Shown here piece by piece: positions 1 to 52,698 of a stretch of 52,698 bases of DNA (positions within the stretch are counted from its first letter, which is position 1; every line of letters starts with the position of its first letter). This DNA comes from a virus. The DNA lies in the IMG/VR virus record IMGVR_UViG_3300048800_000113, positions 1-52,698 of that record; one strand, written 5' to 3'. The notes under the pieces were generated by a model. That model was given only the letters and a program-made list of their open reading frames with translations. It made no database searches and was not told where the DNA came from. Position numbers and translations under genes: made by a program.

Positions 1-143
1 GGATGTCCCAGATTCGGCTCATCGTGAGGCCTCACCTCCCGACTATGAGCTGCTGCTCCGGCAGCGCTCCATCGATAAGGGGGGGGGATGACACAAGCAA
101 GGCTCTGGCACCTCGCCAGAGCCTCGCTTGTGTAGGTCCTGAC

Positions 144-1478
144 CTAGCGTGCTCTGTGCTCTCCAACGTCCGTCAGAGCGCCACGCTTGCGGCCACACCC
201 GCACCGCAAGCCATGAGCACCCATGGCAGGCATCGGGCAGAGCGTGAGAGCGTGAGTCCAGTAGTGCCACGTCTCGATGATGTCGCTCTGACCAATGCGA
301 CCCATGACGCGGTGAGCAGTGCGCTCGATGAGAGGCTTGCCTACCGTCGGCCCACACCCGCACGTTGCCTTGTGCTCACCCCAGAGCCGAGATGTCAGGA
401 TGTTGTCTGGAGACTCGATGGGACGCTTGCAGGCGGTTGCTTGCGACCTAGCGTCGCTAGCCTCGTGAGCCGTGAGAGCAGCATCGTCGGCCCGTACAGA
501 GCGTTTGGCTGCCAGTCCGGCATCGTTTGGCCCTCCCGTAGCACTGAACAGTGTTCCGGGTGTCTGCGAGCCGCTAGCGCCGTGAGAGATGCCCTCTAGC
601 GGTTGCCCGGGTGTCGGTCCTTGCCTGCCCTTACTGCCAGTGTTGACCCGATGCCCTCTCACTGGCTGAAGGGGTGCAACATGGCTGCCAGTGTTGATGT
701 CTGGCTGAAAGTCGCTCATGGGTCGATACGTGGCGTACTCGATGCCCTCCGGCCGAGCGCCGTTGTTCCACACTGCCAGACCATGCCCACCATAGGCACG
801 ACGGTCCCGAGTCACCCATGCCAGAGCGCTAGAGGTCAGAGTCTCGACAGTCTCAGAGTCATCTCTCAGAGCCTGCACCATGGCATAGGCAGTGCATCCT
901 GCCTTACGTAGTTCGGTGCTTGCTTGCTTTGTTCTAGGCCGTGAAACACCCGCAGCAGTAGCGATAACCGTCACCTTGAGAGGTACGTACAGAGCGCCGT
1001 TATAGTCACGGGTTGCACTGTGCTTTGCAGCATCGGCGATTACTGCTGAGACGATGCTTGCAGCACCATGAGGTGCCAGTGCCAGAGCATCGGCCAGTGG
1101 CAGAATCTCACCCCTAGATCCTCCGTCGTAGGACCGTGCTACCTCATCACGGCTCGACATCATTGCTACCTCTAGCGCGTCTCGCTCTGCCTGCGTCTCG
1201 ACATCATCAAGACTCACGAAATCAGGATCAGCCGATTTCGTTTGTTCGGTGCGGTGCTTGCTCATTACTGCCTGATGTGAGGCTTGCTCGATGCTCACGC
1301 CGTTACGCCACACTGCGAGAAACACGTGAGGCATAGCGTCTGCCTCAGCATCGGCACTGGCACCGATAGCCCTAGCGACCTTGTGCACTGCTGCAAGGAT
1401 CTGCACTGATGTCTCAGCACCTAGAGCCGTAGCGGCTCGGCTCCAGTCTGCGAGCGTTTGGTCTGTCTGTACTGACAT
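144..1478 (-). CDS. Hypothetical protein, possible helix-turn-helix DNA-binding protein
   Basis: I do not recognise this 444-residue protein. It is the only leftward gene at the left edge and diverges from the long rightward operon. I chose the ATG at 1478 because GAGAGG lies just upstream; an in-frame GTG at 1493 is possible. The N-terminal 200 residues are helical and alanine-rich, with a segment near residues 165-190 (VIATAAGVSRPRTKQA) that resembles a helix-turn-helix. Its middle part is vaguely sigma-factor-like, but I would not call it that. The last ~200 residues are Gly/Ser/Thr/Pro-rich with a CGCG-type Cys pattern and no recognisable fold. Base use is odd for the window: CTAG, CAGAGC and CTCGATG words recur. 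Its position beside the divergent control region makes a regulator plausible, which is inference. Confidence 0.6.
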   Translation of the reverse strand: MSVQTDQTLADWSRAATALGAETSVQILAAVHKVARAIGASADAEADAMPHVFLAVWRNGVSIEQASHQAVMSKHRTEQTKSADPDFVSLDDVETQAERDALEVAMMSSRDEVARSYDGGSRGEILPLADALALAPHGAASIVSAVIADAAKHSATRDYNGALYVPLKVTVIATAAGVSRPRTKQASTELRKAGCTAYAMVQALRDDSETVETLTSSALAWVTRDRRAYGGHGLAVWNNGARPEGIEYATYRPMSDFQPDINTGSHVAPLQPVRGHRVNTGSKGRQGPTPGQPLEGISHGASGSQTPGTLFSATGGPNDAGLAAKRSVRADDAALTAHEASDARSQATACKRPIESPDNILTSRLWGEHKATCGCGPTVGKPLIERTAHRVMGRIGQSDIIETWHYWTHALTLCPMPAMGAHGLRCGCGRKRGALTDVGEHRAR

Positions 1479-1546
1479 GATCTTGCCTCTCACCTAAGCC
1501 AAGGCACGTTGCCTTGTGTTGTCAGTGTGACAGTAATTACGCGCTT

Positions 1547-1577
1547 GCGCCATACCCTTGTGAGTATTGCTAGTGAG
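1547..1577 (+). repeat. 31-bp direct repeat, copy 1
   Basis: This copy matches 1650-1680 with only a few differences. The shared core is GTATTGCTAGTGAG and the shared left part is GCGCCA-ACCCT. The copies lie 103 bp apart in the divergent control region. The core has a partial dyad (CTCA...TGAG in copy 2), as expected for an operator or a duplicated promoter. Confidence 0.7.
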
Positions 1578-1579
1578 AG

Positions 1580-1792
1580 ATTCAGCAGCGCTCGCAGCAG
1601 CGCTCGCAGGCTTGCTCGCAGGCTTGCTCGCAGCAGAGCAGCAGCGCTCGCGCCAAACCCTCTCAAGTATTGCTAGTGAGGCTCGCAGAGCCGCTCGCAG
1701 CAGCGCTCACCTAGCGCTCGCAGCAGAGCCGCTCGCAGGCTCGCAGCAGAGCCGCTCGCAGCAGCGCGGCTCACCTAGGCACCGCCTAGGCC
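1580..1792. repeat. Low-complexity cluster of CTCGCAGC / CAGCGCTCG words
   Basis: The words CTCGCAG, GCAGCGCTC and GCAGAGCCGCTC recur at irregular spacing across about 200 bases, interrupted once by direct-repeat copy 2. The spacing is too irregular for a CRISPR array and there are no spacers. Possible roles are iterons for an origin-binding protein or a slipped-strand expansion. Confidence 0.6.
1650..1680 (+). repeat. 31-bp direct repeat, copy 2
   Basis: Second copy of the repeat at 1547-1577, again followed directly by CTCGCAG-type words. CTCAAGTATTGCTAGTGAG reads as a partial inverted repeat. Function is unknown; an operator or duplicated promoter is inferred. Confidence 0.7.
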
Positions 1793-1880
1793 GGCCTGGC
1801 CACGAGCCGCCGGCTAGGCGGAACAAGCAACGCGCGCGCAACGAGCGCACGCGAACGAGCTCACGAGGAGGTGAGTCGAA

Positions 1881-2021
1881 ATGGCCTTCTGGTCACGAAG
1901 CGGCCTTCCGGTCGTGAAAGTCACCTTGCACCAGGTCACATGGTGCGACAAGCACGGGCACGCCCCTGTCTTACGAGAGGGGAAGTGGACCTGCGCACAC
2001 TGCGCTCACCTGCACAGGTGA
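1881..2021 (+). CDS. Small zinc-ribbon-like protein (46 aa)
   Basis: A short reading frame with a very good ribosome binding site (GAGGAGGTGAG) 6 bases before its ATG. The 46-residue product has a WCDKHGH motif near the middle and CAHCAHLH near the end, together a plausible four-ligand zinc site. It is the first gene of the rightward operon, just after the control region. Function is unknown; many short Cys/His proteins follow in the same operon. Confidence 0.6.
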   Translation: MAFWSRSGLPVVKVTLHQVTWCDKHGHAPVLREGKWTCAHCAHLHR

Positions 2022-2076
2022 GTGAGTACCGGCTACACACGCCACGAGCCTGCGGGCCCCTGGGTGCCTAGCCAGC

Positions 2077-2331
2077 TTGGGCGAGGCCTCACCCCTCTCT
2101 CAAGCGCGATTCACGAGCAATCGTGAAACCTCCTCGGCAGCACGAGGTGCTATATGGCGCTGTGCACGACCAGGGTGCAAATGGGCACCTGGACAACAAA
2201 ATACGCACGCATACGAGCAGGGTGCTCGTGATGTGGTCACTGCGATGACGGGGACGGACCCCCGAGCGGGAGCACGCGAAGACTCCTACGGGACGAGCGG
2301 CGCCATCAATACATCATCACGAGCACCCTGA
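2077..2331 (+). CDS. Doubtful small ORF with a Cys pair
   Basis: An 84-codon open frame (TTG start) whose middle part reads RCARPGCKW, followed by a helical stretch, like the short zinc proteins common in actinophages. No ribosome binding site or ATG supports the start, and the first third looks like translated intergenic DNA. If real, translation probably begins nearer the Cys pair, where only non-standard starts are in frame. Low confidence. Confidence 0.25.
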   Translation: MGEASPLSQARFTSNRETSSAARGAIWRCARPGCKWAPGQQNTHAYEQGARDVVTAMTGTDPRAGAREDSYGTSGAINTSSRAP

Positions 2332-2374
2332 CTCACTCCTGCTCACCGTTGCGGGACAGAGATTCCCCTGTGGT

Positions 2375-2427
2375 ACGGACGCCCGTCCGTGCCCTCGGGG
2401 AGTCACGAGCAACGGGCTCGGGACTCC
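2375..2427 (+). other. Two hairpins in the leader of the 2451 gene
   Basis: First hairpin: ACGGAC (2375-2380) with GTCCGT (2385-2390). Second hairpin: GGAGTC-A-CGAGC (2399-2410) pairs with GCTCG-G-GACTCC (2416-2427), giving 11 base pairs around an A/G mismatch. No T-run follows, and the ribosome binding site of the next gene starts about 12 bases downstream. This may be an attenuator, an RNA-stability element or an RNA protein-binding site. The pairing is seen; the role is inferred. Confidence 0.55.
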
Positions 2428-2450
2428 TTCTCACAAGAAGGAGCACCATC

Positions 2451-2942
2451 ATGAGCAAGAACCTCACCACGGTCATCGCGGGTCACAAGCTCCCGCTCCT
2501 GGCGACCGAGGTCATGAAGAAGGACGAGCACGGGAACAAGGTCGGTACCGGCAAGTTCTGGCACTGCTTTCGCATCGACGCCCGCACCATGTTCGGGGTG
2601 TCGATCCCTGCCCTCGACAAGGCGCTGCCGACGAGCATCGAGATCGACGGCACCAAGGTCGACCTCGCCATCGAGATGCAGGCCCCGTCCTACACGGACC
2701 GCCTGACCAAGAAGGTCGTCGTCCGCAAGAACCGCCACCTCCAGGCCAAGGCCAACGGCACGTTCACGAGCCCGACGCTGGGCGAGGAGCGGGCGTACTC
2801 CGTCACCATCACCGACACCGGTGACGACGTGTGGAACGTCACGGTGAAGGTCAACCGTGGCGCTGGCTCGGTGTCCCCCGAGTCGAAGCACGAGAAGGCC
2901 GCTGCCAACGCGGCCAAGCTGGCGGCCTTCCTGGCCTCCTGA
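2451..2942 (+). CDS. Hypothetical protein (163 aa)
   Basis: Not recognised. The ATG at 2451 follows AGAAGGAG; upstream in-frame starts would run through the hairpin leader and are rejected. The product is lysine-rich and mixed alpha/beta, with strands around residues 20-110 and a basic, alanine-rich C-terminal helix (residues ~140-163). It has no Cys, signal peptide or membrane segment. It is the first medium-sized gene of the operon and has a structured leader, so it may be made abundantly early in infection (inference). Confidence 0.85.
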   Translation: MSKNLTTVIAGHKLPLLATEVMKKDEHGNKVGTGKFWHCFRIDARTMFGVSIPALDKALPTSIEIDGTKVDLAIEMQAPSYTDRLTKKVVVRKNRHLQAKANGTFTSPTLGEERAYSVTITDTGDDVWNVTVKVNRGAGSVSPESKHEKAAANAAKLAAFLAS

Positions 2943-2972
2943 CCCATCCGTCCCTACGAGCGAGAAGGAGCC

Positions 2973-3320
2973 ATGTGCATTCACGAGTTGAGTGAGTGCG
3001 CGTGGTGCCCCTCGGAGTCCACATACGTGGCACGAGGAGAGGCGCTGCGCGCACTCATGGAGCGGCCGGCACGAGAGCACGTGCTACCGCTCCAGGTTGT
3101 GGCCACGGTGGTCCCTGCGCCGAGCACGGACTCCTTCGACCACTACGAGCCTGGCTACGAGTCGGCCAGCCTCAAGTACACCAAGCAGGTCCCACGCTTG
3201 GGATACCCACACTGGGCAGTCACGAGCGAGGTCGTGCCCCAGAATCTGCCTGGCATCCGGTGCTACGAGCGCTCGGAGTACGGCGAGATCACCTACATCG
3301 GCGAGCGCAGGCCCTACTGA
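2973..3320 (+). CDS. Hypothetical protein (115 aa) with N-terminal Cys pair
   Basis: Starts with ATG after GAGAAGGAG. The N-terminus has CIHELSECAWC, a possible metal-binding cluster; the rest is Tyr/Glu/Pro-rich and ends in YIGERRPY. No family is recognised. The surrounding DNA is rich in CACGAG/TACGAG words. The stop is followed 9 bases later by an AACGAGCGTT site. Confidence 0.75.
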   Translation: MCIHELSECAWCPSESTYVARGEALRALMERPAREHVLPLQVVATVVPAPSTDSFDHYEPGYESASLKYTKQVPRLGYPHWAVTSEVVPQNLPGIRCYERSEYGEITYIGERRPY

Positions 3321-3329
3321 GGGCGTGCA

Positions 3330-3339
3330 AACGAGCGTT
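3330..3339. promoter_or_regulatory. AACG-NN-CGTT palindromic site (leftmost exact copy)
   Basis: AACGAGCGTT in a short intergenic gap. Its flanks match the longer version of the element: TGCA before it, and GTTACGTCTGG after it. It belongs to the dispersed family described in the family entry. Confidence 0.7.
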
Positions 3340-3369
3340 GTTACGTCTGGTCTGCGAGAGGAGGCCGTG

Positions 3370-3582
3370 ATGAACACCGGCCTGGCACGACGTGCCAAGC
3401 ACGTCATGCAGAAGCGAGCACGTATCAAGCGACGCAAGTACCGCGAGGACCTACGTGCCGGTCTGGTCCGAGGACCGATGACCATCGCTCACCAGAACGG
3501 ACTGCCACACGAGTGGCGCAAGTGCCCAGTGTGCACGATGGCGCACATACGAGCCGTCAACACGATCCCACCTACGACCTAA
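3370..3582 (+). CDS. Small basic protein (70 aa) with CPVC motif
   Basis: Good Shine-Dalgarno (GAGAGGAGG) before GTGATG; I use the ATG at 3370, but the GTG one codon earlier is possible. Residues 10-30 are very basic (KRARIKRRKY) and a CPVC pair with nearby His residues lies near residue 52. This suggests a small nucleic-acid-binding protein. Family unknown. Confidence 0.7.
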   Translation: MNTGLARRAKHVMQKRARIKRRKYREDLRAGLVRGPMTIAHQNGLPHEWRKCPVCTMAHIRAVNTIPPTT

Positions 3583-3591
3583 GGAGTCGTC

Positions 3592-3792
3592 ATGGTCGAG
3601 TACACCGTCACCGACGAGCAGCAAGAGCGCCTCGGCCACCTGACACTGAGGGAGTGGACGAGCATCGCCCACCTGCGTGGCTGGTGCCACAACAGCGTGG
3701 CTTGCCCAACATGCCTGAGCGAACGGAAGGCCATGGCCTTCTGGACGAACAAGGGACGAGCCGACGCGATCCGCGAGATCGCAGAAGGCTGA
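3592..3792 (+). CDS. Small zinc-motif protein (66 aa)
   Basis: ATG after AAGGAG, starting 10 bases after the previous stop. The motif WCHNSVACPTC near residues 31-41 gives three Cys and one His in a knuckle-like arrangement; the rest is helical and charged. No family is recognised. Confidence 0.75.
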   Translation: MVEYTVTDEQQERLGHLTLREWTSIAHLRGWCHNSVACPTCLSERKAMAFWTNKGRADAIREIAEG

Positions 3793-3806
3793 GGGAGGTG
3801 AGAACG

Positions 3807-3878
3807 ATGCAACGTGGGCAGGAAAGCTGCCCAATAAGGTGCGCTTGCACCACGGCAAACACATTCCTAGCGGCATAG
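3807..3878 (+). CDS. Micro-ORF (23 aa), Cys-rich
   Basis: A very short frame with an excellent ribosome binding site (GGGAGGTGAG) ahead of ATG. The product contains CPIRCACTT, three Cys in six residues. The frame runs through two hairpins: GGGCAG/CTGCCC, and GGTGC-GCTT-GCACC. It could equally be a leader peptide whose translation controls the structured RNA and tRNA-like gene downstream. Confidence 0.4.
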   Translation: MQRGQESCPIRCACTTANTFLAA

Positions 3879-3925
3879 CCGTAGAGACTCGGGACAATAG
3901 GGCCGAGCGCCTGTGGGAGCACCTT

Positions 3926-3997
3926 GGTGGACGTAGCTCAGTAGGCAGAGCGACGTGATAACGAGGGTCGCGGGTTCGAGTCCCGCCGTCCACCCCA
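3926..3997 (+). tRNA. tRNA-like gene with collapsed anticodon arm (identity uncertain)
   Basis: The acceptor stem is perfect (GTGGACG with CGTCCAC) and CCA is encoded at 3995-3997. The D-arm (GCTC...GAGC) and T-arm (GCGGG-TTCGAGT-CCCGC) are canonical. Between them, where about 22-23 bases are usual, there are only 18. No 5-bp anticodon stem can be drawn; the best is two C-G pairs around TGATAA. That loop resembles tRNA-Ile (GAT). The extra G at 3926, pairing with C3994, instead recalls the G-1:C73 feature of tRNA-His. It is either a degenerate tRNA, an unusual minimal tRNA, or a tRNA mimic. Confidence 0.6.
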
Positions 3998-4194
3998 CTG
4001 TCGCCAGTACGGCGACACGTACCTGAGAGGCCAACGAGCCCTCGGTCGTCGTGCTCAGAGCACGGCTAAAACCAACGCGTAACAAGCGCGTTCAACACAT
4101 CCCCGCTCGGATCGGGTCTTAGTTCCCCGCCGAGTGGTGACGAGACATGCCCAACCTCCGCAAACGGGCGTTGGGCTCCCGCAAAGGAGGACAC
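3998..4194 (+). ncRNA. Structured intergenic region after the tRNA-like gene
   Basis: About 200 bases without a supported gene, holding three clean hairpins in a row: TGTCGCC-AGTAC-GGCGACA (3999-4017), CGTGCT-CAG-AGCACG (4050-4064) and AACGCG-TAACAAG-CGCGTT (4074-4092). The first directly follows the tRNA CCA and may be a processing or termination signal. A fragment reading into the 4195 gene has no ribosome binding site. A small RNA is possible but unproven. An AACGGGCGTT site lies at 4163. Confidence 0.35.
4163..4172. promoter_or_regulatory. AACG-NN-CGTT palindromic site
   Basis: AACGGGCGTT, intergenic, 22 bases before the start codon at 4195 and immediately upstream of its ribosome binding site. 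A protein bound here could affect expression of the following small genes. Confidence 0.65.
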
Positions 4195-4353
4195 ATGGAC
4201 TACGAGGTCACTATCTCCACCACCTACACCGTCTTCGCGGTCAGTCCCATCGAGGCCAGTGAGATGGCATTGCATCTTGCTGGCGAAGACGGGCTGCACG
4301 TCGACCGCTCCAACGTCAACATCAGCGTCAAGCCCAGTGGCCGTGATACCTGA
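4195..4353 (+). CDS. Hypothetical protein (52 aa)
   Basis: ATG after AAAGGAGG. The short product begins with a beta-rich stretch (YEVTISTTYTVFAV) followed by a helix and another strand, resembling small phage proteins with a beta-alpha-beta core. A related-looking N-terminus (YRVTWSIDVEADS) occurs in the 12622 gene. Function unknown. Its stop overlaps the next start (TGATG). Confidence 0.75.
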   Translation: MDYEVTISTTYTVFAVSPIEASEMALHLAGEDGLHVDRSNVNISVKPSGRDT

Positions 4354-4430
4354 TGCGCTTTCTCATCGGCGCCACCATCATCCTGCTCTTCTTCGGTGTG
4401 GCGGCTTGGTACGCAGATCGGAACGTGTGA
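4353..4430 (+). CDS. Single-span membrane peptide (25 aa)
   Basis: Starts inside the previous stop (TGATG) and its own stop overlaps the next start in the same way, so it is translationally coupled on both sides. It is a short Met-Arg start, one hydrophobic helix (FLIGATIILLFFGVAAWY) and a charged tail. This is typical of tiny phage membrane peptides of unknown role. Confidence 0.6.
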   Translation: MRFLIGATIILLFFGVAAWYADRNV

Positions 4431-4648
4431 TGAGAACTCGCATCGTCGTCGACGGCGCGACCCCGGCTGAGATCTACGACCTCACGCTCGCATTCCAGCG
4501 AACCACCGCAGGATTCGACCTGCCTGAACAACTCACCACCGTCCCGACCGTGACCGTGTGCGGCAGCGCGATGGGTTGGTCATCTCCCGCCCTGACCGTA
4601 GAACACGCGGCTGCCGTGTTGGCCGAGTACGAGAAGAGAGGTGAGTGA
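4430..4648 (+). CDS. Hypothetical protein (72 aa)
   Basis: Coupled to the preceding membrane peptide by TGATG. A small alpha/beta protein starting MRTRIVVDG, with a long helix at residues 11-30 and a C-terminal helix (AAAVLAEYEKRGE). No Cys and no known motif. Confidence 0.7.
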   Translation: MRTRIVVDGATPAEIYDLTLAFQRTTAGFDLPEQLTTVPTVTVCGSAMGWSSPALTVEHAAAVLAEYEKRGE

Positions 4649-4650
4649 TC

Positions 4651-4740
4651 GTGAGGATGGGCACGTTAGCAGCCTGGGTTCTATTCGACATCGCCATGCT
4701 CGTGGTGCTCGTGGTGCTAGTCCGCAGGTCGGGTCAATGA
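4651..4740 (+). CDS. Single-span membrane peptide (29 aa)
   Basis: GTG start at 4651 (ATG at 4657 also possible), immediately after the previous stop. The product is one hydrophobic helix (LFDIAMLVVLVVLV) with a basic RRSGQ tail. Its stop overlaps the ATG of the next gene. It is the second tiny membrane peptide in this cluster. Confidence 0.55.
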   Translation: MRMGTLAAWVLFDIAMLVVLVVLVRRSGQ

Positions 4741-4964
4741 GCCCGCGCAACATCGAGCCACCTCACCCGCCCTCTGTAGGTAGGAGGCAGATCGTGGGCT
4801 GGAGCTACAACGGCGCTCTCTACTGCGTCGACCACGAGCCCGACTACAAGACAGCCGTCGCCAGTCCCAACGTGGAATCTCTCGACATCCCCCAGCCCGT
4901 CTTCCTCGACGAGATCACCAGTCACGACGTCTGTGACCTCTGCCTTATCCCGCTGGACGCATGA
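4737..4964 (+). CDS. Hypothetical zinc-motif protein (75 aa)
   Basis: Starts at the ATG overlapping the previous stop; a longer in-frame extension would run through the membrane peptide gene and is rejected. It contains YCVDH in the middle and CDLC near the C-terminus, consistent with one split zinc site. Function unknown. Confidence 0.7.
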   Translation: MSPRNIEPPHPPSVGRRQIVGWSYNGALYCVDHEPDYKTAVASPNVESLDIPQPVFLDEITSHDVCDLCLIPLDA

Positions 4965-4976
4965 GAGGAGCAAAGC

Positions 4977-5195
4977 ATGAAGCACGACGAACACGACCGG
5001 CACCGACTGTCGATCGTGCGCATCGAGCCGCCGACAACGCTCGTTTGCAGCCTTGGCTGCTGCGGCGAGCCAGCTGGCTACCAGTTCGTTGGCCGGCGCT
5101 CTGACGGTGGAGATCTGTTCACCTGCAGTCGCCATGTCAGCCAGGTTCAGGAGTGGGTCGGTGGCCATCCCATCACGATCCACCCAGCGCCATGA
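4977..5195 (+). CDS. Hypothetical zinc-motif protein (72 aa)
   Basis: ATG preceded by AGAGGAG. Cys/His ligands occur as CSLGCC (residues ~24-29) and CSRH (residues ~50-53), consistent with a zinc ribbon. The coding sequence carries an AACGCTCGTT site at 5036. The stop overlaps the next ATG (ATGA). Confidence 0.75.
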   Translation: MKHDEHDRHRLSIVRIEPPTTLVCSLGCCGEPAGYQFVGRRSDGGDLFTCSRHVSQVQEWVGGHPITIHPAP

Positions 5196-5407
5196 CCACC
5201 CGCGACAAGGATCTGCCGATCACGTGGTCAGAGCCCGAGAAGGCGGACATGGAGCGCGTCATCAACGAGTGCCCCACCCACCTCTACACGTACAGCCCGG
5301 AGGCTGGCGACACCCGCTACGTCTTCAGCGACGTGCCCTACACCCTGCGCCTGGGCAACGCCTACCTGCACGCCATCCACGTCAAGGAGGGACAACCCCA
5401 TGTCTGA
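5192..5407 (+). CDS. Hypothetical protein (71 aa)
   Basis: I chose the ATG overlapping the previous stop; an upstream in-frame start would lie wholly inside that gene. An acidic, Tyr-rich small protein with no recognised motif. It overlaps the following DUF4192-like gene by eight bases. Confidence 0.7.
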   Translation: MTTRDKDLPITWSEPEKADMERVINECPTHLYTYSPEAGDTRYVFSDVPYTLRLGNAYLHAIHVKEGQPHV

Positions 5408-5678
5408 AACCACCACAATCCGCCTGAAGGGGCCCGCGGATCTGCTCACGTCCCTGCCCTACCAACTCGGTTACCACCCCAAGGACAGCATCGTGGTCGT
5501 CTGCATGAACAACGGCCGGGTCGGACTGGTCCAACGCCTGGACCTTCCACCGATCGAGCATGTCGTTGACGCTCTGGCCTCCATGCTCGAGCCGATGATG
5601 CGTCAGCGTCCCTGCACGTTGGCATGGCCAGCTGGCTGGCCAACCGAATCACCAGGGTCAGCGCGTCGCTGCCTCTGA
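5400..5678 (+). CDS. Truncated DUF4192-like protein (92 aa)
   Basis: The first ~65 residues (IRLKGPADLLTSLPYQLGYH, then DSIVVVC) match the N-terminus of the actinobacterial DUF4192 family, whose members are usually well over 150 residues. Here the frame ends early, and the last ~25 residues (Pro/Arg/Trp-rich) look like out-of-frame translation. The gene may be a relic, a 3' truncation, or a frameshifted copy whose break lies near 5590-5600. DUF4192 has no established function. Confidence 0.65.
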   Translation: MSETTTIRLKGPADLLTSLPYQLGYHPKDSIVVVCMNNGRVGLVQRLDLPPIEHVVDALASMLEPMMRQRPCTLAWPAGWPTESPGSARRCL

Positions 5679-5703
5679 TCAGTCACTGACAGAAGGGATC
5701 GTC

Positions 5704-5859
5704 ATGGAAGGCCCGACACCTGACGAAAAGATCACCGCCGACACGCCCATCTACGACGCCTTGTTGGCGGAGCTCATGTTGGCGAAGTTCATCCGCAAGC
5801 ACGGGCACAAGCCTGGAGAGACTCCGCGCCGGCGCCTGTTCAAGAAGATGCTCCGATGA
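5704..5859 (+). CDS. Small basic protein (51 aa)
   Basis: ATG preceded by AGAAGGGATCGTC. Acidic N-terminus and a basic C-terminal helix (KPGETPRRRLFKKMLR). The stop overlaps the next ATG, so it is translationally coupled to it. No family recognised. Confidence 0.65.
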   Translation: MEGPTPDEKITADTPIYDALLAELMLAKFIRKHGHKPGETPRRRLFKKMLR

Positions 5860-6170
5860 GCGACGACGACTACCACGCCCAGTTCGAGGAGGCACTGCTG
5901 GAGGGGTCGATGCTCCTGAACCTTCACCACCCCACGCACCACGGTGTAGCCACCGAAGGTGACCTGCCACCGTGCCAGATGATCGACCGCGTCGTCAACA
6001 GCCTTGAGGCCGCCCTGGGTCCGCTGATCCTCATCTTCGTGGCCAGCGGCAACCCGATCGAGACGGCGAACCATAAGGCGATGGAGTCGCTCCTGCGCTC
6101 TGCCCTGGAGGTCGGCTTCGCTACCGGCCGCGTGTTCCAGTCCCACGGCTACGACGTACCAGCCAAGTAG
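5856..6170 (+). CDS. Hypothetical protein (104 aa)
   Basis: Starts by ATGA overlap. Mostly helical, with a hydrophobic segment LGPLILIFVASG near residues 54-65 that is too short and isolated to call a membrane span, and several His near residues 24-30. Unknown function. Confidence 0.75.
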   Translation: MSDDDYHAQFEEALLEGSMLLNLHHPTHHGVATEGDLPPCQMIDRVVNSLEAALGPLILIFVASGNPIETANHKAMESLLRSALEVGFATGRVFQSHGYDVPAK

Positions 6171-6177
6171 GTCAGTC

Positions 6178-6411
6178 ATGCCATGGAAGGAGATCGATCT
6201 CATCACTGAATCCTTGGGCGAGGGGGACTTAGACCCACTCATCAATGCCCTGCTGGCCCTTGCGCCAGCATCGCGCTTCAACCTCATGAATGCGGTGCGA
6301 GCACTGCAGATCAGAGGTGTCGGGGGGCAGTTGCGCATCCACATCGATCACAGGGGTGACGTCGAGGTCGAGTTCTTCGGCCTGACCCCTGCGTCCGAAC
6401 AACCGAGATAG
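6178..6411 (+). CDS. Hypothetical protein (77 aa)
   Basis: Starts at ATG seven bases after the previous stop. Two helices (residues 5-45) followed by a beta hairpin (QLRIHIDHRGDVEVEFFG). No Cys. Not recognised. Confidence 0.7.
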   Translation: MPWKEIDLITESLGEGDLDPLINALLALAPASRFNLMNAVRALQIRGVGGQLRIHIDHRGDVEVEFFGLTPASEQPR

Positions 6412-6419
6412 GAGGAGCC

Positions 6420-6638
6420 ATGACAACGCCCGTTCTTACAGCGCTCGACCGCTGCGACATCTGCGGCGCTCAAGCCTATGTCCGGGTCACCGTTCTTGTC
6501 CCGGACAAGAGCAAGAACTGCGAGCTGCTGTTCTGCAGCCATCACTACAACATCCACCAGCCTGCCCTGATCTACAGCGGGGCGCAGGTCCGCCAGGACC
6601 AGCGCGACGAGCTTGTGAGGGAGGAGACCCGTGTCTGA
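6420..6638 (+). CDS. DUF7455-like zinc protein (72 aa)
   Basis: ATG after GGAGGAG. The pattern LTALDRCDICGAQAYVRV, then LLFCSHH, is that of the short DUF7455 family, widespread in actinobacteria and their phages; the four ligands CxxC...CxxH should bind zinc. The biochemical role of the family is not established. An AACGCCCGTT site at 6425 lies inside codons 2-5. Confidence 0.85.
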   Translation: MTTPVLTALDRCDICGAQAYVRVTVLVPDKSKNCELLFCSHHYNIHQPALIYSGAQVRQDQRDELVREETRV

Positions 6639-6810
6639 CATGCCGAAGAGCATCAGCATCTTCGAGGCCCTGTCTGAGAAGGCGGCCTTGCTGCGAGACC
6701 CGAAGTTCCGGGCCCTGTTGGCCAACGCCACCTACATCCCACTCGTGACCCGATCACCGGACGAGATCTTCGGGCCGTGCCCCATCCCTGGAGTCTCCGA
6801 TGAGCTATAG
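6631..6810 (+). CDS. Hypothetical protein (59 aa)
   Basis: GTG start within the end of the DUF7455 gene, preceded by GGGAGGAGACCC; an ATG three codons later is possible. Helical N-terminal half and a Pro-rich end. No recognised motif. Overlaps the next gene by 11 bases. Confidence 0.65.
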   Translation: MSDMPKSISIFEALSEKAALLRDPKFRALLANATYIPLVTRSPDEIFGPCPIPGVSDEL

Positions 6811-7084
6811 ATCAACCCGTCCTCATGAGTTCGCTGGCCAATTCCTGTACTGCGCCGTCTGTGCGCTGCCCCGAGGCAACGGCCTCCACAGAGCCCGACC
6901 GCGCTCGTTCATGGTCGCCGTGACCGACTACACGCTCGCCGTCACCCACGGCGGCTGGCCGAGCGTCGAGTACGGCCCATTCGGCACCAACGCCGATGCG
7001 CAGGAGTTCGCAGCCAAGGTGCGCGGACCCCATCGAACCGCCACCGTCACCGAACTGAGTGACCCCACCCAACTCGTCAAGTGA
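6800..7084 (+). CDS. Hypothetical zinc-motif protein (94 aa)
   Basis: N-terminus HEFAGQFLYCAVCALPRGN followed by His gives a CxxC-plus-His motif seen in short actinophage proteins that introduce a variety of domains. The C-terminal half is a small alpha/beta unit with YGPFGTNADAQEFAAKV, typical of SPOR-like or ferredoxin-like small folds. Function unknown. Confidence 0.75.
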   Translation: MSYRSTRPHEFAGQFLYCAVCALPRGNGLHRARPRSFMVAVTDYTLAVTHGGWPSVEYGPFGTNADAQEFAAKVRGPHRTATVTELSDPTQLVK

Positions 7085-7089
7085 CTTGA

Positions 7090-7162
7090 TCCCGAGTGGG
7101 CTGCTGGCAGCCCAGCCAGGCTCTGGACCTGGCCTCCGTTGGTTCGATTCCAGCCTCGGGAG
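7090..7162 (+). tRNA. tRNA-Gln (anticodon CTG)
   Basis: A 73-base cloverleaf. Acceptor TCCCGAG/CTCGGGA with U1:A72, the hallmark of tRNA-Gln, and discriminator G. D-arm GGCT...AGCC. Anticodon stem CCAGG/CCTGG around loop CTCTGGA. T-arm GTTGG-TTCGATT-CCAGC with one G-T pair. CCA is not encoded. CAG codons suit a high-GC genome. It starts six bases after the preceding stop. Confidence 0.85.
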
Positions 7163-7172
7163 CGACCCATCC

Positions 7173-7190
7173 TGCCAACGTCCGTTGGCA
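7173..7190. promoter_or_regulatory. 18-bp perfect palindrome containing AACG-NN-CGTT
   Basis: TGCCAACGTCCGTTGGCA, a perfect palindrome around the central TC, between the tRNA-Gln gene and the next start. The same 18 bases, preceded by CC in both, recur exactly inside a coding region at 18274-18291. Confidence 0.75.
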
Positions 7191-7208
7191 CCAACGAAAG
7201 GCAGAGCA

Positions 7209-7553
7209 ATGACCAAGACCGCTGATGCAGTCGTGGAGAGGGCGCGCCCATTGTCCCTGGGTGCCAGCCGCAACCTCCAGAAGCTCATCGAGAACGACTT
7301 CGCCGCGCTGAAGGAGCGTCGTCTGGACAAGCTCACGAAGGGCAAGGCTGCTCTCGAGCTCTCCGCTCTGGAGCTGGAGCCCCAGATCGTGGCGATGCAG
7401 AAGCGCCTCGACTACGCCCTGTCCAACCCCGACCTGGTACGGGCAGCCAAGGCTCCTGAAGTGCCGACCGAGACGAAGACCGCCTCAGCCGAGGAGTTCC
7501 ACGCTCAGGTCACCGGCCAACCCTGGCCCGAGAACGGCCCGACGACCCACTGA
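7209..7553 (+). CDS. Hypothetical coiled-coil protein (114 aa)
   Basis: ATG after AAAGGCAGAGC; a longer in-frame reading would run through the tRNA and is rejected. Residues ~18-75 form a charged helical stretch with heptad-like leucines (LTKGKAALELSALELEPQIV), then a Pro/Thr-rich tail. It lies just ahead of Ku, so it may be a partner or a separate early protein; there is no direct evidence. Confidence 0.75.
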   Translation: MTKTADAVVERARPLSLGASRNLQKLIENDFAALKERRLDKLTKGKAALELSALELEPQIVAMQKRLDYALSNPDLVRAAKAPEVPTETKTASAEEFHAQVTGQPWPENGPTTH

Positions 7554-7586
7554 CATCCGCAAGTCCAGCACTACCAAGGAGGAAGC

Positions 7587-8387
7587 ATGGCATACCGACC
7601 CGGTGTGATCCTTCAGCTCGGCACGATCACCGCAATCGTCGACATCGACAACGCGGTGCAGTCTGTGGCCGGTCTGAAGAACGTGTGTTTGGGGCCGACA
7701 GGCACCGAGCACATCCCCACGGCCTGCAAGCAGCAGTCGCTGAAGTGCCCCGACTGCGGCAACGATGACCCCACCACCTTCAAGAAGGCCAAGGTCGAGG
7801 CCAAGCAGTTCGTCGTCGTGGAGAAGACCGAGGTGGCCGACGCCAAGGCTGGCGCGGTGGGTGCGACCAACAAGTTCATCTCGCTGCTGGCCCACCCTGC
7901 CGAGGAGGTCCACACCCAGACCATCCAAGGCGGCGGCGTCTACCAGCTCAAGGCTGCGAACCAGCCGATGGTGCAGGTCGTCTCGCTGCTGCTGGACACC
8001 CTGCGTCGCCACCCCGAGCTGGCCTTCACCGGCCTGTGGAGCCCGGCTGGCCGCGTGAACTTCTACGAGGTGCGTCCCTTCGGAGACACCCTCGTCATGG
8101 AGGAGCGTGCCCGCACGGAGGAGCTGAAGATCATCCAGCAGCCCGTTGCGGCCATCGACCCTGCATTCCAGTCGCAGGTGGACATCATCCTGGCAGGCAA
8201 CGTGGTGCCCTACAACCCGGCCACCTACCAGGACGCATACCTGCAGAAGCTGGAGGCTGTCCTGGCCTCCAAGCAGGCCCAGGACGGCATCTTGGTGCCC
8301 AAGGGCAAGTCCACCCCGACCGTGGCTGGCGCCGTGGATCTGTCCGCGATGCTGTCCGCTGGCCTGGCTGGTCTGAAGGTCGCCTGA
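7587..8387 (+). CDS. ku: Ku-like DNA end-binding protein (266 aa)
   Basis: Bacterial and phage Ku forms a ring on double-strand DNA ends and recruits an ATP-dependent ligase. The whole order of Ku features is visible: N-terminal beta strand (LQLGTITAIVDI), a CPDCGN zinc pair at C54/C57, KQFVVVEKTEV, VYQLKA, then the long core LLDTLRRHPELAFTGLW followed by VRPFGDTLVMEERARTEEL, and the terminal YNPATYQDAYLQKLEAVLASK. It is of ordinary bacterial Ku length. Ku is known in mycobacteriophages Omega and Corndog. An ATP-dependent ligase lies 0.9 kb downstream in the same operon, supporting an end-joining function, perhaps genome circularisation or repair. Confidence 0.85.
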   Translation: MAYRPGVILQLGTITAIVDIDNAVQSVAGLKNVCLGPTGTEHIPTACKQQSLKCPDCGNDDPTTFKKAKVEAKQFVVVEKTEVADAKAGAVGATNKFISLLAHPAEEVHTQTIQGGGVYQLKAANQPMVQVVSLLLDTLRRHPELAFTGLWSPAGRVNFYEVRPFGDTLVMEERARTEELKIIQQPVAAIDPAFQSQVDIILAGNVVPYNPATYQDAYLQKLEAVLASKQAQDGILVPKGKSTPTVAGAVDLSAMLSAGLAGLKVA

Positions 8388-8632
8388 TGGTCACCGGCTA
8401 CGAGCAGTCGTTTTACCACCACGTGGAGAACATCTCTCGGCAGATGAAGCGCATGGCCGACTCCCAGGAGGAGATCGTCAACGTGGCTGTGCCGTCCCTG
8501 CTGGACGCTCTGCAGCGCCTCGCAGAACGACTGCCGGAACTCCTCTGTGACTGCCGAACCATGCGAGGCAATCCATGCCGACGTCCTGCTGGTCATAAGG
8601 GACCACACGATTCCCTAGAGGAGAAGATCTGA
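8387..8632 (+). CDS. Hypothetical protein (81 aa)
   Basis: Coupled to ku by TGATG. N-terminal helical region (residues 1-50, with a Gln/Glu-rich coil), then CDCRTMRGNPCRRPAGH, a compact Cys/His cluster like a zinc knuckle. Function unknown; its place between ku and ligase makes an end-joining accessory possible but unproven. Confidence 0.7.
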   Translation: MVTGYEQSFYHHVENISRQMKRMADSQEEIVNVAVPSLLDALQRLAERLPELLCDCRTMRGNPCRRPAGHKGPHDSLEEKI

Positions 8633-8928
8633 TGGAGACACCCGAACAGTTCCGCGCTCGTGTCGAGGCCAGCACCGTCGACCCTGAGGACCACGACTAC
8701 CAGGGTGACGGCACCAGTCGCTGCCCCGTCTGTCTCGGCACCATGAACCAACACCTGCCCAGCAAGGCACGCACCTTCTCGGTGACCGTCGACATGTCAG
8801 TCGCAGGCATCGCCGAAGTGCAGGACGCACTCATCAACCTCGCCAACCGGCTGGAACGGACTCCCGACGACACCGGCGGCATGGTCAAGGCCGGCGGCCA
8901 CGTCGTCGGGGATTGGGAGATCACATGA
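8632..8928 (+). CDS. Hypothetical protein (98 aa) with CPVC motif
   Basis: TGATG-coupled to the previous gene. A CPVC motif near residue 32, then a ferredoxin-like beta-alpha unit (FSVTVDMSVAGIAEVQDAL). A single CxxC is visible; a second metal pair is not. Unknown function. Confidence 0.7.
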   Translation: METPEQFRARVEASTVDPEDHDYQGDGTSRCPVCLGTMNQHLPSKARTFSVTVDMSVAGIAEVQDALINLANRLERTPDDTGGMVKAGGHVVGDWEIT

Positions 8929-9296
8929 CGTGGCAGGCGTGGAATGACGGTGCGGGCAAGCGCAAGTGGTTCCTCGCTCGCGTCATTGACGGTCTCACGG
9001 AGTATCACTGGTCGAAACCTGACCCTCATGGCCAGCAGCACGTGATCCGCTACGCGCGTTACGAGACAGCGTTCCAAGCAGCCGCACGGCTCGACGCGAA
9101 CGTGACAACGCCCGTTAGCAACCCGCCGTTCGAGGCAAGGTGTCCGGGCGGTTGCCACCAAGGTGGCTTCGCGGACTTCGACCACTACTGCGACAGCGCA
9201 GGCATCAAGCCCGGCGAGGAGCCTGTCGCGTTCGCTGCGTGGCTCAATGCAATCTCCGGTTGGGACGGAGAGATGAAGAAGGTAGAGGAGACATGA
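8925..9296 (+). CDS. Hypothetical protein (123 aa) with Cys/His cluster
   Basis: I use the ATG overlapping the previous stop. N-terminal Trp-rich domain of ~70 residues (WQAWNDGAGKRKWFLARV), then CPGGCHQGG and YCDSAG, a possible zinc site. The coding DNA carries an AACGCCCGTT site at 9107. Its end overlaps the ligase start (ATGA). Confidence 0.7.
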   Translation: MTWQAWNDGAGKRKWFLARVIDGLTEYHWSKPDPHGQQHVIRYARYETAFQAAARLDANVTTPVSNPPFEARCPGGCHQGGFADFDHYCDSAGIKPGEEPVAFAAWLNAISGWDGEMKKVEET

Positions 9297-10225
9297 CCGA
9301 CCCACCGATCCATGACCTGCTGACCACCCTCAACCCAATGCTCGCCGACACCAGCGACATCAAGCTGGCAACGCTCGTTGGCACCCACCTGTTCGACACC
9401 AAGATCGACGGCGTCCGGGCCCTGGCCGCGTGGGATGGCAGCCGCCTGACCATGCGCAACCGCAACGGCCGGCAGATGGACAACTACCTCGACCTAGAGG
9501 TGGCCGCCGCTGGCATCCCTGGCCCGGTCATCCTCGACGGCGAGATCGTCGCCGAGAGCGGCAAGTTCCAGGACATCGCCTGGAGAGACAAGCAGCGGGG
9601 TGCCAAGGTCATCAAGGCCATGCAGGACTGCCCGGCCCACTACGCGGCCTTCGACATCCTGTGGCACCCCGAGAAAGGTGACGTCAGGCACCTGCCCTAC
9701 ATCAACCGGCGCGCCCTGCTGACCGACCTGGACCTGGAGTTCCACGGCGGCCAACGCTGGGCAGCCACCGAGGCCAGCACCGACCCCAAGTTCTACGACG
9801 TCATCCGCGCCCTTGGTGGCGAGGGTGTCGTGGCCAAGCGCTACACAGCCCGCTATGAGCCCGGCCGGCGCAGCACCTGGCTGAAGTACAAGAGCAAGCA
9901 CAGGATTACGTGCATTGGCACCGGCTATGAGCCAGGCAAGGGGGCACGGATTGCTTTCGGCGCCATGTTCCTGAGCGTTCTCGATGACGGAGAGCCCATC
10001 AATGTGGGCCGTGTCGGTTCCGGCTTCACTTTGCCCGAGACCCTTGAGATGAAAGCAATCTTCGATGCGGCGCAATCCGCCGCAGACTTACCGCTTGTCG
10101 AGATTGAATGCTTGGGCATCACGCGCGAAGGAAAACTGCGGCAGCCTGTGTTCGTAGGCTGGCGCACCGACCTGAATATGAACGAGGCCACGGCCGCGCA
10201 AATCGCCACCCTGCCAGTCACCTGA
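9293..10225 (+). CDS. lig: ATP-dependent DNA ligase (310 aa)
   Basis: Seals DNA nicks via a lysyl-AMP intermediate. Nucleotidyltransferase motifs in order: I KIDGVR (K37 is the adenylated lysine), III FDILW (120-124), IV EGVVAKR (177-183) and V WLKYK (196-200), followed by an OB-fold of ~105 residues. The short, two-domain layout resembles LigD ligase modules and phage ligases. It shares an operon with ku. From about nucleotide 9900 to the stop (the OB domain), codons are clearly less GC-rich at third positions than in the first two thirds, just before an HNH endonuclease gene. A longer in-frame upstream extension inside the preceding gene is rejected. Confidence 0.92.
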   Translation: MTDPPIHDLLTTLNPMLADTSDIKLATLVGTHLFDTKIDGVRALAAWDGSRLTMRNRNGRQMDNYLDLEVAAAGIPGPVILDGEIVAESGKFQDIAWRDKQRGAKVIKAMQDCPAHYAAFDILWHPEKGDVRHLPYINRRALLTDLDLEFHGGQRWAATEASTDPKFYDVIRALGGEGVVAKRYTARYEPGRRSTWLKYKSKHRITCIGTGYEPGKGARIAFGAMFLSVLDDGEPINVGRVGSGFTLPETLEMKAIFDAAQSAADLPLVEIECLGITREGKLRQPVFVGWRTDLNMNEATAAQIATLPVT

Positions 10226-10803
10226 TGCCCAATCCACAGCTACCCACCTGGGTCAACGAGGAAGCCTTCCTTCAGAGACTGCTCTGTGACCTGGAGTCGC
10301 ATTGCTGGCGCTGGATGGGAGCTCACAATGCCAGAGGCTACGGCTCACTTCGCGAAAACTGGAGCGCTCATCAAATCGCTTATCTGTTATGGGTGGGACC
10401 AATCCCCTACGACGAAGAGCGGCAGCGGAAACTAGATATCGACCACGTGGCTGACTGGGACTGCATCTTCAAAGATTGTTGCAATCCCGGTCATCTAGAA
10501 CTCACCACAAATCGCGAAAACTTCAGACGTGCGCGATCCGCCCTACTCAAAGCGGCCCGGGCTCGGGCCGACAAGATCACACACTGTCCGCAAAATCATG
10601 AGTACACACCTGAGAACACCCGGATGCGCAATGGCAAACGCGCTTGCATCATTTGCATCCAGGACAAAGACCGGGCTCGCGGAATGATTCGGCGAGCCGA
10701 AGAGCGCCGCACCTGCTCGGTGTCCGGATGCAATAAGACCCTGAAAGCACGCGGATGGTGCTCAGCGCACTACAAACAATTTACCAAACCTCCCACCACC
10801 TGA
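10225..10803 (+). CDS. HNH homing endonuclease (192 aa)
   Basis: Coupled to the ligase stop by TGATG. The HNH core is seen as LDIDHVADWDC, then CCNPGHLELTTNREN, with C-terminal CxxC units (CIICIQDK; CSVSGC...CSAHYK), probably zinc fingers. Base composition is lower in GC than the neighbours, in line with recent transfer. Such free-standing enzymes cut related genomes and spread by repair copying. Its position right after an altered ligase 3' end suggests its target is in or near the ligase gene (inference). Confidence 0.85.
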   Translation: MPNPQLPTWVNEEAFLQRLLCDLESHCWRWMGAHNARGYGSLRENWSAHQIAYLLWVGPIPYDEERQRKLDIDHVADWDCIFKDCCNPGHLELTTNRENFRRARSALLKAARARADKITHCPQNHEYTPENTRMRNGKRACIICIQDKDRARGMIRRAEERRTCSVSGCNKTLKARGWCSAHYKQFTKPPTT

Positions 10804-10813
10804 AAGGAATCTG

Positions 10814-10996
10814 ATGGATCCCGATGAAGCCCTTGCACTGGCACGGCACTTCGCCAAGGCAGCCGCAGAGTGCTCGGAAGACGACCTGGAAGGCGCGCAC
10901 GACCAGCTCGCCATTGCCGTAGGCCACTACCAGGCCCTCGATGACTGGCTCTCCAAGGGTGGCTTCAGGCCGGTCGCCTGGCTGGCCGTGACGTAA
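10814..10996 (+). CDS. Hypothetical protein (60 aa)
   Basis: ATG after GAAAGGAA. A short, helical, acidic protein with a His-containing middle and no Cys. Its TAA stop is the left part of the GTAACAACGC element that follows. Confidence 0.65.
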   Translation: MDPDEALALARHFAKAAAECSEDDLEGAHDQLAIAVGHYQALDDWLSKGGFRPVAWLAVT

Positions 10997-10997
10997 C

Positions 10998-11007
10998 AAC
11001 GCACGTT
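10998..11007. promoter_or_regulatory. AACG-NN-CGTT site with extended flanks
   Basis: AACGCACGTT embedded in GTAACAACGCACGTTTGCAG. The flanks are nearly the same as at 14911, which also begins at a gene's TAA stop. It lies in the 46-base gap before the MoxR-type gene, so it could act as an operator for the MoxR/VWA block. Confidence 0.7.
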
Positions 11008-11042
11008 TGCAGACAACCCAACCATCCTAAACGGAGGGACGC

Positions 11043-12245
11043 ATGACCATCATCGCAACACCACCGCAGCTCCACCCCGTCGCTGCATCACTGCAGAGCA
11101 TCCAGGGAGAGCTCGCCTCCTTCTTCAAGGAGCGCCGTACCTGTATCGAGGCAGTCGGTCTAGCCCTGCTCACCGCGGAGCACGCCTTCATCCTGGGACC
11201 TCCCGGGACCGGCAAGTCCTTGCTGATCCGCTCGTTCTTCAAGCGCTTCCCCGACGCTGCGTACTTCGAGCAGCTCCTGTCCAAGACCCTGCCTCCTGAG
11301 GCTGTCCTGGGGCCGTACGACATCCCCGAGCTGAGGGAGCATGGCCACCTGCACCGCAAGTACCAGGGCTTCCTGCCCACTGCCAAGCTCGCCATGCTGG
11401 ATGAGATCGGCAAGATGAGCCCGACGCTGGGTCACAACCTGCTGGCTGTCCTGAATGAGCGACTGCTCCACCAGGTCAACGGCGGCCGCTCGGCGATCGA
11501 CCTGCCTCTGTCAACGGTCGTTGGTGGCTCCAATGAGCTGCCCACCCAGGAGTCCGACGACGCTGCGGCGATGTGGGACAGGGTGCTGATCCGGGTCGTG
11601 ATCAACTACATCCAGGAGACCGGCAACTTCGTCGCCGTCCTGACCGGCCCCAAGGCTCCACCGATGGGCACCACCATCGCCTGGGCCGACATGCAGGACG
11701 TCATCGACACCGTGGTCCCTGACATCAAGATGCCCAACGACGTCATGGAGGTCGTGGCCAAGCTGCGCGAGCAGCTCAAGGGCGTGGAGATCAGCCCGTC
11801 TGATCGTCGCTGGAAGCAGAGCATGAAGCTGCTGCAGGCCAACGCCTTCATGCATGGCCGCGATGAGACCACCACCGACGACATCGAGGTGCTGCGTCAC
11901 TCGCTCTGGGAGAACCCGACCCAGATCTCGCAGGTGGAGCGGATGACCCTGTCCGTGAGCAACCCGATCGCGGAGAAGGCGCTGAGCATCCTGGAGCGTG
12001 CCGAGGAGGTCGCCCAGAACGTGCGCGACTCCAAGGGACTGGCCCTGGACAAGCGTGCCGCCATCGGCACCGAGCTCCACGGCCGCCTGAGGTCCGTCAG
12101 CGAGGACTTGGGCCGTGTCCGGCAGGAGGCGCTGTCCGCCGGCGCTTCGGTGACCAAGCTCGATGAGGTCTCCGCCCGGATCTCCGGGATCAAGGCCTCC
12201 ATCCTCACCGACCTGATGGGTCTCGACCTGGCGAGCCTGCAGTAA
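11043..12245 (+). CDS. MoxR-type AAA+ ATPase (400 aa)
   Basis: MoxR-family ATPases act as chaperone-like remodelers with a VWA-domain partner. Walker A GPPGTGKS (residues 52-59), Walker B LAMLDEIGKM (116-125), a sensor-like GGSNELPT segment, and a C-terminal helical coil (residues ~310-400). It is followed closely by a small gene, then the VWA protein, the usual MoxR-VWA pairing. In phages such pairs are often annotated as CobS/CobT-like; the substrate is unknown. An AACGGTCGTT site lies within the gene at 11513. Confidence 0.9.
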   Translation: MTIIATPPQLHPVAASLQSIQGELASFFKERRTCIEAVGLALLTAEHAFILGPPGTGKSLLIRSFFKRFPDAAYFEQLLSKTLPPEAVLGPYDIPELREHGHLHRKYQGFLPTAKLAMLDEIGKMSPTLGHNLLAVLNERLLHQVNGGRSAIDLPLSTVVGGSNELPTQESDDAAAMWDRVLIRVVINYIQETGNFVAVLTGPKAPPMGTTIAWADMQDVIDTVVPDIKMPNDVMEVVAKLREQLKGVEISPSDRRWKQSMKLLQANAFMHGRDETTTDDIEVLRHSLWENPTQISQVERMTLSVSNPIAEKALSILERAEEVAQNVRDSKGLALDKRAAIGTELHGRLRSVSEDLGRVRQEALSAGASVTKLDEVSARISGIKASILTDLMGLDLASLQ

Positions 12246-12247
12246 CC

Positions 12248-12625
12248 ATGGACCTCGAAGACTGGCGCCTGCCTCGCGTCCACAAGCTCATCAAGGAGCT
12301 CAACGTCGTAGGGGGCGACTATTCCGGCGATGAGGCCACAACCGTCAGTGAGGCAGAAGCCAACATCGTCACCAGCTATCTCGGCGGTGAGCTCCACGCT
12401 CCGGTGCTGGACATCGACTTCGGTGCCCGACTGCTCCCGTCGTCAACACCCGGTCACTTCCACCTGTACCTCGAGAAGGCCATGACCTGGGACAACTACT
12501 GCGGGCTGCTCAAGGCGCTCGGCGCCGTGGGCATCCTCGAGGAGGGATACGTCAAGGCCTCGCTACGGCGTGGCTACTCCAGCGTCCGGAAGCCTGGCGT
12601 CTACAAGCAAGAGGAGGGGACATGA
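12248..12625 (+). CDS. Hypothetical protein (125 aa) between MoxR and VWA genes
   Basis: Starts three bases after the MoxR stop. A helical N-terminus, then a long beta/turn middle (LDIDFGARLLPSSTPGHFHL) and a basic C-terminal end. No family recognised. Its position inside the MoxR-VWA operon suggests it serves that system. Confidence 0.75.
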   Translation: MDLEDWRLPRVHKLIKELNVVGGDYSGDEATTVSEAEANIVTSYLGGELHAPVLDIDFGARLLPSSTPGHFHLYLEKAMTWDNYCGLLKALGAVGILEEGYVKASLRRGYSSVRKPGVYKQEEGT

Positions 12626-12864
12626 CCGAATACAGAGTGACCTGGAGCATCGACGTGGAAGCTGACAGCCCGCAAGGGGCTGCCACGAGGGCGCGCGACA
12701 TCCAACAAGATCCCACGACTATCGCCCATGTGTTCGAGGTGGCCAGTCACGACGACAGCAGAACATGGACCGTCGATCTGGACTACGACCCACGGCGAGC
12801 GATACAGGGCAAGTCCAGACTGCACCGCAGGGAAAGGAAACACGACGATGTCTTTCCTAAGTGA
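12622..12864 (+). CDS. Hypothetical protein (80 aa)
   Basis: Starts by ATGA overlap. N-terminal strand-helix-strand (YRVTWSIDVEADS, then AATRARDIQQ), similar in style to the 4195 protein. Basic C-terminus. Overlaps the VWA gene start by 17 bases. Unknown function. Confidence 0.65.
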   Translation: MTEYRVTWSIDVEADSPQGAATRARDIQQDPTTIAHVFEVASHDDSRTWTVDLDYDPRRAIQGKSRLHRRERKHDDVFPK

Positions 12865-14467
12865 TCTGATCGACAAGGGCAAGGATCTGCTCGCCTGGGA
12901 GCAGAAGCCACCGGACCAGACCGAGGCGATCAAGCGCAACAGCTTCGACCGTCAGGACTGGCAGCACGTCCTGGAAACTGCGCCGACGATCAAGCAGATC
13001 CAGAGCCAGCTGGAGCAGACGGTGGACTACGCCGATGACTTCATGGCTGACCTGCACGCCGGTCTCTTCAAGGTCGAGCCCAGCGTGCGAAGCGCCGATG
13101 AGATGAAGCCAACGCACGTTGCCAACCGGGCCGTGATGGAGCAGCTGCTGGACATGCCGGAGATGCAGACCCTGCGCCAGCACTCCACCGGTGACATCTA
13201 CTCCTCGGCCCTGGCCATGGTCGCCATGCAGGAGACCGCGGTGGAGACCCTGAAGCGGGTCCAGTCGGCAGCCGAAGAGGCCGCCAAGGCAGCAGAAGAG
13301 CGTCAGGCGGAGCGGGAGAAGCGCCAGCAGGAGCTCGCTGACCAACTCGCAGACCTAGCGGCGAACCCGCCGCCTGAGCCACTACCGCCGGGTGCTCAGG
13401 GGCCCGAGCTTCCACCCGATCCCAGGGTGGAGGGACTGAAGACCCAGATGGACCAGTTCGGCTCCATGGCAGCACCGAGCAACAACGGAGTGCAGCAGGC
13501 CGCGCAGGACGCCGCAGCGGGCATGGAGAACAAGCTGCGCTTGGCAGCCAAGAAGGCCACCGATGATCTCGATGAGCAGGAGACGCTGATGCGCTCCTTC
13601 GGCGTCGAGGATGGCGACCTGCAGCGAATGCCCGTCAAGGAGCGGATGGCGCTGGCTCAGAAGCTGGCCAACAACCGGCTCGCCAAGTTCGCCAAGCTGC
13701 TGGGTCAGTTCAAGATGGTCCAGCAGGCCGAGTCCCGCAAGAGGGTGGTCAACGCAGCCAGTGAGGTGCATGGCATCACCACCGGCGATGACCTGGCCCG
13801 GATGGCAACCAGTGAGCTGCTCAACTTCGCGGATGAGTCGCTGGAAGACCTGATGTGGCTGCGCTGGAGCGAGAGCGAGCTGTCCATCTACGACGTCCGC
13901 GGCAAGGAGAACATGGGCCAGGGCCCGATCATCGTGGTCTGCGATGAGTCAGGCTCGATGAACGCAACGGACGTTGCCGGCGGCACCAGGGAGGCCTGGA
14001 GCAAGGCTCTGGCGCTGGCGCTGTGCGATCAGGCCAAGAGGCGCAAGAGGGACTTCCGATACATCGGCTTCTCGTCCGCCGGACAACAGCGCGTTGTGGA
14101 CTTCCCTGGAGGGCATGCCCCGATCAACAAAGTCATTGAGATGACCGAAGGATTCCTCAATGGAGGCACCAACTACGAACAACCTCTGCGCATGGCATTG
14201 CGGATGATTGAGAAAGACTTCGATGCACTGAGTAAACCGCGCCCGGACATCGTTATGATTACTGATGACGCCTATGGATCGCTCGATCCAGAGTTCATGC
14301 ACGAGTGGAATAGAATCAAAGACAAGACATCACTCAAGTGCTATGGCATCGCAGTAGGCTGTGACTTCTCCGGCGCACTGGAATCCATATCTGACAACGT
14401 CCGTTCGATTACTAGTCTCACCGCTTCTGACCCCCGTCAGCTCGGGGACCTATTTAGGACGCTCTGA
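12848..14467 (+). CDS. VWA-domain protein, MoxR partner (539 aa)
   Basis: ATG after AAAGGAAACACGACG; an upstream in-frame reading would overlap other genes and is rejected. Residues ~140-260 are Glu/Lys/Ala-rich coiled coil with a Pro-rich break. The C-terminal VWA domain has a complete MIDAS: DESGS (366-370), a Thr in the GGTNYEQ segment, and the Asp of MITDD. VWA/MoxR pairs assemble or remodel target complexes in a metal-dependent way. From about 14090 to the stop, codon use is much less GC-biased than in the rest of the gene, just before a broken HNH gene. Confidence 0.88.
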   Translation: MSFLSDLIDKGKDLLAWEQKPPDQTEAIKRNSFDRQDWQHVLETAPTIKQIQSQLEQTVDYADDFMADLHAGLFKVEPSVRSADEMKPTHVANRAVMEQLLDMPEMQTLRQHSTGDIYSSALAMVAMQETAVETLKRVQSAAEEAAKAAEERQAEREKRQQELADQLADLAANPPPEPLPPGAQGPELPPDPRVEGLKTQMDQFGSMAAPSNNGVQQAAQDAAAGMENKLRLAAKKATDDLDEQETLMRSFGVEDGDLQRMPVKERMALAQKLANNRLAKFAKLLGQFKMVQQAESRKRVVNAASEVHGITTGDDLARMATSELLNFADESLEDLMWLRWSESELSIYDVRGKENMGQGPIIVVCDESGSMNATDVAGGTREAWSKALALALCDQAKRRKRDFRYIGFSSAGQQRVVDFPGGHAPINKVIEMTEGFLNGGTNYEQPLRMALRMIEKDFDALSKPRPDIVMITDDAYGSLDPEFMHEWNRIKDKTSLKCYGIAVGCDFSGALESISDNVRSITSLTASDPRQLGDLFRTL

Positions 14468-14909
14468 TGATGAACCCAACCTTGGCGTTGATCAGTCTTG
14501 AGCGGCGATTCGCAGCCAAGGTGCAGATCACTCCAACATGCCATCTGTGGATCAGCACGCTCAATAACAAAGGAAGGCCAGCGATCGGCGTACCGGCTGC
14601 CCTGATCGGCAAGGCTCGCATGATGCAGGATCCCACGTTGCTTGGTTTCTTCATTACGGCACATGGCCAACGCAGCTCAACCACACCTCCTGCGATCAGG
14701 ACCTGTGCGTCCGTTGGGATCACCTCTACGAGGGAGATCAGGTGACCAACATGGCAGACATGGCCGCCCGAACGACCGCAACCTACTGCCGAAGCGGCCT
14801 GCATCTCAGAACCGCAGCGAACACACGCATCAGGCGCAATGGCACTCGGCTGTGTCTCGACTGCAAACGCATCGCCGACGCGGCATGGCGCTTGTCTAGG
14901 ACGGCGTAA
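14467..14909 (+). pseudogene. HNH homing endonuclease broken by a one-base frameshift
   Basis: Starts by TGATG overlap with the VWA stop. The first frame gives an HNH-type N-terminus (RFAAKV, CHLWISTLNNKG, LLGFFIT) and then loses sense. From 14661 another frame continues the same protein: TWPTQLNHTSCDQDLCVRWD, then HLYEGDQ, NMADMAAR, and a CxxC end, stopping at 14909. A missing base around 14655-14660 restores the whole enzyme. It is either inactivated or a sequencing error. Confidence 0.8.
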
Positions 14910-14910
14910 C

Positions 14911-14920
14911 AACGCTCGTT
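14911..14920. promoter_or_regulatory. AACG-NN-CGTT site with extended flanks
   Basis: AACGCTCGTT within GTAACAACGCTCGTTTGCAG, again starting at the TAA of the preceding reading frame, as at 10998. A 67-base gap before the 14988 gene follows. Confidence 0.7.
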
Positions 14921-14987
14921 TGCAGACCCGATTTGCCGAAATCTTCTTTCCCCGAAGTCGAGGTTCCCATATAGGAGGAAATCGAAA

Positions 14988-15191
14988 ATGCACATCAACA
15001 CCGCTGATCAGGCAGCCAAGGCTCTGGCTGGTCTCCAGCGCAAGCCAGTGATCAAGCGCATCGCCAAGACAGATCCCTGCCCCGACTGCGGAGGAGAGGT
15101 CATCAACTGGTACGCGAGCAACCCGCGCGACCCCGGCGACGTCGACCCGCGTGCGGACTGCACCAACCCTGACTGTCTGTGGGGTTACTAG
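14988..15191 (+). CDS. Zinc-ribbon protein (67 aa)
   Basis: ATG after ATAGGAGGAAATCG. Contains CPDCGGEV (near residue 31) and CTNPDC (near residue 58), two CxxC-type knuckles forming a classic zinc ribbon, with a basic N-terminal helix. Possibly a nucleic-acid-binding adaptor. Unknown role. Confidence 0.8.
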   Translation: MHINTADQAAKALAGLQRKPVIKRIAKTDPCPDCGGEVINWYASNPRDPGDVDPRADCTNPDCLWGY

Positions 15192-15193
15192 CC

Positions 15194-15712
15194 ATGGCCA
15201 TCATTGCGCTGACGCAGGGTTTGTTCACCACTGTTAACGACGCCGACATGGCCCTACTTTCCTCTCACCACTGGCACGCGATCCGAGTGAATCACAACCA
15301 GCGGGTGACGTACTACGCCACAACACACGTCAGCACTCCTGGACTCAGGACGCGAGACAAGGGTGGCCGGCGGATGGTGCAGATGCACCGCTTCATTCTC
15401 GGCCTGACGGCGGGTGACCCCGATGTCGATCACTGGGATGGCAATGGACTAAACAATCAGCGCGCGAATCTGCGACTTGCCACTGACCAGCAGAACGCTC
15501 GCAATAGACGCCCACGCATGACCGATGCTCGTGGCGCCCTCACCAGCTCCTACAAAGGAGTGAGCCTCCGGGGTCAGCGCTGGGCGGCCATCATCACCGT
15601 CGATGGTCAATACACACCACTGGGCACATTTGATACCGAGATAGAAGCAGCCGCTGCTTACGACACCGCCGCGCGCAAATACTTCGGACCATTCGCATGC
15701 ACAAACTTCTAG
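15194..15712 (+). CDS. HNH-AP2 homing endonuclease (172 aa)
   Basis: ATG at 15194, three bases after the previous stop. HNH core: MHRFILGL, VDHWDGNGLNNQRANLR. Then an AP2 DNA-binding domain: YKGVSLRGQRWAAIITVDGQ, GTFDTEIEAAAAYD. This HNH-AP2 architecture is well known among phage homing enzymes. Lower GC than the neighbours. It occupies the gap between two small genes without an obvious broken host gene. Confidence 0.88.
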   Translation: MAIIALTQGLFTTVNDADMALLSSHHWHAIRVNHNQRVTYYATTHVSTPGLRTRDKGGRRMVQMHRFILGLTAGDPDVDHWDGNGLNNQRANLRLATDQQNARNRRPRMTDARGALTSSYKGVSLRGQRWAAIITVDGQYTPLGTFDTEIEAAAAYDTAARKYFGPFACTNF

Positions 15713-15722
15713 GAGGCTACTG

Positions 15723-15911
15723 ATGCGCTCCCGCACCATGTGGACCATCAACGCCACCGACCACACCGTCACGGTGTGGCGCTATGACGCTTTGCCCAAT
15801 ACAGCTGCCATGGAGGACGTCGAGTGCACCCTCAACGAGTCAGACCTCGAAGAGATCCAGCGCTCGATCGCGCTGACCTATCCACCCGAGCGAGAAGACC
15901 GGAACGCCTGA
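15723..15911 (+). CDS. Hypothetical protein (62 aa)
   Basis: Starts at ATG after AGGAGG. Strand-rich N-terminus (MWTINATDHTVTVWRYDA) and an acidic helical end. No motif recognised. Confidence 0.65.
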   Translation: MRSRTMWTINATDHTVTVWRYDALPNTAAMEDVECTLNESDLEEIQRSIALTYPPEREDRNA

Positions 15912-15935
15912 CCCCAACCCCTAAACGGAGGGACC

Positions 15936-16928
15936 ATGAAGACAGATATGAGGGCCTACATCGAGGCCAACGGCAACCTGCCACCGGACTGCGTGCTGGG
16001 CTACATCGCGTGGTTCAGCGTCAACGACGCTGCCTACGACGCGGAGCGGCTCATCAAGGACTTCGACCGGCTGCAGCTCAACTCCACGATGCTGCCTGCG
16101 CCGCTGCGTGCCGACGACGCCTTCGAGAAGGCGTCCAAGGAGATCGACAAGTTCAAGTACGCCATCGTGGGTGGCAGCACCGCTGAGATCCTCATCCGTG
16201 AGGTCTCTCGGGATGCTCGCACCATCCAGCGGCACATGATCCGCGAGGTCAAGGACTCCGCTGGCAAAAGGCTGCTGTATGAGAAGGTCGGCGAGCTCAC
16301 CTTCTACCGCGGCCGCGTCGTCGGTGGCGTCGTCGACCAGTCATCGACTCGGGCTCGGGCCACGCTCGACCCAGCCCTCTCACCCTCGGAACGAGACATA
16401 CTAACGCCCGTTGTTAGCCAGTTCACCGAGGCCTACCACCGCTACCGCGACTTCCATGACGGGCAGAAGGTCCGCGGCATCCTGCGCAACTACCTGGTGT
16501 ACCTGAACGCGGTGCAGATGAAGCCCAGCGTGTACTTCGTCCACTCCTCCCGTGCCGATGAACTCGAGCGGCTCAAGGCATTCGCTGATGGGCTGGGCAC
16601 AGCCTCGCTGATGCTCCTGCCCCAGGCTGACCTGCCCCGGCTGCGTCAGGACGTCATCGACGCCTTCCAGGAGGAGGCAGAGAAGGATCTGCAGCAGGTA
16701 GTCGTCGACATCCAGAAGCTGCGCTCCTCTCGCAGCGGAGACATCCGCCCGACCGCGTTCGCCAAGATCAAGGAGGACTACGACCGGGTGATGCGCAAGG
16801 CCAGCGAGTACTCCCGCACCCTGCAGATCGGTCAGGACAGGACAGCCGGCGCAGCCGAGCTGGCTGTCGACGCACTGATGGCGCTGCAGATCGACGTCAT
16901 GAAGACCCTCGACAAGGTGGTGGCCTGA
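15936..16928 (+). CDS. Helical hypothetical protein (330 aa), possible MoxR/VWA partner
   Basis: ATG after AACGGAGGGACC. Almost entirely helical, with a small beta unit around residues 115-135 (LTFYRGRVVGGVV) and long charged helices at 210-330. The C-terminal sequence is coiled-coil-like. I do not recognise the family with confidence; proteins of this kind often accompany MoxR/VWA pairs in actinophages. It contains an AACGCCCGTT site at 16403. Overlaps the next gene by one base. Confidence 0.8.
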   Translation: MKTDMRAYIEANGNLPPDCVLGYIAWFSVNDAAYDAERLIKDFDRLQLNSTMLPAPLRADDAFEKASKEIDKFKYAIVGGSTAEILIREVSRDARTIQRHMIREVKDSAGKRLLYEKVGELTFYRGRVVGGVVDQSSTRARATLDPALSPSERDILTPVVSQFTEAYHRYRDFHDGQKVRGILRNYLVYLNAVQMKPSVYFVHSSRADELERLKAFADGLGTASLMLLPQADLPRLRQDVIDAFQEEAEKDLQQVVVDIQKLRSSRSGDIRPTAFAKIKEDYDRVMRKASEYSRTLQIGQDRTAGAAELAVDALMALQIDVMKTLDKVVA

Positions 16929-17137
16929 TGACCCCTGAGCAGGCCGAAACGGTCAACTTCTACAAGGCATACAACGTGCCAGCAACATGGTTCATCGGGC
17001 CGCCCGATACTGAAGGACGCATTGAGGTCATTGCGCTTGGTCAGGACTTCATCTGGTCACTGCTGATCGACGCAGGTGGCCTCGCCAACACCTCCGAAGC
17101 CACTGTCGGTCCATTCTCTACCGGGATCGAGGTCTGA
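16928..17137 (+). CDS. Hypothetical protein (69 aa)
   Basis: TGATG-coupled. Alpha/beta small protein (TWFIGPPDTEGRIEVIALGQ) with no Cys. Not recognised. Confidence 0.65.
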   Translation: MTPEQAETVNFYKAYNVPATWFIGPPDTEGRIEVIALGQDFIWSLLIDAGGLANTSEATVGPFSTGIEV

Positions 17138-17138
17138 C

Positions 17139-17315
17139 ATGCCATACGAATGTGACTACTGCGGAAGGCTATTCACCACTGAGCCTGTCCGTGACCCCGA
17201 AGAGATCACCTGGCGGGGACTCTGGGCTCGGATCTGGTGCTCCGAGGAGTGCATGATCAAGCACGCTGAGCTAATCGCATCCAACGGCCCACTGGGGCGG
17301 AGTGATGAGCGATGA
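17139..17315 (+). CDS. Zinc-finger protein (58 aa)
   Basis: Starts at ATG immediately after the previous stop; the longer in-frame version is a shadow. CDYCGRLF near the N-terminus and WCSEECMIKH later give a CxxC...CxxxC(H) zinc finger, close to the C-terminal fingers found in FCS-type or ribbon proteins. Function unknown. Confidence 0.75.
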   Translation: MPYECDYCGRLFTTEPVRDPEEITWRGLWARIWCSEECMIKHAELIASNGPLGRSDER

Positions 17316-17536
17316 CCATTGACCTGTCTCTGCTCCGCGAGGTTCTCAGCGACGTCGCCAAGGCTGTCGAATCCCTGGACGGCACCGTCATCGACGACAC
17401 TACGCTGGGCAACAAAGCCGGCGCGGCCCAGCTCAATCGGGAGCTGCTCAACCTCGCTGACCAACTCCAGCTCGCGTCGGCCCTGGTCCGCAACGAGTAC
17501 TGGACCGGGAAAGGGTTGTTGTCCTATGGACTTTGA
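17312..17536 (+). CDS. Hypothetical protein (74 aa)
   Basis: ATGA overlap with the previous gene. Almost wholly helical with regularly spaced leucines (LLREVLSDVAKAVESL; LNRELLNLADQLQ), perhaps a small helical bundle or coiled coil. Overlaps the next gene by 11 bases. Confidence 0.65.
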   Translation: MTIDLSLLREVLSDVAKAVESLDGTVIDDTTLGNKAGAAQLNRELLNLADQLQLASALVRNEYWTGKGLLSYGL

Positions 17537-17825
17537 CGACCGAGCACCACTGGAAGCCGACCCGGAGCGCGTGCCCTCTCCGGAGCAGCTCGAGAAGCTC
17601 AAGACTCTGTTCGACTGGATCGACACCCTGCACGATCGGGTGCGCAGTCCCTGGGGCATGGCGTGGATTGAGATCCAGCTGATGATGGCCGGCGGCACCG
17701 AGCTGTTCGAGTGGGCAGCCTCCGACCCGCCGATCCACAGGCTCTACCGCTACCGCATCGACGCGCCTCTGGATCCGAACGCGAGTGCAGAGGACTACCT
17801 ACCACAGAGTTGGGAGGAGCCATGA
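17526..17825 (+). CDS. Hypothetical protein (99 aa)
   Basis: Starts at ATG inside the previous gene's end, preceded by GGAAAGGG. Acidic, helical middle (EQLEKLKTLFDWIDTLHDRV), with aromatic residues in the second half. Overlaps the following start by ATGA. Unknown. Confidence 0.7.
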   Translation: MDFDDRAPLEADPERVPSPEQLEKLKTLFDWIDTLHDRVRSPWGMAWIEIQLMMAGGTELFEWAASDPPIHRLYRYRIDAPLDPNASAEDYLPQSWEEP

Positions 17826-18493
17826 GAGCCAGATACAACGGCCAGGATGGAGAGCTGACCATCGAGCAGTGCACCCTGCTGCGCTACAACGAGAACGGGA
17901 AGATCCGCAAGTTCTACCAGCAGATGCTGGTGGCCTTTCACCCTGACGGCCAACAAGGATTCTTCTGGTCGGTCTCGAACTGGGGCCCCGGCCCAGAGGA
18001 ACCGTGGAACAACGGCCGCGACCTGAAGGGCGGGATCAAGTCGGAGGCTCATGGCAGCCAGTACATGGGCGAGCAGGCGAACAAGCGACAGGTCGACACC
18101 AAGATCAGAGGTGGCTACACGTTCTACAGCGAGTTCAATGCTGCCGCCAATGTGGAGCCGCCACCGAAGATACTCTCCGAGCTAGGCATCAGTCGATCCC
18201 TGGCTCCCCGACCCGGGATCGCGACCGGGGCCGCGACAACGACACCTCGGACTGCGCCATCCCCGGTCGTGCCTGCCAACGTCCGTTGGCAGCCCCTGAA
18301 TGACCTGCGAGCCACGATCAGCGACCGGTCGGCGGTGGCCATGCAGTCCCTCATGGACGGTGACCTACCGGCGGTGATCGCAGAACGTCAGACCCTCATC
18401 GACCTGCTGGGTGAGATCCGTGCGCTCCATGAGACCGGTGAAGGTCAGCTGGAGATGCTCACCATGAAGCTTGCCGCGGAGTTGAAGAAGTAG
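17822..18493 (+). CDS. Hypothetical protein (223 aa)
   Basis: Starts by ATGA after TTGGGAGGAGCC. N-terminal ~110 residues form a beta-rich, Trp/Tyr-rich domain (FYQQMLVAFHPDGQQGFFWS); then a Pro/Thr/Ala linker, and a helical C-terminus (residues ~165-223). The linker encodes an exact copy of the palindrome TGCCAACGTCCGTTGGCA at 18274. It may be a modular DNA-associated protein, but no family is recognised. Confidence 0.75.
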   Translation: MRARYNGQDGELTIEQCTLLRYNENGKIRKFYQQMLVAFHPDGQQGFFWSVSNWGPGPEEPWNNGRDLKGGIKSEAHGSQYMGEQANKRQVDTKIRGGYTFYSEFNAAANVEPPPKILSELGISRSLAPRPGIATGAATTTPRTAPSPVVPANVRWQPLNDLRATISDRSAVAMQSLMDGDLPAVIAERQTLIDLLGEIRALHETGEGQLEMLTMKLAAELKK

Positions 18494-18553
18494 ACGCCCC
18501 GCTATCAAGCAGGTATCGTTCTTGTCATTCCAACAACACAAAGAAGGTGTTCG
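18494..18553 (+). promoter_or_regulatory. 60-bp gap before the RuvB-like gene
   Basis: One of the few untranslated gaps in the rightward operon. It begins with GACGCCCCGC, a word that is also the right arm of the inverted repeat at 25048-25148, and ends with AAGAAGG before the next start. A promoter is possible but no clear -35/-10 is visible. Confidence 0.3.
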
Positions 18554-19612
18554 ATGCACGCTTCAGGCTTCCTCGCTTATCAGCTGGCCCGCACCAACGG
18601 CGGTGCCTACCGCGGCCACGGACCCAAGGTCAAGCGGGGCCTTGAGATCCTCGAAGGCCCCTACCCCAAGTCGTTCGTCGAGTTCGTCGGCCAGAGCACG
18701 GCACGCTCCCAGATCCTCGCCTCCATCACGGCCTCGGTCGTGCTGAGCCAACCGATGGACCACATGCTCCTGGCCTCCGGTCAGCCCGGCGTCGGGAAGA
18801 CTGCACTGGCCCGGCTCACCGCCTTCAAGCTCGGCGCTGGCATGGTCGAGCTCTCCGGTCTGGTCAGCGACAAGGACGCAGCCAAGGCCCTGAAGGTGAT
18901 GCGAGACGGCGACGTCCTGCTCATCGATGAAATCCACCGACTCGTGGGGCAGGGCAAGTCCCGGGCTGAGTGGCTGCTGACCCTCATGCAGGACGGCGAG
19001 CTGCACATGCCAACGGGCGTTATCGTCGCCCCAAAGATCACCATCATCGCAGCGACCACGGACAAGGAGCGCATCCCGCAGACCATCCTGGACAGGTTCG
19101 TGCTCCAGCCCATCCTCGAGCCCTACAGCCTGGAGGAGGGCGTGGAGATCGCCAAGCTCCAGGCCACTCGGCTTGGGTTCGGCACCGAGCTGCTGCCCAT
19201 GCCAGAGGACGACACCTGGCTGCGCACCGCGGCCCACGCTGCCCGGCACAACCCCAGGCGCATCGGCAAGCTGCTCTCCTCTGTGCGGGACGTGGCCCTG
19301 TCCACCAACGGCTCCAACCTGAGCGAGGCTGGGTACGACATCTCGCTGGCGCTGGAGTGGAACGGCCTCACCAAGGATGGCATCACCCGCAGCGGTCAGG
19401 ACTACCTGATGGCCCTGCTGGCCTACGGCGGCACAGCCGGCCAGTCCACCCTCAAGGCGCTACTCAATGAGGAGCTGCTGGTCCAGACCGAGAGGGATCT
19501 GGTGCAGGACGGCTTCATGGAGGTCACCCCTCGCGGCCGCACCCTGACCGACTACGGCAATGAACGAGCGATCCAGCTCGCCAACAACAAGATGGAGGTA
19601 CAACCAGCATGA
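18554..19612 (+). CDS. RuvB-like / clamp-loader-like AAA+ ATPase (352 aa)
   Basis: Walker A SGQPGVGKT (75-83), Walker B VLLIDEIH (121-128), sensor 1 in IIAATTDKERIP, and arginine-finger-like residues in LDRF. The FVGQ motif before Walker A and the winged-helix-like end (residues ~270-352) match RuvB, the Holliday-junction branch-migration motor, or the related AAA+ loaders. No RuvA or RuvC homologue is seen nearby. A role in replication or recombination is inferred. Confidence 0.85.
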   Translation: MHASGFLAYQLARTNGGAYRGHGPKVKRGLEILEGPYPKSFVEFVGQSTARSQILASITASVVLSQPMDHMLLASGQPGVGKTALARLTAFKLGAGMVELSGLVSDKDAAKALKVMRDGDVLLIDEIHRLVGQGKSRAEWLLTLMQDGELHMPTGVIVAPKITIIAATTDKERIPQTILDRFVLQPILEPYSLEEGVEIAKLQATRLGFGTELLPMPEDDTWLRTAAHAARHNPRRIGKLLSSVRDVALSTNGSNLSEAGYDISLALEWNGLTKDGITRSGQDYLMALLAYGGTAGQSTLKALLNEELLVQTERDLVQDGFMEVTPRGRTLTDYGNERAIQLANNKMEVQPA

Positions 19613-19881
19613 ACAACATTCCACGATCAGCCAGAGATCTCATCGCCGCGTTGCGCAGACAACGGAAGGCGGCACTGCGCGAGTGCGGTCATCTGGGCGA
19701 GAAGCTCCACACCGCTCGGCTGGAGATCGAGGTGCAGCGGCACCGGATCAAGGAGCTGGAGGACAAGCTCCGCGAGGAGACCTTCGAGGATGAACTGGAT
19801 GCTCACATCGCAGAGTCGATGAAAGACCCTGAATACGCTGCCGCGGTCGCTGCCGCAGACAAAGAGAAGGCGGAGTCGTGA
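19609..19881 (+). CDS. Coiled-coil hypothetical protein (90 aa)
   Basis: ATGA overlap with the AAA+ gene. A basic N-terminal helix, a long Glu/Lys/Arg coiled coil (residues ~15-60), and an acidic end (ESMKDPEYAAAVAAADKEKA) that resembles the C-terminal tails of some antitoxins. No toxin partner with a known fold is next to it, so I do not call it an antitoxin. Confidence 0.7.
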   Translation: MNNIPRSARDLIAALRRQRKAALRECGHLGEKLHTARLEIEVQRHRIKELEDKLREETFEDELDAHIAESMKDPEYAAAVAAADKEKAES

Positions 19882-20066
19882 CCTACAAGACGATCCGCCG
19901 AGACCGGGTCAAACCGGGCGACCTGGCTTTGCACAAGGACAATCAACTCGACGCTCGAGAAGTCGCCCGCGTCGATGGCGACTCCATCTGGATCTGGATC
20001 GGCCGCGACCCCTTCGGTCCCTACCCCAGGGAGAACTACACCTACAGCCGCAGGACATCGTCATGA
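19878..20066 (+). CDS. Hypothetical protein (62 aa)
   Basis: GTGA overlap; GTG start. A beta-rich protein with RVKPGDLALHKD and VARVDGDSIWIWIG, possibly a small SH3-like or OB-like barrel. Not recognised. Overlaps the next gene by ATGA. Confidence 0.65.
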   Translation: MTYKTIRRDRVKPGDLALHKDNQLDAREVARVDGDSIWIWIGRDPFGPYPRENYTYSRRTSS

Positions 20067-20569
20067 CCACCTTCAGCCTGACCGAGGTCTGTCACGCCGT
20101 CATGCGTGAGGGCATCACCGCCTACATCGAGCACACCGGCAGCGGCGTGATGACCCTCTACGCAGGCCACCAGGTCGACAGCATCTGGACCGTGGCCGCA
20201 GGCCCCGGTCGTGCAGGGGTCTACCACGCCGAGGAGCCCGGAGGGGTCTACCTCCCGCCACCAGCGGCGATCGTTGCCAACACTGAGGCCTTCTCGGTCG
20301 GGCCCGGCAACATGCAGACGTGGGTAGCGCAACCCGAGAGGGTGTGGGTCTGCCCCGAGTCTGCCATCGTCGCGGAGATCGCCGACGAGATCATCCGCCA
20401 GGTGCGCGAACACGCCGCACAAACGCCCGTTGTTACGCCCGTCAAGACCTGGCCAGACACACCAGAGGAGCGTCTGGCCTTCATCGAATGGCAGTACGAG
20501 GTCGAGGCTGGCGACACGCTGCGCGGCTTCCGTGACTGGCTCGCAGCCAAAGAGGAGAACCCGCAATGA
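20063..20569 (+). CDS. Hypothetical protein (168 aa)
   Basis: Two parts are visible: an N-terminal mixed region with a single Cys pair far apart, and a C-terminal helical region (PEERLAFIEWQYEVEAGDT, then FRDWLAAKEE). An AACGCCCGTT site at 20422 lies inside and is followed by GTTACGCCCGTC, part of the extended flank. No known family. Confidence 0.7.
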   Translation: MTTFSLTEVCHAVMREGITAYIEHTGSGVMTLYAGHQVDSIWTVAAGPGRAGVYHAEEPGGVYLPPPAAIVANTEAFSVGPGNMQTWVAQPERVWVCPESAIVAEIADEIIRQVREHAAQTPVVTPVKTWPDTPEERLAFIEWQYEVEAGDTLRGFRDWLAAKEENPQ

Positions 20570-20913
20570 GCTACTACCCCAAAGAGGAAGCCCGCTTCAT
20601 CAAGGACACCGCCGAGCACGAGATGACCATTCTGCACAACGATGGCCTGTACCGGCACCTGCGCTTCAAGAAGCCCGGCACCCGCTTCTACTGGTTCGAC
20701 CTGATCACCTGGCCCGGCTACCTCACTATCGCCGGGGACATGGGCACCTTCACCTTCGAGCGCACCGAGGACATGCTCACGTTCTTCCGGGGCGCCGGAG
20801 ACATCAACCCCCAGTACTGGAGCGAGAAGATCCGCCCCAACGCTCTATTGGGCGTTAAGGTCATCATCGACCCCACGCTCACGGGCATGGATTACCGGAT
20901 CGCCGAGTCATGA
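20566..20913 (+). CDS. Hypothetical protein (115 aa)
   Basis: ATGA overlap. An aromatic-rich beta protein (HLRFKKPGTRFYWFDLITWP), without Cys. Proteins of this type are common hypothetical actinophage genes; no function is known. Confidence 0.75.
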   Translation: MSYYPKEEARFIKDTAEHEMTILHNDGLYRHLRFKKPGTRFYWFDLITWPGYLTIAGDMGTFTFERTEDMLTFFRGAGDINPQYWSEKIRPNALLGVKVIIDPTLTGMDYRIAES

Positions 20914-21122
20914 CACGGGCGCCGGCGTGGATGAGCAAACACCCCTGCAGGGCTTGCGGCACCGGCTACGGAATCTGCGGCGAAGGCGCGATACACAGTC
21001 TCATGTGCTGCCCGGCCTGCAGCCACCCGTCGCGATGGGCCGAGAACCCTTGGACCTCAGCAGACGTGATCGAGATGTGGGAGGGCAAGGACATCCGCGA
21101 CGCACTGGAGCCGAAGCCATGA
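20910..21122 (+). CDS. Zinc-ribbon protein (70 aa)
   Basis: ATGA overlap. CRACGTGYGICG near residue 13 and CCPACS near residue 33 give two CxxC units of a zinc ribbon; the rest is Trp- and Glu-rich. The 3' end overlaps the next ATG. Confidence 0.75.
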   Translation: MTRAPAWMSKHPCRACGTGYGICGEGAIHSLMCCPACSHPSRWAENPWTSADVIEMWEGKDIRDALEPKP

Positions 21123-21448
21123 GTTACGCCGAACTGACCGAGGACGACGCCGTGCGGCGCGGGACGTATGTCAAAGCGATCGGGTACGTCATCGCCAATC
21201 CTCAGACTCGCGCGTCCCTAGCCAACGCGTGCATGGCTGTCGCTGATGCCGAACTGCACGACATCAAGAGGGCAACTCTCCACAAGGCTGCCGCGATGCT
21301 CCGGCGAACAAGTGGCCCGAATCCAGCCGAGGACGCGGACTTCGACGGCTACGACGTGCACATGGTGCAGGAGGCTGCCCTCTGGGATGGAACGATGGGC
21401 GCAGCGGACACTCTGGACGAGTACGCCGACATGGTCCGTCCCTTATGA
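21119..21448 (+). CDS. Hypothetical protein (109 aa)
   Basis: Starts at the ATG overlapping the previous stop. Wholly helical, acidic, with alanine-rich middle (AMAVADAELHDIKRATLHKA). No recognised domain. Confidence 0.7.
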   Translation: MSYAELTEDDAVRRGTYVKAIGYVIANPQTRASLANACMAVADAELHDIKRATLHKAAAMLRRTSGPNPAEDADFDGYDVHMVQEAALWDGTMGAADTLDEYADMVRPL

Positions 21449-21458
21449 GTGGCCGGTC

Positions 21459-21665
21459 ATGAGCGAGGACAAGTGCCGGCCCGTCGAGGTCGACGGAGAG
21501 ATCATCCCCGTCCTTGGCGGCGCCGAGATGGACGCCAACGACCGCGAGATGTTCGCCGACCTCGTGCGGGCGGCCAAACGCAAACTGGCAGCTGAACACG
21601 ACGGCTACCCGATCCAGACCGCGATGTGGGACGAGCCGCCCAAGTACGAGCCGGAGAAGCCGTGA
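21459..21665 (+). CDS. Hypothetical protein (68 aa)
   Basis: ATG 10 bases after the previous stop. A short acidic protein with one helix (DREMFADLVRAAKRKLAAEH) and a Pro-rich end. Function unknown. Confidence 0.65.
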   Translation: MSEDKCRPVEVDGEIIPVLGGAEMDANDREMFADLVRAAKRKLAAEHDGYPIQTAMWDEPPKYEPEKP

Positions 21666-21763
21666 GCGAGCCCCTCCGCTCCCCTGACCAGCCGATGTGT
21701 CCCGAGTGGCAAGATGTGCATGAACTTAGGATCGGCTTACTAGAGCCGGATCAAATTGCCTGA
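21662..21763 (+). CDS. Micro-ORF (33 aa) at the convergence point
   Basis: GTG start overlapping the previous stop (GTGA). A 33-residue product with a Pro-rich start and DVHELRIGLLEPDQIA end. Its 3' end overlaps the end of the leftward sigma gene by 13 bases and includes the hairpin. It may be only a run-through frame. Confidence 0.35.
   Translation: MSEPLRSPDQPMCPEWQDVHELRIGLLEPDQIA
21730..21752. terminator. Bidirectional hairpin between the two operons
   Basis: GATC-GGCT (21730-21737) pairs with AGCC-(G)-GATC (21744-21752), with loop TACTAG and one bulged G. It sits exactly where the rightward and leftward operons meet, so a terminator serving both strands is likely, although T-runs are weak (AAATT follows on the plus strand). 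Confidence 0.5.
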
Positions 21764-22527
21764 CCTGCCAACGTCCGCTGTAAGACCACCATGGACCGCG
21801 TGTGCAGCAGGCTGATCCAGGACTCTGTCACGTCCAGCACCACGGCGATGTCCTTCAGCGACATGCCCACCTTGCCTCCCTCGGGACTGGCATACAGCAT
21901 CTGCAGCAGCACCCGTTCCTGCTCTGGCAGTTTCGGGATGGCCTCAGCCAGCCGCTGCGCGAACAGCGTCGCCTCCTCCCGCACCTCTTCGCCATCCTCG
22001 GACACGAGAGTGTCCGCGACGGTGAACTCCCCCTCACCACCGATCGCCTTGTTGATGGACGTCACGACTGCCATCCGACGATCGGACCCGAGCCGGCGCA
22101 GCTCCGGCACACTCATACCAACGCGCGTTGCTACCTCGTCCTCTGTCGGCGGGCGGCCGAGCCTCAGCTCTAGATCCGTCATCGCCTGGACCACGACGCG
22201 GGACCTCGCGCGCACGCTCCGCGGCTCCCATGCCTGCCCACGCATCTCGTCGGTGATCGCACCACGGATGCGATAGGTGGCGAACGTGGAGAACTTCACG
22301 CCTGCATCCAGGTCGAACTTCTCGATGGCATCCATGAGCCCGAACATCCCGTACGAGACAAGATCTTGGCGCTCCACTGAGGAGTGCAGGGAAGGCATCA
22401 TGCGGCCCGCCACGTACCGCACCAGGGGGATGTGAGCCACGATCAGGACCTCGCGGTCCTCCAGCGTCGGAGTGGCCTTGTAGCGCACCCACACAGCTGC
22501 GACCTCGCTGCTAATTGACGTTGTCAT
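21751..22527 (-). CDS. FliA/WhiG-type sigma-70 factor (258 aa)
   Basis: Directs RNA polymerase to phage promoters. The start is the ATG at 22527, overlapping the upstream gene; a longer frame would lie in that gene. Region 2: VRYVAGRMMP, RQDLVSYGMFGLMDAIEKFD, VKFSTFATYRIRGAITDEMR. Region 3: LGRPPTEDEVATRVGMSV. Region 4: LPEQERVLLQMLY, MSLKDIAVVLDVTESWIS. All main regions are present, typical of the FliA/WhiG/SigB type. It is the last gene of a 31-kb leftward cluster, and its own C-terminal codons carry a near-match (AACGTCCGCT) to the dispersed palindrome. Confidence 0.92.
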   Translation of the reverse strand: MTTSISSEVAAVWVRYKATPTLEDREVLIVAHIPLVRYVAGRMMPSLHSSVERQDLVSYGMFGLMDAIEKFDLDAGVKFSTFATYRIRGAITDEMRGQAWEPRSVRARSRVVVQAMTDLELRLGRPPTEDEVATRVGMSVPELRRLGSDRRMAVVTSINKAIGGEGEFTVADTLVSEDGEEVREEATLFAQRLAEAIPKLPEQERVLLQMLYASPEGGKVGMSLKDIAVVLDVTESWISLLHTRSMVVLQRTLAGQAI

Positions 22528-22670
22528 GCGGCCAGGCCCAGCATCCGCAGGAAGAGCAGCTCCTCGGTCTCGTCGACCGCGTGTCTGCGAACGCACGTTA
22601 CCGCGGCAGCCCGGACCTCCTCGAGCTGGATGCCCTCCTGCTCAATCACCACGTGCTGCATCCGAGTCAT
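22524..22670 (-). CDS. Small protein upstream of the sigma factor (48 aa)
   Basis: ATG at 22670; the stop overlaps the sigma start (ATGA), so the two are translationally coupled. A mostly helical, Glu/Val/Leu-rich peptide ending in LLFLRMLGLAA. It contains an AACGCACGTT site at 22590. A sigma-associated regulator (for example an anti-sigma or chaperone) would fit the coupling, but there is no sequence evidence. Confidence 0.6.
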   Translation of the reverse strand: MTRMQHVVIEQEGIQLEEVRAAAVTCVRRHAVDETEELLFLRMLGLAA

Positions 22671-22671
22671 G

Positions 22672-22989
22672 TCATCCACCGCTTCTCTCCCTTGCTCGAT
22701 ACCAGCGCAGTAATTGGAGCCCGTTCACGCCGTCGGTGATCGCCACCTGCTGGAGTATCGGGAGCCAGAGGGTCTTATTTCGATGCACGATCGGTAGGTG
22801 ACAGTCATGGCCAGGAGTCCAGCCGATCGTGATGAGATTTGCTGGCGTATTGATGACACCCGACGACCGATACAAGATGTGATGAAGGCCTGGCATGTCT
22901 ACGAACCTCCCGCAGACGCGGCAGCAGCCACCGTCTCTGGCGTAGACCTCTTCACGCACCGACGCGGGTACGCGGTCATGCTCAGCCAC
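22672..22989 (-). CDS. HNH endonuclease (105 aa)
   Basis: Short HNH protein: VREEVYARDGGCCRVCGRF, then LHHILYRSSG and NLITIGWTPGHDCH. The compact McrA-like HNH core with CxxC fits both homing enzymes and nicking HNH proteins. It is adjacent to an endonuclease VII-type gene. Overlaps the upstream gene by eight bases. Confidence 0.85.
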   Translation of the reverse strand: MAEHDRVPASVREEVYARDGGCCRVCGRFVDMPGLHHILYRSSGVINTPANLITIGWTPGHDCHLPIVHRNKTLWLPILQQVAITDGVNGLQLLRWYRARERSGG

Positions 22990-23458
22990 AATGCAGCCTG
23001 AGATAGTCAGCCGCAGCCTGCGCTATGTCAGCATCATCGTGCAGATGCCCAAGCGCCACATTGCAAGAAGGGCAGAGCAGGCCTCTGAGAACGCCCGTTA
23101 CATGATCGTGATCAGCATGAAATCCCTGCCTCCTGCCCCGGCCTTTGATTGGCTGAGGCACCTGCAGGCAGATAGCGCAAAGACCTTTCTGTCTGTCGTA
23201 GGCAGCGTTGTACTCACTAGCATCGACATGCTTCATTACTCGGTAACACTGATAGTGGGAGTTGCAAAGACCTTGGCCCCGAGCCACCTTGCCGCAATTC
23301 CGTATCTCACAAATCCCTGCTGGTCGCTTGACGCCTATCTCAGGCAATGAGCGCACCCCGAGCGGCGACCCGGTCCTGCAGACCCGCCCGTAGTGAGGTT
23401 TGCAGTAGCCCTTAGCGTGAGAAATCCGCAAACAACCCTCAACCAAACAGCCACTCAT
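22982..23458 (-). CDS. Endonuclease VII-type HNH enzyme (158 aa)
   Basis: Endonuclease VII family enzymes resolve branched DNA or act as homing enzymes. Two N-terminal CxxxC...CxxH zinc units (CLVEGC..CKPH; CEIRNC..CNSH), then the core GLCAICLQVP, FHADHDHVTGVLRGLLC, PSCNVALGHL. The DHDH and the CxxC/CPSC pair are the catalytic and zinc residues of the family. Its single-domain size and its neighbours suggest a mobile gene. A site (AACGCCCGTT) lies within at 23090. Confidence 0.88.
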   Translation of the reverse strand: MSGCLVEGCLRISHAKGYCKPHYGRVCRTGSPLGVRSLPEIGVKRPAGICEIRNCGKVARGQGLCNSHYQCYRVMKHVDASEYNAAYDRQKGLCAICLQVPQPIKGRGRRQGFHADHDHVTGVLRGLLCPSCNVALGHLHDDADIAQAAADYLRLHCG

Positions 23459-23784
23459 GGCGTGTCACCCGGCCTTGCAGGCAAGTGCTCGCTGGTCGCT
23501 ACGTTCCGGTCATCGTCCTCGTCCTCGTCATCATCGTCATCGTCGGGAAGATCAGGGACAGGAATCTCGTACGCCGGCGAGCTGGTGAAGTCCTCAAGAA
23601 CGTCAGTTAGCAGAGCCTCGACAGCTGCTTCGAGCTCGTCGATCTCCGTGTCGTAGTTGGAGCCACGCATGATGGAGATGTGGTGGGTCTGAACGACGGC
23701 GCCGCCCAAACGCACGTCTGCATCGTCCATGTAGGCCAGGTCGACCGAGCTGGGGTTGATCTGGATGGAGCCGATGATCCTCAC
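23455..23784 (-). CDS. Acidic hypothetical protein (109 aa)
   Basis: GTGA/ATGA-type overlaps with both neighbours. A beta-rich N-terminal part (IIGSIQINPSSVDLAYM) and helical middle, then an acidic run (DDDDDDEDEDDD) near residue 80. Such acidic tails can mimic DNA. Unknown function. Confidence 0.7.
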   Translation of the reverse strand: MRIIGSIQINPSSVDLAYMDDADVRLGGAVVQTHHISIMRGSNYDTEIDELEAAVEALLTDVLEDFTSSPAYEIPVPDLPDDDDDDEDEDDDRNVATSEHLPARPGDTP

Positions 23785-24146
23785 GTGAGGTTCTTACCCG
23801 CACAGAACGGGCAACCCTTGCCAGAGACATCCTTGTGCCATGACCTCATGTGGCTAGGGTGCACGCAGCCAGAGGCACACTTCCCGCGCCCCTCGATTCG
23901 GTGAGTCCCGTTCCGGTGAGCCGCGGCCCGCAACTCTGCGCACCGCGGGCACGCATACAGATCGCCACCATCCCACGAGCGGGCCTCTGAGCAGTCCGCA
24001 GCGCAGTACCGGCACACCGGGTGCCACGGACCGTCTATGGCCTTCAGGACCGCCCGCACGTCCGCAGGAACGGCGTGTCCGTGGAAGTCCAGAGGCACCC
24101 CGTTCATCACTGAGTCCACCAGATCGAAGACATAGGGCTTGGTCAT
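23781..24146 (-). CDS. Hypothetical zinc protein (121 aa)
   Basis: ATG at 24146; a longer frame would overlap the upstream gene. Multiple Cys pairs (CRYCAADC, ACPRCAEL, CASGCVHPSH, GCPFCAGK) give up to three zinc sites. No family recognised. Confidence 0.75.
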   Translation of the reverse strand: MTKPYVFDLVDSVMNGVPLDFHGHAVPADVRAVLKAIDGPWHPVCRYCAADCSEARSWDGGDLYACPRCAELRAAAHRNGTHRIEGRGKCASGCVHPSHMRSWHKDVSGKGCPFCAGKNLT

Positions 24147-24565
24147 AGGTCCTTCCCCTCCAGCATCGGTGCCGTCTCGAAGTGAGCGAGCACCGCCTCT
24201 GCCACATCCTCGACAGCTACGTGCAGGGTCGGCCCGAAGAGCTTCTCGCCCCTCAGGGGTGGGAAGTGGTCTGCCCCAAGCAAGAATCTCTGGACAGACT
24301 GGACCGCCTCGGGAAGACGCGCGGGATCCATTTCGATGACGATGACGGCCGTCTTGTACTGGGGCTCGGCAACGGGCGTTGTGAGGGTGGCGATCGCCAT
24401 CTCCAGGTCCATCTGGGCGTCGTGACCATCCTGGGGGTGGTGCTGATGGATCCACCAGCCACCCTGGTCCTCGTTGTGCTGCCAGAAGATGTTGGTGCTG
24501 CACACCGTGCAGACAGACGTCGGTACATCGTCAGGAGGTGGCCACGGGAGCGGTGGGGTAATCAT
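24143..24565 (-). CDS. Hypothetical protein (140 aa)
   Basis: Starts at ATG with overlap to the MazG-like gene. CTVC near residue 19 then a His/Trp-rich stretch (FWQHNEDQGGWWIHQHHP), and an alpha/beta C-terminal half. An AACGGGCGTT site at 24371 lies within. Unknown function. Confidence 0.7.
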   Translation of the reverse strand: MITPPLPWPPPDDVPTSVCTVCSTNIFWQHNEDQGGWWIHQHHPQDGHDAQMDLEMAIATLTTPVAEPQYKTAVIVIEMDPARLPEAVQSVQRFLLGADHFPPLRGEKLFGPTLHVAVEDVAEAVLAHFETAPMLEGKDL

Positions 24566-25023
24566 GCCTTCACCTGCTGATGACGGGTGCCGTCGCAGTA
24601 CGCGGCTTCGTCACCGCACGTGGCGCAGATCCGGATACGACGCTTCTGTATCGGATCCCACAGTGACGTGGTGAGAACCTCAGCCTCGATCCCGGCCCGG
24701 ACCATGACCCGCTGGATCTTGCCGAACAGGCGATCGATGGACTCCTGCCTACCCTCAGTCAGGTGCTCGATCGCGCACAGGGCCGTGACCGCTACGTCCA
24801 GCAACTCCTCGATCACGTCGTCGATGTCATGCGTGACACCCTTGCGGGGGTTCTGGCCGGTCGCGCCGATGTAGCACTGGATGACCTCGCCGCACTCCTC
24901 AGAGACCTTGGCGAGGCGACCCCACGTCACCGCCTCAGGATCTCTCTTGGCATTCGCTGTGCTCTGGTCGATCCAGTTGCTCAATGCCACCAAGCGACTG
25001 GCTGCTTCCGTGCTTGTGCTCAT
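24562..25023 (-). CDS. MazG-like nucleotide pyrophosphohydrolase (153 aa)
   Basis: MazG-type enzymes hydrolyse nucleoside triphosphates, and in phages may reset ppGpp or nucleotide pools. The EECGEVIQ and DDVIEELLDVA motifs supply the acidic Mg-binding residues (EExxE...ExxD pattern) in an all-helical core. The C-terminus has CATCGDEAAYC, an added zinc-like cluster. It is the last gene of its subcluster before a 128-base gap. Confidence 0.85.
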   Translation of the reverse strand: MSTSTEAASRLVALSNWIDQSTANAKRDPEAVTWGRLAKVSEECGEVIQCYIGATGQNPRKGVTHDIDDVIEELLDVAVTALCAIEHLTEGRQESIDRLFGKIQRVMVRAGIEAEVLTTSLWDPIQKRRIRICATCGDEAAYCDGTRHQQVKA

Positions 25024-25047
25024 GTGAATCTCCTTGACGAGAAGGGA

Positions 25048-25148
25048 TGAGGCGGGGCGCAGGAGCGCTCATAGCAGGATCGGAACAGTCCCGAGCGGTC
25101 CTTGGGCCTCGAGCCATGATGAATGTTGACCGTTGACGCCCCGCCTCA
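25048..25148 (-). promoter_or_regulatory. 12-bp inverted repeat flanking a 77-base gap element
   Basis: TGAGGCGGGGCG (25048-25059) and CGCCCCGCCTCA (25137-25148) are exact complements. The gap between the MazG gene and the gene upstream is the largest in this part of the otherwise overlapping leftward operon. The arms could form a terminator for the upstream gene or bracket a promoter for mazG. No T-run is seen. Confidence 0.5.
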
Positions 25149-25151
25149 GGA

Positions 25152-25607
25152 CTAAGGGGTGACTGGACGGGCGCGGACGATGCCGTCGTCGTTGGGGTTG
25201 GAGCTGTCGAAGGGCACGACAACGAGCGTTTCCACCGGCTTGAGGATCTGCTGCCGCACCGTCTCTCCGGTCTTGGGGTGGACGTAGTGGTTGACACCCA
25301 CGACCCGGTACACACCCACGGCACGCACGAGGTCGTCCATCGACACGGTGATGTCACCAGCCTCGATCACGCACGCGCCAGAGATCTTGATCTGCTTCAT
25401 GCCTACCTGTGCGCCCTCGAACGTGGCCACGGGGCCCACGGTCTGGACTGGAGGCTGCTGCGGAGCAGCAGGCGGAGCCGGGGCTGCCGTGGTAGCCGGC
25501 GCAGCTGCCGCTGCAGGGCTTGGAACGGAAACGAGCGTTGGCGCGGCCGTGCTCAGCTCCGGGTCAGGGCTCGAGCCGTCCGTGAAGGCGATGGCGAGGT
25601 CAGACAT
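25152..25607 (-). CDS. Hypothetical protein (151 aa) with Ala/Pro linker
   Basis: N-terminal acidic peptide, then an Ala/Pro/Thr-rich linker (residues ~25-55), then a compact beta-rich domain (VSMDDLVRAVGVYRVVGVNH). Two AACGAGCGTT sites (25221, 25530) are in the coding DNA. Not recognised. Confidence 0.75.
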   Translation of the reverse strand: MSDLAIAFTDGSSPDPELSTAAPTLVSVPSPAAAAAPATTAAPAPPAAPQQPPVQTVGPVATFEGAQVGMKQIKISGACVIEAGDITVSMDDLVRAVGVYRVVGVNHYVHPKTGETVRQQILKPVETLVVVPFDSSNPNDDGIVRARPVTP

Positions 25608-25956
25608 GTGATCCTTCTTTCGTTGGGGGTAGACCTTGATCGCTCGGCGCGGCAGGCGCAGGAACTGACTTGCCAGTCATGGCGCTCCGCACGGACCTGC
25701 AGTGCTGACGGAAGGAGTCCAGCCAAGCCTCTGGAAGGCCTTCCTTCCTGGCCTCAACGAGCAGCTTCTCCATGTCGGTGACCAAGAACTTGGCCAGATC
25801 CGGTTCGCCAGCCTCGGCCAGCAGACGTACGGCACGAGCCATGCCCACCAACCGCTTGGCTGATTCCTTGGGCAACTCCTCAGCCAACTGAACCGCCTGA
25901 ACGAACTTCAGGAGTCTGCTCGTGCGGCCATCCACCACCACGTCGAGCATCCTCAT
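25600..25956 (-). CDS. Helical hypothetical protein (118 aa)
   Basis: Overlaps its neighbours by eight and four bases. All-helical, basic, with LLKFVQAVQLAEELPKESAK and other amphipathic helices, and a Pro-rich tail. Unknown function. Confidence 0.7.
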   Translation of the reverse strand: MRMLDVVVDGRTSRLLKFVQAVQLAEELPKESAKRLVGMARAVRLLAEAGEPDLAKFLVTDMEKLLVEARKEGLPEAWLDSFRQHCRSVRSAMTGKSVPAPAAPSDQGLPPTKEGSHV

Positions 25957-26336
25957 GGCAGACGTCGAGTCAGGTAATCAAGCGCTCGCTGGAATACCTG
26001 TTGATCTTCGGCAAACGCACCGAGAGCGGAATTGCAGGGCTGGCACAACACACCACGCACCACACCTGTTAGGTGGTTATGGTCAACGTATTTCGCCGGA
26101 CGGAGGAGGCAGATCGGACAAAGCCCATCAGGCCGACGCAAGGCATCAAACTCCCTGACAGACAGACCGTAGGTATTCAGGAGATGGTTCTGATACTTGG
26201 CCAGCCGACACGATCTCTCCTCTCCCGAGAACTCATCTGGTGGATGTTCCTGTTGATGACCACCGCACCAGCGCATACCTTCTGAAACGAGGCGAGGAGG
26301 TCTTCCGACTGGATTTCCGGTCCTGGCTGTCATCAC
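25953..26336 (-). CDS. Endonuclease VII-type HNH enzyme (127 aa)
   Basis: The core DGLCPICLLRPAKYVDHNHL, then TGVVRGVLCQPCNSALGAF, is the endonuclease VII signature, with a C-terminal helix ending the domain. A basic N-terminal extension (residues 1-60) is probably for DNA binding. Inserted between small genes without visible disruption. It is the second endonuclease VII gene within 3 kb. Confidence 0.88.
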   Translation of the reverse strand: MMTARTGNPVGRPPRLVSEGMRWCGGHQQEHPPDEFSGEERSCRLAKYQNHLLNTYGLSVREFDALRRPDGLCPICLLRPAKYVDHNHLTGVVRGVLCQPCNSALGAFAEDQQVFQRALDYLTRRLP

Positions 26337-26542
26337 TCGTGCCTTGCGATGGAGGCGTTGGCCCAGAACACGGCCTCTTCAATGTGCGTGACTGCGAGCG
26401 ACTGCTCCCGGCCATCGGGACACTCAGAGACGATGAGGCGAGCGAACTCCTTGCCCGCTGCACGGATCGCTTCGTACCGCAATGGCTGCCCATCCTTGGG
26501 TGCGTGATAGGTGAACCTATTCTCGAGATCGGCTTGGGTCAT
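26333..26542 (-). CDS. acb2: Acb2/Tad1-family cyclic-nucleotide sponge (69 aa)
   Basis: Acb2 (anti-CBASS 2) proteins bind the cyclic oligonucleotide messengers of CBASS defence and stop effector activation; related hairpin proteins act against Thoeris. I use the ATG at 26542, overlapping the upstream stop. The sequence has the family's features: LENRFTYHAPKDGQPLRYEA, then IRAAGKEFARLI, CPDGREQSLAVTHIEEAVFW, and ANASIARHE. Its length is typical of the family. No promoter of its own is evident. It is the clearest anti-defence gene in the window. Confidence 0.85.
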   Translation of the reverse strand: MTQADLENRFTYHAPKDGQPLRYEAIRAAGKEFARLIVSECPDGREQSLAVTHIEEAVFWANASIARHE

Positions 26543-27030
26543 TCCAGTTCTCCTTTGGTAACGGGCGTTGTTGCCCTTGCTTGCTTCCACCTGTCGAGCA
26601 CCTCTCGACGGAAGGGTCCACGGGTCAGGAGTAGGTGCTCGATCCAGGTGGCGCTGTCCGGTCCTGGCAACGCACGTTCGAGATCAAGGGCCGCCTGGAT
26701 CTCCTGACTCAGCTCGGGCACCGCGATGCGACGAGCCTCGCGCTTGGCGTCGGCGATGAAACCGCACAGCTGCCACGACTCCTTCACCGCCACGTCGTGC
26801 TGGTGGCAGTACCTCGCGGTCATCGCGAAGTCCGCCAGAGAGATGCTCCTCTTGCGCCTGATCGCCTTGAGCTTGGCGATCTCCCTGATCCGGAACTTGA
26901 ACCACGGATCAGTGCCCGCCTCGTCGTAGTCACCGATGCCGAACAGGCTGTGCAGCATGTCGAACAGGTCAGCGTCCGTCTTCGGCTGGACCTCCAGCGC
27001 TCTGTTCACGACTACCTCAGTCATCGTCAC
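26539..27030 (-). CDS. Hypothetical protein (163 aa)
   Basis: Starts at GTG (27030), or ATG two codons on at 27024. Helical and basic, with KLKAIRRKRSISLADFAMTA and a C-terminal helix. It carries two dispersed sites (26560, 26669). It sits upstream of acb2 and downstream of the primase-helicase cluster; a replication-loader role is possible by position only. Confidence 0.7.
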   Translation of the reverse strand: MTMTEVVVNRALEVQPKTDADLFDMLHSLFGIGDYDEAGTDPWFKFRIREIAKLKAIRRKRSISLADFAMTARYCHQHDVAVKESWQLCGFIADAKREARRIAVPELSQEIQAALDLERALPGPDSATWIEHLLLTRGPFRREVLDRWKQARATTPVTKGELE

Positions 27031-27186
27031 ACCCGCACGGCTTAGTCAAGAAGCACCGGTTGCAGACAGCAGCCCCGTCCGGGCACCTGTAATGCACTAG
27101 CTCACCGGCATAGAGGACCGTTTCCCCGACCTCGATCGGCAGTCCACAGTCGCCACACTCCCCCGGTACTTCGCCACGAAAGCCAT
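27017..27186 (-). pseudogene. Small zinc-ribbon protein, frame interrupted at a G5 run
   Basis: From ATG (27186) the protein begins MAFVAKYRG, typical of small actinophage zinc proteins, but the frame soon turns to nonsense and stops early. One base shifted at the run of five G's (27160-27164), the sequence reads ECGDCGLPIEVGETV, then YAGELVHYRCPD, and CNRCFLTKPCGCDDD to a stop at 27017. Adding one G restores a single 56-residue zinc ribbon. Most likely it is a homopolymer read error or a real indel; -1 ribosomal slippage on C-GGG-GGA is a less likely alternative. Confidence 0.65.
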
Positions 27187-27187
27187 C

Positions 27188-27394
27188 TCACCCCTCCGTG
27201 ACAGTCATGAACGCGCCAGGACTGACGTCGTAGATCTCTTCCTTCAGCGAGCAGAGCAGCCCGGCCGCGTCCAAGGCCTGAGCCACGTGCAGCGGATTCC
27301 ACTCCTTGCCGCAATGACAGATGAACTTATTGCGGACCCTGATGTGGGAAGTGATCACTCGAGCCGCTATCGAACAGCGTTGATCCTTGGTCAT
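27188..27394 (-). CDS. Hypothetical protein (68 aa)
   Basis: ATG at 27394, overlapping the helicase stop. It has a FICHCGKEW single CxC pair, a helix (HVAQALDAAGLL), and a short C-terminus. Unknown function. Confidence 0.65.
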   Translation of the reverse strand: MTKDQRCSIAARVITSHIRVRNKFICHCGKEWNPLHVAQALDAAGLLCSLKEEIYDVSPGAFMTVTEG

Positions 27395-30354
27395 GCCAGC
27401 CTCAACTGTCGGAGCTTGCTCGCGTTGGCTATGCGCATCCTGCGCACCGCCGCGTAGTCCTCGCCCCGGAAGATCATGTTGTTCTCCTCGTCGACGATCC
27501 GCCCCTCGACGGAGTGCTTGTCCACCATCACCAGAGACGCCAGCGAGAAGTTGAGCGATGTCGTCACGTTGTAACGGCCATTGCGGTTCTTGAGCAGCTC
27601 GCTGCGAACGGTCCCGTCAACGGCGTTGCTGTCGTGGTTGGCATCGGCCGGACGATAGAGACTGAGCAGCATGTCCGCGGTGTCCTCGACACCACCGGAG
27701 TCGCGAGCGTCCGTGATGGTAACGGGCGTTCCTCCAGCCGCAGAGCGGCCGGCTTGATGCGGCACGAACAGTCCGACCTGACATGCCTTCGCCTCCTCCT
27801 TCAGGGTGATCACGGCCTTGCTGACCCGCTCGTAGGGTGAGCCGCCCTTCATGCTGGCCGCGAAGTAGCCGAGGTAGTCGACCATCGCCACCTGAGGGGG
27901 GACGCCCACCTCCTCCTCGAACTCCTCGCAGAGCCGGATCATGTCGCCCTCACGCATCTTCTGATCCACGATCCGCAGCAGGCTCAACTCGTTGGTGATG
28001 TCATCGTCGGTGGCCAGCGGATTCCAGAACTGCGCCACCCGCCGCAGCCGGGCGTAGACCTCGGACGTGGTCATCTCCAAGGAGACGAACAGGGTTGGCC
28101 GCGAACGGACGTTGTAGGCGATGTTGATGAGGAACTGGGTGTTGTGGGTGACGATGTGATCGCGCCCCACGACGTACAGATGACCTGCAGCACCCACACT
28201 GATGCAACGAATCTCCCGATCCTCCACGCGCTCTACCGATACGATCGCACGACGCGGTTCGGTGTGCTTGCGTGCCGTGCCGCGACGCTTGGCTAACGTG
28301 TGGAACGGCTCGATACCCGCAGGCAGCATGATCCCAACGTGGCCCTCGTCAGCCTTGCCCGGTCGCTTGTACCAACGGACGTTAGCCGTGCCACCCAGGG
28401 AGGTGACCAGCTCACGCATGTCCTCGGCAAGTCGGTGAGAACTCGTAGAATACCGCACCCCCCGAGTGGCCGGCCCCTCGCTCGACCCGTCACAATCCAT
28501 GAGTCCCTGCAGCAATGCCGTCCGTTGCTCCACGCTGCCGAGGAGATACTCGGACGGAATGAACTTCTCGCCACTATGAACGTCCAGTCCCAATACCCTG
28601 ACCGCGCCAATGAGCATCCTGATACTCGCGTGAGGACAATAACCACCCGATTGAGCCAGTGCCGGATTCCAGGCAGGCACGCGATAGTGCTGGCGAATCC
28701 GCTCGACGACAGCCGGATCGGGCGTACTGATCTGCGCCGACCCGTTGGTCAATGCGCCGTTGGCGATCAAGGCGCCGAGCGTGTAGGGCTCAATCGGCAA
28801 CGATCGTTCAGGATGCCGAATCGGTCCCGTCATCGGGATGGTGTAACGCCACCCACGCGAGCGTCCATCGCCATACACAGGGGCGTAGAGATCGGACCGC
28901 AGAAGCTGAGCGGTCGTGCGAGTTGTCTCAATCCACTCAGCGAACTTCCCGCCACGCTCTCGGACGCACCAGATGTGATCACCATCAACCAACAGACTGC
29001 TGTGATCGCTGAAGGTCACCCGATATGTAGGCAGAACTCCGCGATCGAACACTCCAGTAACAACCGTTGGCTTGCCGTAGCGGTCATAGACCTCATCTCC
29101 CACCTTCAGGTTGCTCCACTTCACCCAACCCTTGGGAGTGACAATCTCCTCGTCCAGCACATGACCTTTCCCCACGGATGTCCTGGCTATCGGGATGCAC
29201 AACTGCCCCGGCTTCAGGCCCGGCGCAATCCACTTATCGAGGTCGCTGAACCCCAACTCGATCCCGCCGACAGCATCTTCGATGTGCTGCCACTGCAGGT
29301 AGGCATCCCGGGTCGTGTAGAGCCGCCGCCCCTGAGAGTCGGCGCTCCACAGCATCCGCTGCACGTCACGCCACGTGTGACCACCGTGCGGGTTGGTCTC
29401 GGTCTTAGGGCCTAGGTAGTTGGACCAGTCGCACTCGGGCAGCTCCTCTGGCAGGGACAGGATGCGAGCCTTGCTCCCGAGCAACTCCTTGCACCGCAGC
29501 GCCCCGGTCTTCCCGGCCTCGTCAGGATCGAAGCCGATGTAGACCTTCACGCAGGCCTCGAAATAGGAAGCGAACGACGTCGGCAGGGCTTGGAACCCAG
29601 CGACCCCGACAACGGCCGTTGCACGCAGGATCGGGTCCAGGGACAGGCGCAGCGCCGCCTTCAGCATCAGGGCATCGAACTCACCCTCGACGATGATGAC
29701 GTGCTTGGCGCCGTGCAGGTCGTCCGAGTTGAACAGACGAACCGCATCGCCAGCAGGCGTGACGTACTTCGCCCCACCCTCACCCATATTGCGGCCGCGC
29801 AACTGCACCACGTCGCCGTGAGAGAGGTAAGGGATGGTGACGTGGTTGGAGAAGAAGTTCTGCCCCTCAGCGGTGGCGATGCCCGCGTTGCGCAGATCCG
29901 CCCACTCGTTGCCAGCCGTCTTCAGCTCGTGGGCCAGCGACCAGGAGCTCGGCACGTACCCCAGCCGGGCCTCAACGATCGTTTCCACCGAGAGTCCGCG
30001 GCCCGTGAGGTAGGCCAGCACCTTCGGGTTGGACAGCAGCATGTCCGCAGCCATGTCGGTGGCCTCTGACAACGCACGTCTGCGCATCGCCGGGTTCTGA
30101 CCAGGTAGCCAGGCCAGATCATCGCGGTCCTCGTCGCCGAAGTGCCGCAGCAGGGTCTTGCGATTCCCCCGAGCATCGCACCTCTTGCACGAGTACATCC
30201 ACGACTCGGTGTTGAGGTAGAGGCGCCCCTTGCCCTTGGGGTCACCGTCCGTGCAGCCCAGGAAGCAGTGAGCCGTGACCTCTGTGCCCGCAGCCTTGAA
30301 GGTGCGATGCCCCTTGCTGGACAGGTACGACGCGAGATCCATCGAGACGCTCAT
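27391..30354 (-). CDS. Primase-helicase (TOPRIM + RecA-like DnaB fold) with intein
   Basis: A 987-residue precursor; 645 residues after splicing. N-terminus: zinc-binding CHC2-like part (HCFLGC...CKRCDARG, residues ~28-62). Middle: a TOPRIM domain (HVIIVEGEFDALMLKAAL; IGFDPDEAGK, residues ~220-290). C-terminal helicase: Walker A ARTSVGK-TQ, split by the intein at residues 397-738; Walker B AMVDYLGYF; KNRNGRYNV. The layout matches T7 gp4-like primase-helicases, which unwind DNA and make primers at the fork. It overlaps its neighbours by four bases each way. Confidence 0.92.
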   Translation of the reverse strand: MSVSMDLASYLSSKGHRTFKAAGTEVTAHCFLGCTDGDPKGKGRLYLNTESWMYSCKRCDARGNRKTLLRHFGDEDRDDLAWLPGQNPAMRRRALSEATDMAADMLLSNPKVLAYLTGRGLSVETIVEARLGYVPSSWSLAHELKTAGNEWADLRNAGIATAEGQNFFSNHVTIPYLSHGDVVQLRGRNMGEGGAKYVTPAGDAVRLFNSDDLHGAKHVIIVEGEFDALMLKAALRLSLDPILRATAVVGVAGFQALPTSFASYFEACVKVYIGFDPDEAGKTGALRCKELLGSKARILSLPEELPECDWSNYLGPKTETNPHGGHTWRDVQRMLWSADSQGRRLYTTRDAYLQWQHIEDAVGGIELGFSDLDKWIAPGLKPGQLCIPIARTSVGKGHVLDEEIVTPKGWVKWSNLKVGDEVYDRYGKPTVVTGVFDRGVLPTYRVTFSDHSSLLVDGDHIWCVRERGGKFAEWIETTRTTAQLLRSDLYAPVYGDGRSRGWRYTIPMTGPIRHPERSLPIEPYTLGALIANGALTNGSAQISTPDPAVVERIRQHYRVPAWNPALAQSGGYCPHASIRMLIGAVRVLGLDVHSGEKFIPSEYLLGSVEQRTALLQGLMDCDGSSEGPATRGVRYSTSSHRLAEDMRELVTSLGGTANVRWYKRPGKADEGHVGIMLPAGIEPFHTLAKRRGTARKHTEPRRAIVSVERVEDREIRCISVGAAGHLYVVGRDHIVTHNTQFLINIAYNVRSRPTLFVSLEMTTSEVYARLRRVAQFWNPLATDDDITNELSLLRIVDQKMREGDMIRLCEEFEEEVGVPPQVAMVDYLGYFAASMKGGSPYERVSKAVITLKEEAKACQVGLFVPHQAGRSAAGGTPVTITDARDSGGVEDTADMLLSLYRPADANHDSNAVDGTVRSELLKNRNGRYNVTTSLNFSLASLVMVDKHSVEGRIVDEENNMIFRGEDYAAVRRMRIANASKLRQLRLA
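28141..29166 (-). mobile_element. Class 3-type intein with LAGLIDADG endonuclease, in the helicase P-loop
   Basis: 342 residues (397-738 of the precursor). Removing it joins ARTSVGK to TQFLIN and rebuilds the Walker A motif. It starts GHVLDEEIVTPKGW, with no Cys/Ser at position 1, and ends VTHN, with Thr after the splice point. The class 3 W-C-T triad is visible: Trp in GDHIWCV (block B), Cys in EIRCISVG (block F) and Thr in VTHN (block G). LAGLIDADG-like motifs LGALIANG and LLQGLMDCDG indicate a homing endonuclease. Class 3 inteins are known in phage DnaB-type helicases. Confidence 0.85.
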
Positions 30355-30623
30355 GCCCGCTCCCCCAGCAGAGCGGCCCGAAGGTTGACCTCGCGCTCGT
30401 AAGGTGTGGACGGCACAACGGTCCCAATATCCTGCCGAGGATCCAGAGCGTCGTGGGACCAGGCGCCCTCACCCGAGTCGTTGGGCCAGTCGTTGGGCAT
30501 CTTCCAGACAACCAACTGGAGCGACGGCCAGAGCGGATGCTGAGTCTGGACCACGAAGGTCGCCTGTTCCCCCGTGGGCATGTTGACCTTCATGCCGGGC
30601 ATGAGTTCGTTGACTCGGGTCAT
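30351..30623 (-). CDS. Hypothetical protein (90 aa)
   Basis: ATG at 30623, in frame with a longer reading that would pass through the hairpin and part of the upstream gene. A beta-rich N-terminal domain (KVNMPTGEQATFVVQTQ) with Trp residues, then an acidic loop and basic end. No family recognised. Its stop overlaps the primase-helicase start. Confidence 0.7.
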   Translation of the reverse strand: MTRVNELMPGMKVNMPTGEQATFVVQTQHPLWPSLQLVVWKMPNDWPNDSGEGAWSHDALDPRQDIGTVVPSTPYEREVNLRAALLGERA

Positions 30624-30643
30624 TGCTCCCCTTAGAAGATGGA

Positions 30644-30681
30644 CGCCGGGGCGGCGGACCTTGGGAATACACGCCCCGGCG
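30644..30681 (-). terminator. 10-bp GC-rich inverted repeat (possible terminator)
   Basis: CGCCGGGGCG (30644-30653) is fully complementary to CGCCCCGGCG (30672-30681), with an 18-base loop. It lies in the short gap between the 30697 gene's end and the ATG at 30623. On the leftward strand the stem is not followed by a T-run, so termination is uncertain; an RNA-stability or regulatory hairpin is possible. Confidence 0.45.
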
Positions 30682-30696
30682 AGATGAACCTGCGGA

Positions 30697-31224
30697 TCAG
30701 TACGGAGGCTCTCCGTTGAGCCCGGCAGCAGCCCAGGGATCATTCGCATGACCGGCCGCAGCCGCTGTCGCGGAGTGGCTTCCCATGCCCGCAGGGAACA
30801 GCTCGTCCAACTCGGTGTTGAACCAGAACCCCTCGCCCTCCTTCTTGGGGCGGGGCTCCAGGTGCCGAACGGTCCCCTGAGCCGGAAGGCCGATCAGGTC
30901 ATCGGTGTCGATCTCCTCACCCAGATCCAGAGCGCGGCCCAGCAAGGCCTCGACCCATGGACGAGCCAGAGCAAGATCACCGGAGGCTTGGTCGTTGGAC
31001 GTGATGCGAGGCTCACTGTTGCCCCGCACGTTCAGGCCGAGGTACTCCCCCTCGGTGACGAGGAACTCCCACTCCCACTTCACGAAGGTGCCAGGCTGAC
31101 CCAGCTTGGGGCCCTTCTTGTAGGTGAAGGGAACCTCGACGTGAGTGACCGACTCCAACTTCAGGGGCACCAGGGTGTCCAAGGGGATCGGGTAGTTGCT
31201 TGCTTCGACGACGGTGGATTTCAT
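30697..31224 (-). CDS. Hypothetical protein (175 aa), possible Sak4-associated OB-fold protein
   Basis: ATG at 31224; its start overlaps the Sak4-like gene's stop. Residues ~15-75 form a beta-rich stretch (VEVPFTYKKGPKLG, then FVKWEWEFLVTEG) followed by a helical part (LARPWVEALLGRALDLGEE) and a Gly/Ala tail. Phages with Sak4 recombinases often have such a single-strand-binding or DUF669-like partner at this place; the fold here is inferred. Confidence 0.75.
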   Translation of the reverse strand: MKSTVVEASNYPIPLDTLVPLKLESVTHVEVPFTYKKGPKLGQPGTFVKWEWEFLVTEGEYLGLNVRGNSEPRITSNDQASGDLALARPWVEALLGRALDLGEEIDTDDLIGLPAQGTVRHLEPRPKKEGEGFWFNTELDELFPAGMGSHSATAAAAGHANDPWAAAGLNGEPPY

Positions 31225-32675
31225 TTCGTTGCTCCTACTTTCGGTGAGTTGCGGTGAGCTGCATAACACTGGTTGCACATAAATGCGCGGGTCTTCAGTC
31301 CGGCGATCTGGATCAGGTCAGGGATCTGGCCCTCTGGCGAACTGCACCCGGTAACGCGGTCCTCCTGCATGTCCAGTACCAATGCCTGCCCGCAGGCCTT
31401 CAGGCCCTCCGGGACGGTCCCCCCGGCGTACCGGGGCTGACCACAGGCGATGGTGAACACGCCGTTCCCCGGGATGTCGGCGGTCGTCGCCGGAACCGAG
31501 GGCACTTCTGGGGTGACAACGGGCGTTTGTACGTCTGGTTCCGGCGCCGCAGCTTCGGCCGCCGCAGACGCAGCCTCAGCCTCGGGCGATGCCTCGGGGA
31601 TAACCGTGCCGCCGAGCACCTCCGCCACCGCCGCCACAGCCTGCTCCTCGGTGACCGCCACGGCAGGCTCAGCCACGGGGATGACCGGAGCGACAGTCGC
31701 AGGCACGGGCGCCGTGACAGGCGGGACGGGCGCCGCAGGAACGGGCGTTGTCACAGGAGGGACCGGCGGAGCGGCCGGCGCGGGCTTCGCTGCACCCGCC
31801 GTCGGTGCTGGCGTCGCCGCCTTGGCGACGGTTCCGACCGGACCACCCTTGGCAACAGCCACCGGCTCAACAGGATCGGGGGTCTCAACCTCGGCTATGA
31901 CCGAGCCTGCCTTCATCTTGTCCAGGTACGCCTTCATTGGCCGTAGCAGCCCCAGGTAGTCCTCCTCCGTGAAGGTCACCGAGGTCTTGCCGAGCAGCTG
32001 ACCCGAGCGGTCACCCGCGATCGGCTTGTCCGGACTGGCCTCCCACTGGATGTAGCGAGCGAGCACGCGCTTGCCGTCAACCGCTTCCCAGCCGGTCTCC
32101 ATGAACCCCACGAGGTCAAACTCCGCCGCGACCTGATCCTTGAAGTCGCCCTTGAGCTTCGGGGCCTTCACCAGATAGCCGCCGTCGCCGTCGTCGCTGC
32201 CGCCGACCTTGCTGTCCTTCACGTGCAGGTTGCACACGATGTTCATCGTGAGATTGGAGAGCCTGGCCACGAGCTCGGTCATCTCGGCGTCCAGGAATCC
32301 CCAGTCCACCCAGCCGCTCATCATGGACTTCTTGTTGGCCACGAGGTACTCCTGGATGACGATGCGCTGGTAGGCGTCCAGGGTGTCGATGATCAGGGTC
32401 TGGAATCTCTGCTGATCCTTGGGCCGCTTGCTCTCGGCCTCAGCCAGTGTCAGCAGCGCCTTCATGTCGGCGACGGTCCGGATAGCCGCGTAGGGGATGG
32501 CGCGATCGGCCACCGACATGCGGCCCTCCTCGCAGTCCGCCAGCAACGGCTTCGGCCAGAAGCTCGCAGACCGTGTCTTGCCGCTCTTGGGTGGGCCCAG
32601 GATGAGCACCTTGATGCGTCCAGAGCCCCCGTCCATGTAATCCTCTAAGCCGGTAACGCGAATTGCCAGGGTCAT
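31221..32675 (-). CDS. Sak4-like RecA-family ATPase (484 aa)
   Basis: Sak4 proteins are single-strand annealing/RecA-like phage recombinases. Walker A GPPKSGKT (residues 27-34) and Walker B TLIIDTLD (93-100) are intact, and the core ends near residue 260. The next ~130 residues are a low-complexity Ala/Pro/Val linker, then a C-terminal unit with CGQ...CGQ, GCSSPEG and CNQC suggests a zinc domain. This long tail is unusual for Sak4 enzymes. Sites at 31518 and 31740 are inside the linker. Confidence 0.87.
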   Translation of the reverse strand: MTLAIRVTGLEDYMDGGSGRIKVLILGPPKSGKTRSASFWPKPLLADCEEGRMSVADRAIPYAAIRTVADMKALLTLAEAESKRPKDQQRFQTLIIDTLDAYQRIVIQEYLVANKKSMMSGWVDWGFLDAEMTELVARLSNLTMNIVCNLHVKDSKVGGSDDGDGGYLVKAPKLKGDFKDQVAAEFDLVGFMETGWEAVDGKRVLARYIQWEASPDKPIAGDRSGQLLGKTSVTFTEEDYLGLLRPMKAYLDKMKAGSVIAEVETPDPVEPVAVAKGGPVGTVAKAATPAPTAGAAKPAPAAPPVPPVTTPVPAAPVPPVTAPVPATVAPVIPVAEPAVAVTEEQAVAAVAEVLGGTVIPEASPEAEAASAAAEAAAPEPDVQTPVVTPEVPSVPATTADIPGNGVFTIACGQPRYAGGTVPEGLKACGQALVLDMQEDRVTGCSSPEGQIPDLIQIAGLKTRAFMCNQCYAAHRNSPKVGATK

Positions 32676-32710
32676 TCTTTTCTCCTTGAGTTGCGTTGAT
32701 GTGAGATGCG

Positions 32711-33016
32711 TCAGGCCAATCGGCCCATGAGAAGGACAAAGGTGTACGTCGCTGCAGTAAGGGGTGCCAGAAAGATGAGGACCGCCCAGAGAGCCTCGAT
32801 ACGCACCTTGCGGTGGGTCTCAGCCATGACTGAGGTGAGCACAGCGCCTGGACAGCTTTCGTCAGCACACACGTGCGCTGGAAGAGCCCGAGGATGCCCC
32901 CCCACGGCAGCCCGGGAGAAGCGATAGATGCCGACAGCCTTGAGTGCGCGCTTGCCAAACCACAGCGCTGTGATCAGCAGTACGGAATAAACCATCACGT
33001 TCAGGAAATGGATCAC
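32711..33016 (-). CDS. Two-span membrane protein (101 aa)
   Basis: N-terminal hydrophobic helix (FLNVMVYSVLLITALWFG, residues ~4-21), a loop of ~45 residues with HVCADESC, and a C-terminal helix (AVLIFLAPLTAATYTFVLLM). Unknown function; holin-like or membrane-anchoring roles are possible. Confidence 0.7.
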   Translation of the reverse strand: MIHFLNVMVYSVLLITALWFGKRALKAVGIYRFSRAAVGGHPRALPAHVCADESCPGAVLTSVMAETHRKVRIEALWAVLIFLAPLTAATYTFVLLMGRLA

Positions 33017-33240
33017 TCGCCGCGCGCCTCCTTCCAGGTAGCCTCAAAGAAAGGCTTCCCTGACCGGGTACCGGTGAACTCAATCTTGGCTTCCTCGGGC
33101 AGTGACTCCAGCCAGTCCTGGAACTTCCGTTTGGGGAAAGCTCCCTGATACTGATCGAAATGGACCACCACCGTGCAGACAATGGTGGCCAAGGCAGGGT
33201 CGGCATTCTTGTTCGACAGATTGTGATGGCGCGAAACCAT
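33013..33240 (-). CDS. Hypothetical protein (75 aa)
   Basis: ATG at 33240. A short alpha/beta protein (ATIVCTVVVHFDQYQGAF) with a basic helical middle and acidic end. Overlaps the next gene by four bases. Not recognised. Confidence 0.65.
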   Translation of the reverse strand: MVSRHHNLSNKNADPALATIVCTVVVHFDQYQGAFPKRKFQDWLESLPEEAKIEFTGTRSGKPFFEATWKEARGE

Positions 33241-33241
33241 T

Positions 33242-33514
33242 TCAGTTCCTCTCGTGTGAGCAATGCGGGGTGTCATAGCCGACGACGTGCCGCGCCGGAA
33301 GGTCGCACAGGTACTGGCCGCCGGCCTGGCAGGGCATCGACGTGCCACCGTGCGTTGTCAGGTAGTGCACCTTCCACACCAGATGGGATCCGTCAGAGGT
33401 CCGGACAAGCCCGACCTTCTCGGCGGAGCACCGCGGGCAGGCGCCGTATGCAGCCGTGCGTTCCTTCGGGACCTGCTTGCGGCCGACCCCCTCGAGACCG
33501 TCGAACATGCTCAC
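33242..33514 (-). CDS. Hypothetical zinc-motif protein (90 aa)
   Basis: ATG at 33514 overlaps the nuclease stop. CPRCSAEK near residue 26, then a His- and Tyr-rich middle, and later single Cys residues (PCQAGG, LCDLP, HCSH), giving up to two zinc sites. Directly downstream of the Cas4-like nuclease; no family recognised. Confidence 0.7.
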   Translation of the reverse strand: MSMFDGLEGVGRKQVPKERTAAYGACPRCSAEKVGLVRTSDGSHLVWKVHYLTTHGGTSMPCQAGGQYLCDLPARHVVGYDTPHCSHERN

Positions 33515-34545
33515 GGCTTCACCGGCCTAGGCACTGGCCTGCCGTACTCCTCATCGGGCACCGGCACGCCGCCGCAGATACCCTCACGGAAGGCGCAGTA
33601 GAAGCACACGTCGCCGGTCAGGGACAGCGGGTAGATGTCGGCCTTGACCGCCTTGACGTACTCACGAATCGCTGCCCAGAACCGGTCGTAGTCCTGCGGC
33701 CCCCGCCACCCGGCATCCTGCCGGTCGACGCCGTTCTTCAGGCTGATCCACGTGCCACGCCGAGACAGCACCTTGAAGCGCTCGTGGAGCGCAGTCCCCT
33801 CCTCGATACCCCACTGGTCGGTCCAGAACATCGGCTGCGTGGTGGCCCAGCAGTAGCCAGAGAACTGGGCATTCCAGCGCAGGTCTCCCTTTCGAGTGCC
33901 GTAATCTTTCCCGGTCTTAAAATCTTCTATATTCAGGTAGGGCGTGCCGGACAGCTTGCGAAGACTCAGCCGGTCCATCGTGCCGTGGAAGGTGTGCTGC
34001 TCACCGTCCAACTCGAACGGGAGGTTGAACGACAGCTCCAGCCCCAGCAGCTTGGAGATATCCGCATACAGGTACTTGGCATACAGGTCGATGCTCGCAT
34101 GACCCTTGCGCTTGAGCCCGGCCCAGGTCTGGCGGGCGGCCCAGATGGTGACCGGATAGGTCTCGGGGATCCCCATGATGTTGGCCGGATCCCAGTAGTA
34201 ATCGAATGTGACGTGGGACTTCTCCACCGCGTCGGGACGCTTCTCGTAGTGGAGCTTCTCCATCACGTGGATGGCGTGGTGCATGACCGACCCGTAGGCC
34301 GTCATGGACAGCACCTCAGGACGCAAACCCTCGTCTCTAACCTGATCGTTCAGCTTCTTCTGCTGAGCACACCGGGAGTAGGAGGAGAGGTCACTCTGTC
34401 TAACGATTATGCCGTCCACCACCTTGCGAGGAGACAGAGCAGGCGACGACCGCCATCCGAAGATGATCGATCGCCGCCTACTCCCAGCTCCTGCTGCGGA
34501 ACGGCCTGTGACCCGGCTCTTGCCGCGGCCCCAGTAGTCAGTCAC
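33511..34545 (-). CDS. Cas4/RecB-like PD-(D/E)XK exonuclease (344 aa)
   Basis: Fe-S cluster nucleases of this family trim DNA ends during recombination. Cys ligands: one in YSRCAQQKK (near residue 58) and three in CFYCAFREGIC near the C-terminus. Active site: GSVMHHAIHVME, GTMDRL, then LNIEDFKTGK (D/E/K), and the Q motif NAQFSGYCWA. The GTG start at 34545 is uncertain: the first ~45 residues are basic and poorly ordered, and a GTG near codon 42 is an alternative. It lies next to the Sak4 gene, a common pairing. Confidence 0.85.
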   Translation of the reverse strand: MTDYWGRGKSRVTGRSAAGAGSRRRSIIFGWRSSPALSPRKVVDGIIVRQSDLSSYSRCAQQKKLNDQVRDEGLRPEVLSMTAYGSVMHHAIHVMEKLHYEKRPDAVEKSHVTFDYYWDPANIMGIPETYPVTIWAARQTWAGLKRKGHASIDLYAKYLYADISKLLGLELSFNLPFELDGEQHTFHGTMDRLSLRKLSGTPYLNIEDFKTGKDYGTRKGDLRWNAQFSGYCWATTQPMFWTDQWGIEEGTALHERFKVLSRRGTWISLKNGVDRQDAGWRGPQDYDRFWAAIREYVKAVKADIYPLSLTGDVCFYCAFREGICGGVPVPDEEYGRPVPRPVKP

Positions 34546-34657
34546 CTGACCCTGTGAAGGTCCACCGCCGCCCCAAACTGAGGCGGCTCGATGAACCTAG
34601 ACCCGACCACCGACAGTGGGCAAGCGGGAGGATGCGCCAACGGGCGTTACCAGAAAA
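34546..34657 (-). terminator. Intergenic gap with hairpin and AACGGGCGTT site
   Basis: A 112-base gap between the holin-like gene and the nuclease. GCCGCC and GGCGGC around CCAAACTGA form a six-pair stem near 34566-34590, a possible terminator or processing hairpin on the leftward transcript. The palindrome AACGGGCGTT is at 34639. Confidence 0.4.
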
Positions 34658-35035
34658 TCAGGTTCCAGGGGCCGCCGGCGATAGCTCGGAACCAGACGTA
34701 GCAACGGGCGTTTGCATGTCAACGACAACTTTTGGTGTCGAGCTGACCTGCGACGACACCCCCGACGAAGTAGGATCCGCAACCACCGGAGCCGACGTGG
34801 ACGTGTGCGGAGCCCAGTAGCCGGCCAACCCGGCGCCGATAGCCGCCATGACCCCCACGAGCAACGCAGAGACCGGCTCAGGCACCGCCGCTATCGCAGC
34901 GCCTGCCTTGTCTGTGGTGTCGCTCACGTGCCATACCAGCACGCCGAGCAGCCAGAGAAAGAACGGACTGACAGCGCCACTCAATCCTCCCCCACCGATG
35001 GCAGCAGCAATAACCTTGGCCTCGAACTGTTTCAT
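34658..35035 (-). CDS. Putative holin-like membrane protein (125 aa)
   Basis: ATG at 35035. Two or three hydrophobic helices: AIGGGGLSGAVSPFFLWLLG, and VSALLVGVMAAIGAGLAGYW, then a Ser/Thr/Pro-rich cytoplasmic or external tail. The pattern (KVIAAA start, two spans, Ser-rich tail) is like r1t-type phage holins. No endolysin is seen in the window, so the assignment rests on topology. Site AACGGGCGTT at 34703 with extended flank lies in its 3' part. Confidence 0.5.
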   Translation of the reverse strand: MKQFEAKVIAAAIGGGGLSGAVSPFFLWLLGVLVWHVSDTTDKAGAAIAAVPEPVSALLVGVMAAIGAGLAGYWAPHTSTSAPVVADPTSSGVSSQVSSTPKVVVDMQTPVATSGSELSPAAPGT

Positions 35036-35044
35036 GACAACTCC

Positions 35045-35734
35045 TTACGGGGCTTGATTGACTGTGCAGGTATAGGTAGGAGCGGCTGGATCGAACGGTG
35101 TGGCACGCACGCAGGTGGTCACGCGACCATTGCCATCAGTGAACGTCCAGCTCACCGGCGGCTCACCGGCAACACCTGCTGGCCCAGTAGCGCCGGTCGC
35201 ACCAGTAGGACCAGCAACGGTGGAGTCAGCCCCTGCAGGCCCGACAGGACCTACCGCACCAGCAGCACCAGCCGCACCGTTCGCCCCTGCAGGCCCAGGA
35301 ACGATGGAGTTACCCCCCACTGATCCGCTAGGCCCTGCAACGGTCGAGTCCCGACCTGCTGGCCCCTGAGGGCCCGGAACGGACGAGTCTGCACCAGACA
35401 GTCCCGGAGGCCCTGGTGGCCCTTGCGCACCGACATCACCAGGAGGACCAGCCGCAGGGGCAGGACCACCCTTGGTGATCGTCGACGCTTTCGCACACAG
35501 CGTGACCATGTCTGACGCAGGCGCATGACCGGCACAGGCGGCGGCCACCTGCTGCGCCAGGCTGAACGTCTGAGCCTTCGAGGTGGCTGCATTGTTGGCC
35601 GATACGCGGGCAGACGAGAACAGCGCCCACGTGAGTGCGGCCACGAGCAGGATGCCCAGCAACAGCGTTGCTAGACGCCACCGATCGTTTCGATCGGAGC
35701 GATCCAGGTCAGTGTTATCTACTTCGGTCACCAT
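35045..35734 (-). CDS. Collagen-like membrane-anchored protein (229 aa)
   Basis: N-terminal hydrophobic helix (LATLLLGILLVAALTWALF, residues ~21-39), a short ectodomain with a Cys pair, then a run of Gly-X-Y triplets over roughly residues 90-200 (GPPGDVGAQGPPGPPG), then a small Cys-containing domain (VTTCVRATPF...YTCTV). Collagen-like triplets form a triple helix and give a fibre. It lies between membrane protein genes rather than in the tail-fibre block, so a membrane-tethered fibre or lysis-related role is inferred. Confidence 0.8.
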   Translation of the reverse strand: MVTEVDNTDLDRSDRNDRWRLATLLLGILLVAALTWALFSSARVSANNAATSKAQTFSLAQQVAAACAGHAPASDMVTLCAKASTITKGGPAPAAGPPGDVGAQGPPGPPGLSGADSSVPGPQGPAGRDSTVAGPSGSVGGNSIVPGPAGANGAAGAAGAVGPVGPAGADSTVAGPTGATGATGPAGVAGEPPVSWTFTDGNGRVTTCVRATPFDPAAPTYTCTVNQAP

Positions 35735-36000
35735 GCTTCTCGCTCCAATTCAGCTAGCCCCTTGGGCTTGACCGGCAGGGACATATTCGGATTCCGTCGA
35801 GTCATCTCTTCCTCGAGCTGGCCGGTGTACTTGATCCGCAAGATGTCCAGCCGGCGGCGACGACGAAGCTCGTCACGCTGCGCCCGGGAGCGAGCCTGCG
35901 TCTGGGTAACTATCCAGCCGACCAGAGAGGCGGCCCCGATAAGCAGGGCCGAAAGCGTGCTGGCGTCCATGAGGTTGGAACTCATGGCCAGGCTGGTCAT
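35728..36000 (-). CDS. Single-span membrane protein (90 aa)
   Basis: ATG at 36000. N-terminal hydrophobic helix LSALLIGAASLVGWIVTQ (residues ~17-34), then a strongly basic coil (RAQRDELRRRRRLDILRIK) ending in an acidic tail. Holin or antiholin partners can have this shape, but the gene is not recognised. Confidence 0.6.
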   Translation of the reverse strand: MTSLAMSSNLMDASTLSALLIGAASLVGWIVTQTQARSRAQRDELRRRRRLDILRIKYTGQLEEEMTRRNPNMSLPVKPKGLAELEREAW

Positions 36001-36470
36001 CGCGGCCACCAACGGGGCACTCGGATGATGAGCTCCGTGACCCTGGGTGCCGGCTCCGTATTGCCAGCCCAAGACAGACAGAGTAGATATGCGACGGTAG
36101 TGACGCCACCACCGAGAATGGGGCCGACCAGGGACACGGGATTGTGAGGCACGGACAGACCCCAGAGAAGGTTCAGGAAGCTCCAGGCGCCCATGATGCC
36201 AGTAGCCATACCCAGGGCCGTCACTTGATAACGACGGACGGCCAGGGATGCGATCAGCACCAGCGCTGCAATGGAGTTGAGCCACTCCCACAGGTCGTTA
36301 TTCATCACCTGGATCAGAAGAGGGTAGCGACTTGGGACTGAGTACTGAAGTCTCCCTGCGATCCCCAGGAGCGCGAGACTTATGTGGGCTCCAGCGATGA
36401 CCAAGGTGAGGTAGATGCGCAAGCGGTGCAGGTGAGGAGCGATCACTGGCCACCTTCCCGTCCTTGTCAT
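35997..36470 (-). CDS. Four-span membrane protein (157 aa)
   Basis: ATG at 36470. Hydrophobic helices near residues 19-37 (LTLVIAGAHISLALLGIA), 62-80 (SIAALVLIASLAV), 88-107 (MATGIMGAWSFLNLL) and 118-136 (GPILGGGVTTVAYLLCLSW). No known family. In transcription order it precedes the single-span, collagen-like and holin-like genes, so all four membrane genes form one block. Confidence 0.65.
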   Translation of the reverse strand: MTRTGRWPVIAPHLHRLRIYLTLVIAGAHISLALLGIAGRLQYSVPSRYPLLIQVMNNDLWEWLNSIAALVLIASLAVRRYQVTALGMATGIMGAWSFLNLLWGLSVPHNPVSLVGPILGGGVTTVAYLLCLSWAGNTEPAPRVTELIIRVPRWWPR

Positions 36471-36513
36471 CACGCCATCCCTATCAACATCCGCCACCAG
36501 ACCTTCGGCCCAC

Positions 36514-36585
36514 CTCGAGGAGAATCCGAGCCGATCAGGTAAAACGCACCCGATCCTCGAGAACAATCCGAGCCATCAGGTGAAA
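36514..36585. repeat. Imperfect ~30-bp direct duplication
   Basis: CTCGAGGAGAATCCGAGCC, GATCAGGTAAAA (36514-36544) matches CTCGAGAACAATCCGAGCC, ATCAGGTGAAAA (36556-36585) with a few changes. The second copy contains the end of the 36576 gene (stop in TCAGGTGAAA), the first is untranslated. It looks like a local tandem duplication of a gene's 3' end. Confidence 0.6.
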
Positions 36586-37001
36586 AGATGTGCAGGCAGG
36601 ATCTTGGCCGCGATTCCGGTGAAGGACAGATCATGCACCAGGTCATATCCGGGGTCGCTGGTAACGGTCGTTGCGATGAACGGGCTCTGGGTGTCGACCA
36701 CGAAGAACACCCACGCCCCTGTGTAGAAACCCTTGGCATCAGTCAGCCATCGGTAGACGCCGGCCGTGACCCGCGGGAAGCGAGTAGGCACCAGAGCGTC
36801 CCCATCGATAGACATGCCGTAGCTCACCAGCGGGCGCTCGATGAAGGTGGCACCGAAGTAGGCCGCCTCAGGCAGCTTGAACTCACCCCAGCCATGGGTG
36901 GTGAAGGATAGCTGAGCCGTAGCCAGCCGCGCAGAGTTCTCGCGGATCGCATCGAGCTGCCCACGACGCTGTTCGAGGGCCTGGAAGCCAGGATCAACCA
37001 T
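36576..37001 (-). CDS. Minor tail-associated protein (141 aa)
   Basis: Starts at ATG. A beta-rich protein (LSFTTHGWGEFKLPEAAYFG, then FIERPLVSYGMSIDGDAL) of the type found at the end of actinophage tail gene blocks. No catalytic motif is visible. Its position after the propeller-like gene supports a distal tail or adhesion role. An AACGGTCGTT site at 36663 lies inside. Confidence 0.65.
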   Translation of the reverse strand: MVDPGFQALEQRRGQLDAIRENSARLATAQLSFTTHGWGEFKLPEAAYFGATFIERPLVSYGMSIDGDALVPTRFPRVTAGVYRWLTDAKGFYTGAWVFFVVDTQSPFIATTVTSDPGYDLVHDLSFTGIAAKILPAHLFT

Positions 37002-37004
37002 GGC

Positions 37005-38279
37005 TCACACTCCGGTGAATCGAACGCGATTATCGAGCAGCTGGCCGCTGAGATTGGGCTTATTGCCAGGACCTTGAATCTTCCAGTTGCCAGGACCTTG
37101 AATCTTCCAGGCTATTACTGACGTGGTGTAGTCGACATCTGCGCCAACGATGCTGGTGACGGCGACAACCTCACCATTAGTAGGGTTTGCCACGACACAG
37201 GGGTAGTAGCCGCTACTCACCGCACCGGGGTCTGCAGGGATACCGAAATAAGGCAACGCAAGCGATTCCAGCACTGGAGGTGTAGCACTCTGATCCACCA
37301 CGCACCAGAACTCGCCGCTATAGACAGCCCCGTCGGTGACCTCGACGTACTGGTAGAGGATCTTTCCATCTGGTGAGCTGACTGGAATACTCGGGTTTGC
37401 CACAACCGATCCTGAGGTAATCAAGTCACCGACGTAGTCCCCGGTGAAGCTGTAATACTTCCCATTGTCGATGATCCCACCGAAGATGTATGGCGACCCC
37501 ACGGCAGTGGCCCACTGGTAGCCATATGGAGGATCTGGCGCACCTGGAAGTGTGGTCTGTCCGTCATAGGAACCACTGAGCCCATCGGCAGCCACAGTGA
37601 AGTTCCACAGCCCAGGACTGTTGGGTGTAGACGTAGTCACCGTTGCTGTGGTCATCACGAACTTAGTACTGTCGATGGGATCCATGAACAGCCCGACGAC
37701 CCCTTGGGTCATTACTATCCCAGTGGGGATCTCACACAGCATGACTCCGGTACTAGCCGTGAACACCTGTAGGACGGGTTTATAGGAACCGTCTCTACAG
37801 GTGATGACCACTCGATCGGCTGTGCGGTCATAGACGTAGTTGAACGATCCATTATAGTCGTACGCATACGTGGTGGTGGTGGTCGTAAACAGCACAGTTG
37901 GAGCAGCAGGGAATGGAGCGAGACTGTTGCAGTCAACAATCCAGCTCTGGTAGGTACGGGTGTTGAACCATCCGCTGCTGTAATAGCGATCCTGAGCCTG
38001 AGAAATCAGCAGGACCTTGTTACCTGCAATGGCTATCGCTCTTGGTATCGGAGACTGGTGCAGAGCAAAAGTGATATCTGCCGTGCCCAGCACGCTCAGG
38101 TCTGACGCCAGATGCCACATCCTGATGATCTGAGGAGTCCCGAAGGAGTACATCATCGAAGCGACGAAGTAGGTCCCATCATCCAAGAGGGCAACAGTGG
38201 GCTGCAGATCTGTGACAAACCCAGTCCCAGAGCCAAGGTTTGTCTCAATGACAGCATTGGTGATAACGCTCAAAGTCAC
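37005..38279 (-). CDS. Beta-propeller-like tail adhesin/minor tail protein (424 aa)
   Basis: Almost entirely beta strands with repeated Thr/Ser/Gly-rich blades (e.g. PTVLFTTTTTTYAYDYN; PDGKILYQYVEV) and aromatic residues, as in propeller-like receptor-binding or minor tail proteins. Ends with a tandem 8-residue duplication WKIQGPGN, encoded by a 24-base direct repeat. Lower GC than the neighbouring tail genes suggests exchange of the host-binding module. The start overlaps the upstream gene's stop (ATGA). Confidence 0.7.
   Translation of the reverse strand: MTLSVITNAVIETNLGSGTGFVTDLQPTVALLDDGTYFVASMMYSFGTPQIIRMWHLASDLSVLGTADITFALHQSPIPRAIAIAGNKVLLISQAQDRYYSSGWFNTRTYQSWIVDCNSLAPFPAAPTVLFTTTTTTYAYDYNGSFNYVYDRTADRVVITCRDGSYKPVLQVFTASTGVMLCEIPTGIVMTQGVVGLFMDPIDSTKFVMTTATVTTSTPNSPGLWNFTVAADGLSGSYDGQTTLPGAPDPPYGYQWATAVGSPYIFGGIIDNGKYYSFTGDYVGDLITSGSVVANPSIPVSSPDGKILYQYVEVTDGAVYSGEFWCVVDQSATPPVLESLALPYFGIPADPGAVSSGYYPCVVANPTNGEVVAVTSIVGADVDYTTSVIAWKIQGPGNWKIQGPGNKPNLSGQLLDNRVRFTGV
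37063..37110 (-). repeat. 24-bp tandem duplication in the propeller gene
   Basis: Two exact consecutive copies of a 24-base unit encode WKIQGPGN twice. A recent slippage or duplication event, in frame. It may vary between isolates. Confidence 0.85.
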
Positions 38280-41200
38280 GGGATCTTCCCAATCGAACGC
38301 AGGTACTGCCGAGCCTCGACGGAGAGGTTGGCCGGATTAAACGTCCAGGCCGAGAACGCGGTGTCACCCAGCCAGTGGGTGTCCAGGTCGTAGGTGTACT
38401 TGCCGGTCTCCAGGGACCAGTTCATCGAGATGCCGATGACGTACTGGAGGAACGCCTCCTCAGAGACGCGCTCGTAGACACGCACCTGGTCGTCGACCTG
38501 GATCGCAGGGTTGCCAGGGATGGTCACCTTGTCCGTGCGGTAGGTGAACAGCTGGCGCAAGGTGATGAGGTCAGCCATGATCTGGCACTCAGCGGTGGTG
38601 GCAAAGTGCTGGTCCGTGAAGCCACCGACCCGACGCAGCCCACTGGGATAAGGGTTGTGCCCGTTGGACATCGCCGCGATCTGACCCGAGACGTTGGCCA
38701 CGAAGACCTTCTCGCGGATACTGCGACCAGACATCTTGGCGCCCAGGCCCATCAGCGTCGTGGTCTCGTCGATGACAACGACCGTTGTTGTACGCCCGGA
38801 GTTGGGGCCGCCGTTGCCAATCCAGTTGCCGACGCTCCAGATGTTGGGCGAGCGGAAGACCGCACCGCCGCCTTCATCGATGAAAAAGAGGTAGCCCACG
38901 ATGTCTTTCACATAAGTGATGCAATTATGAACGACGAACTCGCCCTTACCGACCGTGAATGACGGATCGCCGTCAACGCTCAAATCCCACAGCACGACCT
39001 CACCGTGCTCATCACAGAGGGCAGTCCATCCAGGATCTCCCTGTCGGAGAACCTCAGTACGGTCCACCCTTGCGAGATGAGCCATGCGTCGCGCAGTTGA
39101 TCCTTCTCTCGCCTGACCCTCAGAGCATGGCCGGGATCGTCCACCTCGACAGCCACCTTCATCGCTGGATTGGCCAGATCCACTCGCATCGACACAATAC
39201 CCTCGACGGTTCCCAGAGGAGACATCCAAAACTCTGGATACCAGTCGTCGCCCAGTGCTCGCCAGAGCATGAACTGCGCCTCCGAGAGACCGCCCCAGAC
39301 TGGATTCACCGTCCGACTCTGACGACACTTCATCGAACATGCGACCTGCGCTACCACCATGGGATGAAACGACTCGCCACAACCCACGCAAATCCGATCC
39401 TCGAAAGTTCGAGCCGCCGCAAAGCACGGCCGGGAGCAGTACCTCCTCCCCAAGTCCCCTCTGAACTCCACCCCGCACTGAGGACAGACATAGCTCGGAT
39501 TGCGCGTCTTGTGTTTCGCCGCCAATGCCCGTCGACAAGGATCCGAACATGTCTTTCTCGGACCCTTGGGTGTCCGTGTTGCCATGAACTCCACTCCGCA
39601 CCATTCGCAGGCTTTCAGAATGTTGACGTACTTCGTCCCCGACCTTGAGCTCATCAGCCCTGACCCAACCTCTCACCGTCCAGAAGAGGTGGCCGGCGCT
39701 GGTCACGATCTGCTCGCCGTCGATCACGGTCGCAACAACGGACGTTGCCAGTTGGCTCTTGCGTCCTGTCACGCGACCGTAGCCACCACGGTTGGCAACC
39801 ACATCACCAAGCCGCAGATCCTCTATCGGTCGGTGACCGCCAGGAACTTTGACAAGAGTCCCGGCAAGCACACAATCCATCACCGGCTTCTTGTCGAAGA
39901 CACTCATCGGGATGGCCACCAGCGGAGCAGTGCCGGTCTCCTCGAAGTCCCCCCAGACCCTGCCCTTGACCAGTGCCCTGTCATCGCTAGGAGCCACCGT
40001 GGTGACCCTGGTGCCATTGCTGTACGTCCTGAAGGCGTGCGTGGCCTCACGCGGCCAGTAGAAGCCGGCATAGGCCAACACCAGCTTAGGAATGTCGGTG
40101 TAGTCATAGATCCGAGGAGGGGCCGTCAGCGGCTCGATGTGGGTGCCGCCGGGGGTCGTGGTGGTAACGGTCGTTCCCACCGCTCCGGAGACCTTGAACG
40201 ACCGCACACCAGCTCGGTAGCGGTAGGTGCCAATGCCGGAGTTGCACAGGTTGGTGAAGGTCAGCCGGATCTTGGTAGCGCCAGCGATGGCCTTGAAAGC
40301 AACCGCCTTGGTCTCCTCGTTGTTCACGTGGAAGCGGGTCACGAAGCGGATGTTGGATCCGTTCGGGGCGCTAACCGGATCGTTGGGGTTGTAGGGCACC
40401 GTCTGGTCGCCCTGCCACTTGCCACCGGCGAACACGCTGACGTAGCAGGTGTAGGGCCCGCCCCACACCCGGAACCGCACGCCCGAGACCTTCTGGGAGG
40501 TGAACTTGCCTTGGATGAACTCGAAGGAGTAGTCCGCGTCAGGACGGGCGTTACCAATCGAGAGCCAGTAGGTGGCGTCGCTGGTGTCGAAGGCGTCGGG
40601 CCCGGTGTGCCCGTAGACGCTGCCGCCGTTGCCGACGTAGGGCAGGTTCGAGCTGGTCTCGTAGTGAGGCTGGACCCAGCCCGCGGACATGCCACCGGTG
40701 GACGTCACGATGTCGGGGTTCTTGACGTCATGGGCCGTCTCGAACCACAGCGGGTAGGAGGCGAAGGGCACGATCGGTGGGAAGAGGATCTGGTCCAACA
40801 AGATGGAGCCGATGTCCCTGCAAGTCACAGTGATGATGCCGTCATGGGTGAAGTCAACGTCGTCGATGCGCCACGTGCCGCTCTGGTAGAGGTGCGTGTC
40901 CACCTCTGGAGCCACGCTCGCATCGAAGCCGTAGCCCTCGTAGGTATTCCCGGTGTAAAAGACGGACCCATTGCGTCGCGCAAGCCAATTCTTGTGCTTA
41001 ACCCTTGGACACCAGACATGCCCTTCGTAGGGTTCCTGCATCACCCCATTCGCACGTCGATCCCCCTGGTAAGCAGCATCGTGAGGTGAAGTCACAGTCT
41101 GGCGCAGCAACGTCACGGCGCGACAACTTCCATGCTTCTTCGTGTGAGTTGGCTGCCCAGCAAGAGCGCAAGCAAACTCAAATGCTTTTACGCGCACCTC

Positions 41201-42463
41201 ATTCTGAAGGAAGGTCTCCGAACCGGTTCCATCACCCAGAATGCTGACATCGATAAACAATCTCAATTGCGACTGCGTCAGCGAGGTCAAGAACTCAGGG
41301 CTAGGGATCTTGTCTGGACCACAGATGACCTTGCGCAGTTCCCTAGCGACTTCCTGGGTGAAGACAAAGCAGTTCTGCCCTGGCCTGGTGTGTCCATCTC
41401 GCCATTTATACACCTTCGTGTTAGCCCGCTTACCACTTGCCCACCGATACACGGAGATGTTACTCACGCCGAGCTTCTCGGCAACATCCCGAACGGCCAT
41501 CCCTCGTTGACGAAGCCTGATAGCTTCGTCAACGATCTCTTGCGGCACATATGGTCCACGCGGCAACGGGCCAGGAGTTCCGTACATGCGATACATGAGA
41601 TCACGAATGCGCTTGGAGTTTTGAGGGTTCACAATTTCAGACTGACTGATGGACCCACCGCTATCTAGACCACGCAAGCGATGGTCAGCAGTACCCTCTG
41701 TGTAATACCACGCTGCCAGTTCCACAAAATCATCCGAATAACTGGCGACGATATCCTTGGCCTGCGACACGGCCAGAGGAATGTATGAATGCCTGTCAAG
41801 CGTCTCCGTGGTCCGCCAGTCAAACTTGCCGTAGCGCTTAGTTAGCCATCGGTGGTTGCCAGTGGTTAGAGAATCGTGCGTGCGTGTCTTGAGCCTTGTA
41901 AGTTCACCAACAAACGGAGCGCGAAACACCTCAACAATGCTTTGCCATTCAGCGTTACCTGTTGCCGGGTTGATCCCGAGCGTCTCGTCCCCTTCGGCGA
42001 CCTGGTCCCACGCAAGCCATCCACGCTTGGTAAGGATCTCCGTTTCAGTATCAACACACCTGATGATGCGATCGGGGACAAGCCAGTCCTGCCAGCCGTT
42101 GGCGGTCCTACTCCAGCGCGAGGAGTGAGCGGTGACGCCCCTCAAGGGGCTGTAGAACCCCGGCTGATCCAGGTCATTGTTCTGCGGTGGCTCACCGATC
42201 GGCAAAGGCTGCGTGTTGTAGAGCGTCATGGTCATGTCGGCCACGCCGCTGTCCACGGTGCGCTTCCACTTGACGTCCTTGAGGTTCGGCAGCTCGAGCG
42301 GCATGTTCGCCTGGCCGAAGGGCACGCTCGAGTACTGCTGGTTGCCATAGGACATGACAATCAGGTCCAGCCGCTGGATCGTGGCACGGACCATGGGCCG
42401 ATTGGTGCCCACGTAGTCGCCAGAGGCCCAGGCGTTCTTGGTCGCCGTGGTCGTGGTCCTCAC
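38276..42463 (-). CDS. Minor tail protein carrying two inteins (1395-aa precursor)
   Basis: The GTG at 42463 overlaps the preceding stop (GTGA), so I prefer it to upstream starts. Extein parts: residues 1-135 (VKWKRTVDSGVADMTMTLYN), 507-863 (beta-rich, with Ig-like and carbohydrate-binding-like stretches: VYGHTGPDAFDTSDATYWL, ISVFDKKPVMD) and 1181-1395 (ITYVKDIVGYLFFIDEGGG). After removal of both inteins about 707 residues remain. The order (after the tape measure and early minor tail genes) and the beta-rich fold fit a tail-tip component. Confidence 0.85.
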   Translation of the reverse strand: MRTTTTATKNAWASGDYVGTNRPMVRATIQRLDLIVMSYGNQQYSSVPFGQANMPLELPNLKDVKWKRTVDSGVADMTMTLYNTQPLPIGEPPQNNDLDQPGFYSPLRGVTAHSSRWSRTANGWQDWLVPDRIIRCVDTETEILTKRGWLAWDQVAEGDETLGINPATGNAEWQSIVEVFRAPFVGELTRLKTRTHDSLTTGNHRWLTKRYGKFDWRTTETLDRHSYIPLAVSQAKDIVASYSDDFVELAAWYYTEGTADHRLRGLDSGGSISQSEIVNPQNSKRIRDLMYRMYGTPGPLPRGPYVPQEIVDEAIRLRQRGMAVRDVAEKLGVSNISVYRWASGKRANTKVYKWRDGHTRPGQNCFVFTQEVARELRKVICGPDKIPSPEFLTSLTQSQLRLFIDVSILGDGTGSETFLQNEVRVKAFEFACALAGQPTHTKKHGSCRAVTLLRQTVTSPHDAAYQGDRRANGVMQEPYEGHVWCPRVKHKNWLARRNGSVFYTGNTYEGYGFDASVAPEVDTHLYQSGTWRIDDVDFTHDGIITVTCRDIGSILLDQILFPPIVPFASYPLWFETAHDVKNPDIVTSTGGMSAGWVQPHYETSSNLPYVGNGGSVYGHTGPDAFDTSDATYWLSIGNARPDADYSFEFIQGKFTSQKVSGVRFRVWGGPYTCYVSVFAGGKWQGDQTVPYNPNDPVSAPNGSNIRFVTRFHVNNEETKAVAFKAIAGATKIRLTFTNLCNSGIGTYRYRAGVRSFKVSGAVGTTVTTTTPGGTHIEPLTAPPRIYDYTDIPKLVLAYAGFYWPREATHAFRTYSNGTRVTTVAPSDDRALVKGRVWGDFEETGTAPLVAIPMSVFDKKPVMDCVLAGTLVKVPGGHRPIEDLRLGDVVANRGGYGRVTGRKSQLATSVVATVIDGEQIVTSAGHLFWTVRGWVRADELKVGDEVRQHSESLRMVRSGVHGNTDTQGSEKDMFGSLSTGIGGETQDAQSELCLSSVRGGVQRGLGEEVLLPAVLCGGSNFRGSDLRGLWRVVSSHGGSAGRMFDEVSSESDGESSLGRSLGGAVHALASTGRRLVSRVLDVSSGNRRGYCVDASGSGQSSDEGGCRGGRSRPCSEGQAREGSTARRMAHLARVDRTEVLRQGDPGWTALCDEHGEVVLWDLSVDGDPSFTVGKGEFVVHNCITYVKDIVGYLFFIDEGGGAVFRSPNIWSVGNWIGNGGPNSGRTTTVVVIDETTTLMGLGAKMSGRSIREKVFVANVSGQIAAMSNGHNPYPSGLRRVGGFTDQHFATTAECQIMADLITLRQLFTYRTDKVTIPGNPAIQVDDQVRVYERVSEEAFLQYVIGISMNWSLETGKYTYDLDTHWLGDTAFSAWTFNPANLSVEARQYLRSIGKIP
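38924..39874 (-). mobile_element. Intein 2 in the minor tail protein (317 aa), hosting a nested gene
   Basis: Starts CVLAGTLVKVPGG with block B VTSAGHLFWTV, and ends FVVHN before Cys. Splicing joins KPVMD to CITYV. Blocks at both ends are sound, but the middle ~225 residues read as Ser/Gly/Arg low complexity (e.g. RGSDLRGLWRVVSSHGGSAG). That is the hallmark of DNA read in the wrong frame: the real gene in this stretch is a Vsr-like endonuclease in another frame of the same strand. The intein frame has nevertheless stayed open throughout. Confidence 0.85.
38980..39654 (-). CDS. Vsr-like (EDxHD) endonuclease nested in intein 2, other frame (224 aa)
   Basis: ATG at 39654, stop at 38980, wholly inside the intein 2 gene in a different frame of the same strand. 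Three CxxC...CxxxC zinc fingers come first (CEWCGVEF..CSDPC; CPQCGVEF..CSRPC; CVGCGESF..CSMKC). The C-terminal ~90 residues match the Vsr-like/DUF559 nuclease fold: VDLANPAMKVAVEVDD, LRDAWLISQGWTVLRFSD, EIL. Homing endonucleases of this Vsr-like type are known as free-standing genes between split-intein halves in metagenomic data. I find no clean ribosome binding site. Confidence 0.8.
   Translation of the reverse strand: MSSRSGTKYVNILKACEWCGVEFMATRTPKGPRKTCSDPCRRALAAKHKTRNPSYVCPQCGVEFRGDLGRRYCSRPCFAAARTFEDRICVGCGESFHPMVVAQVACSMKCRQSRTVNPVWGGLSEAQFMLWRALGDDWYPEFWMSPLGTVEGIVSMRVDLANPAMKVAVEVDDPGHALRVRREKDQLRDAWLISQGWTVLRFSDREILDGLPSVMSTVRSCCGI
40946..42058 (-). mobile_element. Intein 1 in the minor tail protein (371 aa)
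   Basis: Starts CVDTETEILTKRGW (block A, Cys1), followed by block B TTGNHRWL, and ends FYTGN before Thr-Tyr. The flanks give PDRIIR joined to TYEGYG. The penultimate residue is Gly instead of the usual His, seen in some working inteins. The middle (~200 residues) contains a helix-turn-helix (AVRDVAEKLGVSNISVYRWA) and a homing-endonuclease-sized region (FIDVSILGDGTGS, LAGLIDADG-like). Residues 136-506 of the precursor. Confidence 0.85.
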
Positions 42464-42843
42464 GAGAGCCTCCGGTAGTACAGCATGTCCACGGTGTAAT
42501 GGAACAGCCACGGGTTGTGGCCGCCCGACTTCTCAACGGGCGTTGGTGAGAAGCGCTGGCCGAGGACTTCATGCACGCGGCCGAAGTGGTCGGTCAGCTG
42601 CAGCCGGTTCGGCCGGTTCACCCAGGCCTCCAGCGCGTCGTACTCGTCCTGGGTGCGCAGCTTGCCGTTGAACGACCACGTGAAAGGTTTGTCAGGGGTC
42701 CGAGAGCTGCGGACCTTGCCGTCGATGGGTGACTTCGCCAGCGCCTTGGTCGTGTGCGGCTGAGCCATCGAGGCCATCGTCGCCGGGTTGTGCGAGAAGA
42801 CCAGCGTCTGGTTGGCCACCGGGTCGTGGAGCTGCCACCTCAT
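42460..42843 (-). CDS. Minor tail protein (127 aa)
   Basis: ATG at 42843. A beta-rich protein (QTLVFSHNPATM; TWSFNGKLRTQDEYDALEAW; PWLFHYTVDMLYYRRL) with a pattern close to the C-terminal half of the 43334 protein (FAIEHS...TLTFEGA...WTVEGACRT...FHDALETF...AFTYQLKAIIY), suggesting a duplication within the tail gene block. An AACGGGCGTT site at 42535 lies within. The stop overlaps the next start (GTGA). Confidence 0.75.
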   Translation of the reverse strand: MRWQLHDPVANQTLVFSHNPATMASMAQPHTTKALAKSPIDGKVRSSRTPDKPFTWSFNGKLRTQDEYDALEAWVNRPNRLQLTDHFGRVHEVLGQRFSPTPVEKSGGHNPWLFHYTVDMLYYRRLS

Positions 42844-43334
42844 AGCTGCACCGTGACCTTACGACGGGCCGCGTATCGGGCCGCTGCAGCTCTATTGCAG
42901 GCCCGACAGTACCGCTTACCGTGCTTATCAATGTAGGTGTTGGCCTCGTCGTACGCATGACGCTGTGGGCAGCGGGTTTTGTCCTGGTTGCCGTTATTGC
43001 TGCGGCCCTTTGCATTGCGATCCGCGGCATTCTCTGCGTCCGTCCCAAGGAAGAGGTGCCCCTCGGGGTAGCCTTCGGTCGGCTCAGTCTCACAGCAGGG
43101 TGGATTGTCGCAGTGATGGAGCACCTTCATGCCGGGCGGGATCGGACCGAAGGCCAACTCCCATGCAAGACGATGAGTCCGGACCTCCACCCCAAAGACA
43201 CTGATCCGGCCATAGCCATACCCGTGCCCGGTCCATTCCAGACATCCGTTCGGCATCCTCACCAACTTCGCAGCGAGACGCTCACGGATTGTCATGCCCA
43301 TGTACGTGCCGTCAGCCAAGCAGTACCTACCCAT
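42840..43334 (-). CDS. HNH homing endonuclease (164 aa)
   Basis: ATG at 43334, coupled to the upstream tail gene by TAATG. HNH core: CLEWTGHGYGYGRISVFG, THRLAWELAFGPIPPG, VLHHCDNPPCC, then GHLFLGTDAENAADR, and C-terminal CxxC elements. It separates two tail genes that look like relatives of one another. Confidence 0.88.
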   Translation of the reverse strand: MGRYCLADGTYMGMTIRERLAAKLVRMPNGCLEWTGHGYGYGRISVFGVEVRTHRLAWELAFGPIPPGMKVLHHCDNPPCCETEPTEGYPEGHLFLGTDAENAADRNAKGRSNNGNQDKTRCPQRHAYDEANTYIDKHGKRYCRACNRAAAARYAARRKVTVQL

Positions 43335-44161
43335 TAGAGTTGCACCGGCCCTGCGTAGATGATCGCCTTGAGCTGGTAGGTGAACGCCCAGTCGTTGTAG
43401 GCCTCGGGCAGCCGGGTCCAGGCGATGTTCTCCAGCGTCACCGTCCACGCACGAGAGAGATGGTCGATCATGTAGACCCGCCTGGGCATGGCCAGGAACG
43501 TCTCCAGCGCGTCGTGGAAGGCTTCCGTGCGGCAAGCGCCCTCCACCGTCCAGTCGACGCCCACAGGGGCTCCCTCGAACGTCAGAGGCTGCCCATCAGA
43601 CGCGGTGGAGTGCTCGATAGCGAACACCCTCCCCGCGTGCGGCGGAGACATCTTGCTCGGGCTGATCGGGAAGACGAAGCTCTCGCCTCCCGAGGTCGGA
43701 TCCTGCAAGACCCACCTGGTAACGCCCGTTTGCGTGACCGCTACCGGCGGGGAGTCTGCGGCCAGGCCCACCGGATAAGACACAGGCGGGTTGGTCACGA
43801 TGAACGAGACCGTGCCGGACAGCGTAGGCGTGGTCGCAGTGATTGTGTGCGAGCCCGCAGTCAGAGCCGGCAGTGGGATGGACATCCCGATGACCTGACC
43901 GTTGCTATCCAGCGTTGCTCCGAAGATCGTCACGCCACCGTCGATCGAGAAGTTGACAGGATCATTCGGTACCCCGTTGCTGACGGTGACCTTCAGCCAC
44001 GACGGAGTGGTGAGCACAGCAGCCAGGATTTCGACCTGCAGCGGGGCAACGCGAGCGCCACCGGCCCAGGTCACGGTGCCCGTGTCGGTGTACGTGGTCG
44101 TGGCCGGATGGACCCGCACGTAGTAGACGACACCCTCAGAGACCGGCGCCAGAACGGTCAT
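43334..44161 (-). CDS. Minor tail protein (275 aa)
   Basis: Starts at ATG with overlap to the upstream gene. N-terminal ~130 residues form an Ig-like repeat (VSNGVPNDPVNFSIDGGVT, then AGSHTITATTPTLSG); the C-terminal half resembles the 42460 protein. Such Ig-like units occur on tail surface proteins. Encodes an AACGCCCGTT site at 43721. Confidence 0.75.
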   Translation of the reverse strand: MTVLAPVSEGVVYYVRVHPATTTYTDTGTVTWAGGARVAPLQVEILAAVLTTPSWLKVTVSNGVPNDPVNFSIDGGVTIFGATLDSNGQVIGMSIPLPALTAGSHTITATTPTLSGTVSFIVTNPPVSYPVGLAADSPPVAVTQTGVTRWVLQDPTSGGESFVFPISPSKMSPPHAGRVFAIEHSTASDGQPLTFEGAPVGVDWTVEGACRTEAFHDALETFLAMPRRVYMIDHLSRAWTVTLENIAWTRLPEAYNDWAFTYQLKAIIYAGPVQL

Positions 44162-44820
44162 GTCAGGGCCATCGCATTCACAGGACTGGCAGCCACAACG
44201 ACTGCACCGAGATCGACGAGCTCGGCTCGCAGCGGAGTGGCAACGGTCGTTGCCAGAGCACTCACCGTGACCGCACCGAGAGTGACCAGGGAGCTGCCGT
44301 CAGTGGCTATAAAGGTCAGGTCGTCGGGCCCGGCTCCGGGCGGGCCCGCGTAGAGCTCGATGTCAGCACCATGAGCAAAGCCGCTAGTCGAGGCCAGCCA
44401 GTCGGCCACCTGGGACTCAGTGAACTCATACCAGATCGAGGGTGCCGCCGCAGGACCGGTGAGCGCCACTGGCTCGGTAGCCACGAACAGAGCGCTGGCG
44501 AAGTCAAGCACGCGAGTGTCCGAGTCCGACGCAGCATAGGGGTTGGCCAAAGTCCCCGACTGGGCCAGGGTGAGCGCGCTTGCCAGCTCGGCAAACACCG
44601 TGATCGCGCCCAGGTCGACAGGAGTAGGCCCAACGACCACGGCGGGAGTGATCAGCGTCGAGTCGGCCACCAGAGCGACGTCGGCAGTAAAGATCGTGGC
44701 CGCGTCAGTGATCAGGGTCGAGTCCGCAACCAGCGCGTCAGCAGCGAGCGAGGTCGCCAAGCCATCTGCAGTCAGAATGCTCTCTGCGACAAGATCCGCG
44801 GCACCGGTGACGTCGGCCAT
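44158..44820 (-). CDS. Tail-associated hypothetical protein (220 aa)
   Basis: Ala/Thr/Val-rich with two copies of ADVALVADSTLIT-like segments and a beta-rich C-terminal part. Low charge, no Cys, likely secreted surface or virion protein. An AACGGTCGTT site at 44242 is flanked symmetrically as TGGC...GCCA. Confidence 0.65.
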   Translation of the reverse strand: MADVTGAADLVAESILTADGLATSLAADALVADSTLITDAATIFTADVALVADSTLITPAVVVGPTPVDLGAITVFAELASALTLAQSGTLANPYAASDSDTRVLDFASALFVATEPVALTGPAAAPSIWYEFTESQVADWLASTSGFAHGADIELYAGPPGAGPDDLTFIATDGSSLVTLGAVTVSALATTVATPLRAELVDLGAVVVAASPVNAMALT

Positions 44821-44841
44821 ACCCCCACCTCCTCATCTGGA

Positions 44842-44851
44842 AACGGGCGTT
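44842..44851. promoter_or_regulatory. AACG-NN-CGTT palindromic site
   Basis: AACGGGCGTT in the 32-base gap between the 44853 gene's end and the next start at 44820. Beyond it, there is a 4.4-kb stretch (the tape measure gene) without any exact copy. Confidence 0.65.
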
Positions 44852-44852
44852 G

Positions 44853-45278
44853 TCAGGCGGTCATCGTGAAGGCGCCGGCGGCGATGACAGGCGCGCCACC
44901 GGTCAGGACATTGACCGAGGTACCTAGTGCGCCGTACCCGCGATAGGCGTCGCCGCCGGCCGCGTCATACATCGCCACCCCGACGACCTTGGTCGCCCCA
45001 GCGGCCCAGTCGGCGGTTGCGGTAGGCCACTGGATGGCAGCCACAGCGGCCTTGACGCGCGCAGCAGCGGCCGGGAAGTTGGTCAGGTTGGCCACGACCG
45101 CCACGCGAGCGTAGGAGCCGCCAGCGACCTCCACGGCGCCCGCACCGGTGTCATCCGTGGGTGCCGTGGTGACCAGCGCGAAGTACCACGTCGTCGGGAA
45201 GGCTGATGCCGAGTGGCTCAGGATGACATCGAGCAGGTTGTTCGCATCGGCCGTGCTGAGCTTGTTACCTGCTGTCAT
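44853..45278 (-). CDS. Tail-fibre-like structural protein (141 aa)
   Basis: Starts at ATG within the 45265 gene. The sequence LSTADANNLLDVILSHSASA, then TTWYFALVTTAPTDD, is typical of a short family of phage structural proteins annotated as tail fibre or P35-like. The rest is Ala/Val/Gly-rich beta sandwich-like. No active site. Confidence 0.75.
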   Translation of the reverse strand: MTAGNKLSTADANNLLDVILSHSASAFPTTWYFALVTTAPTDDTGAGAVEVAGGSYARVAVVANLTNFPAAAARVKAAVAAIQWPTATADWAAGATKVVGVAMYDAAGGDAYRGYGALGTSVNVLTGGAPVIAAGAFTMTA

Positions 45279-45372
45279 CGGACTCTTCCTCTGTCTCTTC
45301 CTGCGTGTCGATCACGACGATCTCGACGGGGCCTAGGTCGATCGGCTCGCCGCGTGAAACGATCTGTGGCAT
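45265..45372 (-). CDS. Short acidic protein (35 aa)
   Basis: ATG at 45372, two bases past the tape measure stop. The product has an N-terminal strand (PIDLGPVEIVVID) and an acidic tail (QEETEEESDD). It overlaps the next gene's start by 14 bases. Small genes of this kind occur between tape measure and tail genes; function unknown. Confidence 0.5.
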   Translation of the reverse strand: MPQIVSRGEPIDLGPVEIVVIDTQEETEEESDDSR

Positions 45373-45373
45373 C

Positions 45374-48300
45374 TCATACCTTCCTTGCGCTGGATCCGAC
45401 GGTCGACATCGCGCCCTGACCGAGGTACTGCGTCAGGATGGCCTTGACAGCCGGTATGTCGGTGCCATTGATGGTGATCTGCACGTTCGTGGTCAGTCCA
45501 CCGGCGCCGATGGCACGTGCCTCGTACGCCGTGGGCACCTTGATCGCACCCAGGTTGAACTGACCCTGCATCTGGTTGGCCAGCCCCTGGAGCGCCTGGT
45601 CGACCTGGTTGAGCTCGTCGACCTGCTGGCGGGTCTTGTTCTGCACGCTGCTGAGGTAGTTGTGCTGGCTGTTGAGGTAGGACAGATACGCCGAGAGGGA
45701 CTCGCGTTGCAGGTTGTAGTTGGTCTGCTGGTCGGAGAACTGCTGGTCAAAGGCACTCTTCTCCGCAGCGCTCTGGGCCTGCTTGAGCGCGAGCTTGTCC
45801 TTGTTGATCACGTCGGGCAGGGCCCCACGACGCTGGTCCATGGTCAGCTGGTCCGCAGCCTCACGAACCTTCTCTCGAGCCACGACCAGCGGGTTGGTCA
45901 GATCCTCCCCGAGCTGGCGAGCGTCGTTGGCCGCAGCCTGCACGGCCATCGAGTAGGCGTACTGCGCATCGTGCAGCGCTTTGAGCGCCGTCCAGTACTC
46001 CACCTGGTTCTTGGGCTCGCTCATCTTGTACTGAGCCACCCGAAGGTTCGTGATGGCCGCGCTCATCGGGTCGCCAGGGATCGCCTGAGCGGCCAGTCGT
46101 GCCTCCTCGATCTGCGCCGCCGTAGGGCCGGTCGCCGCCTTGTCCTTGGGCCAGGTGAAATCGCTGCCGCCAGGGACCGCAAGTGCGGCCGCCTTTGCCA
46201 TGCTGTTGGCGATCGCTACGTCCTTGGCGATCGCGTCCTGCTTGGCCTTCTCCGCAGGCGTGACGTTGGTGATGCTGCGGTTGGCGATGATCGCCTGCTG
46301 ACGCGGGTCGCTGCTCGCGTCGATGGCAGCATTGGCAGCCGCTCCTGCAGCCGCCTCCAGAGCAGCGAGCTGGTCCTGAAGGATCTTCCGCTCTGCCGCG
46401 ATGCCACGGTTGAAGGTGGTGATGAAGGCCTTGTCCACGCCCGCTAGCAGGCCAACAACCGAGTCGATGTCACCGGTCGAGGCGAACTCGCGCAGCGCCG
46501 CCGACACGGTGTTGCGGATCTGGCCCTGCGAAGCAGCGTTGTCAGACTGCATTGCGTGGATCGAGTCGACCTTGGACTTGACGTTGCCCAGCACGGCCTG
46601 GTGGTAGGCCTTGAGCGCCGTGTCATACATCGCATCGGCCGCGTCCTGCTGGTCCGTACCAGCAGCACGCCTGGAGGCCTCGGCGGTCAGGGAGGAGATC
46701 GCGCCGAGATCAGCCTCCCTCTGGATCGGGTCGCCCGTGCGACCGATCTGGGTCGTCAGCCGCTTGAGCTCGTCGGCGCCACCCTTGGACCCGGGCTGCG
46801 GAGTGAAGAAGTCAGCCAGTGAGGTATCCGGGATGTGCGCCAGCTCGTCCCGCAGCATCGCAATCGACTTGGACACCGAGGCGTGCGTGGTCGCGAGGTT
46901 GTTGATGCCTCTGTTGACATCGGTGTAGTCCCCAGCGAAGCTCTGCTGAGCCGGGGTCAAGGAGACAGCCGAGACCCCAGGGGCAAGGCTGGTGGTCGGC
47001 GCGGTGGTGTGGGTCAGCGAGAAGTTCTTTAGATCCTCGTAGGTCTGCTGAGCCGGAGTCAGGGAGGCGCGGTAGTCAGCGTCAGAGTTCGCCTGAAGCT
47101 GTGCCTGAAGATCAGCGCTCTGCTTGTAGAGACCGCTCTCCGGTCCCGTAACAGGCCCACGAGGGTTCCGAAGCCTCCGCTCGCCACCCGTACCACTGTT
47201 GGCGCCGTAGAGGACGGTGCCGCCGATCCCCTCCTGAGCAGCCTGCAGCGCGTTGATCGCCGTATCTGCCTCGGCAGCAGCTGATGCCTTCTCGTCAGCG
47301 GTCTTGGCATTCGCGTGCGCGGTGAACGCGGCAGCGGTCTGCGTCGCCGCATCCTGGCTCTTGCCGTACGACCCCCAGACCTCACCGAGAAGCGCGATAC
47401 CGGCAACAGCAGCCACGAACGGAGCCAGCGCGAGAGCCGCGCCACCTGCCGCGCCGGCCAGCGCCCCTAGCCTGCCTATGAGACTGACCGAAGCCACGTC
47501 AGCAGCGCCAGCGGCAGCTCCCTGCGCTATCGCGTTCTCGCCAGCCGCAACAGTGTTGACCTCGATGGCAGCCGTGTCGACGCCGGTCGCACTAGCGTCC
47601 AGACCCAAAGCCGCGACCCGGGCCGCGGTCGCGTCAGCAGAAACAACCTCAGCCGCCCCGGCACCGATACCGCCAACCTTGTCCAGCATGTTCGTCATGC
47701 CCACGAGCCCGAAGCTGCCGCCGAAGATCCTGCCAGCTACCGAGGCCAGAGCCAGCACCTCAAGGAACTGCTTGACGTACCCCGGCAGGACGGCGAACCC
47801 ACTCACGAGCGCGTCGACGCCACGCAGCAGCGGGTCGACCAGACCTAGTGCATCACCGAAGACACTCCCCAGACCCGAGGTGCCCATGTCCTTGGACAGA
47901 GCCGACCAGTCGGCGACAATCTGCTCCAGCCTGCCAGCGAAGGTACCCAGTCGGGCCTGAGCCTGGTCGAATGCCACGCCTACGGAGTTGGCACCCTCAG
48001 CAGCAATCGAGGTCTGGGCTGGCAGGTCGGTGATCGCGGCCACCACGGCAGCACCGGCACGACCACCACCCAGAGTCGAGATGACCTTGGCCCGCTGAGT
48101 CTCTGAGAGATCCTGGAACTTGGCACCGAGCTGGACCAGCTCGTCACGCAGGCTCTGATTCTGATTGATCTGGAACTCAGCGAAGACGTCGTTGAAGGTG
48201 GCCGAGCCCTGACGACCTAGGAACCGCTTCAGGTCGCCAGCAGCCTGCTCGGAGGTGTTGCCGGTGTACTGCATGACCGAGCCGGTCAGCGCCAGCCCCT

Positions 48301-49894
48301 GCTCAGCGGTGAAGCCAGACTGCTTCAGAAGGTCGGCGATCTGCGCCGTACCACCCAGCAGCGACCCACCAAGCTGCTGCCCGTAGTGCTGAGCGATGAC
48401 GGTAGCTGCGTCGTAGAGCTTGCTGGCGCCCATCGCGTCGCGCTCGTAGTTCTGAGCGATGGCGCCGAGCTCGCCGAGGGTCTTGTCGTTGGCAATCGCT
48501 CGCGCTGCCGGGTCACCGAAGGCTCCGGTGGACTTGGCGCCCTCGAGCAGGTTGACGGTCGAGCCCAGTTGTGCGCCGACAGCGCCGGCCACCCCGGAGG
48601 TGTCTCGGAAGAACCGGGTGTACTTGGTCGCCGCATCAACCGCAATGGCTGGAGCAGTGGCGAGGTTCTGGCCGATCGTAGAGTAGGTCTCGGCCAGACC
48701 AACCGCCTGCTCGTGGTTCCCACCCAGGGCGATGGTGAGCTGGTTGACCGCCAGCGAGTACTCCTCGGTGGCGACCTTGACCTCACGCAGAAGCCGGGAG
48801 CCCTCCTGGAAGGCCATGAAGAAGCCGTAGTACTTCAGCATCGTCATGCCGCTCATGCCGCCGCCGAACATGCCGCCGCCGCCACCGGAGGCAGACACGG
48901 CCTGCTCCTCCATGGCAGCCGTCAGGCGCTCCTCTACCGCGAGCGTCCGGATGCGGGCCTGCGCGAGCGCAACCTCGGTGACAGTGCCTTCCTTGGCAGC
49001 CAGGAGAGTCTGCTCTTTGGCCACCGCGATCGAGGCGTCCAACTGCAACTGCTGGACCTTGGCCGGCGCCATCTGGTCGATCCCAGACAAGACCGGGGCA
49101 ACCATGGGAGCAGCGGCCGCCTTCTCGGCCGCCAGTGCCTGACTCTCCTCCGCCGCAACCACGCGACGATCAGCAGCGATGAGGTTCGAGATGCCAGACG
49201 ACAGCGCAGCGGTCCGCTGCTCGACGGTCGCGTACTCCTTGTCGATAGCCATCGTCAGCCTCGACTGAGCGGCGACCAGTTTCGCCTGGGCCTCCTCCAA
49301 CGGCGTACCCTCGCCAACGCCCGTTGTCGCGGAGATCTGCGCCTTTACTCCCGCGAGCCCCTCCGCGCCGGAAAGTCCACCAGAGACGGCCCCAATAGGC
49401 GTGACCACTCCCCCGGGGCCCATCTGCAAACCCAGAGCTGCCAACTGCCGATTACCTGCGCCGACTACCGGCGCAGCAGCCGCCATCCCCGACGCCTCAG
49501 CCTGGACCTTCGCCGTAGAAACGGCCGTTAGCTGAGCCTCCTGCTGGACGATCATCAGCTGCCTGAGCTTGTTGATCAGCAGGTCGGTGTCCTCGATGCC
49601 GCTACGCATCGCAGCGTGCGTGCCCTCGTTCTGTATGGGCTCGGCGCTGTATGCCCGACCCGCAGTCCTCAGGTCAGCCAGAGCAACCTTCAGCTGCTCC
49701 AGCACGCCCATGGTGGCGGTGGCGCCAGCCTCGACGCCGCCGAAGACCTGCTCGCCCAGCTGTACGCCGGGCATGTTGGCAAGCTCGGCCATCCTGGCCT
49801 GCAACGCCTGAATGATCTCGCCCAGTTGGGCGGCCGCACCTTCGTCCTGGACGCGGATTGAGATGAGCCCGTCAAACAGCGGGTCAACGGCCAC
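45374..49894 (-). CDS. Tail tape measure protein (1506 aa)
   Basis: GTG start at 49894. The largest gene in the window: long Ala/Gln/Leu-rich helical and coiled-coil stretches, with a hydrophobic patch near residues 810-850 (ALAPFVAAVAGIALLG). It follows the chaperone genes directly. Tape measures set tail length; at about 1.5 angstrom per residue 1,506 residues predict a tail near 225 nm (inference). It contains two dispersed palindromes near its 5' end (49316, 49520) and none further on. Confidence 0.93.
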   Translation of the reverse strand: MAVDPLFDGLISIRVQDEGAAAQLGEIIQALQARMAELANMPGVQLGEQVFGGVEAGATATMGVLEQLKVALADLRTAGRAYSAEPIQNEGTHAAMRSGIEDTDLLINKLRQLMIVQQEAQLTAVSTAKVQAEASGMAAAAPVVGAGNRQLAALGLQMGPGGVVTPIGAVSGGLSGAEGLAGVKAQISATTGVGEGTPLEEAQAKLVAAQSRLTMAIDKEYATVEQRTAALSSGISNLIAADRRVVAAEESQALAAEKAAAAPMVAPVLSGIDQMAPAKVQQLQLDASIAVAKEQTLLAAKEGTVTEVALAQARIRTLAVEERLTAAMEEQAVSASGGGGGMFGGGMSGMTMLKYYGFFMAFQEGSRLLREVKVATEEYSLAVNQLTIALGGNHEQAVGLAETYSTIGQNLATAPAIAVDAATKYTRFFRDTSGVAGAVGAQLGSTVNLLEGAKSTGAFGDPAARAIANDKTLGELGAIAQNYERDAMGASKLYDAATVIAQHYGQQLGGSLLGGTAQIADLLKQSGFTAEQGLALTGSVMQYTGNTSEQAAGDLKRFLGRQGSATFNDVFAEFQINQNQSLRDELVQLGAKFQDLSETQRAKVISTLGGGRAGAAVVAAITDLPAQTSIAAEGANSVGVAFDQAQARLGTFAGRLEQIVADWSALSKDMGTSGLGSVFGDALGLVDPLLRGVDALVSGFAVLPGYVKQFLEVLALASVAGRIFGGSFGLVGMTNMLDKVGGIGAGAAEVVSADATAARVAALGLDASATGVDTAAIEVNTVAAGENAIAQGAAAGAADVASVSLIGRLGALAGAAGGAALALAPFVAAVAGIALLGEVWGSYGKSQDAATQTAAAFTAHANAKTADEKASAAAEADTAINALQAAQEGIGGTVLYGANSGTGGERRLRNPRGPVTGPESGLYKQSADLQAQLQANSDADYRASLTPAQQTYEDLKNFSLTHTTAPTTSLAPGVSAVSLTPAQQSFAGDYTDVNRGINNLATTHASVSKSIAMLRDELAHIPDTSLADFFTPQPGSKGGADELKRLTTQIGRTGDPIQREADLGAISSLTAEASRRAAGTDQQDAADAMYDTALKAYHQAVLGNVKSKVDSIHAMQSDNAASQGQIRNTVSAALREFASTGDIDSVVGLLAGVDKAFITTFNRGIAAERKILQDQLAALEAAAGAAANAAIDASSDPRQQAIIANRSITNVTPAEKAKQDAIAKDVAIANSMAKAAALAVPGGSDFTWPKDKAATGPTAAQIEEARLAAQAIPGDPMSAAITNLRVAQYKMSEPKNQVEYWTALKALHDAQYAYSMAVQAAANDARQLGEDLTNPLVVAREKVREAADQLTMDQRRGALPDVINKDKLALKQAQSAAEKSAFDQQFSDQQTNYNLQRESLSAYLSYLNSQHNYLSSVQNKTRQQVDELNQVDQALQGLANQMQGQFNLGAIKVPTAYEARAIGAGGLTTNVQITINGTDIPAVKAILTQYLGQGAMSTVGSSARKV

Positions 49895-49909
49895 CGGACT
49901 ACCTCTTCT

Positions 49910-50230
49910 CTACAGCCCTAGCTGCTGGATCAGTTCGTTCTCTTCCATGTCCGGGATGGTTTCCATTGCCACTCCCGGGTTCTGCCGTCTCGTCTTCACG
50001 TCCTCGAACCACTTCATTAGCGAGTCGTCGTCGCCCCACATCTCCTGTGGCGGGATCTCGTCCTCGTTCGGCATCTCGAAGTAGCCCAAGACCATCAAGG
50101 CCTCGTTGACGGCTAGGACGAGATCGTGGCCGGCTCGGCGGATGTCACCTCCGGGCCAGATTCCTTGGATTCCTCCGGCTTGCTTGAAGGCCCGTGCGAC
50201 TCGGAGGAACTCGCCGGACCTGCCGAGAAA
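49910..50230 (-). CDS. Tail assembly chaperone, second frame (T part)
   Basis: Downstream half of the chaperone pair, read from another frame. The open frame begins well upstream of any good start: ARAFKQAGGIQGIWPGGD, then AGHDLVLAVNEALMVLGYFE, and ends NELIQQLGL. Its upstream end overlaps the G gene, as in the conserved programmed frameshift of siphovirus tail chaperones. A -1 shift relative to the G frame is required. The upper boundary given is approximate. Confidence 0.7.
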   Translation of the reverse strand, partial: FLGRSGEFLRVARAFKQAGGIQGIWPGGDIRRAGHDLVLAVNEALMVLGYFEMPNEDEIPPQEMWGDDDSLMKWFEDVKTRRQNPGVAMETIPDMEENELIQQLGL

Positions 50231-51012
50231 CGCGCAACGTCCGGAGGCATGTTCAGCCGGTCATAGGCTGCCTTGACCTGCAGTAGCAGGGACTCCGGAA
50301 GTTGGTCCACCTCCTGCCGGTCGTCCAGCCAGCGGCGAGAGTGGTCACAAGCCGTAGGGGTTTGCGGCGTTCCTGTGTGCTGCCAACGCCCGTCCTCATC
50401 GCGGGTCGCCTCGCACATCCGCAGCGAGTAGAAGATCTGCGACTTGCTCTGCTCCCGCAAGAACGCCGCGATCCCCTGCTGGTCGCAGTAGGCGTCCAGA
50501 TGCATCGCCCGCAGCTTGTCCTCGGGCAGGGCGGTCAACTCACCGCGCATCTCGTTGCGCAGGAAGTCGGTGCGATGGGTCATCTCGGCCTGGTACTCGT
50601 CCAGCACCTTCCTGACCACCGCCACCTCGGGGTCGTCGTCCGCCTTGCCGGTCAGCTGGTCGGAGGACCACTCCAGCGTCTCCAGCTTGTCCGCCCACTC
50701 CTTCTCGGAGTGGAGCTCGCGGATGACTTTGACGGTGCGCTCGTTGTCCTTGGCCGCAACCAGCGAGTCGATGATCTGCTCCTTGGGCACGGTCCTGGAG
50801 GTGATCTTGAACAGGTCCGCCTCAGGAGTCCCTACCTCCGTGATGGCCAGCATGATCCGGGCCCGAGCGATCCTGCCCTCATGCGCCGCCTGCTCCGCCT
50901 CGAACGGGCTGAGCTTGTTCATCCACACCACGATCTCTGAGCCATCGCTGGCCTTCAGAGGCTCAACAGCACCTTCCTCGAACAGGTCCGTGAGCTTTGC
51001 CAACCGTCCCAT
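50113..51012 (-). CDS. Tail assembly chaperone (G part, 299 aa)
   Basis: ATG at 51012, following CAAAGGAGATGTC. Acidic, helical protein of the type encoded between major tail protein and tape measure. The C-terminal ~40 residues (Ser/Glu/Pro-rich) overlap the alternate frame and are probably replaced in a minority -1 frameshift product. The exact slip site is not clear; CGT-TTC (near 50230) is one candidate. Confidence 0.85.
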   Translation of the reverse strand: MGRLAKLTDLFEEGAVEPLKASDGSEIVVWMNKLSPFEAEQAAHEGRIARARIMLAITEVGTPEADLFKITSRTVPKEQIIDSLVAAKDNERTVKVIRELHSEKEWADKLETLEWSSDQLTGKADDDPEVAVVRKVLDEYQAEMTHRTDFLRNEMRGELTALPEDKLRAMHLDAYCDQQGIAAFLREQSKSQIFYSLRMCEATRDEDGRWQHTGTPQTPTACDHSRRWLDDRQEVDQLPESLLLQVKAAYDRLNMPPDVARFSAGPASSSESHGPSSKPEESKESGPEVTSAEPATISS

Positions 51013-51033
51013 GACATCTCCTTTGTCGAGCCC

Positions 51034-51054
51034 CTCACATCGAGCCGATGTGAG
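51034..51054 (-). terminator. 9-bp perfect hairpin upstream of the chaperone gene
   Basis: CTCACATCG (51034-51042) pairs with CGATGTGAG (51046-51054) around a three-base loop. It lies between the major tail gene and the chaperone gene, 22 bases before the chaperone start. Likely a partial terminator or RNA-stability stem that keeps major tail protein expression high relative to downstream genes (inference). Confidence 0.55.
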
Positions 51055-51137
51055 TACCGCCCGGACCCGGCCTGTGTGTCAAGAGGTCGGGGCCGAGCGG
51101 TCATCCAATTCCCAGTTGTGCGTCTTGCAGGTCTAAC

Positions 51138-51147
51138 AACGTGCGTT
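51138..51147. promoter_or_regulatory. AACG-NN-CGTT site with extended flanks (rightmost exact copy)
   Basis: AACGTGCGTT within TAACAACGTGCGTTTTTACA, followed by TCTGGTTCC, between the major tail gene and the chaperone gene. The right flank is nearly the same as at 31518, and as the opposite strand of 34703. Confidence 0.7.
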
Positions 51148-51162
51148 TTTACATCTGGTTCC

Positions 51163-52686
51163 TCAGAAGTCCTGGACGACGAGCACGCCCGTGTCGCTCT
51201 GGAATGGAGCGGTCAGGTCGAGCTTGGCCTGCACCTTGGCCGAGAAGCCAGGGAGCTGGAATCTGGCGTCCGGAACATGCAGACGCTTGAGGGTCCGACC
51301 GTCGATCGGGTTCTTGAGCACGACCTGGACATCCAGAGGCGGGCTCGTCGAGGGCCCGGCGGACTGCAGGCGATCGGTGACCGCAGACAAGTCCTGCACC
51401 AGGGTGAGGAACTCGGCGTAGGTCTGAGGACGGAAGGCGAGGGAGCCACTGACCACAGGCACGTCATAGTCGATGTTGACGTAGTGGTAGTTGCCCAGCT
51501 CCTCGTCATTCTGGAGGGTGACCTTCCAGTCCACCGAGGCGTTCTGGATGCCACGGCGCTTGGTACCGAGCACGCTCGCCGCCGAGGCACCAGCGGCACC
51601 TGCCGGGCCGATGTAGACCTCGATGTCGCGACCGCGCAGGGCGGCCGGGCGCACGGTGGGCACGTACTGGGCCACCGGTGCGGCAACGGAGTGAGCGTTG
51701 ACCGTGGGAGTCACCAGGGTGATCGTCCAGGCCTGCCTCGTGATCGAGGTCGAGGTGCCGGCCGATGTCGTGGCGATCGCCGGGCCGCCAGGAGTGGCAG
51801 CCAGAGTCAGGGTGGTCCCGGTGGGGGCCGTCTTGACGTAGTACACGGTGCCCGCAACCAGCGGAGCGCCACCGGTCACCGCGCCCAACACGACAGGATC
51901 CCCGGGGGCCAGGGTCTCAGTCGCCGAGACCGTCAGGACACCCGTGGTGATCGCGATCGCGACCGTACCCAGACTGGCCGACGCTGCCACGCCCGCTGGG
52001 GCAACCTGCACAACCTCGGTCACTGCCGAGCCTGCGACGTCGTCCAAGATCAGCGAGTCTCCGACGCCCGGAGCAAAGGAGGTCGAGATCGTGGCCGCAG
52101 CAGCCGTGCAGAGCGCCATCAGGGTGCCGGAGACACCCGACACCAGCGCGTGGACGCTCTGGGGGAAGGTCTCCTCAGCCGAGGAGGCGTAGGTGATGTA
52201 GATCGTGTCCGTGGTGGCCACCGCGGCGAGGATGGTGATCGTGGTGACCGCAGCCTCGTTGGTGACCGAGCCGTAGGACTCGGTCCAGTCCGCACCGAAC
52301 TGCAACCGGGTGCGACCCGCGGTGATCGCCAGGATGCGACGCTGGACTCCGGCCTCGACGACCGCGTACGCCGGGTGCGCGGTGACGATGCTCTGGTTGG
52401 CCGTGTTCGTGCCGGCCGCGCCCTCCACGTAGGTGGAGCCCGGGTTGTAGTAGATCGTGTCGCCCTTGAGGGTGCAGGTCTGGTTGGCGTTCGTGCTGCC
52501 GACGCCGAACTTGTAGCTCACCGACTCCAGATACAGGCACGGGGTCGCGGCGGAGCCCACGGTGCCGAACTGATCGGACGTGCCCTGCCCCGGCTTGAAG
52601 GCGCTCTTGATGTTGAGCACCTTGGCCAGGGTGAAGTCGAACGTGTGCGTGGTCGCCACTGGCTTGTCCAGCAGAAGCGCCTCCAT
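51163..52686 (-). CDS. Major tail protein with Ig-like insert (507 aa or more)
   Basis: Beta-rich tail tube protein. N-terminal ~150 residues and C-terminal ~150 (RDIEVYIGPAGA; ASVDWKVTLQNDEELGNYHY; VPVVSGSLAFRPQTYAE) form the tube fold; the middle (residues ~150-330) has Ig-like, Thr/Val-rich units (GDPVVLGAVTGGAPLVAG). It lies just upstream of the chaperones, the canonical position. The ATG at 52686 has no clear ribosome binding site and the frame stays open to the window edge, so the true start may lie beyond it. Confidence 0.85.
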   Translation of the reverse strand: MEALLLDKPVATTHTFDFTLAKVLNIKSAFKPGQGTSDQFGTVGSAATPCLYLESVSYKFGVGSTNANQTCTLKGDTIYYNPGSTYVEGAAGTNTANQSIVTAHPAYAVVEAGVQRRILAITAGRTRLQFGADWTESYGSVTNEAAVTTITILAAVATTDTIYITYASSAEETFPQSVHALVSGVSGTLMALCTAAAATISTSFAPGVGDSLILDDVAGSAVTEVVQVAPAGVAASASLGTVAIAITTGVLTVSATETLAPGDPVVLGAVTGGAPLVAGTVYYVKTAPTGTTLTLAATPGGPAIATTSAGTSTSITRQAWTITLVTPTVNAHSVAAPVAQYVPTVRPAALRGRDIEVYIGPAGAAGASAASVLGTKRRGIQNASVDWKVTLQNDEELGNYHYVNIDYDVPVVSGSLAFRPQTYAEFLTLVQDLSAVTDRLQSAGPSTSPPLDVQVVLKNPIDGRTLKRLHVPDARFQLPGFSAKVQAKLDLTAPFQSDTGVLVVQDF

Positions 52687-52698
52687 GGCGCAGGATGC

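Follow-up and report, generated by a model that had tools for sequence, protein, structure and literature searches.

A putative Vsr-type nuclease gene overprinted in the +1 frame on a contiguous phage intein, with stop avoidance in the splicing frame

In the fractured genes of Dassa et al. 2009, phage inteins at conserved enzyme sites reportedly carry a homing-endonuclease gene, often Vsr-like, at the canonical insertion point. The intein is said to be split by stops, and the nuclease to be a separate gene between the halves. The fractured-gene organisation has also been described for AceL NrdHF (PMC7891396). A different arrangement is the ShiLan-type element, in which an HNH homing endonuclease lies out of frame in the insertion and the host frame is left open (PMC11855218). 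I-Bth0305I (PDB 3r3p), a member of the EDxHD family, has been described among group I intron endonucleases (PMC3943268).

The window is the whole stretch of viral DNA that we analysed, at its full length of 52,698 nt. The host ORF (42511..38276, minus strand) runs without a stop over its 1411 aa and leaves an extein of 723 aa once both inteins are subtracted. With a probable tape-measure ORF upstream of it, it probably encodes a minor tail protein, a structural protein of the tail module. In the following list, as in the text, a slash within a sequence marks a splice junction.

38276..42511, minus strand: host gene, an ORF for a 1411-aa precursor made of a 723-aa extein and two inteins
45374-49894: neighbouring probable tape-measure ORF, based on a tail tape-measure match
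40946..42058, minus strand: intein 1 of the same host gene, 371 aa, with HTH and LAGLIDADG-like motifs in frame; the internal contrast to intein 2
38924..39874, minus strand: intein 2, 317 aa, Cys1 ... TxxH ... His-Asn/Cys, based on its boundaries, the AlphaFold Hint fold and Foldseek
39611..39874, minus strand: N-terminal splicing half, intein 2 residues 1-88, with pLDDT over 90 for residues 1-80
38924..39091, minus strand: C-terminal splicing half, intein 2 residues 262-317, with high pLDDT and predicted strands at 265-277, 294-300, 305-308 and 313-316
39092..39610, minus strand: overprinted middle, intein 2 residues 89-261, predicted disordered, zero stops
38980..39654, minus strand: nested ORF of 224 aa for the putative homing endonuclease, +1 with respect to the frame of intein 2
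39652..39654, minus strand: nested ATG, the sole ATG, GTG or TTG from the upstream in-frame stop (TGA 39673-39675) to the first Cys pair
39325..39609, minus strand: zinc-finger-like region with C16/C19, C36/C40, C57/C60, C73/C77 and a third pair, based on sequence and alignment
38980..39291, minus strand: predicted Vsr/DUF559/EDxHD-type nuclease domain, residues 122-224, based on Pfam DUF559, VIA-align and conserved residues

Four intein-less homologues of the host extein were found (L011, L012, L013 and L014), and the second insertion site is uninterrupted in each of them. L012 shares 88% protein identity with the host extein. At the site of intein 2 its DNA reads ...GCTGAC/GGAATC... compared to ...ATGGAT/TGC... 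in the window, and residue +1 is Gly in L012 and Cys in the window. Intein 1 looks unrelated to intein 2 of the same gene; its HTH is an in-frame HTH_23, and its LAGLIDADG-like motifs were recognised by eye only. Two further ORFs of the region, both on the minus strand, were noted: an HNH_3 endonuclease ORF, another probable homing endonuclease, just upstream of the tail gene (42840-43535, E=4e-11), and, further downstream among the tail genes, an ORF whose Gly-Pro-Ala/Gly-x-y repeats resemble collagen (35045-35734). We rejected a reading as self-splicing introns, as Rfam gave no match across 37000-43600, even at E 0.1.

The junctions of intein 2 read PVMD/CVLAGTLVKV...FVVHN/CITY, and the residues of a class 1 intein are present: C1, T59-x-x-H62 (block B) and H316-N317/C. 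The insertion is in frame and is absent at the exact site in L011-L014. In an AlphaFold model run with 52 relatives most of residues 1-80 and 271-317 have a pLDDT over 90, so that both halves are predicted to adopt the Hint fold with high confidence. A Foldseek search with this model matched BIL4 (2lwy, E=2e-6), gp41-1 (6qaz, E=1e-5) and the MtuRecA intein; the halves thus resemble mini-inteins such as the first two. The Pfam scores of the window protein stay below the curated cut-offs (Intein_splicing 28.4 vs 35.8, Hint_2 27.8 vs 28.4), which its relatives pass. Intein 2 has the features of a class 1 intein with all splice blocks kept, the original prediction having noted good splice blocks at both ends, and splicing is predicted. 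The middle of the intein behaves differently from the halves: residues 90-246 have a pLDDT under 50 and are modelled entirely as coil. The earlier view that this middle is mere read-through is borne out by the low pLDDT and the lack of secondary structure, but not for the 3' part. Both frames are predicted to encode structured segments there over about 110 nt, with the last 37 codons of the nuclease overlapping predicted intein strands, and in the relative L034 the nuclease segment GLGWKVFRFSNSQIL overlies the intein segment RLRFNWTRLESVSLL. According to these models the middle of the intein frame is therefore not purely unconstrained filler. Selection for a polar peptide in the intein frame was unsupported, as the observed peptides were slightly less polar than codon-shuffled ones.

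The nested ORF (39654..38980) lies entirely within intein 2 (39874..38924) in the +1 frame, and the coordinates agree exactly with the claim that a nuclease is nested out of frame in a contiguous intein. It starts at the codons for intein residues 73-74, just past block B, and ends with a TGA (38980-38982) inside the last splicing block, within VLWDLSVDG. Residues 14-114 match PHROG 1271, annotated as 'HNH endonuclease' (E=1e-11), and DUF559 was found with E=3.6e-10 and 40.1 bits against a Pfam cut-off of 20.6. The AlphaFold model, run with 73 relatives, has a mean pLDDT of 82.8. With VIA-align, residues 111-224 of the model aligned to the DUF559 structure 3hrl (Z 13.2, 1.4 A, 85 residues), to I-Bth0305I 3r3p (Z 11.4, 2.4 A, 89 residues) and to Vsr 1cw0 (Z 10.5, 2.3 A, 101 residues), all three ranking above most other VIA-align matches. 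The profile match of the nuclease to 3r3p is weak (E=0.005). Across the 73 relatives D159, D172, H176 and D185 are invariant and E170 is conserved in over 90%, which describes conservation within the family. Together with the Cys pairs, the predicted Vsr-type fold identifies the nested ORF as a candidate zinc-finger and Vsr/EDxHD-type nuclease, much as had been anticipated. The GC content by codon position over the shared stretch also peaks at position 3 of the nested frame and not of the intein frame. In the nuclease tree the window protein sits on a very long branch with no close relatives and has at most 35% identity to the family. A single-sequence scan with the window nuclease recovered six distant loci only and no close relatives, and an intein-only scan with intein 2 recovered zero relatives.

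In the +1 register an intein-frame stop requires T as the last base of a nuclease codon with AA, AG or GA following it; we refer to these positions as risk sites. We permuted the synonymous codons of the nested ORF 100,000 times, keeping the protein and the codon set fixed. The shuffled sequences carried 7.4 intein-frame stops on average and reached zero in 5 of the 100,000 cases, whereas the window has none. At the risk sites of the window all 18 pyrimidine-ending codons end in C, compared to 54% T elsewhere (P=8.7e-7). The intein frame, which the original prediction had described as open over the full 675 bases, is therefore not open by chance of high GC. NNT and NNC are always synonymous, hence the +1 register can encode any protein sequence without putting a stop into the host frame, and it is this permissiveness that makes dual coding possible. 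In the other register a TGA in the host frame is unavoidable wherever K, N, T, I or M comes after a Met, and such pairs occur at least once in each of 73 nucleases (3.5 on average). The permissive register suggests a coding argument for the choice of +1, which is not proof of its cause.

Among the loci found by the first scan with the window protein was L002. On this AT-rich virus contig the intein of a SNF2-type helicase contains a homologous nuclease in the +1 register. Searches based on L002 led to the isolated Vibrio phages CP-T1, Rostov M3, 1.194.O, K391, 1.088.O, 159E43-1b and 104E43.1 and also to MR14 (Pseudomonas) and phi673 (Corynebacterium). All isolate-phage cases lie within helicase CDSs, and the nested gene was unannotated in 8/8 records examined. 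For MR14, phi673 and 159E43 an ordinary fusion to the helicase was considered and proved wrong, as the nuclease is +1 out of frame inside the intein in each. A profile scan yielded 87 loci, 80 from viruses and 7 from genomes. The nuclease is in the +1 register inside one unbroken intein-containing ORF in 79 of them, at a GC content of 28-68%. Across the nuclease these 79 loci have zero stops in the intein frame and 3-33 in the third frame, where the numbers match the shuffled expectation. The non-redundant nested set comprises 67 cases, the window and 66 other phage or prophage loci. Their risk sites hold 0 T and 990 C, a zero that is partly by construction because the nested class is defined by the absence of stops, and their other sites hold 2621 T and 1486 C. 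Before all other dinucleotides, AC, AT, GC, GG and GT among them, T makes up 54-72%, so the pattern does not come from TA or TG being avoided in general. The evidence lies in the gap from 0 to 13-37 stops, with no locus in between, and in the control group described below.

The splice residues are retained in essentially all nested cases. In most cases the intein is inserted at the DExH/Walker B box, either of helicases (DE/C...HN/CHH) or of clamp-loader ATPases, and the tail gene of the window is the exception. Two loci had additional features: the SNF2 helicase ORF of L093 (1780-5745) has a LAGLIDADG_3 match upstream plus an overprinted Vsr-type intein, and one 1894-aa ORF of L096 (70-5751) combines a LigD 3'-phosphoesterase domain with a SNF2 helicase carrying an overprinted intein. 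The comparison of both frames across relatives that had been suggested as a check was made on members of the family, as the scans had found no close relatives for the window's own lineage; in 12/12 pairs the identity of the nuclease over the shared DNA was at least as high as that of the intein-frame peptide (e.g. 0.98 vs 0.89). Most of the differences within the pairs over this DNA are at third positions of the nuclease. The identities indicate that the shared DNA is held mainly for the nuclease, with the intein adding the requirement of no stops.

Eight loci (six non-redundant) depart from stop avoidance. L066, L092/L095 and L099/L100 are split inteins with 13-29 intein-frame stops, in which an IntN ORF is followed by the nuclease in the same +1 register and then by an IntC ORF in the frame of IntN. 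At L121 (4001-4579) and L082 (4001-4600) a free-standing nuclease lies directly beside an intein-less helicase, its presumed target gene, and L126 (4001-4906) is a free-standing homologue with a C-terminal extension on a Pontibacter contig, near a ParA-like ORF. The risk sites of the six non-redundant controls hold 152 T and 43 C, i.e. 78% T, like their other sites. Intein-frame stops in relatives had been named in advance as what would speak against overprinting; as they are confined to these split or free-standing loci (L066, L092/L095, L099/L100, L082, L121 and L126), they support the overprint reading. The split cases group together in the nuclease tree, as a single clade (100/100) among the nested ones, and the free-standing cases appear in three places. 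The tree is unrooted and the direction of change has to be inferred from it; the simplest reading is that relaxed stop avoidance turned a contiguous intein into a fractured gene.

The nuclease could be translated from an internal start or as a fusion. An ATG or GTG precedes the first Cys pair in the nuclease frame in 66/66 testable nested cases. Shine-Dalgarno matches of at least 5 nt were found in 25 of the 66 in the nuclease frame, compared to 0 and 0 in the other frames, and matches of at least 4 nt in 36, compared to 0 and 5. At loci with a stop close upstream, 20/21 have an ATG in the short gap, where 2.5 would be expected. As start codons, Shine-Dalgarno matches and short-gap ATGs all concentrate in the nuclease frame, internal initiation is well supported by sequence for the family. 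It is plausible for the window copy, where the nested ATG lies in a seven-codon gap with a weak AGGG 4 nt upstream. A programmed +1 frameshift that yields a fusion of N-extein, N-intein and nuclease without an internal start would account for the constant register, as a fixed slip needs one, and for the weak Shine-Dalgarno of the window. We regard it as improbable: in many loci a nuclease-frame stop lies a few codons upstream of the nuclease domain and yet is followed by the ATG excess just described, the Shine-Dalgarno enrichment is limited to the nuclease frame (e.g. AAGGAGGT-6-ATG in L125), and no common slippery sequence was noticed on inspection by eye.

The other alternatives concern the fate and origin of the two frames. 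That the intein frame stayed open by chance in GC-rich DNA, with the nuclease inserted into a dead intein and only the nested ORF functional, would fit the disordered middle, its faster evolution at the protein level compared to the nuclease frame and the scarcity of stops in high-GC DNA. This explanation is hardly tenable, since zero stops have a probability of about 1e-6 to 5e-5 for the window alone, the pattern holds in genomes of 28-36% GC where 13 or more stops are expected, it vanishes exactly where the intein is not contiguous, and the splice residues are kept. The window intein might instead be a decaying remnant that still splices while its nuclease is inactive or unexpressed. The nuclease has a long branch and an unusual residue composition, the linker motif of the helicase clade (TNRKYASxRMKxxNPM) is missing and the Shine-Dalgarno is weak, which all point that way; we consider decay unlikely in view of the full-length ORF, the intact Cys pairs, the presence of D159, E170, D172, H176 and D185, the coding-type GC pattern in the nested frame and the confident predicted fold. 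Somewhat less doubtful is an origin of the window arrangement by convergence, independent of the helicase and clamp-loader family. The host gene, the insertion site and the zinc-finger arrangement all differ and the nuclease is divergent, but the nuclease domain, the zinc-finger style, the canonical Hint insertion point and the +1 register are all shared. The register is not decisive here because +1 is the permissive one. The weak Shine-Dalgarno and the long branch taken together could mean that the window copy is decaying or of separate origin.

Several comparisons bear on mobility. The shared helicase DNA of CP-T1 and vB_VchM-138 is 96.4% identical, yet the intein is present in CP-T1 and the DEAHH site of vB_VchM-138 is empty. 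Between 1.194.O and 1.088.O (L034/L036) the identity is 94-98% for the intein DNA and 74-82% for the exteins, which points to recent transfer. The lower divergence of the intein compared to the exteins, together with the near-identical intein-less phage, suggests mobility. The same helicase site is empty in the related Vibrio phage 234P10, and the Vibrio phages K389, K459 and PS65A.1 (L127, L128 and L129) have a 150-aa mini-intein of another lineage at this DE/CHH site, where sister phages carry the overprinted intein or none. At the window's own site only empty copies and no intein-positive relative were found, and homing there is inferred from these empty sites only.

Taken together, the window very probably contains a mobile element that encodes two proteins in the same DNA, a cis-splicing intein with an internally started +1 nuclease that homes. 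A ribosome translating the tail gene would read straight through the intein frame, and the two Hint halves would fold round a long disordered loop and splice out. Other ribosomes would start at the internal ATG after block B and produce a separate zinc-finger and Vsr-like (EDxHD-type) nuclease, which would cut intein-less copies of the site, with repair copying the intein in. Selection for read-through would have removed every stop-making T and left the nuclease unchanged; once relaxed, the intein would break into halves with the nuclease between them, i.e. a fractured gene. We think it somewhat better than an even chance that the family represents a widespread class of dual-coded phage inteins with codons tuned for read-through and the missing stage before split-intein fractured genes.

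If so, a mobile intein can have its nuclease encoded not as an in-frame domain but as a second gene laid over the splicing gene, which would uncouple nuclease dose from splicing and from the stoichiometry of the host protein. The contiguous, split and free-standing forms, as natural controls, make this a very clear example of overprinting kept up by selection, and a simple argument from coding accounts for +1 being the usable register. The family further points to a concrete way in which natural split inteins, tools in wide use, could arise.

The overprinting of a nuclease on a contiguous intein appears to be conserved, recurrent and undescribed. In the open literature on out-of-frame or overprinted intein endonucleases the ShiLan element and one genome report, for phages carrying it, were all that we found, a coverage that does not include Dassa 2009. 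Like the window, the fractured genes reportedly have a homing-endonuclease gene, often a Vsr-like one, at the canonical insertion point, and L066, L092 and L099 represent their split form within the same nuclease family. However, their halves are separated by stops; the window has an uninterrupted intein ORF with the nuclease written over it in the +1 frame. The ShiLan type shares the hidden out-of-frame endonuclease and the open host frame. It differs in its HNH nuclease, which lies in the third frame relative to the host, and in having no detectable self-splicing domain, compared to a Vsr/EDxHD-type nuclease, a Hint domain and all splice blocks in the window. I-Bth0305I belongs to a group I intron setting, whereas the window nuclease is a gene in an intein and its DNA-binding part is zinc-finger-like. 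Canonical inteins with LAGLIDADG or HNH endonucleases have the Hint fold and the same endonuclease insertion point as the window (compare PMC6801210), but their endonuclease is in frame and is excised with the intein, whereas that of the window would be a separate protein read from another frame.
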